In this document: in pieces, positions 1-43,319 of the stretch | Position numbering within the stretch: the first letter of the stretch is position 1 | Layout of the letters: every line of letters starts with the position of its first letter | Source: Ilumatobacteraceae bacterium | GTDB lineage: Bacteria > Actinomycetota > Acidimicrobiia > Acidimicrobiales > Ilumatobacteraceae | DNA: 43,319 nucleotides | Direction: 5' to 3' | Assembly: GCA_017859785.1 (NCBI GenBank) | Contig: JAFMMJ010000011.1 | Span: 1-43,319, forward strand | Translations under genes and position numbers: made by a program | Notes under the pieces: generated by a model | What the model was told of the DNA's origin: nothing | The model's input: the letters and a program-made list of their open reading frames with translations, nothing else | The model's database searches: none

Positions 1-1082
1 CGCGCCTCCCTCGGCATCGCGAGCGCTGAGACGTTGGTGATCGCGTAGTAGGCGAGCACCGCCACACCAGAGACCGCGATCGAGGAACCGAGATCGAGGG
101 TGTTGACCAGCACGAGCACAGCGATGACCACCGTCGTTTCGGCCCGTAGCGGCGTTGCTCGACGAGCGTTGACCACGGAGAGAAACTTTGGCAGCTCTCT
201 GCGCCGCGACATGGCGAGCACCGTGCGCGACACGCCGGGGATCAGGTTGAGCAGAACCCCGCCGCAGGCGATCGCGGCGCCGATAGGCACCAACGGGCCG
301 AGAGCCGCGAGCGGTCCGGCCTCGACAACCGACCGAAGCGGGGTCGCGTCATCGCCGAGCAGTGCTCCTGGCAGCGTCGCGATCACCATGATCGCGACGA
401 TGGCGTAGACGACGAGCACCGCGCCGAGCGCTCGCGGGATTGCCCGCGGGATCGTTCGCGCTGGCTCGCGCACCTCCTCGCCGAGGGTGGCGATGCGTGC
501 GTAGCCAGCGAAGGCGAAAAAGATCAGACCGGCCGATCGCAACACGCCCAACGGCGAGGTTGACCCAAGTGACCAGTCGATCGTGACGCGGGGAGCGCCA
601 ATTCCGGAACCGAGCGCGACCACGATCGTCGTCATCGTGATGACGAGCAGCCACCTCGTCACCCGAACCGTTCTCGACAGGCCGCCGAGGTTCACGCTGA
701 ACACGGCCACCACGGCGAGGTTCGCGATGAGGACGCGGCGCTCAGGCCAGATGTACGCGCCGGCGGTGAGCGCCATCGCGGCGCACGATGCCGTCTTGCC
801 GACCACGAAACCCCAACCGGCAACGTGCCCCCAGAAGGTGGAGAGTTCCTCGCGGGCGTAGACATAGGTTCCCCCAGACTCGGGGTGCCGGGCGGCGAGT
901 TGGGCGGAGGAGGTCGCGTTGCAGAACGCGACGACGCCCGCGATCGCGAGGCCGAGGAGCAGCCACGCTCCGGCCGCATCGGCGGCCGGACCCCATACGG
1001 CGAACACTCCGGCACCGAGCATCGAGCCCGCGCCGATCACGACGGCGTCGGCGACGCCGAGACTCCGGCGGAGCTCGCTCAT
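1..1082 (-). CDS. APC-family amino acid permease (3' end outside window)
   Basis: Integral membrane transporter of the amino acid-polyamine-organocation superfamily, expected to import an amino acid or related amine by cation symport or exchange. Reading the minus strand from ATG at 1082 gives 360 codons without a stop, ending at the window edge. Residues 17-27 (GAGSMLGAGVF) are the glycine-rich unwound stretch of TM1 typical of APC carriers. Long hydrophobic segments follow throughout, for example around IFFAFAGYARIATLGEEV, a typical APC TM6 region. The start overlaps the stop of the upstream hydrolase by 4 bp (ATGA), so it is translationally coupled and last in the mutase operon. The substrate cannot be read from sequence. 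A branched-chain amino acid would suit the isobutyryl-CoA mutase, but that is inference only. The C-terminus is not in the window. Confidence 0.85.
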   Translation of the reverse strand, partial: MSELRRSLGVADAVVIGAGSMLGAGVFAVWGPAADAAGAWLLLGLAIAGVVAFCNATSSAQLAARHPESGGTYVYAREELSTFWGHVAGWGFVVGKTASCAAMALTAGAYIWPERRVLIANLAVVAVFSVNLGGLSRTVRVTRWLLVITMTTIVVALGSGIGAPRVTIDWSLGSTSPLGVLRSAGLIFFAFAGYARIATLGEEVREPARTIPRAIPRALGAVLVVYAIVAIMVIATLPGALLGDDATPLRSVVEAGPLAALGPLVPIGAAIACGGVLLNLIPGVSRTVLAMSRRRELPKFLSVVNARRATPLRAETTVVIAVLVLVNTLDLGSSIAVSGVAVLAYYAITNVSALAMPREA

Positions 1083-2002
1083 GCCAACGCGCGACGCAGC
1101 GCGGTGGCGATCACCTCATGCGCCTCATGCGCCCGCGACATCGTGTGCCAGCGGGTCACGAAGCCGTGCACCACACCAGGGCTGCGCACTATCTCGACGG
1201 GCACACCAGCCGCAGCGAGTCGAGAGGCGTACACCTCCGCCTCATCGCGAAGGGGATCAAACTCGGCGGAGAGCACCAGAGCAGGGGCCAATCCGGAGAG
1301 ATCCTCAAGGCGAGCGGGTACCGCCCGCGGATCGTGCCGCAAGGACGGATCGACGTAACGGTCCCAGAACCAGTCCATATCGGCCGCGGTGAGGAAGTAG
1401 CCCTCGGCGTTCTCGCGCATCGACGCATACGGCGCCTGATCGCTGTCGATACAGGGATAGATCAAGCACTGGTGTCGGAGGGTGAGGCCCTCGTCGCGAG
1501 CTCTGATCGCGACGCCAGCGGCGAGGTTGCCACCGGCGGAGTCGCCGGCCACAGCGACCCTGTCGGGATCGCCTCCGATGGATGCCGCCTCGCGGCTCAG
1601 CCATTCGGTGACCGTCCAGCAGTCGTCGTGTGGAGCTGGGAAGGGATGTTCGGGTGCGAGTCGGTAATCGACGGAGACCACGAGTGCGCCGGTGAGTACT
1701 GCAAGTCGACGCGCTGTCGGGTCATGCCCATCGACACTGGACAACACCCAGCCGCCTCCATGGAAGAACACGACCACCGGAAGATCGCGCGGATCGGAGA
1801 CCGCGGCGTAGACGCGGATCGGCACCTCCCCGTGGGGGCCGGCGACGGTGAGGTCGACGACGTGGGGGAGAGGGTCGGGATCGGGCTTCGGAGCCGCGTC
1901 GTAGTTCCGTCGTGCCTCATCCACCGTGCCGTCGGACAGCGCGGGGGCTCCCGTCTCAGCGAGCACCCTCACGAGCTCGGCGACGTCGGCGTCGAGAGGC
2001 AT
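1079..2002 (-). CDS. Alpha/beta hydrolase fold-3 (HSL-type) carboxylesterase
   Basis: Cytoplasmic serine esterase of the hormone-sensitive-lipase family, 307 aa, a usual length. The oxyanion-hole motif HGGGW is at residues 81-85 and the nucleophile elbow GDSAGG places Ser155. Asp249 (in AEFDPLRDEA) and His279 (in GVVHGF) complete the triad. Such enzymes hydrolyse short-chain acyl esters; the natural substrate is unknown. It starts 3 nt after the stop of the B12-binding mutase subunit and overlaps the permease by 4 bp, so it belongs to the same transcript. A role in releasing or trimming the acid that feeds the mutase is possible but unproven. No signal peptide is visible. Confidence 0.9.
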   Translation of the reverse strand: MPLDADVAELVRVLAETGAPALSDGTVDEARRNYDAAPKPDPDPLPHVVDLTVAGPHGEVPIRVYAAVSDPRDLPVVVFFHGGGWVLSSVDGHDPTARRLAVLTGALVVSVDYRLAPEHPFPAPHDDCWTVTEWLSREAASIGGDPDRVAVAGDSAGGNLAAGVAIRARDEGLTLRHQCLIYPCIDSDQAPYASMRENAEGYFLTAADMDWFWDRYVDPSLRHDPRAVPARLEDLSGLAPALVLSAEFDPLRDEAEVYASRLAAAGVPVEIVRSPGVVHGFVTRWHTMSRAHEAHEVIATALRRALA

Positions 2003-2005
2003 CGC

Positions 2006-2413
2006 TCAGCTCGTCGTCTCGGCGTCGAGCACCCGTCGCACCTCATCGATGATCTGCTCGGCAGTCGACCCGGGCGTCAACACCGCGCTGACACCGGCGG
2101 CCCTCAACTCGTCGAGGTCGTGGTTCGGAACGATGCCGCCGACCATGACCGGGATGTCGGCTCCACGCGCCCGGACCGCCTCGACCACAGCTGGCGCGAG
2201 CGTCATGTGGGCGCCGGACAGCATCGAGAGACCGATCGCGTCGACATCCTCGTCGACGGCCGCGGCCGCGACCGTCTCCGGGGTTTGGAAGAGACCCGTG
2301 TAGATCACCTCGAAGCCCGCGTCGCGCAGGATGCGCGCGACCACCTTCACCCCGCGGTCGTGACCGTCGAGGCCGACCTTCGCCACCAGGATTCGCTCAC
2401 CAGCCATCGTCAT
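2006..2413 (-). CDS. icmB: Acyl-CoA mutase small, cobalamin-binding subunit (IcmB-like)
   Basis: Small subunit of an adenosylcobalamin-dependent acyl-CoA mutase, 135 aa, consisting only of the B12-binding Rossmann domain. The base-off/His-on motif DxHxxG is present as DGHDRG at residues 16-21 after the typical KVGLDGHD lead-in. The glycine-rich GGIVPNHD further on is also a family hallmark. It lies 16 nt downstream of the catalytic subunit, as in split mutases (isobutyryl-CoA, 2-hydroxyisobutyryl-CoA and archaeal methylmalonyl-CoA types). Its partner carries isobutyryl-CoA mutase residues, so I call it IcmB-like. An alternative ATG two codons inside (MAGERI) is equally possible. No MeaB-like GTPase chaperone is encoded in the window. 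Confidence 0.85.
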   Translation of the reverse strand: MTMAGERILVAKVGLDGHDRGVKVVARILRDAGFEVIYTGLFQTPETVAAAAVDEDVDAIGLSMLSGAHMTLAPAVVEAVRARGADIPVMVGGIVPNHDLDELRAAGVSAVLTPGSTAEQIIDEVRRVLDAETTS

Positions 2414-2429
2414 TCACCTCACCCGACGC

Positions 2430-4064
2430 TCAGAACGTCGGCACCTCGACATGCCGTCCGAACACCGAGCCCATCGTCGACATGATCTCCCCGAGCGTGG
2501 CGTAGGCCTGAGCCGCTTCGATGAGCGTCGGCATGAGGTTGATCTCCGGGTCGGCTGCCTCGGCGCGGAGGCGCTCGAGAACGGCGTTCACCTTCGACTC
2601 ATCGCGGCGATCGCGCACCGCGTCGAGCCGCTTGCGCTGGCGCTGCTCATCCTCGTTGGTGATGCGCAGGAGCGGGATCTGCTCCTCCTCGTTGCCTTCG
2701 GTGAAGGCGTTCACGCCAACGATGATCCGACGCCCCTCGTTGACCTTGCGCTCGAGTTCGAACGCGGAGTCGCTAATGCGGCCCTGGAACCAGTTCTCCT
2801 CGATCCCCTTAATTGCCCCCTCGAGCATGGAGCCGGAGCCGAGCTCCTCGATGTGGGCGAAGATCTCTTCGGCTTGGCGCTCCACCTCGTCGGTGAGCGC
2901 TTCGACGTAGTGCGAACCTCCGAGCGGGTCGGCGACGTGGGCGACGTTGGTCTCGTTGGCGATGATCTGCTGGGTGCGCAGCGCGATTCGAGCGGCCTTC
3001 TCCGTCGGGAGCGCCATTGCCTCATCCATCGAGTTGGTGTGCAGGCTCTGGGTTCCACCGAGCACTCCAGCGAGGGCCTCGATCGCGGTGCGGGCGATGT
3101 TCAACTCGGGTTGCTGAGCGGTGAGGGAGACACCGGCGGTTTGCGTGTGGAACCGGCACTGCATCGAGCGGGGGTCCTCAGCGCCGTAGCGGTCGCGCAT
3201 CCAACGGGCCCAGATGCGCCGAGCCGCGCGGTACTTGGCGATCTCCTCGAAGAAATCGATGTGAGCGTTGAAGAAGAAACTGAGTCGGGGGGCGAAGGCG
3301 TCGACTGGGAGACCGGCGGCGAGTGCGAGTTCGACGTAGGCGAACCCGTTGGCGAGAGTGAAGGCGAGTTCCTCAACCGCCGTCGAGCCGGCCTCGCGAA
3401 TGTGGTATCCCGAGATCGACACCGAATGCCACCTCGGCATCTCGGCCGAGGTGAAGGCGATCGTGTCGCGTACGAGTCGCATCGACTGCCGCGGCGGGAA
3501 GACGAACTCTTTCTGCGCTTGGTACTCCTTCAGAATGTCGTTCTGCAGGGTCCCGCCGAGGCGGGCGCGTGGAATGCCCGCCTTCTCGGCCTGCGCGACG
3601 AACATCGCGAAGATCACCGCGGCCGGCGAGTTGATCGTCATGGAGGTGGTGACCTCGCCGAGATCGATATCGGCGTAGAGGTCTTCCATATCGGCGAGGG
3701 TGTCGACCGCGACACCGCAACGTCCCACCTCGCCAAGCGCCATCGGGTCATCGGAGTCGATGCCGAGGAGGGTCGGCATGTCGAACGCCGTTGAGAGCCC
3801 GCCACCACCGGCGCGAATGATCTCCTTGAAACGCCAGTTGGTGTCCTCGGCGGTGCCGAACCCGGCGAACATCCGCATCGTCCACAGCCGCGACCGGTAC
3901 ATCGACGCGTAGGGGCCGCGCGTGTACGGGAACTGGCCGGGGAACTCGCCATCGTCGGTCCCGTACACGGGCTCGACGGGGATTCCCGACATCGTCTCGA
4001 AGTCGGCGTCGCGTCGAGGCGCGGCACCGAACTCGGCCTCCCAGATCTCGCGTGGCGTCGGCAT
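2430..4064 (-). CDS. icmA: Acyl-CoA mutase large subunit, isobutyryl-CoA mutase type
   Basis: Catalytic TIM-barrel subunit of a B12-dependent acyl-CoA mutase, 544 aa, without a fused B12 domain. Aligning by eye to the Propionibacterium methylmalonyl-CoA mutase landmarks, the residue at the Tyr89 position is Phe66 (WTMRMFAGF) and that at the Arg207 position is Gln184 (KEYQAQKEF). Catalytic His221 (SGYHIREAG) matches His244. Spacings of 118 and 37 residues are identical to the reference. Phe plus Gln is the known signature of isobutyryl-CoA mutase. Without the arginine, methylmalonyl-CoA is an unlikely substrate. The expected reaction is isobutyryl-CoA to n-butyryl-CoA, or a related branched acyl-CoA such as pivalyl-CoA. 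It is the first gene of the operon, with a TANNNT box 6 nt before the ATG. Confidence 0.88.
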   Translation of the reverse strand: MPTPREIWEAEFGAAPRRDADFETMSGIPVEPVYGTDDGEFPGQFPYTRGPYASMYRSRLWTMRMFAGFGTAEDTNWRFKEIIRAGGGGLSTAFDMPTLLGIDSDDPMALGEVGRCGVAVDTLADMEDLYADIDLGEVTTSMTINSPAAVIFAMFVAQAEKAGIPRARLGGTLQNDILKEYQAQKEFVFPPRQSMRLVRDTIAFTSAEMPRWHSVSISGYHIREAGSTAVEELAFTLANGFAYVELALAAGLPVDAFAPRLSFFFNAHIDFFEEIAKYRAARRIWARWMRDRYGAEDPRSMQCRFHTQTAGVSLTAQQPELNIARTAIEALAGVLGGTQSLHTNSMDEAMALPTEKAARIALRTQQIIANETNVAHVADPLGGSHYVEALTDEVERQAEEIFAHIEELGSGSMLEGAIKGIEENWFQGRISDSAFELERKVNEGRRIIVGVNAFTEGNEEEQIPLLRITNEDEQRQRKRLDAVRDRRDESKVNAVLERLRAEAADPEINLMPTLIEAAQAYATLGEIMSTMGSVFGRHVEVPTF

Positions 4065-4070
4065 GGGCTG

Positions 4071-4076
4071 AGGCTA
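4071..4076 (-). promoter_or_regulatory. -10 box TAGCCT of the mutase operon
   Basis: TAGCCT on the minus strand lies 6 nt before the ATG at 4064, implying a leaderless transcript. No good -35 is visible. It is back to back with the tag promoter. Confidence 0.55.
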
Positions 4077-4108
4077 CGCCCTCGACGGTTCGCGCGCGAA
4101 GGCCGGCC

Positions 4109-4114
4109 TATCCT
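4109..4114 (+). promoter_or_regulatory. -10 box TATCCT of tag
   Basis: TATCCT lies 7 nt before the ATG at 4122, consistent with leaderless transcription and supporting that start. Confidence 0.55.
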
Positions 4115-4121
4115 CGCCCAG

Positions 4122-4715
4122 ATGCTGGGAGCCGACCTCGTCACTGGAGAGGGCGGGCTTCAGCGGTGTGCCTGGTGCGCTGGCCACGACGACTACGTCG
4201 CCTACCACGACAACGAATGGGGACGGCCGCCCGTCAGCGATGTCGAGTGGTTTGAGAAGGTGAGCCTGGAGGGGTTCCAGGCGGGACTCAGCTGGTTGAC
4301 CGTGCTGAGAAAGCGGGACCGGTTGCGCACATGGTTCCACGGCTTCGATCCGGCGCGCGTGGCAACGATTCGACCCAGTCGGGTCGAGGAGATGCTCGCT
4401 GACCCGGGGATCATCCGTCACCGAGGCAAAGTCGAGTCGGTCATCGCCAACGCTCGGCTTGCGTCCGGGCTGATCGATGAGTTCGGCTCGTTCGGCGCCT
4501 ACTTCGAGGGGTTTCGGGAACCGACTCGACCACGGCCCCGGGCGATGTCGGAGGTCCCGGCCATCACCGATACCTCAGTCGCGTTGTCACGTGACCTTCG
4601 ACGCCGGGGTTGGCGCTTCGTCGGGCCGACCACGATGTACGCCCTCATGCAGTCGATGGGCCTCGTCGATGACCACCTCGTCGGCTGCCACCGCGCGGAA
4701 CTCCGACAGCACTAA
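4122..4715 (+). CDS. tag: DNA-3-methyladenine glycosylase I
   Basis: Base-excision repair enzyme that removes 3-methyladenine from alkylated DNA. It is 197 aa, usual for Tag. The zinc site of the family is intact: Cys16 and His29 (RCAWC...YHDNEWG) plus His185 and Cys189 (DDHLVGC). The H29-to-E50 distance of 21 residues equals that between His17 and Glu38 in E. coli Tag, making Glu50 (SLEGFQAGLSW) the catalytic-pocket acid. It is transcribed away from the mutase operon by a single-gene leaderless-type promoter. Its stop overlaps that of the convergent dienelactone hydrolase gene by 3 bp, so no terminator space exists between them. Confidence 0.95.
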   Translation: MLGADLVTGEGGLQRCAWCAGHDDYVAYHDNEWGRPPVSDVEWFEKVSLEGFQAGLSWLTVLRKRDRLRTWFHGFDPARVATIRPSRVEEMLADPGIIRHRGKVESVIANARLASGLIDEFGSFGAYFEGFREPTRPRPRAMSEVPAITDTSVALSRDLRRRGWRFVGPTTMYALMQSMGLVDDHLVGCHRAELRQH

Positions 4716-5395
4716 CCGATCGTCGATCGGATGAGGTCGTGAACCTGCGGCCAGATCTCGGCCGCGAGATCAGCGCGCTGGGTGCCGAGGGCGTCGTGGG
4801 GGGCCATGAAGGCGTGACCGGTGCCCTCGTGAACTGTGAGCTCGGCGTCAACGCCACCAGCCCGGAGCCGGGCCTCAAGGTCGACGGCGCCCGACGGGGG
4901 AAAGAAGTCGTCTTGCTCGGCCATGTGGCCGCGTACCACCGCGGAGATCCGCGAGTAGTCCGGCTGGTCGTCTCCGGAGGGGAACCCGTAGAACGGCACG
5001 GCGACCTTGACGAGGTCGGGGCGGAGCGCGGCGAGCACGAAGGTCAACATGCCGCCCATGCAGAAGCCGATGACGGCGACACCGTCGCCGCTGGTCGATT
5101 CGAGCGACGCCAAGTGATCGACTGCGCCGCTCATATCGGCGGCGGCGCGATCCATGGGGAGAGCGGCCATGAGTTCGCCGGCGCGATCCATCTCGGTGTG
5201 TCCGGCCAACTCGCCTCGGTAGAGATCGGGAGCGAACGCGGTGAAACCGGCTGCGGCCAACTCGTCGCAGATCTGGATGATGCCGCTGTCGAGCCCCCAC
5301 CACTCTTGGACGACGATGACGCCCGGCCCGCTTCCCGTCGCCGATTCGGCCAGGTAGCCGGAGATGCCGTCATGTTCGAGGTCGATCCGTCCCAT
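4712..5395 (-). CDS. Dienelactone hydrolase family protein
   Basis: Cytoplasmic alpha/beta hydrolase of the dienelactone hydrolase family, 227 aa. Cys112 in GFCMGG is the nucleophile, Asp162 (EQDDFFPP) and His194 (GTGHAF) complete the triad, and Glu31 in VVQEWWGL is the conserved acid that holds the cysteine in its resting state. Members hydrolyse dienelactone in chlorocatechol degradation, but most genomic homologues act on unknown lactones or esters. No aromatic degradation genes adjoin it, so the specific substrate is open. It is a single gene with a leaderless-type promoter, and converges on tag. Confidence 0.9.
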   Translation of the reverse strand: MGRIDLEHDGISGYLAESATGSGPGVIVVQEWWGLDSGIIQICDELAAAGFTAFAPDLYRGELAGHTEMDRAGELMAALPMDRAAADMSGAVDHLASLESTSGDGVAVIGFCMGGMLTFVLAALRPDLVKVAVPFYGFPSGDDQPDYSRISAVVRGHMAEQDDFFPPSGAVDLEARLRAGGVDAELTVHEGTGHAFMAPHDALGTQRADLAAEIWPQVHDLIRSTIG

Positions 5396-5401
5396 GCGGC
5401 G

Positions 5402-5407
5402 AACCTA
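5402..5407 (-). promoter_or_regulatory. -10 box TAGGTT of the dienelactone hydrolase gene
   Basis: TAGGTT on the minus strand is 6 nt before the ATG at 5395. Confidence 0.5.
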
Positions 5408-5464
5408 GCCGTCGCCGCTCACTCGTCGCGCGGGTGGCTCCTCGGTCAGACTGTTGTCGTGGAT

Positions 5465-7450
5465 ATGACGCGACCCGAGGTGCTCTGGACTCCACCGGTG
5501 GACGCCCGCCGGTCGACGCGGCTCGGAACCTTCATCGATCTCTGTGAGCGGCGCACCGGGCGCGATTTCCCCGATTACGAGGCGCTGTGGGCATGGTCGG
5601 TCAGCACGGGACTCGAGGATTTCTGGGCCGCGATCTGGGAGTACTTCGACATTGCCTCGGACGGAGCGGTCGAGCAGGTTCTCGATCGTCGAGTGATGCC
5701 GGGGGCGCGCTGGTTCTCTGGCGCTCGAACCAACTTCGCGGAGCACTGCCTCCGTCATCTCGACGAGTCGCGGCCCGCGATCATCGCGCGATCCCAGTCG
5801 AGGGACCGCGTCGAGATGAGCGGTGCTGATCTCATCGAGGCGGTGCGTCGAGCGCGTGCTGCGCTCGTCGAGCTCGGTGTCGGACCCGGCGACCGTGTCG
5901 CGGCTTATCTGCCGAACATCCCCGAGACGATCGTGGCCTTTCTCGCGGTGTCGAGCCTGGGCGGAGTGTGGACCTCGTGCGCTCCTGAGTTCGGTGTGCG
6001 CGCCGTGCTCGACCGGTTCTCGCAGGTCGAGCCGACCGTGCTGCTCGCCGTGGATGGCTATCGCTACGGCCGACACGCCGTCGGGCGCGTGGACGAAGTG
6101 GCCGAGATCTGCGCTGGGCTGCCGACGCTCTCCTCGGTGATCTCGGTCGCCTATCTCGACGGGGGTCTTCCCGCGTCGATCGCCGCGGTGCCGGTCCTCG
6201 ACTGGGCGGAGGTGATGGAGGCACCGACAGAAAGCCCGCTCGCTTTCGAGCGTCGCACGGTGGAGCACCCTCTCTACGTCCTGTACTCCTCTGGCACGAC
6301 CGGCCTGCCGAAACCGATCGTGCACGGTCAGGGTCTTGTGCTCCTCGAGCACCTAAAAGTGCAGGGTCTCCACGGCGACATGGGTCCCGAGGATCGGTTC
6401 TTCTGGTTCACCACCACTGGCTGGATGATGTGGAACTACCTCGTTTCCGGACTTCTCCACGGCTCGACGCTCGTGCTCTACGACGGCGACCCGAACGCGA
6501 ATGGACCCGAGACGCTGTGGAGCCTCGCCGCCGAGGAGCGTGTCACCTGGTTCGGCGGCGGCGCCCCGTTCTTCACGGCCTGTGCCCGCGCAGGGCTCCG
6601 GGCCTCCGAGCAATTCGACTTGTCCGCGATCCGTGCGGTCGGCTCAACGGGTGCGCCGCTGCCCCCCGAGGGGTTCCGCTGGATCCACGACCACGTGTCG
6701 TCGACCGCGCTGCTCTCTCCGATCTCCGGAGGCACCGATATCGCCTCCGCGTTCGTCGGCGGGAGTCCGATGACACCGGTGTGGACTGGGGAGATCCCCG
6801 CCCGCTACCTCGGTTGCGCCGTGGCGGCCTTTGACGAGGACGGCCGTGAGGTGGTTGGCTCGCAGGGGGAGCTCGTGGTGACCGAGCCGATGCCGTCGAT
6901 GCCGATTGGGTTCTGGGGCGATGATGACGGAAGCCGCTACGCGGCGAGTTACTTCGAGCACTATCCCGGGATCTGGCGCCACGGTGACTGGGTCACCTTC
7001 TCTGAACGCGGATCGTGTGTCATCTCCGGTCGGAGCGACGCGACGCTCAACCGTGGTGGAGTGCGGGTCGGCACCGCGGAGATCTACCGGGTCGTCGAAT
7101 CGGTGCCTGGAGTGGCTGACTCCCTCGTGGTCCATCTCGAAGCCGAGGACGGTGACGATCCAGGTCTCCTCGTGCTCTTCGTGGTCGGCGAAGGCGAGGG
7201 TCGAGTGCTCGATCCCGATCTGGTGGCCGAGATACGAGCCGTCGTCCGTTCGCAGTTGTCGCCCCGGCATGTGCCCGATGAGGTGCACCGCCTCGATGCC
7301 GTGCCCACCACGCTGAGCGGCAAGAAGTTGGAGTTGCCGGTGAAGAAGATCCTGCTCGGCGCTGATCCCGACGTGGTCGCGAGCCGGGGGGCGCTGAAAG
7401 ATCCGGCGGCGATCGATGCGGTCGTCGAGGTTGCTCGCTCGCGCCGCTGA
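5465..7450 (+). CDS. Acetoacetyl-CoA synthetase
   Basis: ATP-dependent ligase that activates acetoacetate (AMP-forming) to acetoacetyl-CoA, linking ketone-body and polyhydroxyalkanoate carbon to thioester metabolism. It is 661 aa, the normal size for the AACS branch of the acyl-adenylate superfamily. The N-terminal cap has the family WxP-type opening. The P-loop-like motif YSSGTTGLPKPIVHG is at 274-288, TTTGWMMWN at 316-324, SGGTDIASAF at 421-430, the HGDW aspartate near 508, SGRSDATLNRGGVRVG at 521-536, and the adenylation lysine in LSGKKLELPVKK near 620. The open frame extends far upstream (to 4739) but that part is antisense to the dienelactone hydrolase. A GTG at 5459, two codons upstream and 6 nt after CAGACT, is an alternative start. 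Confidence 0.9.
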   Translation: MTRPEVLWTPPVDARRSTRLGTFIDLCERRTGRDFPDYEALWAWSVSTGLEDFWAAIWEYFDIASDGAVEQVLDRRVMPGARWFSGARTNFAEHCLRHLDESRPAIIARSQSRDRVEMSGADLIEAVRRARAALVELGVGPGDRVAAYLPNIPETIVAFLAVSSLGGVWTSCAPEFGVRAVLDRFSQVEPTVLLAVDGYRYGRHAVGRVDEVAEICAGLPTLSSVISVAYLDGGLPASIAAVPVLDWAEVMEAPTESPLAFERRTVEHPLYVLYSSGTTGLPKPIVHGQGLVLLEHLKVQGLHGDMGPEDRFFWFTTTGWMMWNYLVSGLLHGSTLVLYDGDPNANGPETLWSLAAEERVTWFGGGAPFFTACARAGLRASEQFDLSAIRAVGSTGAPLPPEGFRWIHDHVSSTALLSPISGGTDIASAFVGGSPMTPVWTGEIPARYLGCAVAAFDEDGREVVGSQGELVVTEPMPSMPIGFWGDDDGSRYAASYFEHYPGIWRHGDWVTFSERGSCVISGRSDATLNRGGVRVGTAEIYRVVESVPGVADSLVVHLEAEDGDDPGLLVLFVVGEGEGRVLDPDLVAEIRAVVRSQLSPRHVPDEVHRLDAVPTTLSGKKLELPVKKILLGADPDVVASRGALKDPAAIDAVVEVARSRR

Positions 7451-7459
7451 GGCTCAGCG
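7445..7459. terminator. Hairpin between convergent genes
   Basis: CGCTGA-GGC-TCAGCG forms a perfect 6-bp stem spanning the end of the synthetase gene and the end of the thioesterase gene. There is no T-tract, so bidirectional termination is only suggested. Confidence 0.35.
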
Positions 7460-8257
7460 CGGCTCGACCAGCAGGCTCTGGAGGCTCAGTCCGAGCGGCC
7501 CGTTCTCGTCGTGGAGAACAGAATGCGCGAGGCCGGTGCCCGTGCCGCCGAGATGCGATGACGCCCTCAGGCCGATCCACTCGCCGTCAGCCGGTCGAGC
7601 GAGGTGGATCGTGAGATCTGGGTTGATGTAAAGCCAACTGGTGAAGTCGACGTCGGCGGAGACGCCGTTGCCGAAGTCGGCCGCCGCCGCGACTCGTTGA
7701 AGTCCACTCGGGCTCTCGCCGGCGATGACGGGCTGGAGCAGTCGGATCCACACCGCGCATTCACCGAGTTGGTTCCAGCCGCCGCTCGCGAATCGGAACT
7801 CGCAGGCATGGCCGACGTAGCTCGGCCGGTCGTCGGTGAAGTCGGCCACATCGGGCCGTGACTCCTCGACCGGGGCTGGCATCGTCGAGGCCGGCACAAC
7901 ACCTGAAGGAAGTTCGTCCTCACGACGACGGATGCGGAGCGCTCGGACACCGGCTACCTCATTCTCCCCATCGATGAGGGAGGCGGTGACCACGGAGATG
8001 CGCCGACCGGCGCGCTCGGTCGTCGAGACGACTCGTAGCGGTTGGCGCACTCGGATCGGCCGAAGAAGTTCGATGGTCAGTCGGGCGACCTGCCACTCGA
8101 CACCCTCGTCGTGGTTGTGTTGCTCGACCGCTCGAGCGAGAAGCGCTGACGGAGGCCCGCCATGACAGTTGGCCGGATCCCAGGGCCCGGCGGCAAGTTC
8201 GGTCGGAGCCAGACGGTCTCCCGATTCCTCGAAGAGCGCATCGGCTTGATCGTTCAT
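7454..8257 (-). CDS. Double-hotdog acyl-CoA thioesterase family protein
   Basis: 267-aa protein of the TesB-like double-hotdog thioesterase group, which hydrolyses acyl-CoA to free acid and CoA. The N-terminal hotdog shows the typical opening (PANCHGGPPSALLARAVEQ, residues 28-46) with HGGP replacing the canonical nucleotide-binding stretch. The C-terminal hotdog runs from about 145 (FRFASGG) to FTSWLYINPDLTIHLARP and ends in GLSLQSLLV, a usual family ending. Acyl specificity is unknown. It lies 2 nt downstream of the alpha/beta hydrolase gene on the same strand, so the two are co-transcribed. Confidence 0.8.
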   Translation of the reverse strand: MNDQADALFEESGDRLAPTELAAGPWDPANCHGGPPSALLARAVEQHNHDEGVEWQVARLTIELLRPIRVRQPLRVVSTTERAGRRISVVTASLIDGENEVAGVRALRIRRREDELPSGVVPASTMPAPVEESRPDVADFTDDRPSYVGHACEFRFASGGWNQLGECAVWIRLLQPVIAGESPSGLQRVAAAADFGNGVSADVDFTSWLYINPDLTIHLARPADGEWIGLRASSHLGGTGTGLAHSVLHDENGPLGLSLQSLLVEPR

Positions 8258-8259
8258 GG

Positions 8260-8967
8260 TCAGGCTGCTGCGAGGCGGGCGATGATGCGCGCCGACTCGA
8301 CCGGATCCTCGATGTACGGATAGTGATCGCGATCGAGTTCGATCACCTCATCGCAGCGCGCAGCCATGATCCGCTGGTGCTCGGGGTGCACGGTGCGATC
8401 GCGTTGGCAGAGCACGTACGTCGACGGTGTCGACTCGCGAGGGCTGCCGACGACCGCTTGGGTCATCGCGGCGTTCGGCTGCGGTGAGTGACGCGCCGCG
8501 AGCGCCTCCCGCTCGGACTCACTCAGCGTGGGGTAGAAGAGCGGTCCGATGAGTTCGGGATCGAGCGTGCTCGTTCCGTCCTCCGCCGGTCGGATTGCGT
8601 CGGCGAGCTCCACCCGGTGACGGGGCGCGGCACGAAGGAAGCCGTTGACGCTCTCTCCGTCGTCGAGTGCGAAAGCGGCGATGTAGAGGAGATGGGAGAC
8701 GGGGGTGAGCGCTGCGGCTTCGGTAATCACTGCTCCGCCATAGGAGTGCCCGACAAGCACGGTGTCGGGTCCGATTACGGCGGCCGCGTCAGCGGCTGCC
8801 CGCGCGTCGCCCGCTAGATCGCCGAGTGGCAGGGGAGAGTCACCATGGCCAGGGAGGTCGATCGAGTGCGATACGACACCGAGTCGTTCGAGCTCGGTCT
8901 GGAGCCCCGCCCAGCACCATGCTCCGCTCCAAGCGCCATGAACCAGCAATACGGGACGGTGCGGCAT
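8260..8967 (-). CDS. Alpha/beta hydrolase, methyl-esterase-like
   Basis: 235-aa soluble alpha/beta hydrolase. HGAWSGAWCW at 10-19 is the oxyanion region, GHSYGG gives nucleophile Ser75, and Asp190 (CQRDRTV) and His215 (DRDHYPYIEDP) complete the triad. The compact size and the HGAW...DH(S/Y)P pattern are those of the plant salicylate-methyl-esterase/pyrethroid-hydrolase-like branch found in many actinobacteria. The substrate is unknown. It is followed by the thioesterase gene with a 2-nt gap and preceded by a small membrane protein gene 45 nt upstream. The hexamer CACGAT, 6 nt before the ATG, may be a weak -10 box of its own. Confidence 0.85.
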   Translation of the reverse strand: MPHRPVLLVHGAWSGAWCWAGLQTELERLGVVSHSIDLPGHGDSPLPLGDLAGDARAAADAAAVIGPDTVLVGHSYGGAVITEAAALTPVSHLLYIAAFALDDGESVNGFLRAAPRHRVELADAIRPAEDGTSTLDPELIGPLFYPTLSESEREALAARHSPQPNAAMTQAVVGSPRESTPSTYVLCQRDRTVHPEHQRIMAARCDEVIELDRDHYPYIEDPVESARIIARLAAA

Positions 8968-9012
8968 TCGCCGATCGTGGCACGTTCGTCCTCTGCTGGA
9001 CGAGATGTTGGA

Positions 9013-9267
9013 TCAGTCGCGACGCGTGCGAAGCAGCGAGCCGGTGAAGCCGACAACGATGACGGTGAGCACGAGCACGCCCCGGCCGACGGCTCCAAGT
9101 GAGTCGTGGGTGACCATCGCGGCCGCGGCGGCCGTGGCGCTCATCGTGACGCCGAGGCGAATCGTGGCAGACCAGTCAACGTTCGGATCGGACGCGTCAC
9201 CGGTGGCTAGGCGATCGCCAGTGCCACGTCCGGCGATGAGGGTCATGTCGGTCACAGGAGTGTTCAT
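9013..9267 (-). CDS. Small membrane protein of unknown function
   Basis: 84-aa frame that I do not recognise. It has a polar N-terminal third, then two hydrophobic stretches at about 34-52 and 60-79, ending in a positive tail (LLRTRRD). This looks like a two-helix membrane hairpin with a cytoplasmic C-terminus. Codon usage resembles its neighbours and it is co-oriented with the hydrolase-thioesterase pair downstream. There is no strong ribosome-binding site or -10 box at the ATG, so the start and even the gene are moderately uncertain. Confidence 0.5.
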   Translation of the reverse strand: MNTPVTDMTLIAGRGTGDRLATGDASDPNVDWSATIRLGVTMSATAAAAAMVTHDSLGAVGRGVLVLTVIVVGFTGSLLRTRRD

Positions 9268-9400
9268 ATCCGTCCAGATCGCCCCGTGTGCTGGGAATCA
9301 CGATTCTCAATCAGATCGCCGATGAAACGTCACACGTCCGTAGCGTGCGTCACTATCCCGAAATCGGGGGCGGCTCGATCGCGGGGCTAGCGTCTCGCCG
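9268..9400. other. Longest intergenic region (divergent, 133 bp)
   Basis: Non-coding divergent region. It holds a 12-bp palindrome GAATC-AC-GATTC at 9295-9306, a 10-bp match ACTATCCCGA (9352-9361) to the left half of the suf operator, and the -10 box of the MFS gene. No RNA gene is apparent. Confidence 0.5.
9388..9393 (+). promoter_or_regulatory. -10 box TAGCGT of the MFS gene
   Basis: TAGCGT is 7 nt before the GTG at 9401 and supports that start. Confidence 0.5.
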
Positions 9401-10666
9401 GTGTCGACAGCGCTGACCGTGCTCCGTCAGCGCCCGGTTCGCCGCTACCTCGGTTCAACCGCGCTCGCCGCGACCGGGATCAACCTGTTGATCACCGTCC
9501 TCTTCAAGCAGGTTTACGACCTGACCGGCAACCCCTTCGACATCGGGTTGATCGGTCTCGCGCAGTTCGTTCCCGGCCTCCTTCTCGCGCTTCCGAGCGG
9601 CTACATCGCCGATCGATTCGATCGACGTCGGGTTGCTGGAACCTTCCTCGGCGGCCGACTCATCTGCGCCGCCGGACTGGTGGTCTTCAGCCTCGGTGAC
9701 GGCGATCGCGTGTGGCTGCTCTTCCTGATCGCTGTCGGCATCGGCACGGCTGACGCGATGATCGGGCCGAGTCGCCGGGCGGTGTTGCCCCTCATGGTTC
9801 CGGCGAGCGACGTGCCACGCGTGGTCGCCCTCTGGACCGCCACGTTCACCGGGACGTCGATCATCGGGCCGGCCCTCGGAGGACTGCTCTACAGCATCGA
9901 TCCGTGGGTGGCCTACGCCGTCGCGACACTCCTCACGGCCGCATCGATCCCCTTGATTCTCGCGGTCCAGTACCGTCCCGGCGCCGCCGCGGTCGCGACC
10001 GATCGCTCCGACCCCTCCCAGCGACCGAGTCTGAAGCTCGCTCTTGAGGGCCTGTCGTTCATTCGCCGTACTCCAGTGGTGCTTGGTGCCATCAGCCTCG
10101 ATCTCTTCGCCGTGCTGTTCGGCGGTGCGGTCGCTCTCATTCCGATCGTCGCGGCGGAGCGACTCGGCGTCGGTGACATCGCCTATGGATGGCTACGAGC
10201 CGCGCCAGGTGTCGGAGCGGCGACCATGGCGGTCGTCCTCGCCGTCGCGCCAGTCCGACGACGGGTCGGCCCGACCCTTCTGGTGTCGGTTGCGGTCTTT
10301 GGACTCGGCACCATCGTCTTCGGACTCACCACGAGTTACGTGGTCGCGTTCCTCGCCCTCGTCGTGCTGTCGGCCGCCGACATGGTGTCGATGTTCATCC
10401 GCGGCTCGCTAGTGCCCCTTGTCACCCCGCCCGAGCAACTCGGACGGGTCTCCGCCGTGGAAGGGGTCTTCATTGGCGCCTCGAACGAACTTGGAGCCTT
10501 CGAGAGCGGCGTCGCCGCCCGCTACCTCGGGGTTCCTTGGGCGATCGCCGGTGGGGGAATCGCGACCGTGGTGATCGCCGGTTCGTTCGCGCTGCTGTTC
10601 CCGTCGATTCGTCGGATCGACACCTTCGAGGAACTGGATCCGAGCCCTAGCCCATCAGACGGCTGA
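9401..10666 (+). CDS. MFS transporter, EntS-like
   Basis: 421-aa major facilitator superfamily protein with about twelve hydrophobic segments. The first half carries the MFS loop 2-3 signature (SGYIADRFDRRRVAG, residues 66-80). The overall pattern (R-R-Y-L start, FKQVYDLTGNPFDIGLIGLAQFVPGLL) matches the EntS/enterobactin-exporter-like branch, which typically exports siderophores or drugs. No siderophore genes adjoin it, so the cargo is unknown. It starts with GTG after a leaderless-type -10 box. Its 3' end overlaps the convergent disulfide reductase gene by 20 bp. Confidence 0.88.
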   Translation: MSTALTVLRQRPVRRYLGSTALAATGINLLITVLFKQVYDLTGNPFDIGLIGLAQFVPGLLLALPSGYIADRFDRRRVAGTFLGGRLICAAGLVVFSLGDGDRVWLLFLIAVGIGTADAMIGPSRRAVLPLMVPASDVPRVVALWTATFTGTSIIGPALGGLLYSIDPWVAYAVATLLTAASIPLILAVQYRPGAAAVATDRSDPSQRPSLKLALEGLSFIRRTPVVLGAISLDLFAVLFGGAVALIPIVAAERLGVGDIAYGWLRAAPGVGAATMAVVLAVAPVRRRVGPTLLVSVAVFGLGTIVFGLTTSYVVAFLALVVLSAADMVSMFIRGSLVPLVTPPEQLGRVSAVEGVFIGASNELGAFESGVAARYLGVPWAIAGGGIATVVIAGSFALLFPSIRRIDTFEELDPSPSPSDG

Positions 10667-12071
10667 GCTTCGCCACCCGACGAAGACGTCGGATTCGACG
10701 GAACACGTGCTCGGCGACCATCTGGGAGATACCGGTCGACATCGTCGGATAGACGCGAACGATCTCGCCGAGTTCGCGGATCGACATCGCGAAACGCACC
10801 GCCAGAGCCAACTCCTGGATCATCTCGCCGGCCTCAGGGGCGAGGATGTGACCTCCCACGACCTTCCCTCGGGCGGTGACGACCATCACCATGCCCTCAG
10901 GAGTCGAGTCGATTCGGGCGCGATCGGTGTCGGCGAGGTCGAAGCGGGTGACCCTCACTCGTCGCTCGCCGAAACGCTCCCGAGCCTCGGTGGCGGTCAT
11001 GCCGACGTGGGCCAACTGCGGATCGGTGAAGGTCACCCAGGGCACGAGGGTCGCGGCGGCGCCTCGGCCGGGGAGGAACATGTCGCGCACCGCCATGACG
11101 GCGTCGTGCGCCGCCGAGTGGGTAAATAGCGACCGGCCGGCGGCCGCGTCTCCGACGGCGTAGATCGACGAGACGATCGTGCGTGAGCGCGCGTCGACGG
11201 AGATGCCGTCGGGTCCCGCGGCGATTCCCAGCCGGTCGAGGCCGAGGGATTCAACGTTGGCGGTCCTCCCCGTGGCGAGCAGCACCGCCGCCGCACGAGA
11301 CTCACCGTCCGCGGTCTCCACCACGACGTCACCGCCCTCGGATCGCACACCGGTCACCGCGGTGCTGAGGCGGACATCGACCCCTTCGGCCCGAAGCACC
11401 TCGGCGACGCGTGCCGTGAGTTCCGGTTCGTCACGGGAGAGCAGTCGGTCGAGGGCCTCGAAGAGCGTCACGTCAACACCAAGCCGGTTGAGGGCTTGGG
11501 CGCTCTCGACCGCGAACGGCCCACCTCCGATGACGGCAAGCGACGTCGGCGGGGCATCGAGGGCGAAGAGCGTTTCGTTGGTCAGGTAGTCGACTTCGGC
11601 GAGCCCAGAGATGTGTGGAATACGGGCGCGCGACCCGGTGCAGATGAGGATGTTCCGAGTGTCGAGGTCGGTCGTCCCCTCGTCGAGGTCAACCCTCACC
11701 CGTCGGGCTCCGGTCACCGACGCCGTTCCGTTGTAGAGGTCAACACCCCAATCGGCCAGCCGTTCCGGGGAGTCATCACCCGAAGCGATCACCCCCTGCA
11801 CATCGCGGATCCGTCGCCAGACCGAGGGGAGGTCGACGGTGACCTCGCCCGTGCGCACACCGAAGTCGACCGCGCGTCGCGCCTCATGGGCTGAGCGGGC
11901 CGATCGGGCGAGCGACTTCGATGGCACGCAGCCGCTCCACAGGCAGTCGCCACCGACCCGGTCGCGCTCCACCGCCGCCACACGAAGCCCGAGTTCCGCC
12001 GAGGCGAATCTCGCCGCCGTCAGCCCGGCCGATCCGAGCCCGATGATTACGAGGTCGTAGGGGCGCGGCAC
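10647..12071 (-). CDS. FAD-dependent disulfide oxidoreductase (mercuric-reductase-like)
   Basis: 474-aa class I pyridine-nucleotide disulfide oxidoreductase. The N-terminal FAD site is GLGSAG at 11-16, the redox pair is Cys43/Cys48 in GGDCLWSGCVPSK, the NAD(P)H site is VIGGGPFAVESA, and ATGRTAN and the GDAAAG motif (second FAD contact) follow. At the C-terminus the catalytic His-Glu pair of lipoamide dehydrogenase (HPTxxE) is replaced by YPTMSTG, so it is probably not a true lipoamide dehydrogenase. The vicinal C-terminal cysteines of mercuric reductase are absent too. This pattern is common in a broad family of unknown substrate. The frame is open to 12161, but a TACCGT box 6 nt before GTG 12071 fixes that start. 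Confidence 0.85.
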   Translation of the reverse strand: MPRPYDLVIIGLGSAGLTAARFASAELGLRVAAVERDRVGGDCLWSGCVPSKSLARSARSAHEARRAVDFGVRTGEVTVDLPSVWRRIRDVQGVIASGDDSPERLADWGVDLYNGTASVTGARRVRVDLDEGTTDLDTRNILICTGSRARIPHISGLAEVDYLTNETLFALDAPPTSLAVIGGGPFAVESAQALNRLGVDVTLFEALDRLLSRDEPELTARVAEVLRAEGVDVRLSTAVTGVRSEGGDVVVETADGESRAAAVLLATGRTANVESLGLDRLGIAAGPDGISVDARSRTIVSSIYAVGDAAAGRSLFTHSAAHDAVMAVRDMFLPGRGAAATLVPWVTFTDPQLAHVGMTATEARERFGERRVRVTRFDLADTDRARIDSTPEGMVMVVTARGKVVGGHILAPEAGEMIQELALAVRFAMSIRELGEIVRVYPTMSTGISQMVAEHVFRRIRRLRRVAKLSRLMG

Positions 12072-12077
12072 ACGACC

Positions 12078-12083
12078 ACGGTA
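12078..12083 (-). promoter_or_regulatory. -10 box TACCGT of the disulfide reductase gene
   Basis: TACCGT on the minus strand lies 6 nt before GTG 12071. It decides this start over codons up to 30 residues further upstream. Confidence 0.55.
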
Positions 12084-12184
12084 CCCGTCGAGCGTTCCCT
12101 CGCCGATGCCCGATGTGACAAGCGCGACGATGGTCGCGACCTCGGTGACACGGTGCGGCACCGCGCGTGCTGTTCAATGGGCGT

Positions 12185-13072
12185 GTGCCGTCGTCTTTCC
12201 GATCGCTGGTGGTGTCTGTCCTCGCCACGATCGCTCCCCTCGCTCTCGTCGCCTGCTCGACGACGACCGCGTCAACTGGCGCGCCGACAGCTTTCGCGGG
12301 CACGGTGGCGGGTGTCGGCGAGATGCCCGGCGACATCGGTCTTCCTGTCGATCGCGATGCTCCGTTAGCGGATCCGGCGCCCGAGGAGACCGCTCCTGTG
12401 GCGACCGAGCCCGAACCGGAGCCGATGGTGCTCGACAGCGACGGGATCCGTCCGGGTGATCTCGGTCTCGCCACGTTCGGCGAGATGGTGGACGGCAATC
12501 GCGTCATCGTCATCGGGGACTCGATCATGGCGTCGACGGCGGAGCGTTACGGCGGCGATATGTGCAACCGGCTCAACGAGGCCGGTTGGGACGTCGAGGT
12601 CGACGCGGAACCGGGACGCTTCATCGACTTCGCCCATCGGGTGCTCAACCGTCGACTCCCGCCGAGCGATGGTGCCGATTGGGACGCGGCCGTCATCTTC
12701 TTCGGGAGCAACTTTCGGGGCGACTACCTCAACTTCGAAGATCAGATGCTGGAGTTGATCGAGCGGCTCGCGCCACGCCCCGTGCTGGTATTGACCGTGA
12801 GCGAGTTCACCGAGACGCGGACTGTGGTGAACGACATCATCCGCTCGATCGCGGATGGCGACCCAAACGTCTATCTCCTCGACTGGGCCGACATGACCGA
12901 CGCCGAGCCGCGGCTCGTGGGCGGCGACGGCATTCACCTCACTGGGGCCGGCCGGACGAGGATCGTGGCTGAGGTCGCCCTCGCTCTCGGCGAGGCGCCA
13001 GGACGGCTCGAAGGGGAGTGCCTCCCAACGGCTTTCACCGACGACGTCTTGCCGACGATCGTCACTGAGTGA
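12185..13072 (+). CDS. Secreted SGNH-hydrolase-like lipoprotein
   Basis: Exported lipoprotein with a GDSL/SGNH esterase-type domain, about 295 aa. The N-terminus is a signal peptide (basic start, VVSVLATIAPLAL) ending in the lipobox LVAC. It is followed by a low-complexity acidic/proline linker (PEEPAPEET-like). The domain shows block I as VIGDSIMAS, block III as FFGSNF (Gly and Asn of SGNH) and block V as GDGIHLTGAG (Asp and His). Ser in GDS and His in GIH are the presumed catalytic residues. The substrate is unknown; relatives act as acyl-esterases or acetyl-transferase-associated domains on cell-surface polymers. Start uncertain: GTG 12167 is in frame six codons upstream. Confidence 0.8.
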   Translation: MPSSFRSLVVSVLATIAPLALVACSTTTASTGAPTAFAGTVAGVGEMPGDIGLPVDRDAPLADPAPEETAPVATEPEPEPMVLDSDGIRPGDLGLATFGEMVDGNRVIVIGDSIMASTAERYGGDMCNRLNEAGWDVEVDAEPGRFIDFAHRVLNRRLPPSDGADWDAAVIFFGSNFRGDYLNFEDQMLELIERLAPRPVLVLTVSEFTETRTVVNDIIRSIADGDPNVYLLDWADMTDAEPRLVGGDGIHLTGAGRTRIVAEVALALGEAPGRLEGECLPTAFTDDVLPTIVTE

Positions 13073-13092
13073 CCGCTCTGCTCGGGCGCTCG

Positions 13093-13098
13093 TAGCCT
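13093..13098 (+). promoter_or_regulatory. -10 box TAGCCT of the ABC-F gene
   Basis: TAGCCT lies 6 nt before GTG 13105 and supports that start. Confidence 0.5.
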
Positions 13099-13104
13099 GC
13101 CGGG

Positions 13105-14721
13105 GTGCTCCAGGCCCAGTCGCTCACGGTCGAGGTCGGAGGGCGCACCGTCGTCGAGTCAGCCGACTTCACGGTGATGGCTCGCGACAAAGTGGGCATC
13201 GTTGGCCGCAACGGGGCGGGCAAGACCTCGCTGTTCCGGGTGCTCGGTGGTGAGGAGGATCCGACGTCGGGTCGGGTGGTTCGTCGAGGGGCCTTCGGAT
13301 ACCTGCCGCAGGATCCTCGGATCGCTGGAGTCCATGACTCTCGACGGGCGATCTCGCACGTGCTGTCGGGTCGGTCGATCGACGAGCAGCTCGAGCGGAT
13401 CGAGAAACTCCGCATCGCCATGGAGGAGTCCCCATCGGAGGACGCGGTTCGCCGCTTCTCTCGGGCCGAGGAGCTGTTCGCCTCGTCGGGTGGCTACGCG
13501 GCCGAAGGCGAGGCTCGGTCGATCGCCGCTGGGCTTGGTGTGCCCGACGCGAGACTCGAGTTGCCGATAGGTGTGCTGTCGGGAGGTGAGCGGCGCCGGG
13601 TCGAACTCGCCCGAATCCTTTTCGCCGGGTCGGAGGTGCTCTGTCTCGACGAACCGACCAACCACCTCGACATCGACGCCAAGGAATGGCTCCTCGGCTT
13701 CCTCCGCGGCTTCCGGGGAGCGTTGCTGGTGATCAGCCACGACCTTGAATTGCTCGACGAGGCCATTACCCGCGTGCTGCACCTCGACCGTCCAGGTGAG
13801 GCCGACACCGGACGAATCGTCGAGTATCGGGGCACCTACTCGCAATACGTCGCGGCCCGAGCGGAGGACGAGCGACGCCGTGCCCGAACCGCCGCCCAGC
13901 AGGAGCGCGAGATCGCGCGCATGCAACGCGTGGTGGATCGTTTCGGTGCCAAGGCAACCAAGGCCGCTATGGCGCACAACATGGAGCGCCGAATTGCCCG
14001 CCTCGAGTCGGAGCGGGTGCACGTTTCCGATCGGGATCGGACTCTGCGGGTTCGCTTCCCCGATCCGCCGTCGAGCGGAGTTACCTCGCTCACGGTGTCC
14101 GGCCTCTGCAAGGGATACGGCGGCCCGAAAGTCTTCGAGGACGTTGGCTTCGACATCGGGCGCGGCGAGCGACTCCTCGTGCTCGGCCTGAACGGCGCGG
14201 GTAAGACGAGCCTGCTGCGCATCCTTGCTGGCGAGACCGACGCCGACCTTGGCGAGGTGTGTTGGGGGCACAACGTGGTGCCGGGCTACTACGCGCAGGA
14301 GCACGACAACCTCGACGTCGACGCTTCGCTGCTCGACAACATGCGTCAGGCGCTCACCGTCGGCACGAGGCTCACCGACACCGAGTTGCGAGGGCTCCTC
14401 GGGATGTTCGGCCTGTCGGGGGACAAGGTGTTGCAGCGAGCCGGCACTCTGTCGGGCGGCGAGAAGACGAAACTCGCCCTCGCGATGTTGATGTCAGGCC
14501 GCAACAACTTGTTGCTTCTCGACGAGCCGACCAACAACCTCGATCCGGCGTCCCGTTCAGCGGTTGCCGAGGCCCTCGAGCCGTGGCCGGGAACGGTGAT
14601 TTTGGTCAGCCACGACACCGAGTTCGTCGAGCGGCTCCAGCCGACCAAGGTGCTGCTGCTGCCCGACGGGCAGGTCGACTACTTCTCGCAGGAGTGGCTC
14701 GAGCTGGTCGCCCTCGCCTGA
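13105..14721 (+). CDS. ABC-F family ATPase (ribosome-associated)
   Basis: Soluble 538-aa protein with two ABC domains in tandem and no membrane segments, the mark of ABC-F translation factors that bind the ribosomal E site (EttA/Uup/YbiT type) or protect against antibiotics. NBD1 has Walker A GRNGAGKTS (34-42), signature LSGGERRRVELAR and Walker B VLCLDEPTNHLD. NBD2 has GLNGAGKTSLLR, LSGGEKTKLALA and LLLLDEPTNNLD. Between them (about 245-320) lies the charged helical P-site-tRNA-interaction linker, rich in Arg/Glu. Both Walker B glutamates are intact. The exact subgroup cannot be set by eye. Monocistronic, GTG start after a -10 box. Confidence 0.92.
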   Translation: MLQAQSLTVEVGGRTVVESADFTVMARDKVGIVGRNGAGKTSLFRVLGGEEDPTSGRVVRRGAFGYLPQDPRIAGVHDSRRAISHVLSGRSIDEQLERIEKLRIAMEESPSEDAVRRFSRAEELFASSGGYAAEGEARSIAAGLGVPDARLELPIGVLSGGERRRVELARILFAGSEVLCLDEPTNHLDIDAKEWLLGFLRGFRGALLVISHDLELLDEAITRVLHLDRPGEADTGRIVEYRGTYSQYVAARAEDERRRARTAAQQEREIARMQRVVDRFGAKATKAAMAHNMERRIARLESERVHVSDRDRTLRVRFPDPPSSGVTSLTVSGLCKGYGGPKVFEDVGFDIGRGERLLVLGLNGAGKTSLLRILAGETDADLGEVCWGHNVVPGYYAQEHDNLDVDASLLDNMRQALTVGTRLTDTELRGLLGMFGLSGDKVLQRAGTLSGGEKTKLALAMLMSGRNNLLLLDEPTNNLDPASRSAVAEALEPWPGTVILVSHDTEFVERLQPTKVLLLPDGQVDYFSQEWLELVALA

Positions 14722-14725
14722 GGGC

Positions 14726-16387
<1,662 letters not shown>

Positions 16388-16393
16388 GTCCCA

Positions 16394-16399
16394 ACCCTA
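16394..16399 (-). promoter_or_regulatory. -10 box TAGGGT of the fumarase gene
   Basis: TAGGGT on the minus strand is 6 nt before the ATG at 16387, so fumarase can be transcribed independently of the upstream permease gene. Confidence 0.5.
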
Positions 16400-16445
16400 T
16401 GTCGATCGATCTGGGTTGGCCGGTGCGCGCCTCGGGCGGGTCGTC

Positions 16446-17171
16446 TCAGAGTGCTTCGAGGAGCAGCGCTGTCGAGGAGACGGTGCACAGAGCGAGCACG
16501 GCGACCCTCACTCGGGCCTCTGGGAGGCGGGCGATCACGGGGCCGGAGAGCACGAGGCCCGCCATGACCGCCGGTAGTAGGAGCAGGCTCAGCTCGATCT
16601 GGCGGCCTCCGACTTCGCCGGCGATCGTGAGCGCGAGAATTGAGAGCGTTGAGCCGAACCCGAAGTAGACGGCGAGGGTGGCGCGCATCACCCGGGCGGT
16701 CTCGTGCTGGTAGGTCAGGGCCATCGGTGGTCCGCCCACCCCGGCGGCGGTTCCAAAGATGCCGGAGAACACGCCTGCGATGCGGAGGTTGCGCGGGGTG
16801 GTTCGGAATCGGAAGTCGGTGAGCGACACCGCGACTGCGGTCAGCACCGACACACCGACGATGACGGCGATCGCCCGAGGGCCGGTCATGGCGACGACAG
16901 CAGCTCCGAGCGCGATCCCAGGTACCCGTCCGATGAACGCGTTGCGAACGTCGACCCAGTTGACAGCGTCCCAATCGCGAACCGCCACGCCGACCGACAG
17001 TGGCAGCACCGAGATCATGATCGTCGCGGGGAGGAACGCCGGGTCAGCGAGACCGAGCACCGGCGCGGCGAGCATGCCCATCCCAATCCCGATCGTCGCC
17101 TGCACCGATGACCCGATGGCCACGGTGATGAGGCAGGCGACGACGACCCACCAGTCGAGTCCGAGGATCAT
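16446..17171 (-). CDS. TauE/SafE family permease
   Basis: 241-aa membrane protein of the TauE/SafE (DUF81) family, associated with export or import of sulfur-containing organic anions or sulfite. It shows seven to eight hydrophobic segments in two homologous halves. The first opens with the glycine-rich SSVQATIGIGMGMLAAPVLGL and the second with GVFSGIFGTAAGVGGPPMAL, the repeated motif of the family. The start codon overlaps the HrpB stop by 4 bp (ATGA), so it is translationally coupled to a helicase gene with no obvious functional link. The substrate cannot be determined. Confidence 0.85.
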   Translation of the reverse strand: MILGLDWWVVVACLITVAIGSSVQATIGIGMGMLAAPVLGLADPAFLPATIMISVLPLSVGVAVRDWDAVNWVDVRNAFIGRVPGIALGAAVVAMTGPRAIAVIVGVSVLTAVAVSLTDFRFRTTPRNLRIAGVFSGIFGTAAGVGGPPMALTYQHETARVMRATLAVYFGFGSTLSILALTIAGEVGGRQIELSLLLLPAVMAGLVLSGPVIARLPEARVRVAVLALCTVSSTALLLEAL

Positions 17172-19672
17172 CGCTCACCACTGTTGCCCGGCGGGCGCTT
17201 GAGTCGTCGTGGTGGTGCTGAGGCTGGGTCGTCCGGCCAGTGGTGTTTCGGGTAGCGCCCCGCCATCTCTGTGCGAACCTGCGACCACGATCCCGACCAA
17301 AACCCGGGGAGGTCGGCCGTCACCTGAACCGGCCGATCGGCGGGGGACAGCAACTCGAGCACCAGCGGTTCGCCGTCGACGAGGGGGTGCTCGTCGAGTC
17401 CGAAGAGGTCTTGCACTCGTACCGCGCATACCGGTCGAGCGTCGGCGTAGGTGATCGGAGCCGAGGTGCCGGCCGGGGTCACGAGCGCGTCGGGAGCCAG
17501 CCGGTCGAGGTCGGCGCCCTCAGGCCACGGAAGCATCGCTCGGAGCAGCATGGTCAGATCGAGCGATTCGAGATCCGCCCGCGAGGATGCTCCGGCGAGA
17601 TACGGGCCGAGCCACTCGTCCAGTCCGGCGATCAGTCCCTCGCGGCTCCAGTCGGGCCACGGGTCACCGTGCCGAGCGCGAAGGAAGCCGACGCGCTCTC
17701 GTAGACGCAATGCGCCACCATCCCAAGGCAGCACAGCAAGCCCGGTCGATCGCACCCGTTCGAGCAGCGCGAGCGTCGTCTCGGCGCTCGGCGCGGGCCT
17801 CGAGGTTGTGGTGCCGAGTCGCAGCGAGCCGAGTCGTCGTTCGACGCTCTCGATGAGGTCGTCGCGTTCAGCATCCCAGTCGAGGCGGCGCCGCTCACTG
17901 AGCAGGCCGGGGATCTCCGAGAAGCGCCGAATCACCGCCTCACCATCGACGGCAGCGGCGAGTCGAACCCGGGCCCGGTCGCGACGCCCGTCGAGATCGG
18001 CCGCGACGATGAACTCCTCGGCCGCCAGTGGGTCGCTCTCGGGAATCCATGCTCCAGAGCCGGTGCGCAGTTGGAACTGTCCGACTCGACGCCGCATGGC
18101 GATTCGATCGGCGTAGGCCTCGATGAGTGCGCGGCCTGCGTCCTCGGCTCGGGCGTCGGACGGGGAGCCAGCGATTGACGCGCGCCGCATGAGGTCGGCC
18201 GCGCGACGCCTGATCCGGTCGAGAGCGCCGGGATCGGGTCGTGCACCTGCTGGCAGCGGCGGGTTCTCGCCGCAGACGAGCGCTACCCGAGTCTCGAGGT
18301 CGACCGGCAGTTCGTCGCGCCGTCCGCGCAGCGGATCCCGCTCGTCGAGTAGAGCGGAGAGCACGCACGAGATCGGCTCGGGGTGCCGCACGACCATGCG
18401 AGCGAGGCGTGGATGAAGAGGAAGGGCGAGCATCCGCCGACCGTGATCGGTGAGTGCGCCGTCGTCATCGATCGCGCCAAGGTCGACAAGCAAGGCGCGA
18501 GCGGATCGGATCGACGACACCGGGGGAGGGGTGATGAGCCGGAGGTCGTCGGGTTCGGTTCCCCATGCGAGCGACTCGAGGAGGAACGAGGCGAGATCGA
18601 CCTCGCTGATCTCAGGAGTCGGATGGGCGAGTCGTGTGCCGTGCTCGATCTTGCTCCAGAGCGCGTACGCCACACCGGGAGTTTCGCGCCCGGCACGCCC
18701 AGCGCGCTGGGTCGCCGAGGACCGACTCGTTGTAACCGTCGTCAACCGCGTCATGCCCGTGGCTGGGTCATGACGCGGCGCTCGGGCGAGCCCTGAGTCG
18801 ATGACGACTCTCACCCCCTCCACGGTCAGCGAGGTCTCGGCGATGTCGGTGGCGACGACCACACGCCGATGCCCTTCGGGCGAGGGGCGAAGCGCCGCGT
18901 CCTGTTCCGCCAATGACAGGCTGCCGGCCAGCGGGAGCACGGCGACCCGCGAGTCGACGGTATTGCGTAGGCGGTTGACGACCCTCGTGATCTCGGCGAT
19001 CCCGGGGAGGAACACGAGGATGTCACCCGGATCTTCGGTTAGGGCTCGCTCCGTCGCCGCCACGACCGCGTCCTCGATCCGGGTCCCCTTGGCGGTGGGA
19101 ATCCAGCGCTGGTCGACCGGGTGGGATCGGCCCTCACTTGCGATGACTGGGGCGCCATCGAGCAGTCGGCTCAGTCGATCGGTGTCGGCGGTGGCCGACA
19201 TGGCAAGTAACGCCAGATCGGGCCGGATGGTCGAGGCGACATCGAGGCAGAGGGCGAGCCCGAGGTCGGTCGTCAGGTTGCGCTCATGAACCTCGTCGAA
19301 GATCACCACGGCGACGCCCGGGAGTTCGGGGTCGCCCTGCAGACGGCGGGTGAGCACTCCTTCGGTGAGCACTTCGATTCGCGTCGCCGGCCCGACCACG
19401 CGTTCGTCGCGGGTCCGTAGCCCAACCGTGTCACCGACCGACTCTCCGAGGAGTTGCGCCATCCGGCGGGCAGCCGCACGCGCGGCAAGGCGGCGCGGCT
19501 CGAGCAGAACGATCTTGCCGTCGCCCGGTACGTCGTCGAGGAGCGCGAGGGGCACCAACGTGGTCTTCCCAGCGCCTGGCGGAGCGGTGAGAACGCAGCG
19601 ACGCGAGTCCCGAAGGGCCTGGCGGATGCGATCGAGTGCGTCGGCGACCGGAAGGTCGGGCAGAGCGGTCAC
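17168..19672 (-). CDS. hrpB: ATP-dependent helicase HrpB
   Basis: DEAH-box helicase of the HrpB type, 834 aa (E. coli about 810). Walker A GAGKT is at 33-37 and the DEVH box at 126-129 in IFDEVHERNL. The SAT motif (AMSATAD) and motif VI (QRAGRAGRETPGVAYALW) follow. The C-terminal HrpB-specific region ends in FWSGSWSQVRTEMAGRYPKHHWPDDP, a conserved family ending. The cellular role of HrpB is poorly defined (RNA/DNA unwinding, DNA-repair links in some species). The frame is open to 19819, but GTG 19672 puts the start 23 nt after the stop of the thioredoxin-like gene and just before the conserved LPDLPVADAL. Confidence 0.93.
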   Translation of the reverse strand: MTALPDLPVADALDRIRQALRDSRRCVLTAPPGAGKTTLVPLALLDDVPGDGKIVLLEPRRLAARAAARRMAQLLGESVGDTVGLRTRDERVVGPATRIEVLTEGVLTRRLQGDPELPGVAVVIFDEVHERNLTTDLGLALCLDVASTIRPDLALLAMSATADTDRLSRLLDGAPVIASEGRSHPVDQRWIPTAKGTRIEDAVVAATERALTEDPGDILVFLPGIAEITRVVNRLRNTVDSRVAVLPLAGSLSLAEQDAALRPSPEGHRRVVVATDIAETSLTVEGVRVVIDSGLARAPRHDPATGMTRLTTVTTSRSSATQRAGRAGRETPGVAYALWSKIEHGTRLAHPTPEISEVDLASFLLESLAWGTEPDDLRLITPPPVSSIRSARALLVDLGAIDDDGALTDHGRRMLALPLHPRLARMVVRHPEPISCVLSALLDERDPLRGRRDELPVDLETRVALVCGENPPLPAGARPDPGALDRIRRRAADLMRRASIAGSPSDARAEDAGRALIEAYADRIAMRRRVGQFQLRTGSGAWIPESDPLAAEEFIVAADLDGRRDRARVRLAAAVDGEAVIRRFSEIPGLLSERRRLDWDAERDDLIESVERRLGSLRLGTTTSRPAPSAETTLALLERVRSTGLAVLPWDGGALRLRERVGFLRARHGDPWPDWSREGLIAGLDEWLGPYLAGASSRADLESLDLTMLLRAMLPWPEGADLDRLAPDALVTPAGTSAPITYADARPVCAVRVQDLFGLDEHPLVDGEPLVLELLSPADRPVQVTADLPGFWSGSWSQVRTEMAGRYPKHHWPDDPASAPPRRLKRPPGNSGER

Positions 19673-19695
19673 CGGGCCTCCGCGTCGTCGCGGCC

Positions 19696-20184
19696 TCAGC
19701 CGGCGACAGGCGAACCGGCGAAGGGGGCCGGGTCGTTCGGCCCCGGGATCGTGGGTGGATTCCACGACGTCGCGTCGGAGATCGCGCGAGCAACCTGGCG
19801 CCAACCGGCCGGGTTCCACCCCTCGGCGAGGGCTTCGACCGACCCGTCGACTCGAACGAACGCGAAGGCGGGCAGGCTCGCGGCGCCGAGCGCCCGGGCT
19901 ACGGCCCGGTCCGGGTCAGCGAACACGAGGAAGTCGTCGGCGACCGGGCCGAGGAAACGGCGGGCGTCATCGGCATCGGAGGTCACGACGAAGCTCACCC
20001 GGGCATCGGCGCCGCGGAGAGCGTCGAGCACTCGTACCGCGGTCTTCAGAATCCACGAACTCTCGTTGGTGTAGGGATCGAGGACAACCGGGGCGAGGTG
20101 GAAGGTGGTGAGCCACTCGGAGACGGGACGGGGATCGGCGCTAATCGGATGCAGCACGAGATCGTCGGGGAGTCGATTTGCCAC
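19696..20184 (-). CDS. Thioredoxin-fold protein lacking the CxxC motif
   Basis: 162-aa protein with a thioredoxin-like pattern but no active-site cysteines. It contains no CxxC anywhere. The region FVVTSDADDARRFLG...FADPDRAVARALGAASLPAFAFVRVDGSV has the strand-helix order and cis-proline position (SLPAFAFV) of TlpA/AhpC-type thioredoxin folds. Such proteins are widespread and unassigned in actinobacteria; I cannot give a function. It is the first gene of the HrpB-TauE transcript. GTG start, 6 nt after TACGAT. Confidence 0.65.
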   Translation of the reverse strand: MANRLPDDLVLHPISADPRPVSEWLTTFHLAPVVLDPYTNESSWILKTAVRVLDALRGADARVSFVVTSDADDARRFLGPVADDFLVFADPDRAVARALGAASLPAFAFVRVDGSVEALAEGWNPAGWRQVARAISDATSWNPPTIPGPNDPAPFAGSPVAG

Positions 20185-20190
20185 GAGGCG

Positions 20191-20196
20191 ATCGTA
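20191..20196 (-). promoter_or_regulatory. -10 box TACGAT of the thioredoxin-fold/hrpB operon
   Basis: TACGAT on the minus strand lies 6 nt before GTG 20184. Confidence 0.5.
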
Positions 20197-20258
20197 GCGA
20201 TGCGATAGTGGCGCCCCCCAACACTGTCGCCCGTTCTGACGTCTGGCTCAGCCATCGG

Positions 20259-20264
20259 TACCTT
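20259..20264 (+). promoter_or_regulatory. -10 box TACCTT deciding the start at 20271
   Basis: TACCTT lies 6 nt before GTG 20271. The frame is open 31 codons further upstream, but those codons overlap this promoter, so GTG 20271 is preferred. Confidence 0.55.
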
Positions 20265-20270
20265 TGGGCC

Positions 20271-20822
20271 GTGCACCCCCTCGAATATCTCAGGTCGGTC
20301 GCACGCGACCCCTCGAGCGCGGACCGTCCATGGGAGGCCGCGACGGCGTTCGCTCTTCTGGTCGCGGATCACGGACTCGGTGGCCCCGAGGCGGTTCCGA
20401 CAGCTCGGCGGTTGCTCGAACGCCTTCCCGGGCGCCCAGAGCTGTGGTGGGCGACGAGTCGAATCATCGCTGCCCTCGACGAGCGGGCCGCGGCCGAGGA
20501 GGTGCTCCACGCTGCGGCGGCGCCTCGCCCGTCGAGTCCCGACATCGCGATGGTGTCCGCTGCGCTGACCGACGGGCCGGGTGCTCGGATCGTGCTGCTC
20601 TCGCCCTCGGGCCGGCTGCTCGGTGCTGCGGTGCTCGTGCCCCTCGGTTCCCTCCTCCCGGCCGCCTACGCCGCGCGACTGGCGCCTGCGTTGGGTGATG
20701 TCGAAACCGATGGGGAAGGGGTGGTGCTGGTGTGCGAGCGGCTCCGAAGCGATGGCAGCGTCGTGCTGGTTGAGACGGACGCACCAAGACCGGACTGCCC
20801 GTCGGTCGCGGCCCTGGCGTGA
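20271..20822 (+). CDS. Conserved actinobacterial protein of unknown function
   Basis: 183-aa soluble protein beginning MHPLEYLRSVARDPSS. The opening HPxEYLR-VAR is familiar from uncharacterised actinobacterial proteins. The N-terminal half is helical and alanine-rich (EAATAFALLVADHG...ARRLLERLPGRPELWW). The C-terminal half alternates short hydrophobic strands (ARIVLLSPSGRLLGAAVLVPLG, GVVLVCERL, SVVLVETD), suggesting an alpha/beta domain. It weakly resembles eIF-2B-like nucleotide-sugar folds, but I see no decisive motif and assign no function. Own leaderless-type promoter. Confidence 0.7.
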   Translation: MHPLEYLRSVARDPSSADRPWEAATAFALLVADHGLGGPEAVPTARRLLERLPGRPELWWATSRIIAALDERAAAEEVLHAAAAPRPSSPDIAMVSAALTDGPGARIVLLSPSGRLLGAAVLVPLGSLLPAAYAARLAPALGDVETDGEGVVLVCERLRSDGSVVLVETDAPRPDCPSVAALA

Positions 20823-20852
20823 CCGTCTGAGCGGGTAATCCGCAGCGGCGGT

Positions 20853-21137
20853 CTACATCCCGAGGTGTTTGGGCGGATGTCCGGTGACCTCGGTGATCAC
20901 GCCCTCAGCCTCGGCGAGGCGTGGCTCCATCACGAAGATCCTCGCCATCGGCTCGCGGGCGCCGAAACGCAGATGTGAGGTGAAGTCCTCGCTCATGACG
21001 CACGGGATCTCCCGCTCCCACAACTCGTGGATGACGAGTTGCGCCTGCCACATCGGCAACCAGGCCGCCTCGACCGACCGTTCCGGGTCGATAGGTCTCG
21101 GGGGGTGTTTGCCGAACACCCAATTCCATAGGCCCAT
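20853..21137 (-). CDS. Small DUF2007-like protein
   Basis: 94-aa soluble protein. The stretch from AQLVIHELWEREIPCVMSEDF to ARIFVMEPRLAEAEGVI has the alpha-beta pattern of DUF2007 ('putative signal transducing protein'), a small ferredoxin-like-fold family of unknown function. The aromatic N-terminus (MGLWNWVFGKHPPRP) is also usual in actinobacterial members. Single gene between convergent and divergent neighbours, with its own TACGGT box 6 nt before the ATG. No catalytic residues can be assigned. Confidence 0.65.
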   Translation of the reverse strand: MGLWNWVFGKHPPRPIDPERSVEAAWLPMWQAQLVIHELWEREIPCVMSEDFTSHLRFGAREPMARIFVMEPRLAEAEGVITEVTGHPPKHLGM

Positions 21138-21143
21138 GCCCGG

Positions 21144-21149
21144 ACCGTA
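21144..21149 (-). promoter_or_regulatory. -10 box TACGGT of the DUF2007-like gene
   Basis: TACGGT on the minus strand is 6 nt before the ATG at 21137. Confidence 0.5.
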
Positions 21150-21175
21150 ACGGCCGCCGGTGTCCGGTGCGTCGT

Positions 21176-21181
21176 TACTCT
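21176..21181 (+). promoter_or_regulatory. -10 box TACTCT of the HAD gene
   Basis: TACTCT lies 8 nt before ATG 21190 and argues against an in-frame start at 21160, which would place the box inside the gene. Confidence 0.45.
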
Positions 21182-21189
21182 CAACCGGG

Positions 21190-21876
21190 ATGAACGCGTT
21201 TGACGCTGTTTTCTTCGATGCGGGCGGAGTCCTCGTCCTGCCAGACCCGACGGTGCTCGCGCCGCTGCTCGAGACCTACGGGGGGTCGACTCGGATCGAC
21301 GACCACCGTCGAGCGCATTACGCGGGCATGGCGGCGAAGTCGCGAGCGGCCGCCTCGGAGTCTGATTGGGACTCCTACAACCTCGCCTATGTGACCGCGG
21401 TCGGCGTTGATGCCGAGCTCCGGCTGATGGCGGCATCGCTCCTCGACCGTACGAGAACCGCCGAGCTGTGGAGGTGGCCGATCCCTGAGTCGATGGCCGC
21501 CTTGGCTGAACTTGCGGCGCTCGGCGTGCCGATGTCGGTGGTGTCGAACGCCTCCGGTCAGATTGAGTGGGTGCTCGAACATATGGGGATCTGCCAGCGG
21601 GGCGCCGGTTCAGGTGTCTCGATGCGCACGATCGTCGACTCCCACGTCGTTGGAGTCGCCAAACCCGATCCGGCGATCTTCACCTTCGCCATCGAGCATC
21701 ATCCCGAGACGGTTCCTGAGCGGATTCTCTACGTCGGTGATTCGGTGGTGATGGATGTCGGTGGGGCGATGGCCGCAGGGTTGCATCCCGTTCTCGTCGA
21801 TCCGTTCGACGACCATGTCGGGGCTGACTTCGCCCGGATCGCTTCGCTCGGGGAACTCCCGGCGATGCTCGGCTGA
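21190..21876 (+). CDS. HAD-superfamily hydrolase-like protein
   Basis: 228-aa haloacid-dehalogenase-fold protein. Motif I is FFDAGGVL with nucleophile Asp10, motif II is VVSNAS (Ser119/Asn120), motif III is Lys158 in AKPDPAIF, and motif IV is GDSVVMD (Asp184, Asp189). The residue two after the nucleophile is Gly, not the Asp that acts as general acid in HAD phosphatases, so ordinary phosphatase activity is doubtful. A cap domain lies at about 15-100. The substrate is unknown. The stop abuts the convergent acyl-CoA dehydrogenase stop with no gap. Confidence 0.8.
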   Translation: MNAFDAVFFDAGGVLVLPDPTVLAPLLETYGGSTRIDDHRRAHYAGMAAKSRAAASESDWDSYNLAYVTAVGVDAELRLMAASLLDRTRTAELWRWPIPESMAALAELAALGVPMSVVSNASGQIEWVLEHMGICQRGAGSGVSMRTIVDSHVVGVAKPDPAIFTFAIEHHPETVPERILYVGDSVVMDVGGAMAAGLHPVLVDPFDDHVGADFARIASLGELPAMLG

Positions 21877-23496
21877 TCAGTCCGCGGTGAGGCGACGAGC
21901 GATCACCTTCAGGCACAGTGTCTCGTCGGCGCCTTCGAAGATCGACAGCACACGAGCGTCAACGAAGAGGCGACTGACCGCGTACTCCTCGGCGTAGCCC
22001 ATACCCCCGTGGATCTGCATCGCTTCGCGGGTCACCCACTCGGCGGCTTTGCACACGTAGGCCTTCACCATTGAGGCCTCCGTCGCCCCTTCGCCTTTAC
22101 CCATGAGGGTGGCGACCGCGTACGAGAACTGACGCGCGGCTTGGATGACCACGGCCATCCGGCCGAGCTTGGCGCGGGTCAATTGGTAATCGATGATCGC
22201 GTGGTCGAAGACCTTCCGGTTCTCCGCGTACTCGAGCGCGAGTTCGTAGGCGGACTGCATGAGTCCGACGGCGCGGGCGGCGGTTTGGAGACGACCGTTC
22301 TCAAAGCCCTCCATCTGGTAGTAGAAGCCGCGTCCGAGACCCTCGGCCTCGCCCACGAGGTTCTCGGCTGGCACCCACCAGTCCTCGAGGGCGATCTCGT
22401 AGGAGTGCATCCCGCGATATCCAATGGTGTCGATCGGCCGACCCTCCATGCGGCCGGTCCGTGTGGTGCCATCGATGTCGACGGCGTCCTGGGAGAACAC
22501 GAATCCGTGGGCATCGCCTCGGGGCTTCGGAACGATGAAGAGGCTGAGACCTCGGTGGGTCTTGGAGCGGTCGGGGTCGGTTCGCGCAAGCAGAGCGAGA
22601 GCATCGGCTCGCGCGCCGAAGGTGCACCAAGTCTTGACGCCGTTGATCACGTAGCCGGGCTCGCCGTCAGGTCCGAGCGCCGGCGTCGCGGTCACCTTGA
22701 TGCTCGCCACATCGCTGCCGTAGTCGGGCTCGGTCACCGCCACGGCGGGCATCACCTCGGCGACGGCGAGCTTCGGTAGCCAGTGGCGTTTCTGCTCCTC
22801 GCTACCGCCCTTCACGAGGGCTCTGGTGAGGATCTCCGGTCGTGTGATGAGCGAGCCGCCGATTCCGAGGCTCGCCCGGCTCAGCTCCTCGGTGGCGACC
22901 ACCATGGCGACGTACTCGTCGTGGCCGCCCTCGCTGTAGCCGCCGTACTCGCTTGGGACGCTCAACCCGAAGGCGCCGAGCTCAGCGAGTCCGGTAATGA
23001 TCTCCTCGGGGACGTCGGCGTTGGTGCGGTGAACATGCTCGGCGTGAGGTGCCACCACATCGGCGGCGAACGCTCGGAAGGTGTCGCGCACCATGTCCAT
23101 GTCGTCGCTCAGGTGGAGGGGGCCTGGAGTCGAGGCGAGGGAGGCGAGGAACTCGGGGTCGCGGTATCGGGACACGAAGTGGTGCGCGGGTTCGAGAACA
23201 CCGGGCTCGACACCCCATTGTGACTCGCGTCCAAGAATTCGCGATGAGAGGTCGTGAACCATGTCGGCGGTGAAGGCGCACGTGATCGAGGCCTCCACGT
23301 CACCTTTCGAGCCGTAGTCGAGGAGGGAGCGGGCGGTCGCGGCCGCGGAGGCGGCGTGCGCGAGGTCGTAGGCGAAGACCTGGTGGACATCGGGTCCACC
23401 GGACTCACTGAGGCGTCGGATCGCCGATCCGATGATGGAGTCCGCGAGGTCGATCACGGCGGCGGCGCCGAGCATGTCGGGAGTCGGGTGGTCCAT
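21877..23496 (-). CDS. Long acyl-CoA dehydrogenase, methylsuccinyl-CoA dehydrogenase-like
   Basis: FAD-dependent acyl-CoA dehydrogenase of 539 aa, about 150 longer than usual because of an N-terminal helical extension (residues 1 to about 125). The core starts near LHLSDDMDMVRDTFRAFA. It shows the flavin motif VTEPDYGSDVASIKV and ends in MQIHGGMGYAEEYAVSRLFVDAR plus IFEGADE, in which Glu521 is the canonical catalytic base. The extension, the ending (FEGADE...VIARRL) and the total length are those of (2S)-methylsuccinyl-CoA dehydrogenase of the ethylmalonyl-CoA pathway. The other pathway genes are not in the window, so this remains a family-level suggestion. Divergent from the LOG gene, with a leaderless-type promoter. 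Confidence 0.8.
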   Translation of the reverse strand: MDHPTPDMLGAAAVIDLADSIIGSAIRRLSESGGPDVHQVFAYDLAHAASAAATARSLLDYGSKGDVEASITCAFTADMVHDLSSRILGRESQWGVEPGVLEPAHHFVSRYRDPEFLASLASTPGPLHLSDDMDMVRDTFRAFAADVVAPHAEHVHRTNADVPEEIITGLAELGAFGLSVPSEYGGYSEGGHDEYVAMVVATEELSRASLGIGGSLITRPEILTRALVKGGSEEQKRHWLPKLAVAEVMPAVAVTEPDYGSDVASIKVTATPALGPDGEPGYVINGVKTWCTFGARADALALLARTDPDRSKTHRGLSLFIVPKPRGDAHGFVFSQDAVDIDGTTRTGRMEGRPIDTIGYRGMHSYEIALEDWWVPAENLVGEAEGLGRGFYYQMEGFENGRLQTAARAVGLMQSAYELALEYAENRKVFDHAIIDYQLTRAKLGRMAVVIQAARQFSYAVATLMGKGEGATEASMVKAYVCKAAEWVTREAMQIHGGMGYAEEYAVSRLFVDARVLSIFEGADETLCLKVIARRLTAD

Positions 23497-23502
23497 GAAC
23501 TG

Positions 23503-23508
23503 AAACTA
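23503..23508 (-). promoter_or_regulatory. -10 box TAGTTT of the long acyl-CoA dehydrogenase gene
   Basis: TAGTTT on the minus strand is 6 nt before the ATG at 23496. Confidence 0.5.
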
Positions 23509-23544
23509 CCGACCGCCGCTCGGGCATCACGATCCGTGCTCGCC

Positions 23545-23550
23545 TACGAT
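23545..23550 (+). promoter_or_regulatory. -10 box TACGAT deciding the LOG start
   Basis: TACGAT is 7 nt before GTG 23558. The in-frame ATG at 23549 overlaps the box itself, which favours the GTG. Confidence 0.5.
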
Positions 23551-23557
23551 GCGGCGC

Positions 23558-24157
23558 GTGGTGGAGGGCTCCGGATCTCGTGGTCCGGTCGCGGTGTACT
23601 GCGGATCCTCCGAAGGGACCGACCCGGCCTTTGCCGCAGCGGCAGCCGAACTCGGCGCTGCGCTCGCCAGCTGCGGTCGAACGCTCGTGTACGGGGGCGG
23701 CGACGTCGGTCTGATGGGCGTCGTAGCCGATGCGGCGATGGCCGCCGGAGGAACGGTGATCGGGGTGATTCCCGAGCATCTGGTGCGCCACGAGTTGGCA
23801 CACGATCGGGTGACATCGCTCGAGGTGACCGATTCGATGCATGAGCGCAAGGCGCGGATGGCCGACTTGGCCACCGGCTTCGTCGCGCTTCCCGGTGGTT
23901 TCGGCACCTTCGAGGAGGTGCTCGAGATCCTCACGTGGACCCAACTCGGCCTCAACCGCCATCCGGTGATCCTTCTCGATGTGGCGGGCTTCTACGACCG
24001 CCTGTTCGACTTCTTCGACCACGCTGTTGCGTCGGGCCTCTTGAAGGAACGTCATCGCGCTGCGGCGCTGCGGGCCGCGACGGTGGCTGATGTGATGGAG
24101 CTTCTCGACCGAGACCACGGTGAGGTCGAGCCGAAATGGGTGGACATCGAACGCTGA
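23558..24157 (+). CDS. LOG-family protein (TIGR00730 Rossmann-fold nucleotide hydrolase)
   Basis: 199-aa protein of the LOG ('Lonely Guy') family. Characterised members are 5'-monophosphate phosphoribohydrolases that release the base from cytokinin or AMP-type nucleotides. The signature PGGFGTFEE is at 112-120, the substrate-site MHERKARM at 94-101, and the Rossmann glycine stretch YGGGDVGLMG at 45-54. All active-site residues of the motif (Arg/Lys in ERK, Glu in the final EE) are present, so catalysis is likely. The bacterial physiological role is usually unclear. It starts 52-62 nt from the divergent dehydrogenase gene. An ATG at 23549 is an alternative start. Confidence 0.88.
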   Translation: MVEGSGSRGPVAVYCGSSEGTDPAFAAAAAELGAALASCGRTLVYGGGDVGLMGVVADAAMAAGGTVIGVIPEHLVRHELAHDRVTSLEVTDSMHERKARMADLATGFVALPGGFGTFEEVLEILTWTQLGLNRHPVILLDVAGFYDRLFDFFDHAVASGLLKERHRAAALRAATVADVMELLDRDHGEVEPKWVDIER

Positions 24158-24163
24158 GGTGCT

Positions 24164-24192
24164 TTGACGCTTTGTCAAGCGACTCGTAACCT
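24164..24192 (+). promoter_or_regulatory. Strong -35/-10 promoter of the C-N hydrolase operon with palindrome
   Basis: TTGACG (24164-24169), a 17-nt spacer and TAACCT (24187-24192) lie directly before GTG 24199 with 6 nt between, giving a leaderless transcript. The -35 is embedded in the inverted repeat TTGAC-GCTTT-GTCAA (24164-24178), a possible repressor site. Confidence 0.6.
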
Positions 24193-24198
24193 TCGCTC

Positions 24199-25470
24199 GT
24201 GCGTGTCGACATCGACGGTGGGCGTCTCCTGGAGCGTCTTGAGGCCCTCGCCGAGATTGGCCCGATCACCGGGGCATCCGGCGAGCGAGGGAGCGCGCGC
24301 CTCGCCTTGACCGACGCAGACCGCGACGGTCGCGATCTGGTGGTGGGCTGGATGCGCGACCTCGGGCTCGACGTGACGATCGATGCGATCGGCAATGTGA
24401 TCGCGGTGATGGGGGAGAGTTGTGGGCATCGGTCCGGACGTCCTCCCGTCCTGTGCGGCTCGCATATCGACACCGTCGCCACCGGAGGTCGGTTCGACGG
24501 CAATCTCGGCGTGCTCGCTGGGCTCGAGGTGATCGAATCCGTTCTCGCGGCGGGAGTCGAGTTGCGCCGACCGCTCGGTGTCGGCTTTTTCACCGATGAG
24601 GAAGGGGCCCGATTCGCCCCGGACATGCTCGGAAGTCTCGTGTACGCGGGAGGGATGACGGTCGAGCAAGCCCACGACATCCGTGCTGCTGATCCAGGTG
24701 GACCGGGGCCAACGGTTCGCGCCGAACTCGATCGCATCGGGTACCTCGGGGCCGCTCCGTGTCCGGGTCCGGTTCCTCACGCCTTCATCGAGTTGCATGT
24801 CGAGCAGGGTCCGGTGCTTGAGGCGCAGGGCGTCCGGATTGGAGCGGTCACCGGTGTGCAGGGGATCTCGTGGACTCGCGTGACCTTCACGGGGCAGTCG
24901 AACCACGCCGGGACGACACCCATGGCCATGCGGCGCGATCCCGCGGCCGCCCTCGCGCGCATTGCCGTCTTCGTGAACGATCTCGCCGATCGGTTCGGGG
25001 CGCCGCAGGTGGCGACGGTTGGGCGGATCGAACTTCATCCGAACCTGATCAACGTGGTGCCGTCCCGAGCGACGTTCACCGTCGACCTCCGAAACACCGA
25101 CGAGGACATCCTTCGCCGCGCTGAGGCAGAACTCGACGGCGAGCTCGCCCGTGTCGCGAAGCGTCACGGGGTCGACGTCGAGACGGAGTCGCTCGCTCGA
25201 TTCGAGCCGGTCGCTTTCGACGAGCGGGTGGTGTCGAAGGTGGAGTCTGCGGCCGCAGCTCGCGGGCTGTCGGTCCAGCGAATGCCGTCGGGGGCCGGGC
25301 ATGATGCGCAGATGCTCGCTCGGATGTGCCCGGCTGGGATGGTGTTCGTTCCAAGCATCGGGGGGATCAGTCACAACCCGGCGGAACTCACCGATGACGC
25401 CGATCTGGTGGTCGGCTGCCAGGTGATGGCCGACGTGATGCTCGACCTCGCCGAGGGGGAGGACTGGTGA
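24199..25470 (+). CDS. M20-family N-carbamoyl-L-amino-acid / allantoate-type amidohydrolase
   Basis: 423-aa metal-dependent amidohydrolase of the AllC/HyuC/beta-ureidopropionase branch of M20 peptidases, which cleaves carbamoyl groups from ureido acids. Di-metal ligands are His89 (GSHIDT), Asp100 (GGRFDGNLG), Glu134/Glu135 (FFTDEEGARF), His200 (IELHVEQGP) and His392 (GGISHNP). SGAGHDA (364-370) and the dimerisation-domain GTTPMAMRRD carry the substrate-binding residues of carbamoylases. The likely substrates are N-carbamoyl-L-amino acids or allantoate, which sequence alone does not separate. It is first in a three-gene operon and overlaps the next gene by 4 bp (GTGA). Confidence 0.9.
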   Translation: MRVDIDGGRLLERLEALAEIGPITGASGERGSARLALTDADRDGRDLVVGWMRDLGLDVTIDAIGNVIAVMGESCGHRSGRPPVLCGSHIDTVATGGRFDGNLGVLAGLEVIESVLAAGVELRRPLGVGFFTDEEGARFAPDMLGSLVYAGGMTVEQAHDIRAADPGGPGPTVRAELDRIGYLGAAPCPGPVPHAFIELHVEQGPVLEAQGVRIGAVTGVQGISWTRVTFTGQSNHAGTTPMAMRRDPAAALARIAVFVNDLADRFGAPQVATVGRIELHPNLINVVPSRATFTVDLRNTDEDILRRAEAELDGELARVAKRHGVDVETESLARFEPVAFDERVVSKVESAAAARGLSVQRMPSGAGHDAQMLARMCPAGMVFVPSIGGISHNPAELTDDADLVVGCQVMADVMLDLAEGEDW

Positions 25471-26402
25471 CCAGAGAGATTCATGTCGGCGCCGCTCAGC
25501 TCGGCCCGATCGCTCGCGACGAGTCGAGGTCGCAGGTGGTCGACCGCCTGATCGCTCTGCTTCGAGAGGGCGCGGAGCGCGGATGCCGTCTGGTCGTTTT
25601 TCCGGAGTTGGCGCTCACCACGTTCTTCCCGCGCTGGTGGACCGAGGACCCCACCGGTCACGACCACTACTACGAGCGGGAGATGCCATCGGCGGCGACC
25701 CAACCGCTGTTCGACGAGGCCCGCCGGCTCGGAGTCGGTTTCTGCCTCGGCTACGCCGAGTTGACCCCCGACGGACACCGTTACAACACTTACGTGCTCG
25801 TCGACGTCGACGGCTCGATCGTCGGCCGGTATCGCAAGGTGCATATCCCGGGGCACGACGAGCATGAGCCCTGGCGGCCGTTCCAGCACCTCGAGCGTCG
25901 CTACTTCGAGGAGTCGCCGGACGGCTTCGGGGTGCACGACGCCTTCGGTGGCGTGGTCGGCATGGCGCTCTGCAATGACCGACGATGGCCCGAGACGTAC
26001 CGGGTGCTTGGTTTGCTCGGCGTCGAACTGGTGCTGATCGGGTACAACACGCCGCTCCACTACGCGCCCGATCCTGATCAGAACCCGCTCCAGTCGTTCC
26101 ATAACAATCTCGTCATGGCCTCCGGTGCCTACCAAAACGGAACGTGGGTGGTGGGTGTCGCCAAGGGCGGAGTTGAGGAGGGCGTCGAGTCGCTCTCCCA
26201 CTCCCAGATCATCGCCCCGTCGGGCCAGGTGGTGACTCAAGCGACCGTGTCGGGCGATCTGATCGTCTCAGCGGTGTGCGACCTTGATCTCTGTCGCCAC
26301 TACAAGGACACCCTGTTCGATTTCGCTAGGTATCGCCGTCCTGAGCACTACGGGCTCATCTCCTCGACGCGCGGGGTCGTCGATCGCGCGGAGCCTCGAT
26401 GA
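25467..26402 (+). CDS. N-carbamoyl-D-amino-acid hydrolase (nitrilase superfamily)
   Basis: 311-aa carbon-nitrogen hydrolase closely resembling Agrobacterium D-carbamoylase (304 aa). The catalytic triad is Glu47 (VFPELALTTFFPRW), Lys124 (YRKVHIPGHDEHEPWRPFQHLE) and Cys169 (ALCNDRRWPE). In D-carbamoylase they are Glu47, Lys127 and Cys172. The surrounding phrases (TTFFPRW, PFQHLE-RYF, CNDRRWPE, GYNTP, HYGLI near the end) are diagnostic of that subfamily rather than of generic nitrilases. It releases ammonia and CO2 from N-carbamoyl-D-amino acids or a related ureido acid. It is coupled on both sides by 4-bp overlaps. The start GTG 25467 is fixed by the overlap and the MTREI-type N-terminus. Confidence 0.93.
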   Translation: MTREIHVGAAQLGPIARDESRSQVVDRLIALLREGAERGCRLVVFPELALTTFFPRWWTEDPTGHDHYYEREMPSAATQPLFDEARRLGVGFCLGYAELTPDGHRYNTYVLVDVDGSIVGRYRKVHIPGHDEHEPWRPFQHLERRYFEESPDGFGVHDAFGGVVGMALCNDRRWPETYRVLGLLGVELVLIGYNTPLHYAPDPDQNPLQSFHNNLVMASGAYQNGTWVVGVAKGGVEEGVESLSHSQIIAPSGQVVTQATVSGDLIVSAVCDLDLCRHYKDTLFDFARYRRPEHYGLISSTRGVVDRAEPR

Positions 26403-27424
26403 CGGCTCAGAGCGCGGGCCTGGTGTGCGCGCATCACCACCTCTACTCATCGCTCGCTCGCGGCATGCCAGCTCCTGAACGCACGCCGGCCGGCTTCACC
26501 GACATCCTCGAACTGGTCTGGTGGCGGCTCGACACAGCCCTCGATCTCGAGATGATTCGCTGGTCGGCGATGCTCGGCGCGCTCGAGGCTCTCGAGCGAG
26601 GCTGCACGACGATCATCGATCACCACGAGTCGCCGAACGCGATCGAGGGTTCGCTCACTGTGATCGCCGACGCCTGCGCCGAGATCGGTGTCCGCGTGCT
26701 GTGCGCCTATGGGGTGACCGATCGTCATGGAGCCGACGGCTCTCGCCGGGGCCTCGAGGAGAACCGTCGGTTCCTCGCGGAGGGTGGTCGGGGGATGGTT
26801 GGTGTCCACGCCGCGTTCACCTGCAGCGATGAGACCCTCGCCGGCGCTGCCGAACTCGCCTCATCGTTCGGGGTCGGCGTGCACATCCACGTCGCCGAGG
26901 GTGAGGCCGATCGCGATGCCGCGAAGCGACTCGAGGGTCTCACCGACGACTCCTGGCTGCTCGTGCACGGCGTTCATCTCGAGGATGCCCACGGTTTGCG
27001 GGGCACCGTGATCCACAACCCGCGGTCGAACATGAACAACTCGGTCGGCTACGCGGCGCCGGCACGGTTCTCGAATCCGATCGCGCTCGGCACCGACGGC
27101 ATCGGCGCCGACATGCTCGAGGAGTTCCGTTTGGCCTACGTGCGATCTCGTGAGCACGACGTGACCGTCGGTCCGGAACTCGCCTGGGGATGGCTGGAGG
27201 CGGGGCGAGACCTCGTCCCCGAGGCGGCCAATGACGTGGTGACCTGGCATCACGGAGAGATCGATCCGTGGTATCTCGCCTTCACGCCCGGGCTCAGCCC
27301 AGTGGACGTCGTGATCGACGGTGAGGTGGTCCTCGCCGAAGGTCGTCCGACACGAGTGGATCCGAACGAAGTGCGCGCGAAAGCTGCCGAGCAGGCGCGG
27401 CGACTCTTCGCTCGGCTGGGGTGA
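26399..27424 (+). CDS. ssnA: SsnA-like aminohydrolase, compact form
   Basis: 341-aa amidohydrolase-superfamily protein most like E. coli SsnA (442 aa), a putative purine-related aminohydrolase. Shared phrases include WWRLDTALD, GCTTIIDHHESPNAIEGSL, HNPRSNMNNSVGY and LGTDGIGADMLEE. The metal and catalytic residues are intact: His12 and His14, His164, Glu167 (HIHVAEG), His190 (LVHGVHL) and Asp233. Unusually, it starts only 11 residues before the HxH motif, so the N-terminal half of the beta-sandwich (about 55 residues in SsnA) is missing, and a segment near the C-terminal strands is shortened. The ATG overlaps the carbamoylase stop by 4 bp, so the short start is real. Deaminase activity is likely; substrate unknown. 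Confidence 0.8.
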   Translation: MTAQSAGLVCAHHHLYSSLARGMPAPERTPAGFTDILELVWWRLDTALDLEMIRWSAMLGALEALERGCTTIIDHHESPNAIEGSLTVIADACAEIGVRVLCAYGVTDRHGADGSRRGLEENRRFLAEGGRGMVGVHAAFTCSDETLAGAAELASSFGVGVHIHVAEGEADRDAAKRLEGLTDDSWLLVHGVHLEDAHGLRGTVIHNPRSNMNNSVGYAAPARFSNPIALGTDGIGADMLEEFRLAYVRSREHDVTVGPELAWGWLEAGRDLVPEAANDVVTWHHGEIDPWYLAFTPGLSPVDVVIDGEVVLAEGRPTRVDPNEVRAKAAEQARRLFARLG

Positions 27425-27427
27425 ACG

Positions 27428-27443
27428 CCCCGCTCCCGCGGGG
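27428..27443 (+). terminator. GC hairpin after the C-N hydrolase operon
   Basis: CCCCGC-TCCC-GCGGGG, a perfect 6-bp stem 3 nt after the stop codon. No T-tract follows, so it is a weak intrinsic-type terminator candidate. Confidence 0.4.
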
Positions 27444-27485
27444 TCGTGCGTAGTGTGTTCCTCGGAGCCCTCGCTCCCTGAGCGC

Positions 27486-28781
27486 ATGGACGGACCACAG
27501 ACACACGACGCGCCGCTGCCCACCGGCGAGCTCCCAGCGATCGAGCGGTCGCCGGGTGAGTCCGCTCGGCGTCGCCGGCGCTTCCGCCTCAGTCTGAAAC
27601 TGGTCGTCTTCGCGGCCGTGCTGTATCTCTTCGTCATTCCGCTCGTCCCCGACTTTCGGGCGGCGCTCGACGAGATCCGCAATGTCCGGCCGGCGTTGCT
27701 CGGCCTCGGACTGTTGCTCGAGGTGCTCGCGCTCTGGTGTTACGCCCCGCTCATGAAGGCGGCGCTCGGTGATGCCGGGCTGCATCTCTCCCGATGGCGG
27801 CTGTTCCGAATTCAGATGAGCACCCGCGCCCTCTCGAGCATCGTGCCGGGAGGCAACGCGGCGAGCTCGGCGCTCGGATACCGCCTCATGACCCTGTCGG
27901 GAGTGAGCGGACCTGATGCCGGCTTCGCGCTGGCGACGGTCGGGCTCGGCTCCGCGGTCGTGTTGAACCTGATCCTGTGGACAGGCCTCATCGTGTCGAT
28001 CCCGATCCGAGGAGTGAACCCGATCTACGGCGGGGCGGCGCTGGTCGGGGTGCTGGTGATGGGGCTCGCTGGGGCCCTCACCTTCGGGCTGATGGAAGGA
28101 CAAGGCCGCTCGGAGCGTCTCGTTCGATGGTTGGCGGGCCGCCTCCGACTCAACCCGGATCGCGCCGCGCGAATCGTGCACCAGCTCGCGGAGCGACTTG
28201 AGGCGCTCATTAGTGATCGCCAACTGCTCGGTCGGGTCGCGTTCTGGGCTGCTCTCAACTGGCTTCTCGATGCGGCCGCACTCTGGGTGTTTGTTCGGGC
28301 GTTCGGTGTGTCGCTCGACCTCGATGCGCTCGTCATCGCGTTCGGTGTCGCGAACGTTCTCGCCGCGATCCCGATCACGCCAGGAGGTCTCGGTTACGTC
28401 GATACGAGCTACGTCGGCATGCTGCGTGGCTTCGGCGTTCCGCTGCGCACCGCCACCCTTGGCGTCGCCTCCTACCGGTTCGCCCAGTTCTTCTTCCCGA
28501 TCATTCTCGGCGGAGTCCTGTATGCGACGCTCCGGGTCGGCCCGTGGAGCATCGAGCGGCGCGAGCGACTCCTCAGACTGCGCGACCTCGCCGAGCAGGA
28601 GACCCGCCGAGGCGAGTCGAAGATCGACTTCCAGTTGCGGTTCCCGACTCGAGATGTGACCGGTGAGTACATCCGGCCAAGCCACCAGAGTTGGGATCGC
28701 TCGCGTCGCCGTCATCACCCCGATGAGGCGTTGCCGACCCGACCGGTCGATGGCGACGACGAACCCGACCGCTCATCGTGA
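27486..28781 (+). CDS. Flippase-like integral membrane protein (UPF0104/AglD-MprF type)
   Basis: 431-aa polytopic membrane protein of the lysylphosphatidylglycerol-synthase transmembrane (YbhN/AglD/MprF N-domain) family, thought to move lipid-linked molecules across the membrane. A basic N-terminal tail (RRRRRFRLSLK) precedes the first helix. The conserved family phrase SSIVPGGNAASSALGYRLM is at about 120-138, and the second, AIPITPGGLGYVDTSYVGML, is near 300. The C-terminal tail is long, charged and cytoplasmic. ATG 27486 is chosen because the upstream codons overlap the terminator region. No -10 box is close, so this gene probably has a 5' leader. It overlaps mutY by 4 bp. Confidence 0.85.
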   Translation: MDGPQTHDAPLPTGELPAIERSPGESARRRRRFRLSLKLVVFAAVLYLFVIPLVPDFRAALDEIRNVRPALLGLGLLLEVLALWCYAPLMKAALGDAGLHLSRWRLFRIQMSTRALSSIVPGGNAASSALGYRLMTLSGVSGPDAGFALATVGLGSAVVLNLILWTGLIVSIPIRGVNPIYGGAALVGVLVMGLAGALTFGLMEGQGRSERLVRWLAGRLRLNPDRAARIVHQLAERLEALISDRQLLGRVAFWAALNWLLDAAALWVFVRAFGVSLDLDALVIAFGVANVLAAIPITPGGLGYVDTSYVGMLRGFGVPLRTATLGVASYRFAQFFFPIILGGVLYATLRVGPWSIERRERLLRLRDLAEQETRRGESKIDFQLRFPTRDVTGEYIRPSHQSWDRSRRRHHPDEALPTRPVDGDDEPDRSS

Positions 28782-29644
28782 CCGAGGCCCCATCGATCTC
28801 CGAGGAGGTCGTGTCGGAACTGCTCGCTTGGGGTGGTCCTCGCCTGCGTGACCTGCCGTGGCGACGTACTCGCGACCCGTGGGGGGTGCTGGTGAGCGAG
28901 GTGATGGCTCAGCAAACCCAGGTGGCCCGAATCATTCCGCGCTGGGAGGCCTTCATGGAACGCTTCCCGACACCGGAGTCGCTCGCCGAGGCGCCACTGG
29001 CCGATCTCCTCAGGCTCTGGCAGGGGCTGGGCTATCCACGGCGAGCCCGAGCCCTGCACGAGGCGGCGCGGCGCATCAGGGACTCGGGCCGCTTCCCGTC
29101 GACCGTCGAGCAGTTGATGGATCTTCCCGGGGTCGGCCCCTACACCGCGAGGGCGGTCGCCGCCTTCGCCTTCGATCTCGATGTCGGAGTGCTCGACACC
29201 AATGTCGGCCGACTCCTGGCCCGCCTGGCAGGGGAGCGGCTACGCCCTGCGGCGGCGCAGACGATGGCCGATGACCTCGTGCCGAAGGGGGACGCCTGGA
29301 TCTGGAACCAGGTCGTCATGGACTTCGGAGCGACCGTGTGCACCGCGAGAACACCGCGGTGTGATGGCTGCCCAGTGAACAAACAGTGCGCATGGGCGGG
29401 TTCAACCGAGCGCGCTGACCCCGCTCAAGGGTCCGCTGGAGTGAGCGGTAAGCAAGCTCGTTTCGCGGGCAGCGACCGTCAGGCGCGGGGTCGACTACTC
29501 GCCGCTCTCGTGGACGGCCCGATTCTGGCGGTCGCTGTGGCCGTCGTGATGGATCGCGACTCGGTGGTGGCCGACCGCCTTCTTGCCGACCTGGTGGCCG
29601 AGGGCCTGTGCCGTCGCGTCGACGATGAGATCGTGCTCGGCTAG
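28778..29644 (+). CDS. mutY: A/G-specific adenine DNA glycosylase
   Basis: 288-aa helix-hairpin-helix glycosylase of the MutY type, which removes adenine opposite 8-oxoguanine. Glu41 (SEVMAQQTQV) is the catalytic acid and Asp140 (VLDTNVGR) the helix-hairpin-helix aspartate. LPGVGPYTARAV is the hairpin. The [4Fe-4S] ligands are Cys188, Cys195, Cys198 and Cys204, in the C-x6-C-x2-C-x5-C spacing. The residue after Asp140 is Thr rather than the common Gly. The C-terminal NUDIX-like 8-oxoG-recognition domain is absent; only an approximately 80-aa winged-helix-like tail follows, as in other actinobacterial MutY proteins. It starts at GTG within a 4-bp overlap with the flippase gene. Confidence 0.9.
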   Translation: MTEAPSISEEVVSELLAWGGPRLRDLPWRRTRDPWGVLVSEVMAQQTQVARIIPRWEAFMERFPTPESLAEAPLADLLRLWQGLGYPRRARALHEAARRIRDSGRFPSTVEQLMDLPGVGPYTARAVAAFAFDLDVGVLDTNVGRLLARLAGERLRPAAAQTMADDLVPKGDAWIWNQVVMDFGATVCTARTPRCDGCPVNKQCAWAGSTERADPAQGSAGVSGKQARFAGSDRQARGRLLAALVDGPILAVAVAVVMDRDSVVADRLLADLVAEGLCRRVDDEIVLG

Positions 29645-29646
29645 CG

Positions 29647-29675
29647 GGGCTGCGGAGACGGCGGTCTCTCAGCCC
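29647..29675. terminator. Strong hairpin shared by mutY and the selenoprotein gene
   Basis: GGGCTG, a bulged C, then GGAGAC, loop GGCG, and the matching GTCTCT and CAGCCC. This is a 12-bp stem with one G-T pair and one bulge, between the convergent gene ends. It includes the stop codon of the selenoprotein gene at 29669-29671. No T-tract; likely bidirectional. Confidence 0.6.
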
Positions 29676-30193
29676 GAGGTGATGGCGGCGACGATCTCGT
29701 CGATCGATTGATCGGCGTGGGCCCGCATCTCATCGTCGGTGCGGTCCTGAATGGGGTGCGGCACGAAGACGCGCGCCATGGTCGGGTATCCGAGCGAGGT
29801 GCTTTGGGCGACGGCGGCGTCGATGAACTCACTTGACGCGACGAATACGCCCGGCACCCCTCGGATCTCGAGATCACTGATGTCGTGCACACTGCACGAC
29901 GTGCAGCTGCCTCAATCGGCGAGCGCTTCGATCACGACGTGACATTGATCAGCGATCTCGTGACGCAGATCGACTGGCGCCGGTTTGGCGAAGGTCGGCT
30001 TGCGATAGCGCCTGACAGTCGCTCCGCGACGTTCAAGGTGCTCAGCGATCCGGTCGAGGAAGACGTTCCCGCGTGGTTTCGAGATGTCGAGCAGGCCGAC
30101 GGTCAGTCCGTCGAGGCTCTCGGGCCGCGTGATGCGTTGACGCTCGGCTGGGGTCGACTCCGCCGTCGGATCGAGTAGCACCTTCGACGCCAT
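29669..30193 (-). CDS. UGSC-family selenoprotein (Sec94 encoded by TGA)
   Basis: 174-aa protein read through an in-frame TGA at 29912-29914. Upstream codons 1-93 run from ATG 30193 (MASKVLLDPTAEST) to VVIEALAD. The frame then continues unchanged for 80 codons after the TGA, giving U-G-S-C-T-S-C-S-V-H-D, to a TGA stop at 29669-29671. The two halves form one recognisable protein of the UGSC family of (seleno)proteins. The first half has the Rossmann-like GLLDISKPRGNVFLDRIAEHL; the second has GVPGVFVASSEF and PHPIQDRT. Sec94 with Cys97 (UxxC) and Cys97/Cys100 (CxxC) form a likely redox centre. Function unknown. A SECIS-like hairpin follows the TGA. The gene starts 4 nt after the stop of the thioredoxin-fusion gene. 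A standard caller would report two unrelated short ORFs (29912-30193 and 29669-29890). Confidence 0.9.
29882..29900 (-). promoter_or_regulatory. SECIS-like hairpin in the selenoprotein mRNA
   Basis: Counting the UGA as 1-3, positions 15-22 (GUCGUGCA) pair perfectly with 26-33 (UGCACGAC) around loop G23-U24-G25. Bacterial SECIS elements bind SelB through a GU in the apical loop at this distance. In E. coli fdhF (from memory) the loop GGUC also has G23-U24 flanked by UGCA arms. A competing hairpin, CUGCAC-GUC-GUGCAG (positions 9-23), is possible. Confidence 0.8.
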
Positions 30194-30197
30194 GGGT

Positions 30198-31637
30198 TCA
30201 GTATTGCACCGCTCGGGTGACGGGTCGGCTGCCGGAATCTCCGTTGACCCAGCCGGCGATCAGCATCGAGAAGAGTCCTGCGCCTCCGCCGGCGTGGGCG
30301 AGCATGAGGCCTCCTGGGCTGAATTTCGGCAGTGACTCGAGCCCGAGGCCGTCGGGGATGCCCTCGGCGATTCCGCCGGCGCCGCGAACGATCTCGGCGT
30401 AGGGCAGCTGCAAGCGGGCTTCGAGTTCGGCGACGATCCGTGTCCGGTCCCATCCGCCCTCGGTGAACACCCGAACGTGCTCGGGCCCGAGCACGAGGAT
30501 CGCGTCGAAAGCGAGCGCCAACTTGTGGTGATGCATCGAGCGGAGATTCTCGGCGAGGGTTCCAGCGAGGCTCTCGGGGGTGCGTGACAGCTGATCGACG
30601 ATGCAGCGGGGCCCCTCCCCGGCGAACACGGTGATCGCATCGGTTGACTCATCAATGTCGGAACGGCTCGATGCGAGCGAGCCGAACGGGCCGGGATGCT
30701 CGGCGAAGCAGAAGCTCAGCTTGCCGGGGTTGCCGTGGGTGGCCCGGTCGACGCCGCCGGGTCGACCGCCGCCGAGGTTGCGAACCAGCAACTGGAGCGC
30801 CCGGCCGATCGACAGCGACGCCCTGTTGCCCTGCCCGAGCGCGTTGACCCCCGGGTTCATCCCGATCCGCGACGTTCCCGGCCCGCTGCACACGATGACG
30901 GGGCCGACAGGCATGGTGGTCGCGAGCAGTCCGTGCATGTTGAACTCGTCGTTGCAGACGGCCTCGACCGCGGTGATGACCCAGGGCAGGTGCTCGGGCA
31001 GGCAGCCGGCCATGACGGCCGAGATCGCGATCTTTTCGACGGTGGCCTGAACGAGGTCGGGCGGAACGATCGCGACGACCTCGTCGGGTGGTCTCGAGGT
31101 GCCTTCGAGCATGGCGAGCACTCGCTCGGCGGTTGGGGGCACGAGCGGCAGACCATCGCTCCACCCCATGCGATGCATGTACTCGAATTCGTCTTCGGCC
31201 TCGGCGAGGTCGAGGTGTCGAGATCGAAGGAGCGATCCGGAGTGCCGGGCACGCAGGGTGTCGACGAGATCAGGGTCGACGCTCATCGATCCGCAACCTG
31301 GGCGCTGTTCGGGAAGGCTGAGGTTCTCGGCGAGTTGATCGATGCCGGCCAGGGCTCGCCACTGCTGAAGTGACCAGCCGACGGTGCGCGCCTCCTCACC
31401 GTTGGCGCCGACCCGGATGAGGGTCGGAACGGTCTCGATGTCGTGGTGCCAACTCACGGACAGGTCGCGGTCGTCGGTGACCTCGAGGCCTTCGGGGAAG
31501 GCGGGATCGTCTTGTGAGTAGATGGTCAGCGAGGTGACTTCGGCGAGTTCGGCGAGAACGGGCGCGACGGTTCGACAGGTCTCGCAGTCCCGCTTGACCA
31601 CGGCGACGAGGCCTTCGGGGAGCGGTGGCGCTGCCAT
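30198..31637 (-). CDS. Thioredoxin-domain fusion protein, partner of the UGSC selenoprotein
   Basis: 479-aa protein in two parts. Residues 1 to about 105 are a thioredoxin-like domain: VAVVKRDCETCRTVAPVL gives the CxxC pair Cys18/Cys21, and Pro71 in ETVPTLIRV is the cis-proline. From about 110 follows RPGCGSMSVDP, then a long conserved domain of unknown function beginning FEYMHRMGWSDGLPLVPPT (151-169). That domain is glycine-rich, with cysteines in VMAGCLP, EAVCNDEFNMHG, VIVCSGPG and FCFAEHPG. I know the DGLPLVPPT-type domain as an uncharacterised protein found beside UGSC genes. It heads the two-gene operon with a TAGCGT box 6 nt before its ATG. A redox partner or reductant-delivery role for the selenoprotein is inference. 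Confidence 0.75.
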   Translation of the reverse strand: MAAPPLPEGLVAVVKRDCETCRTVAPVLAELAEVTSLTIYSQDDPAFPEGLEVTDDRDLSVSWHHDIETVPTLIRVGANGEEARTVGWSLQQWRALAGIDQLAENLSLPEQRPGCGSMSVDPDLVDTLRARHSGSLLRSRHLDLAEAEDEFEYMHRMGWSDGLPLVPPTAERVLAMLEGTSRPPDEVVAIVPPDLVQATVEKIAISAVMAGCLPEHLPWVITAVEAVCNDEFNMHGLLATTMPVGPVIVCSGPGTSRIGMNPGVNALGQGNRASLSIGRALQLLVRNLGGGRPGGVDRATHGNPGKLSFCFAEHPGPFGSLASSRSDIDESTDAITVFAGEGPRCIVDQLSRTPESLAGTLAENLRSMHHHKLALAFDAILVLGPEHVRVFTEGGWDRTRIVAELEARLQLPYAEIVRGAGGIAEGIPDGLGLESLPKFSPGGLMLAHAGGGAGLFSMLIAGWVNGDSGSRPVTRAVQY

Positions 31638-31643
31638 GAAGCG

Positions 31644-31649
31644 ACGCTA
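31644..31649 (-). promoter_or_regulatory. -10 box TAGCGT of the selenoprotein operon
   Basis: TAGCGT on the minus strand lies 6 nt before ATG 31637, implying a leaderless mRNA for the thioredoxin-fusion gene and read-through into the selenoprotein gene. Confidence 0.55.
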
Positions 31650-31760
31650 ACCGACGAGCGGCCGCGCGGATGGCGACGTGTCGAGAGGGTGTGACCGATG
31701 TCGGTGAGCGCTTTGTCGGAGCGTGGCTAGCGTTCGTGCATCGGAGACAGCACGGTCACG

Positions 31761-32573
31761 GTGACCTTCCACGGGGTGCGGGGCTCGACCGCATGCCACG
31801 GTGAGGAGACGGCGCGCTACGGGGGTAACACTTCGTGTGTCAGTGTCGACGCGCCTGATCAACCGCTGATCCTCTTCGACCTCGGTACCGGATCGCGCTA
31901 TGCCTCGGTCGCCGCGGGACGCGAGGTGATCTGTCTGGTGACCCACCTCCATTGGGATCACATCCAGGGGCTGCCGTTCTTTCCGCCGATGCTCGACGAG
32001 GCGAGCGGCATCACGGTGTGCGCGCCGTCTCCGCTCGATGGTGGCTCGCTCGATGAGACGATGGCGTCGATTATCCGAGCACCGATGTTCCCGGTGGGAC
32101 TCGACGCCTTTCCGGCTCGGCCCGGTTTCATGGGTCTCGATGGGGGCTCCATGGTGATCAATGGTGTGTCGGTGTCGTCGGTGGGGGTCAGCCACGTTGG
32201 CAAAACGCTCGGCTACCGGGTTGATGTCTGCGGGGTCAGCGTGGCCTACGTCAGCGACCATCAGCAGCCGATGGACGGCTCAGGTCCCGACCCGAAAGTT
32301 CTTGATCTGTGCCGTGGTGTCGACCTGCTCATTCACGATTCGCAGTACACGGCTGCGGAACTCGCGTCGCGTCCTGATTGGGGTCACTGCACCCCAGAGT
32401 TCGCCCTCGAGGTCGCGCGAGCCTCAGGGGCCCAACATCTCGTCATGTTCCATCACGATCCAGATCGAACCGATCGCCAGCTCGACGATTTGGTCGAGGC
32501 GCATCGTGACTCGGCCGAACCCCGCGTCACGGTTGCCCGCGAGGGAGCATCGATCGCGCTCGGAGTTGACTGA
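31761..32573 (+). CDS. MBL-fold metallo-hydrolase
   Basis: 270-aa soluble metallo-beta-lactamase-fold hydrolase. The di-zinc motif THLHWDHIQG (61-70) supplies His62, His64, Asp66 and His67. Later ligands are probably His195-region GVSHVG, Asp in YVSDHQQP and His in MFHHDPDR. The opening VRGSTACHGEETARYGGNTSCV is typical of a subgroup related to phosphodiesterases (PhnP, class II cAMP phosphodiesterase). The substrate is unknown. GTG start, with GGAGA about 13 nt upstream and TAGCGT at 31728-31733, so here a short leader is likely. Divergent from the selenoprotein operon and 2 nt from the MauE-like gene. Confidence 0.82.
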   Translation: MTFHGVRGSTACHGEETARYGGNTSCVSVDAPDQPLILFDLGTGSRYASVAAGREVICLVTHLHWDHIQGLPFFPPMLDEASGITVCAPSPLDGGSLDETMASIIRAPMFPVGLDAFPARPGFMGLDGGSMVINGVSVSSVGVSHVGKTLGYRVDVCGVSVAYVSDHQQPMDGSGPDPKVLDLCRGVDLLIHDSQYTAAELASRPDWGHCTPEFALEVARASGAQHLVMFHHDPDRTDRQLDDLVEAHRDSAEPRVTVAREGASIALGVD

Positions 32574-32575
32574 AC

Positions 32576-32953
32576 ATGGACGTCGTAATCGCCCTCGCTG
32601 GGGTCGTGGCGGGAGGGACACTGATCGTGGCTGGGGTGCTGAAGCTCTCGTCGGTGGAGTGGCCGGCCGACGCCGCCGCCCTCGGCGTCGGTACCCGGAT
32701 CGCGAGGCCCGTTCCCTTCGTGGAGATCGCGCTCGGCGCCATGGTCGCGATGCGATTGGCAACCCCTTGGACGTCTATCGCGATGATCGCGCTCGTTGTT
32801 GGGTTCTCGCTCGTGATCGTCCGCGCGATGCGCAGCGAGGTGCCTCCGGTGTGTGCCTGCTTCGGTTCGTTTGACCGCCGGCCGGTCGGGTTCGCACACT
32901 TGGCTCGCAACGGGTTGCTCGTCGCGCTCACCGCTGTGTCGGCGACCGGCTGA
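32576..32953 (+). CDS. MauE/DoxX-like redox membrane protein
   Basis: 125-aa membrane protein with four hydrophobic helices. The first, AGVVAGGTLIVAGVLKLSS, and the cysteine motif VCACFGSFDRRPVG followed by HLARN identify the MauE family. MauE was named for methylamine dehydrogenase maturation; its actinobacterial relatives are thought to take part in thiol redox at the membrane. Both cysteines (CAC) are kept. Co-transcribed with the MBL hydrolase. A link to the nearby divergent selenoprotein/thioredoxin pair is conceivable but untested. Confidence 0.75.
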   Translation: MDVVIALAGVVAGGTLIVAGVLKLSSVEWPADAAALGVGTRIARPVPFVEIALGAMVAMRLATPWTSIAMIALVVGFSLVIVRAMRSEVPPVCACFGSFDRRPVGFAHLARNGLLVALTAVSATG

Positions 32954-32981
32954 GCGCCGGTCGCTGGCGCGCCAATCCGGT

Positions 32982-35045
32982 TCAGTTGTTCGACAAGATG
33001 AAGGCGAGGGTCTCAGCCTCCTCGCGCCACGCCGAGTAACGCCCACTCGGTCCGGCGTGCCCGGCGCCCATCTCGGTGCGGAGCAGGAGCGGTCGCGCAT
33101 CGTGCTCGCCGCGTTGCTCGTCGAGGTGTCGCATCCGCGCGACCCACTTCGCCGGTTCATGGAATCCGACACGAGGATCGTTGAGCCCGGCGGTGACGAG
33201 CATCGCGGGACGATCGGCATCGACGGTGTTGTCGTAGGGGGAGTAGGAGGCGATGTATGACGCCCACGGCTCGACGCGCGGATCTCCCCACTCGTCCCAC
33301 TCGGTGACGGTGAGCGGGAGCGAGGGGTCGCTCATGGTGGTGACCACATCGACGAAGGGGACCTCGGCGACCGCGCAGTTCCAGAGATCGGGACGCATCG
33401 TCATGCAGGCGCCGGCCATGAGTCCGCCGGCGCTGCCGCCACGGATGGTGAGCCGTCGCGGGTCGGCCGTTCCGTTGGCGCCGATCTCCTCAGCCACCGC
33501 GTTCACATCGTCGAAGGTGTTGCGCTTGTGAAGGAGTCGCCCGTTGAGATACCAGTTGCGGCCGAGTTCGCCGCCGCCGCGCGGATGGGCGAGCACCCAC
33601 ACCACGCCCCGATCAAGGAGCGAGAGTCGCGCAACCGAGAACCAGGGCGGCAGCGAGATCTCGTACGCCCCGTAGGCGTAGATAACGGCCGCCGCGGAGC
33701 CGTCGAGCGGGGTGTCGCGATGGCGGACGACGTCGTAGGGGACCCGTGTGCCGTCGGCGGTCACGACCCAGTCGCGGTGCGCGACGTAGTGATCGGTATC
33801 GACGTTGGGTGTCGGGGTGCGTCGCACGAGCGTCGAGGTGCCGTCGGAGAGGTCGATGTCGAGGATCCGCGGTGGGGAGGTGAGCGACTGGTGCACGACG
33901 CGGACGGTGGGACTGGACCATTCCTCGTTGGGGCCGAAGGTGAGGTCGTGTGGCTCCGAGTCGATGTCGAGTGGCATCTCGTTGCCGTCGCGATCGAGTA
34001 CGCGCATGCGTGGCTGCGCGTCGACCCACTCGAGCACGACGAGGTGGCTCTCGAACGGTTCGGCACCGGCGACCCGCCGTCCGGGAGTGCCAGGTATGAA
34101 CTCCTCCCAGTCGGCAGGGGAATCGGGGTCAGCGGTCATGACCCGGAAGTCGACGGCGTCGAGGTTGGTGACGATCACGAGGCGGTGACCCCAGTCGTCG
34201 ACCTGATATTCGACATCGGCTGCGCGGGGGCGCACCATGCGAGGGGGTGCGGTGACGTCAGCGGCGTCGAGTAGGAGCACCTCCGAGGAGGTCTTCGATG
34301 CCGTGTGGATCACGATGTGGCGACCACTCCGCGTCGCGCCGATCCCGACGTAGAAGTGCTCATCGTCGTCCCGGAACACGACCTGGTCGTCCTCGATGGG
34401 CGAGCCGATTCGGTGGCGTCGCACTTCGCACGGCCGTTCGGCCTCGTCGGCCACCACATAGAGCAGGTGGGCACCGTCGGCGCTCCAGGCGATCCCGGCC
34501 CACGTGGTGTCGGGGATGACGTCGCTCAGTTCCGAGCCAGTTGTGAGGTCGCGGATCCGCAGTGTGTAGTGCTCGTCGCCGCGGGTGTCAGCGGACCAGG
34601 CGATCAGGCGATGGTCGGGTGATGGTTCGAGCGCTCCGAGGTCGAAGAAGTCGTTGTTCGAGGCCTCGAGATTCTCGTCGAGAATGACCGTCGGGTCGGT
34701 GTCATCGGACCGCTCGGAGCGGCAGTGGATCGGGTAATCGAGGCCCTCAACGGTGCGGGCTGAGTACCAGAACGGTCCGTGGCGGACTGGCGCCGAGATG
34801 TCGGTCTGAAGCACCCGCGACCTGATCTCGGTATCGATCGAGTCAACGAGCGTTGCCGTTGAGTCGAAGAACGAGCGCGCGTGGGCGTTCTCGGCCTCGA
34901 GGTAGTTGATGGTCGCCGGGTCGTCTCGGTCGCGCAGCCAGTACCAATCGTCGGTGACATCACCGGTGACGCGTGTGAGGACGAATGGTCGACGTTCTGG
35001 GGCTGGCGGAGCGGGTCGCGACGCATCGGTGGCTCGTCCTGACAT
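32982..35045 (-). CDS. ptrB: Oligopeptidase B (S9A serine peptidase)
   Basis: 687-aa prolyl-oligopeptidase-family enzyme (E. coli PtrB 686) that cleaves short peptides after Arg/Lys in the cytoplasm. An N-terminal seven-bladed propeller covers about residues 70-400, with the family phrase DDWYWLRDRDDP at the start. The catalytic domain holds Ser538 (RGGSAGG), Asp623 (LNDPRVGFHEP) and His663 (GAGHAGP). SYSPYDN and the WGDP segment are also typical. ATG 35045 is preferred over 35081 because a TACTCT box lies 7 nt before it and the longer form would overlap the divergent ferredoxin start. Confidence 0.93.
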   Translation of the reverse strand: MSGRATDASRPAPPAPERRPFVLTRVTGDVTDDWYWLRDRDDPATINYLEAENAHARSFFDSTATLVDSIDTEIRSRVLQTDISAPVRHGPFWYSARTVEGLDYPIHCRSERSDDTDPTVILDENLEASNNDFFDLGALEPSPDHRLIAWSADTRGDEHYTLRIRDLTTGSELSDVIPDTTWAGIAWSADGAHLLYVVADEAERPCEVRRHRIGSPIEDDQVVFRDDDEHFYVGIGATRSGRHIVIHTASKTSSEVLLLDAADVTAPPRMVRPRAADVEYQVDDWGHRLVIVTNLDAVDFRVMTADPDSPADWEEFIPGTPGRRVAGAEPFESHLVVLEWVDAQPRMRVLDRDGNEMPLDIDSEPHDLTFGPNEEWSSPTVRVVHQSLTSPPRILDIDLSDGTSTLVRRTPTPNVDTDHYVAHRDWVVTADGTRVPYDVVRHRDTPLDGSAAAVIYAYGAYEISLPPWFSVARLSLLDRGVVWVLAHPRGGGELGRNWYLNGRLLHKRNTFDDVNAVAEEIGANGTADPRRLTIRGGSAGGLMAGACMTMRPDLWNCAVAEVPFVDVVTTMSDPSLPLTVTEWDEWGDPRVEPWASYIASYSPYDNTVDADRPAMLVTAGLNDPRVGFHEPAKWVARMRHLDEQRGEHDARPLLLRTEMGAGHAGPSGRYSAWREEAETLAFILSNN

Positions 35046-35052
35046 GGGCCGC

Positions 35053-35058
35053 AGAGTA
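35053..35058 (-). promoter_or_regulatory. -10 box TACTCT of ptrB
   Basis: TACTCT on the minus strand lies 7 nt before ATG 35045 and decides this start. Confidence 0.5.
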
Positions 35059-35079
35059 GGGGATAGCGTCCGTTCGGCC

Positions 35080-35370
35080 ATGAGGGTGTGGATCGATCAG
35101 GACTTGTGCACGGGCGACGGCCTGTGCGTTGATCACTGTCCGTCAGTGTTCACCCTCCTCGAGGACGGCATCGCGTATGTGGTGGAGGCTGGTCGTGTGT
35201 TGAACGACCCGGGCGGGTCGCGGAGTATCGCCGAGGTGCCTGCGCGGCTCGAACGAGCGGTGGTGGAGTCGGCCGAGGTGTGCCCGGGAGAGTGCATTTT
35301 CATCGAGGTGCCGGTGTCGGCGATCGGTCCTGGCGAGGCTGATTCGGGCGCATTGCCACCATCGGGCTGA
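35080..35370 (+). CDS. Single-cluster ferredoxin with Asp in the cluster motif
   Basis: 96-aa soluble electron carrier. The motif C10-T-G-D13-G-L-C16...C20-P and a distant C68-P-G-E-C72 define a single-cluster ferredoxin. The second ligand position is Asp13, as in Pyrococcus furiosus ferredoxin, so the cluster may be [3Fe-4S] or [4Fe-4S] with aspartate ligation. Cys20 and Cys72 are additional and may form a disulfide. The C-terminal part is an acidic tail. The start is 34 nt from that of divergent ptrB. It sits just upstream of the suf cluster, but the partner enzyme (often a cytochrome P450 or oxidoreductase) is not in the window. A TAGCGT box lies 10 nt upstream. Confidence 0.85.
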   Translation: MRVWIDQDLCTGDGLCVDHCPSVFTLLEDGIAYVVEAGRVLNDPGGSRSIAEVPARLERAVVESAEVCPGECIFIEVPVSAIGPGEADSGALPPSG

Positions 35371-35409
35371 GCGTGCGCGCTCGGGTGGTCCGGGCCGTCA
35401 GGAATTGTT

Positions 35410-35434
35410 ACTATCCCGATAGTGGAAATACCGG
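35410..35434 (+). promoter_or_regulatory. Palindromic operator before sufB
   Basis: ACTATC-CC-GATAGT (35410-35423) is a perfect 6-bp inverted repeat, followed by GGAAATACCGG. The same 25-bp element with 21 identical bases lies inverted before sufD. The ACTA-N6-TAGT layout suits a dimeric winged-helix regulator of iron-sulfur biogenesis such as SufR. Confidence 0.7.
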
Positions 35435-35469
35435 TTGAGTGCATCTCCGCCGGACGCTCAAACCCCCTG

Positions 35470-35474
35470 AGGAG
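35470..35474 (+). promoter_or_regulatory. Ribosome-binding site of sufB
   Basis: AGGAG 8 nt before GTG 35483, one of the few clear Shine-Dalgarno sequences at the head of a transcription unit in this window. It fits a leadered transcript starting near the operator. Confidence 0.6.
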
Positions 35475-35482
35475 CCGTTGAC

Positions 35483-36883
35483 GTGACGACCTTTGATCTC
35501 GATCTCTCTAAGTACCAGCTCGGCTGGAACGACGAGGTGGAGTACGCCTTCGACCCGGTCAAGGGTCTCAATCAAGGCGTGGTTGAGCAGATCTCCTGGT
35601 GGAAGGGCGAGCCGCGCTGGATGACGGAGTTCCGTCTCCGTTCGCTCCGCCTCTTCGATCGCAAGCCGATGGCCGAGTGGTTCGCCACGAACATGCCCGA
35701 CATCGACTTCCAAGACATCTTCTATTACTTGAAGCCCGCCGGTGAGCAGGTCGATGAGTGGGATGAGCTTCCCGAGGAGATGATGCGCACCTACGAGAAG
35801 CTCGGCATTCCGGAGGCGGAGCGCAAGTACCTCGCCGGTGTCACCGCCCAATACGAATCCGAGGTCGTGTACCACAAGAACCGCGAGGACCTCGAGGCTC
35901 AGGGAATCCTGTTCTGCGACATGGACACCGCGCTTCGCGAGTACCCCGACGTCGTCAAGAAGTACTTCGGCTCGGTCATCCCGCCCGGCGACAACAAGTT
36001 TGCCGCCCTCAACTCTGCGGTGTGGTCCGGCGGGTCGTTCATCTACGTGCCGCCCGGTGTGGAGTGCGAGATGCCGCTGCAGGCCTATTTCCGCATCAAC
36101 TCCGAGAACGCCGGTCAGTTCGAGCGGACGCTGATCATCGCCGACGAGGGGGCCCAGGTCCACTACATCGAGGGATGCTCGGCGCCGGTATACACCAGCG
36201 ACTCGCTGCACTCCGCGGTCGTCGAGATCATCGTGAAGCCCGACGCGCGCGTCACCTACACGACGATCCAGAACTGGTCACCGAACGTCTACAACCTGGT
36301 TACCAAGCGAGCCCGGGTCGAGGCGCGTGGCCACATGGAATGGATCGACGGAAACATCGGCTCGAAACTGACTATGAAGTACCCGGCCGTGTACCTCGTC
36401 GGCGAAGGCGCCACCGGTGAAGTGCTGTCGGTGGCTTACGCCGGTGAGGGCCAGCATCAGGATGCCGGGGCGAAGATGGTTCACGCGGCGCCGAACACCA
36501 CCTCCAAGATCGTGTCGAAGTCGATCTCCAAGGACGGCGGCGTGACCACCTATCGCGGCCTCGTGAAGATCGACAAGGGCGCGCACGGATGCCGCAGCCA
36601 TGTTCAGTGTGACGCGCTGATACTCGACGAGGACTCTGTGTCGAAGACCCTTCCCTACATGGAAATGGGGGAGCGCGACGCTGAGATCGGTCATGAAGCC
36701 ACCGTGTCGAAGATCGCCGACGAGCAAATCTTCTACCTCATGTCGCGCGGACTGACCGAGGAGCAGGCCATCGGAATGGTGGTGAACGGCTTCATCGAGC
36801 CGATCACGCGGACCCTGCCCATGGAGTACGCGGTCGAGTGGAGCCGGCTCATCGAGTTGCAAATGGAGGGTTCGGTCGGCTGA
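35483..36883 (+). CDS. sufB: Fe-S cluster assembly scaffold subunit SufB
   Basis: 466-aa SufB of the SufBCD scaffold, where [4Fe-4S] clusters are built before transfer to apoproteins. Hallmarks include the N-terminal [44 protein letters not shown] (about 172-200, in parts), the beta-helix core with [49 protein letters not shown] and the C-terminal [20 protein letters not shown]. The conserved cysteine and histidine residues of the SufB-SufD interface (C-R-S-H region) are present. It is first in the suf group, behind an operator and a Shine-Dalgarno site. The usual upstream sufR gene is not present here. Confidence 0.97.
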
Positions 36884-36895
36884 TTCGGCCGGGCC

Positions 36896-36901
36896 TAGGC
36901 T
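36896..36901 (+). promoter_or_regulatory. -10 box TAGGCT of the four-cysteine gene
   Basis: TAGGCT lies 7 nt before ATG 36909, giving this gene a possible promoter of its own inside the suf cluster. Confidence 0.45.
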
Positions 36902-36908
36902 CGCTCAC

Positions 36909-37265
36909 ATGCCGATGCGTACCGAGTGCAAGCACTTCGAGTCCCGCTCGTACCCGAATGGCGACACCGTCCGGAAGTGCAATCTCGATCTCGCGCCCGA
37001 TGCTCCGTGGCGGTGCCCTGAGGCATGTTCTCGCTACGAGCGTCGTCTCGCGGACACCGCCTGGACTCACGGCTCGTTGGTGGTCCCGCCGACGCCTCCG
37101 GAGCCAGACGGCCTCGACGACGGGTCCGCGGCAGCGCTGCTTGATGCTGCCGAGGACATCTTGAACGCCGCCGGGTCGCGGATCCTCGCCGAGGTTGAGG
37201 CCGAACGCGACGCTGAGTCGCGCGGTCGCGGGCTGATCAGGCGACTCTTCCGTCGGGGGGAGTGA
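36909..37265 (+). CDS. Four-cysteine protein between sufB and sufD
   Basis: 118-aa soluble protein that I cannot assign to a named family. Its N-terminal third has four cysteines, Cys7, Cys24, Cys36 and Cys40 (ECKHF, RKCNLDLAPDAPWRCPEACSRYE), spaced like a small zinc or iron-sulfur site. The rest is a proline-rich linker, an acidic helix (AALLDAAEDILNAAGSRILAEVEAERDAE) and a basic tail (RGLIRRLFRRGE). Its place between sufB and sufD suggests a role in cluster assembly or in sensing cluster status in this lineage, by context only. It has its own -10 box and lies 25 nt after sufB. Confidence 0.75.
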   Translation: MPMRTECKHFESRSYPNGDTVRKCNLDLAPDAPWRCPEACSRYERRLADTAWTHGSLVVPPTPPEPDGLDDGSAAALLDAAEDILNAAGSRILAEVEAERDAESRGRGLIRRLFRRGE

Positions 37266-37305
37266 CGAGAGTCACGCTTTCCACCCGGTCGGGCTGCGAG
37301 CAGGG

Positions 37306-37330
37306 CCGGTATTTCCACTACGCCGATAGT
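37306..37330 (-). promoter_or_regulatory. Inverted copy of the suf operator before sufD
   Basis: On the plus strand CCGGTATTTCC followed by ACTACG-CC-GATAGT (37317-37330), the reverse complement of the sufB element with four changes in the centre. It lies in the -35/-10 spacer of the sufD promoter and touches the first base of the -10 box, so a bound protein should repress. Confidence 0.7.
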
Positions 37331-37335
37331 AGAAT
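37330..37335 (+). promoter_or_regulatory. -10 box TAGAAT of sufD
   Basis: TAGAAT is 6 nt before GTG 37342, a leaderless-type promoter overlapped by the suf operator. Confidence 0.6.
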
Positions 37336-37341
37336 TTCGCC

Positions 37342-38406
37342 GTGGCTCAGCTCCGAGAACTGGCTCTGCCCTCTGCTGACGAGGAGATCTGGCGATATAG
37401 CCGCATCGACGCCCTCGACCCGACTGCGTTTGAGTTGGAGGCCGCCGACACCGCGGTATCGGGAGGCGAGAACTACGTGACCAGGGGCGCTTCCGCGGCC
37501 GTTCTCGCTGAGCCCGATGTGTTCGCAGAGCTCAATACCGAGCACCAATCAACCTTGGTCGTCGAAGTTCCGCGAGGGACGACCGTCGACGAACCGATCG
37601 TGATCACGCACACCTCCCGGCCGGGAACGGCGTCGTTCCCGCGGACCGTGTTGCGAGTTGGCGAGAACGCCGAGGTGACGGTGATCGAGCGCTTCGCCTC
37701 CGCATCCGCCGGACCTGCCCTCGTTGCGCCCGTACTGAGCGCCGAGGTCGCGCCGGCCGGTCGCCTCACCTACCTCGCGGTCAACGACGTCGATCTCGAG
37801 GCTTGGCAGATTGGCCATCAACTCGTGGTCGGCGACCGCGACTCATCGGTCCGCCTCTCGACCGTCACCCTCGGTGGCTATTACACCCGGGTGCGTACTG
37901 AGGTCCGGTCGTCTGGACAGGGCGCCTCCACGAAGCAGGTCGCCCTTTACTTCGCAGGTGGCGATCAGATGCACGACTTCCGGGTCATTCAGGATCATGA
38001 CGCGCCACACACCTCGAGCGATCTCCTTTTCAAAGGCGCGGTCCAAGACCGCGCGAGAAGCGTCTACACCGGCCTCATCACCATTCGAGAGCACGCTCGG
38101 GGCACAGCGGCCTATCAGACGAATCGGAACCTCACCCTCTCGGACGGGGCGTGGGCCGAGAGCGTGCCGAACCTTGACATTCGTACGAACGACGTCAAGT
38201 GCTCCCATGCGTCCACGGTCGGCCCGATCGACGACGACCAGCGCTTCTACCTCGAGAGCCGAGGAGTGCCACCCGAGACCGCCGAGCGACTCGTCGTGCT
38301 CGGCTTCTTCGAAGAGGTGCTCGACCAGCTGCCGTCAGGCCAACTCGCTGATGAGCTTCGCGCGGCCGTCGCCGACAAGCTCAACCTGCAGGGAGGAGCG
38401 TCATGA
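37342..38406 (+). CDS. sufD: Fe-S cluster assembly protein SufD
   Basis: 354-aa SufD, the SufB paralogue in the SufBCD complex, needed for iron entry and cluster formation. The N-terminus has the LPSADEEIWRYSRID motif (PTxKxExW+Y-type). The core beta-helix and the C-terminal segment NLTLSDGAWAESVPNLDIRTNDVKCSHASTVGPIDDDQRFYLESRGV are diagnostic: SufD normally reads KCSHGAT-G-LD--ALFYL-SRGI. The conserved His of KCSH is present, as in functional SufD. GTG start is fixed by TAGAAT 6 nt upstream. The stop overlaps the Rieske gene by 4 bp (ATGA). Confidence 0.95.
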   Translation: MAQLRELALPSADEEIWRYSRIDALDPTAFELEAADTAVSGGENYVTRGASAAVLAEPDVFAELNTEHQSTLVVEVPRGTTVDEPIVITHTSRPGTASFPRTVLRVGENAEVTVIERFASASAGPALVAPVLSAEVAPAGRLTYLAVNDVDLEAWQIGHQLVVGDRDSSVRLSTVTLGGYYTRVRTEVRSSGQGASTKQVALYFAGGDQMHDFRVIQDHDAPHTSSDLLFKGAVQDRARSVYTGLITIREHARGTAAYQTNRNLTLSDGAWAESVPNLDIRTNDVKCSHASTVGPIDDDQRFYLESRGVPPETAERLVVLGFFEEVLDQLPSGQLADELRAAVADKLNLQGGAS

Positions 38407-38717
38407 GCAACGTGGTCTGCTCGCTCGACGAGATCGAACCGGGAACCGCGCGAAAAGTTGTCGTGGACGGCCAAGCGGTCGCCCTCGTCCGTATCGGTGA
38501 CGATGTCTACGCGATCGATGATGTGTGCTCGCATGCCAACGTCTCGCTGTCCGACGGCGAGGTCTGGACCGATACGTGCATGCTCGAATGTCCCAAGCAC
38601 GGCAGTTCGTTCAGCCTGACGACTGGCGAACCCGACACGTTGCCGGCCACACGTCCGGTCGCGGTGCACTCGGCTCGAGTTGAGGACGGCATGGTCATCG
38701 TGGGGGTGACGTCATGA
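38403..38717 (+). CDS. Rieske-type [2Fe-2S] ferredoxin in the suf operon
   Basis: 104-aa Rieske ferredoxin of the non-heme iron oxygenase ferredoxin-subunit type. Cluster ligands are Cys42 and His44 (VCSHANVSLSDG) and Cys63 and His66 (ECPKHGSSF). The rest of the short Rieske fold, including PVAVHSARVEDGMVIV, is intact. In many actinobacterial and Deinococcus-type suf operons such a protein sits between sufD and sufC and may deliver electrons for cluster assembly, though direct proof is limited. It is translationally coupled on both sides by ATGA overlaps, so its stoichiometry is tied to SufD and SufC. Confidence 0.92.
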   Translation: MSNVVCSLDEIEPGTARKVVVDGQAVALVRIGDDVYAIDDVCSHANVSLSDGEVWTDTCMLECPKHGSSFSLTTGEPDTLPATRPVAVHSARVEDGMVIVGVTS

Positions 38718-39508
38718 GCGAGCTCGTGATCAGCGGGCTCCACGCCACGGTCGCAGGGCGTGAGATCCTTCGTGGAGTTGACCTCACCATCCGCAGCGGT
38801 GAGGTGCACGCCGTCATGGGTCCGAACGGAGCGGGCAAGAGCACGCTCTCGGCGGTCGTTATGGGCCGCTCGGGCTACGAGGTCACCGCTGGGTCGGTGA
38901 CGCTCGACGGCGAGGACGTGTTGGCCATGCCGACGTGGCAGCGCGCGGTTGCTGGCCTTCATCTCGTCATGCAGTATCCGACCGAGGTGCCTGGTGTCGC
39001 GCTGCGCGACGTGATGGTCGAAGCGCTCGCCGCACGCGGTCATGCGAGCGACAATGTTCGAGGCCAATTGGTCGCCGAAGCCGCCAAGATCGGCTTCGAG
39101 GAGCGTTTCCTCGATCGGCCGCTGAATGTCGATCTCTCGGGTGGCGAGAAGAAGCGCAACGAGACCTTGCAACTCGCAATGCTGCGCCCGCGGATCGCCA
39201 TCCTCGACGAGCTCGACTCGGGCCTCGACATCGATGCGCTCCGCGATTGCTCGCGTCGGGTCGAGGAACTCTCAAACGATCCCGACGAGCCGCTCGGTGT
39301 GCTCGCCATCACCCACTACAACCGACTGCTGACCGAGTTGAAGCCCGACAAGGTGCACATCCTCGTGAAGGGCCGCATTGTCGCCTCTGGTGGTCCGGAA
39401 TTGGCGACCACTCTCGAGACGGACGGCTATGCGGCCTTCACCGACGGCGACGAGCCCGCCGAATCGGGCGCTGGGGCCTCAGGCCTCGACGATCTCTTCC
39501 GAATGTGA
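38714..39508 (+). CDS. sufC: Fe-S cluster assembly ATPase SufC
   Basis: 264-aa ABC-type ATPase of the SufBCD complex. Walker A is GPNGAGKST (36-44), the SufC-specific signature LSGGEKKRNE (141-150) and Walker B ILDELDSGLD (163-172). The Q-loop is MQYPTEVPG and the H-loop AITHYNRLL. The last about 20 residues are an acidic, glycine-rich tail. It ends the cluster: cysteine desulfurase sufS, sufU/sufE and sufT, which usually follow in actinobacteria, are absent here and must be elsewhere. The 3' end overlaps the opposite-strand DUF1289 gene by 30 bp. Confidence 0.96.
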   Translation: MSELVISGLHATVAGREILRGVDLTIRSGEVHAVMGPNGAGKSTLSAVVMGRSGYEVTAGSVTLDGEDVLAMPTWQRAVAGLHLVMQYPTEVPGVALRDVMVEALAARGHASDNVRGQLVAEAAKIGFEERFLDRPLNVDLSGGEKKRNETLQLAMLRPRIAILDELDSGLDIDALRDCSRRVEELSNDPDEPLGVLAITHYNRLLTELKPDKVHILVKGRIVASGGPELATTLETDGYAAFTDGDEPAESGAGASGLDDLFRM

Positions 39509-39667
39509 GCCTCGCCGGCGGGTCGGTAAGTCCGCCATCACCGAGCGGGCCACCTCATCGGGGATAAGACCCCACACGGCGATCTCGCGTGGTGTTCGAA
39601 AGCAACCGTCGCACAGCCCGTCGTCGGCGATCACACAGACCTTCGTGCACGGGGAAACGGTCGCCAT
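39479..39667 (-). CDS. DUF1289 small cysteine protein
   Basis: 62-aa protein of the DUF1289 family (PF06945-like). Family hallmarks are SPCTKVCVIADDGLCDGC with Cys7, Cys11, Cys19 and Cys22, then FRTPREIAVWGLIPDEVARSVMADLPTRR. The cysteine set suggests a metal or Fe-S site; no function is established. It is antisense to the last 30 bp of sufC. ATG 39667 is chosen because it sits just before the conserved SPC and 10 nt after TACGTT; a GTG at 39694 would add nine residues. Confidence 0.75.
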   Translation of the reverse strand: MATVSPCTKVCVIADDGLCDGCFRTPREIAVWGLIPDEVARSVMADLPTRRRGSHSEEIVEA

Positions 39668-39699
39668 CGCGCGACTGAACGTAGTCGCAGTCACCTCGC

Positions 39700-39705
39700 T
39701 ACCGT
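39700..39705 (+). promoter_or_regulatory. -10 box TACCGT of the OFA-like MFS gene
   Basis: TACCGT lies 6 nt before GTG 39712 and supports that start. Confidence 0.5.
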
Positions 39706-39711
39706 TCGGTC

Positions 39712-40965
39712 GTGCCCCCGACTTCCCCCGCTTCCTCTGGGCGGTTCCCTGGCCGTCGAGTGGTGGCCGGAGGATTTCTGATCCTCACGACATCAGCCGG
39801 ATTCGGCTTCTACGGGCTCGCGGTCTACCTCAACGCACTGAGTCGTGAGCGCGGCTGGGAGGTCGCGTCGCTCTCGCTCGCGACAACGGTGTTCTTTCTG
39901 GTGGCGGGCTTCGTCGGCCTCTATGTGGCGCGGCTGATCGCACGCCACGACATCCGACTGGTGATCGTGGGCGGCGGGGTCATCGGCGGAGCCTCATTAG
40001 CCCTTCTCGGGCGGGTGAGCGAGCCGTGGCATTTGTTCGTCGTCTACTCCCTCTACGCGGTCGGCTTCGCTGCCGCCGGACTGGTTCCGGTCACGACGGT
40101 GGTGACCCGGTGGTACCACCGTCGGCGAGCGATGGCGATCTCGGTTGCCTCCACTGGGCTTTCCTTCGGAGGGGTGGCGGTCACCCCGGGGGTGAAGTGG
40201 TTCATCGACCAGTCAGATCTCGCGACCGCCGCGCCCTGGCTCGGCTTGTTGTTCCTCATCGGAACGGTGCTTCCCGGCTGGTACATGGTGAGCTCGGATC
40301 CCGAGGCCGTTGGCTTCCATCCCGACGGTGAGCCCCGGGCGGCCGACGCAGCGCCGACCGAGTTGCCGGGCACCCCCTACGAGACCGCTCGACGTTCTCG
40401 CTTCTTTATCGCGGTGACCATCGGCTACGTGTTGGCGTTGGGGTCGCAGGTGGGTGGCATCCAGCAGCTGGTGCGACTTGCCGAGGAACGCACCGACGCG
40501 GCGACGGCCGCGTTCGCGACCTTGGCGCTCGCGCTGACCTCGATTGTGGCCCGCCTCGTTGGCGGTCGGGTGTTCCCGAGGTTCGCTCTCTCTCGAGTGG
40601 TGATGGTGCTCGCCGCGGGGCAAATGGTGGCGCTGATCGCGATCGGGCTGTCTCACTCGGTCGTGTTGCTCTTCGTCTCGATCATCCTCTTCGGAGCGAC
40701 CGTCGGCAACATCCTGATGCTCCAACCCTTGTTGATCGCTGAGCGATTCGGGGTGCGGGAGTATCCACGTCTTTTCTCGCGGAGCCAGTTCATCGGCATT
40801 TTCGGCACGGCCGGTGGGCCGTGGCTCCTCGGATGGCTGCACGACAACGCCGGGGGCTACGACACCGCGTATGTCGTAGCTGGCATCCTCTCGTTGACCG
40901 GGGCGTTGTGTTTCGCGGTCGGTGGCCCGGCCGAGGACCACCACGACCACCTCGCGCTGAGTTAG
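39712..40965 (+). CDS. MFS transporter, oxalate/formate-antiporter or monocarboxylate type
   Basis: 417-aa major facilitator protein with twelve hydrophobic helices. The opening GFGFYGLAVYLNALSRERGW, the loop RWYHRRRAMAISVASTGLSFGG after helix 4, and GIFGTAGGPWLLGWLHD in the second half are characteristic of the OFA/monocarboxylate porter group, which moves small organic acids. The central loop holds the usual charged stretch (SSDPEAVGFHPDG...). The substrate is unknown. GTG start after a leaderless-type promoter. The stop overlaps that of the convergent acyl-CoA dehydrogenase gene by 3 bp. Confidence 0.85.
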   Translation: MPPTSPASSGRFPGRRVVAGGFLILTTSAGFGFYGLAVYLNALSRERGWEVASLSLATTVFFLVAGFVGLYVARLIARHDIRLVIVGGGVIGGASLALLGRVSEPWHLFVVYSLYAVGFAAAGLVPVTTVVTRWYHRRRAMAISVASTGLSFGGVAVTPGVKWFIDQSDLATAAPWLGLLFLIGTVLPGWYMVSSDPEAVGFHPDGEPRAADAAPTELPGTPYETARRSRFFIAVTIGYVLALGSQVGGIQQLVRLAEERTDAATAAFATLALALTSIVARLVGGRVFPRFALSRVVMVLAAGQMVALIAIGLSHSVVLLFVSIILFGATVGNILMLQPLLIAERFGVREYPRLFSRSQFIGIFGTAGGPWLLGWLHDNAGGYDTAYVVAGILSLTGALCFAVGGPAEDHHDHLALS

Positions 40966-42167
40966 CGCTGGGTGCCGACGCGCAGCTCGCGGAACGGAAC
41001 CTTGGTGTCGACGGAGATGTCGCGGGGCAGGCCAAGTACGCGATCTCCAATGATGTTGCGCTGGATCTCGTCGGTGCCTCCAGCGATGCCAGCCTGGAAC
41101 GAGTTGAGCACGACCGACTGCATCATCTGACCCAGCGCGTCACCGGGCTCCCAGGCCTGTGAGCCCGCGCCGGCGATCTCCATCGCGATTTCACGGAATC
41201 GCCAGGAAATCACCGACGAGTAGAGCTTGCCGAGTGAGCCACCCGGGCCAGGGGCTTTGCCGGCCTTCAACTCGGCGCGGGTCCTCATGGCGACGAGTGA
41301 CTTGGTGGTCTCCATGGCGTAGACCTTCATCAGTTCGTCGCGGATGACCGGATCGTCGAGTCGGCCCGTGGCCTTGGCGGCTCCAAGGAGCAGGTCGTAC
41401 ATCGGCTGGCTGATCGCGCCGGCGCCCATTGAGCCAATCGCAACGCGCTCGTACATGAGCATGGCGGTGGCCTGACGCCAACCGTTGTTCATCTCGCCGA
41501 GCAGGTTGTCGGCAGGGATGCGGACATCGGTGAAGAAGACCTCGTTGAAGTGGCTACCGCCGTCGATTTGGTGGATCGGACGGATCTCGACACCGGGAGC
41601 CTTGAGGTCCACGATGAACATCGAGATGCCGGCATGTTTCGGCTGCTCAGGGTCGGTCCGGGCCACGATCACCCCGTAGTCGCTGCGATGAGCGAGGGTG
41701 GTCCACACCTTTTGGCCGTTCAGCACCCACTCATCGCCGTCGCGATCGGCGCGCGTTTGGAGGCTGGCCACATCGCTACCGGCGCCCGGCTCGGAGAACA
41801 TCTGGCACCACACGGTGCGGGCCGCGATGTTGTCGGGCATGTAGCGGCGCTTTTGCTCGTCGGTCCCGAACTCGTTGAGCACCGGGAGGCACATGCCGTG
41901 GCTGATGACGAGCTCACCGGTCATGGCCGGGAACTCTTGGGCGACTTGGCGGAAGATGCGCTCATGCTCGAGCGTGAGGCCCGCACCTCCGAATTCGGTG
42001 TCGTAGGTGAGGCCAGCGAGGCCAGCCTCGGCGAGTGCGGCCTGGAATGATCGGGCTGCTTCGAGGTCGCGGCGGGCTCCGGGCTTGGCGTGCTCGCTCA
42101 AGAACGCACGGCACCGCTCGCGGAAGGCTTCGGCTTCGTCCTTGGACAGGGTGGCGGTATCCGACAT
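40962..42167 (-). CDS. Acyl-CoA dehydrogenase with relocated catalytic Glu
   Basis: 401-aa FAD-dependent acyl-CoA dehydrogenase. SEPGAGSDVASLQT (125-138) is the flavin/substrate motif, GQKVWTTLAH follows, and GGTDEIQRNIIGDRVLG is near the C-terminus. At the usual catalytic position (the Glu of YEGT) it has Gly363 (IAGGT). Glu240 in MLMYERVAIG aligns with the alternative base seen in isovaleryl-CoA dehydrogenase, so activity on branched or unusual acyl-CoA is likely. Many actinobacterial FadE proteins of this type work as heteromers, but no partner gene is adjacent. The frame opens at 42242, yet ATG 42167 has GGAGG 4 nt upstream and is the start. Confidence 0.88.
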   Translation of the reverse strand: MSDTATLSKDEAEAFRERCRAFLSEHAKPGARRDLEAARSFQAALAEAGLAGLTYDTEFGGAGLTLEHERIFRQVAQEFPAMTGELVISHGMCLPVLNEFGTDEQKRRYMPDNIAARTVWCQMFSEPGAGSDVASLQTRADRDGDEWVLNGQKVWTTLAHRSDYGVIVARTDPEQPKHAGISMFIVDLKAPGVEIRPIHQIDGGSHFNEVFFTDVRIPADNLLGEMNNGWRQATAMLMYERVAIGSMGAGAISQPMYDLLLGAAKATGRLDDPVIRDELMKVYAMETTKSLVAMRTRAELKAGKAPGPGGSLGKLYSSVISWRFREIAMEIAGAGSQAWEPGDALGQMMQSVVLNSFQAGIAGGTDEIQRNIIGDRVLGLPRDISVDTKVPFRELRVGTQR

Positions 42168-42171
42168 GGTT

Positions 42172-42176
42172 CCTCC
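42172..42176 (-). promoter_or_regulatory. Ribosome-binding site of the second acyl-CoA dehydrogenase
   Basis: GGAGG on the minus strand 4 nt before ATG 42167. It decides this start over an in-frame start 25 codons upstream. Confidence 0.6.
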
Positions 42177-42250
42177 GGGGTAGAGCAGTCCTGAAAAGGT
42201 GTCACAGGTCAGGGTCGTCGTGCGAATCCAGCGCCCGCGCACGACGAACC

Positions 42251-42256
42251 TAGAGT
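42251..42256 (+). promoter_or_regulatory. -10 box TAGAGT of the dehydratase gene
   Basis: TAGAGT lies 6 nt before GTG 42263. Confidence 0.5.
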
Positions 42257-42262
42257 CGTGGC

Positions 42263-42517
42263 GTGTCGCAGTGGCGTGAAGAGGATGGAGCCCTCAATCG
42301 CGAGTTGGAGTTCGCGGACTTTGGTGAGGCCTTCGCCGCCGTGACCCGCATCGCCGAGATCGCGGAACGGCTCGATCATCACCCCGACATCGAGATCTCC
42401 TACAACCGCGTGGTGTTGCGTTGCACCTCTCACGATGTCGGGCGGAAGGTGACTGCTCGAGACCATCGTCTCGCCACGGAGATCGACGCGATGTTGTTGG
42501 AGTCCGTCGATGGGTGA
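42263..42517 (+). CDS. Pterin-4a-carbinolamine dehydratase
   Basis: 84-aa member of the PCD/DCoH family, which dehydrates 4a-hydroxytetrahydrobiopterin in pterin recycling and in many bacteria also influences molybdopterin or other pterin metabolism. The active-site motif is AERLDHHPDIEISYNRV with His39, His40 and Pro41; the third catalytic region is TSHDVGRKVTARDHRLATEID. The N-terminal W-REEDGALNRELEFADFGEAFAAV is typical. No aromatic amino acid hydroxylase adjoins it, so the in vivo role is open. It overlaps the following gene by 8 bp. Confidence 0.9.
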   Translation: MSQWREEDGALNRELEFADFGEAFAAVTRIAEIAERLDHHPDIEISYNRVVLRCTSHDVGRKVTARDHRLATEIDAMLLESVDG

Positions 42518-42992
42518 CCGTCACCCGAATGTCGAGCGGGTGGTGGCAGCGGGCCGCGAACTCGGCCTCGAGATCGAACCGCGTTCGTTCCCCGAGGGGA
42601 CACGAACCGCTCAGGAGGCGGCCGACGCGATCGGCGTCGAACTCGGTCAGATCGTGAAGAGCCTGATCTTCGGGGTCGACGGCGAGGTGGTGCTCGCCTA
42701 TGTGAGTGGGGCGAACCGCCTTGACGAGAAACTGCTCGCTGCCGCGGCGGGAGGAAGTCGGTGTGAGCGAGTGGATGCCGATGCTGTGCGCAAGGCGACG
42801 GGTTTCCCGATCGGTGGTGTGCCGCCGTTTGGTTTGGAAACCCAACTGAGAATTTTCGTCGACCCCGACCTCCTCAAGTTCGACGAGGTGTGGGCCGCTG
42901 CTGGTACTTGGCACGACGTGTTCCCGATTGACCCGAGAGTTCTGCAGAGTGTCACGAATGGCGTCGTGGTCGAACTGCGACGAACCCCGTGA
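42510..42992 (+). CDS. YbaK/EbsC-family aminoacyl-tRNA deacylase
   Basis: 160-aa single-domain editing protein of the YbaK/ProX/INS superfamily, which hydrolyses mischarged aminoacyl-tRNA (for example Cys- or Ala-tRNAPro). Conserved Lys50 (GQIVKSLIF) and the GGVPPFG loop (102-108) are the key family elements, with FVDPDLLKFDEVWAAAGTWHDVFPIDP near the C-terminus. Residues 75-95 vary in the family, so specificity cannot be set. The ATG lies inside the dehydratase gene (8-bp overlap), indicating coupling. Its TGA shares its last base with the next start (TGATG). Confidence 0.88.
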   Translation: MGDRHPNVERVVAAGRELGLEIEPRSFPEGTRTAQEAADAIGVELGQIVKSLIFGVDGEVVLAYVSGANRLDEKLLAAAAGGSRCERVDADAVRKATGFPIGGVPPFGLETQLRIFVDPDLLKFDEVWAAAGTWHDVFPIDPRVLQSVTNGVVVELRRTP

Positions 42993-43319
42993 TGCCTCTG
43001 TTGGTGAACCGGCTGTTGTTCGGTCTCGCCCTTGGCGCCATCAGTCGAGTGTGGATGAGACTCATCTCGAATGAGCCAGAGTTCTCGTGGGGTGGGACAG
43101 TTGTCGTGGTCGGAGTATTCGTGTTGTCTGGGCTTGGAACCGGTATCAGTTCGATGATGTCGGCTGGTGGTCGACGCAGCGACAGGATTGGCCGAGGTGC
43201 GGGTCTGTGTCTGCTGTTGCCGTTGTTCGGGGCTGCGGGTGCTCAGATGATGCCGACGGTCATCCTTGGCTCGCTGTCAGTTCACAGGAAGACCTGGAAT
43301 CCGTGGATTCGGGTGTTGT
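42992..43319 (+). CDS. Small membrane protein, 3' end outside window
   Basis: Open frame from ATG 42992 (overlapping the previous stop by 1 bp) to the window edge, 109 codons. It encodes three hydrophobic stretches: LLFGLALGAIS, TVVVVGVFVLSGLGTGISSMM and AGLCLLLPLFGAAGAQMMPTVILGSL, separated by basic loops (GGRRSDRIGRG, HRKTWNPW). I do not recognise the family. It is probably a polytopic membrane protein co-transcribed with the deacylase. The C-terminus is not visible, so length and function are open. Confidence 0.6.
   Translation, partial: MPLLVNRLLFGLALGAISRVWMRLISNEPEFSWGGTVVVVGVFVLSGLGTGISSMMSAGGRRSDRIGRGAGLCLLLPLFGAAGAQMMPTVILGSLSVHRKTWNPWIRVL

Follow-up and report, generated by a model that had tools for sequence, protein, structure and literature searches.

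A UGSC-family selenoprotein gene and its near-constant partner gene in an Ilumatobacteraceae genome: kinship to protein B of glycine and proline reductases

The UGSC gene and the probable decoding of its in-frame TGA

The stretch of DNA analysed here (43,319 nucleotides, hereafter the window) is contig C63 of an Ilumatobacteraceae genome of 1.96 Mb that is 98.8% complete. On its minus strand lie a gene of the UGSC selenoprotein family and, directly upstream of it, a partner gene. The features of the two genes are as follows.

29669..30193, minus: selenoprotein gene of the UGSC family, 174 codons with read-through, followed by a final TGA stop
29912..29914, minus: Sec94 codon TGA, shared by the window gene and all of the best 80 of at least 577 relatives
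29903..29905, minus: Cys97 codon (UxxC), invariant in alignments A1 (21 rows) and A3 (44 rows)
29894..29896, minus: Cys100 codon, second Cys of UxxCxxC, with Trp or Tyr in some relatives
29882..29900, minus: SECIS hairpin of the bacterial type, with 8 bp in the stem, GUG in the loop and a UGA-to-loop spacing of 19 nt
30198..31637, minus: partner gene encoding 479 aa and ending 4 bases ahead of the UGSC start codon
31338..31637, minus: N-terminal domain of the partner, thioredoxin-like by sequence and structure matches, containing C18-E-T-C21
30201..31169, minus: core domain of the partner (DGLPxxPPT ... MAGCxPE ... IGRA ... AE), about 320 residues

The frame of the UGSC gene opens with ATG at 30193, meets TGA as codon 94 (29914-29912), continues for 80 codons and closes with a second TGA (29671-29669). 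The protein of 174 aa obtained by reading through the first TGA scores 160.6 bits with the Pfam family PF24696 (cut-off 25), its residues 6-172 lying on positions 2-171 of a profile of 172, and 165.3 bits with NF041046 of NCBIfam (cut-off 125), nearly the whole profile being covered. The U/C-G-S-C motif of the family is present as U94-G-S-C97. Since the read-through protein scores over both cut-offs, the two halves around the TGA form one family member. A sequence-only reading of the window had given the coordinates and the frame exactly and had claimed that the halves make one complete UGSC-family protein, which agrees with these scores. It had also rated the locus as a discovery; this does not stand, as PF24696 and NF041046 are already curated and the window gene is therefore a further member. 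It is an ordinary one, sharing the U-G-S-C motif, and no feature distinguishing it from the family was found. Gene calling with TGA as a stop truncates such a protein at its active site.

UGSC has been listed as a major selenoprotein family in the Global Ocean Sampling data, with 255 sequences, and as the most used selenoprotein family in the non-marine samples of that survey (PMC2398784). UGSC-motif selenoproteins also occur in genomes with a CUA-anticodon tRNA-Sec, including Blastococcus (PMC5330540), and a 2026 review places UGSC among the selenoproteins whose functions are largely uncharacterized (PMC13188914).

It was found that the genome to which the window belongs carries the whole set of components for selenocysteine insertion. 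SelB (249.7 bits, cut-off 242.25) is encoded by an open frame of 626 aa on contig C11 and adjoins selA (390.9 bits, cut-off 267.9; open frame of 504 aa), selD scores 308.7 bits (cut-off 125), and a tRNA-Sec with anticodon TCA scores 63.1 bits (gathering score 47). All four had been named in the sequence-only reading as genes to be searched for. In this draft genome the tRNA-Sec gene (L010, G000:C60:25382-25473) is on a separate contig from selA and selB (C11) and from selD (C103).

Relatives in named genomes were collected with a nine-residue pattern lying wholly after the TGA, so that the scan was blind to codon 94 itself, and the best 80 of at least 577 relatives were kept. In all of these best 80 the Sec94 codon is TGA and is preceded by LAD, a count which speaks for the nearest relatives because only the best 80 were retained. 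They are mostly Acidimicrobiia and other actinobacteria, the nearest being Ilumatobacteraceae/Acidimicrobiia, and Chloroflexi, Hydrogenedentota, Acidobacteria, Delta- and Gammaproteobacteria and others are also represented. The sequence-only reading had held that a lack of conservation after the TGA would speak against a selenoprotein; this region is strongly conserved in the relatives, with G95, S96, C97, H103 and D104 invariant in the alignment of 44 rows. The homologues with Cys at the Sec position, which the same reading had proposed to look for, exist as well: L021, L037, L040 and L041 read CGSC.

In a phylum sample of 396 genomes, PF24696 was matched over cut-off in 26, of which 22 have the TGA form and four (G150, G091, G284, G136) do not; two loci below cut-off and without the U/CGSC motif (L047, L048) were excluded from the UGSC counts. 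SelA is present in 21 of the 22 genomes with the TGA form, and the remaining one, G036, has a tRNA-Sec of 77.9 bits. Among the four others selA occurs only in G284, and tRNA-Sec reaches 58.7 bits in G284 and 49.9 bits in G136 (cut-off 47) and stays below cut-off in G091 and G150. The association of the TGA form with selA gives a Fisher p of about 2e-4, a value computed with one cell off by one. As selA is over cut-off in 226 of the 396 genomes, the Sec trait is not rare in the sample, and the statement of the sequence-only reading that selenoproteins are uncommon in high-GC actinobacteria does not fit with it.

The hairpin after the UGA has an energy of -19.3 kcal/mol for UGA plus 42 nt and meets the bacterial SECIS model as published, that is, an early G in a loop of 3-9 nt, a stem of 4-16 bp, a spacing of 16-37 nt and an energy of -7.5 kcal/mol or lower (PMC13188914). 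Covariation was assessed on an alignment (A5) of 93 stretches, of which 83 are distinct, comprising the window, the 80 named loci and 12 of the 22 TGA-form sample loci; the ten sample loci left out were L045, with a differing motif, and nine presumed near relatives. Over the 83 distinct sequences 98.8% of the 664 pair cells are paired and three pairs change on both sides, with 12 double-change cells where shuffles give 1.5, and none of 500 shuffles reached that number. Where Trp replaces Cys100, in L024 and L034, both sides of one stem pair are altered together. The Ser101 codon is AGT in 81 of 81 sequences (AGT makes up 5% of Ser codons elsewhere in the same genes) and the Thr98 codon is ACG in 79 of 81 (background 29%), a codon bias indicating that the hairpin is not forced by the protein alone.

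When the 22 TGA-form sample loci were folded singly as stretches of 54 nt, 13 gave the full 8-bp hairpin, four a shortened or wider-looped one and five another fold; none of the four Cys-form loci folded the U-form hairpin, L040 having a different stem there. Plain shuffles of the window stretch gave a z of -1.89, with 8 of 200 folding as well. Under synonymous-codon shuffling the mean z was -1.08 over the 81 sequences against -0.21 over 162 control stretches, with p 0.04 for the window, and this test is conservative because its codon pool included the conserved stretch. A search of the window with Rfam returned 0 matches at gathering score.

Taken from the sequence, the in-frame TGA is very probably decoded as selenocysteine; the family profiles, the Sec machinery, the conserved TGA and the hairpin all support the proposal of the sequence-only reading of a UGSC-family selenoprotein with Sec94. 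A general reassignment of UGA was rejected because UGA also ends both the UGSC gene and the partner gene. The same use as final stop favours a true stop at codon 94, leaving two short genes, a pseudogene or a sequencing error, but this was rejected as highly improbable in view of the TGA in all of the best 80 of at least 577 relatives, the conserved protein downstream, the covarying hairpin and the complete Sec machinery of the genome.

The partner gene

The UGSC gene and the partner gene likely form a two-gene operon. The N-terminal domain of the partner matches thioredoxin 2o85 by sequence (E 9.5e-5), and the first row obtained by VIA-align for the partner model is 4cw9 (Z 9.2, rmsd 2.3 over 85 residues), a search that informs on the thioredoxin domain only. 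The core domain matched no family of Pfam or NCBIfam at E up to 10. Class I fumarase appeared for the partner in weak Foldseek rows with a TM of about 0.2 and was not believed.

With a profile made for it, the core was found at 28 of 30 loci of the phylum sample, the other two being L047 and L048. Among the named loci (the best 80 of at least 577 relatives) it is present at 73. Of the seven without it, L091, L094, L103 and L105 start too near the contig end; no core was found at L101, with about 390 bases before the gene, or at L090 and L109, where room is present. In a genome-wide search the core profile was matched in all 26 UGSC genomes and, overall, in 29 of the 396; of the three additional genomes, which have no PF24696 hit over cut-off, two have weak short fragments and the third is G183. 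There are also natural fusions of a UGSC domain with the core, namely L045 (170.4 bits), which reads UDGC, and L046 (208.8 bits), which has neither Sec nor Cys in the motif. Co-occurrence, adjacency and fusion, all taken from genome sequences, make the partner a near-constant companion of UGSC.

Of the 101 loci carrying a core, 84 have a thioredoxin domain in the same frame; none was found in the other 17, three of which are on cut contigs (L071, L108, L141), and a built-in thioredoxin is thus not general. Within the core, D161, G162, P164, R279 and E313 are identical in 100 of 100 aligned cores, an alignment from which L108 and L141 were left out because the DGxP motif is absent in them.

A fusion called 'UGSC / Unknown_1' was described from Global Ocean Sampling data (PMC2398784), in which UGSC is joined to a conserved un-named domain as in L045 and L046, and Unknown_1 is probably the partner core. 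That paper's section on the Unknown_1 fusion contains neither an analysis of gene pairs nor a connection to GrdB. Apart from this fusion of 2008, no earlier report of the gene pair was found in a search of the main text of openly accessible articles.

Nine representatives were annotated for their surroundings. Beyond the partner and ORFs overlapping the pair, no cluster was common to Acidimicrobiia and most of the distant loci, and the larger neighbour clusters are local to one group. With no widely common neighbour, the context gives no substrate or pathway. In the window, a long open frame at 31647-32261 (minus) probably just mirrors a Lactamase_B_2 gene on the other strand (31761-32573, plus). 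About 2 kb from the UGSC gene, at 25467-27424 (plus), a carbon-nitrogen hydrolase adjoins an SsnA-like amidohydrolase, which scores 246.2 of 455.5 bits, below cut-off, with TIGR03314 'putative selenium metabolism protein'.

Predicted fold of the UGSC domain and homology of its Sec half to protein B

AlphaFold2, given 44 relatives, modelled the UGSC protein with a mean pLDDT of 91.4 and a pTM of 0.85. In the predicted structure, an alpha/beta domain, five strands alternate strictly with five helices, and Sec94 sits between the strand 86-92 and the helix 95-110. Solved relatives sought by sequence were not convincing (best E 0.17). In searches with the model, VIA-align ranked first 8s7v chain H, which comes from a methyl-coenzyme M reductase activation complex (129 residues aligned, rmsd 2.6, Z 12.9). 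We base no functional assignment on this match, as widespread alpha/beta folds follow it at Z values between 11.6 and 9.0. Neither of two fold searches had a thioredoxin among the 50 rows listed, and the model together with these searches makes a thioredoxin fold for UGSC somewhat less probable.

A likeness of UGSC to GrdB was postulated beforehand and then tested. Twenty-one diverse UGSC members (alignment A1) were scanned one by one against the NCBIfam library of 18950 families with E up to 1. GrdF was matched by 12 of them (best 9.5e-6) and GrdB of TIGR01917 by 11 (best 8.5e-7), followed by TIGR01918 in four (best 9.3e-7), betaine GrdH in three (best 2.1e-6) and PrdB in three (best 0.0015). 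Besides UGSC and these reductase B families, the only family matched by more than one member was methylthioadenosine phosphorylase (3 of 21, best 5.5e-4). The window protein alone matched the GrdB models weakly (E 0.0071 and 0.0073), reaching 15.3 bits with TIGR01917 against a curated cut-off of 602.2. As the GrdB models are much longer and the scores lie far below the cut-offs, the window protein is a relative of GrdB and not a member.

In profile-profile comparison, the C-terminal parts of 17 GrdB-type proteins of the sample aligned with three UGSC alignments at probabilities of 92.8, 90.4 and 94.0%, and the printed alignment sets Sec on Sec. The 94.0% alignment has a score of 53.7, against 25.0 for the reversed profile and a maximum of 23.6 among 100 shuffles of the columns; as controls against the GrdB profile, the partner core scored 20.0 and thioredoxin 19.3, and there is no detectable relation of the partner core to GrdB. 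By these profile comparisons, the Sec half of UGSC is homologous to the Sec domain of protein B of glycine, sarcosine, betaine and D-proline reductases (GrdB/GrdF/GrdH/PrdB; TIGR01917, TIGR01918, NF040794, NF040795, TIGR04483, PF07355). The UxxCxxC motif of UGSC has also been described for GrdB (PMC13188914). The two differ in length, with 174 aa in UGSC and 431 and 435 positions in the GrdB and GrdF models, of which the C-terminal part alone is matched, and the UGSC partner gene is not a recognised GrdE/PrdA.

In the genome of the window no match was found to GRDB, nor to GRDA or Gly_reductase (GrdE/PrdA), the latter two families being matched in none of 14 control genomes either; other UGSC genomes of the sample do carry GRDB matches. 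For a GrdB query, no solved structure was returned with an E of 1 or lower. The literature search, which covered the main text of open papers, did not turn up any connection between UGSC and GrdB.

Other relatives of GrdB were seen on the way. Fifteen actinobacterial GrdB-type genes (L051-L065) have an in-frame TGA in the motif U-G-T-(G/S)-T-R-(C/S), in which the first Cys of UxxCxxC is absent, and in L052 Ser replaces the second Cys. GRDB also has short relatives that correspond to its C-terminal part and stand alone (L069, L070 and similar ones); in L069 and L070 a TGA is followed by PVCH, and they may represent a further small Sec-type branch of this superfamily.

A possible two-subunit reductase

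The best explanation, to which we give a probability of about 0.5, is that UGSC and its partner are one functional unit, a two-subunit reductase working in the manner of protein B of glycine and proline reductases. The core domain of the partner would bind a small organic substrate. The selenolate of Sec94, at the start of a helix in the alpha/beta domain, could attack an activated carbon or another electrophile of this substrate. Cys97, the likely resolving residue, would then form a selenenyl-sulfide and free the selenium, and the selenenyl-sulfide would be reduced by the CxxC of the thioredoxin domain of the partner. UGSC could in this way resemble a stripped-down protein B that has its own thioredoxin. 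The Sec decoding, the GrdB/PrdB homology and the partner linkage come from sequence comparison; the chemistry, the substrate and the direction of the reaction we infer. For protein B of the glycine and proline reductases an attack of the selenolate on carbon has been proposed (PMC10838667), and in the case of proline reductase this proposal has been called hypothetical and chemically undocumented (PMC10298544). The sequence-only reading had suggested a redox-active selenolate, which is plausible but generic, the kinship in sequence being to protein B of these reductases.

A sizeable but minority share of the probability goes to an ordinary thiol or peroxide oxidoreductase, in which Sec94 and Cys97 would cycle between selenol-thiol and selenenyl-sulfide, driven by the thioredoxin domain of the partner. 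The UxxC motif and that domain would suit such an enzyme, and the 2026 review lists UGSC beside Trx-fold selenoproteins (PMC13188914). However, the predicted alternation of five strands with helices, and the absence of thioredoxin from the 50 rows of either fold search, make it somewhat less probable. The most recurrent distant families in the library of 18950 are the B subunits of glycine, sarcosine, betaine and proline reductases, and a conserved core of about 320 residues is not obviously needed for a plain disulfide reductase.

It is unlikely, though it deserves mention, that the partner core is the enzyme and that UGSC serves merely as its dedicated reductant or protector. Two proteins with two partner-core domains each are encoded at L159 (G183:C272, 157-2148 plus and 6867-9134 minus), and no UGSC gene was found on this contig of 9.2 kb. 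In the L046 fusion the motif of the UGSC-like domain contains neither Sec nor Cys, so a selenolate may be dispensable for the core, and the five residues identical in all the aligned cores would also suit a catalytic role of the core. Against this, 25 of the 29 genomes with a core also have UGSC with a Sec or Cys motif, two of the other four hold short fragments, and a dedicated pairing fits two subunits of a single enzyme at least equally.

UGSC and its partner could further be set apart, with somewhat less assurance than the two-subunit reductase itself, as a separate class of the glycine/proline-reductase type with a minimal Sec domain, nucleophilic reductive cleavage of a substrate bound by the un-named core, no recognisable GrdE/PrdA and, in many lineages, a built-in thioredoxin. 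On the same tentative reading the class would span actinobacteria of lakes and of the sea and several other phyla.

What the analysis adds is the kinship to GrdB and the partner gene, neither of which was in the sequence-only reading; the UGSC family itself had been curated before. Together the kinship and the near-constant partner allow an orphan selenoprotein to be tested as a two-protein enzyme. C-N bonds are the target of GrdB-type proteins, and cleavage of a C-F bond has been proposed for a relative (PMC10838667); for this reason a compact, thioredoxin-coupled version could be useful to study in the chemistry of carbon, nitrogen and halogens.

The ORFs beside the double-core proteins of L159 resemble, by eye, an FAD monooxygenase, a class II aldolase and a MarR regulator, and the partner core may have a role of its own in a catabolic cluster there.
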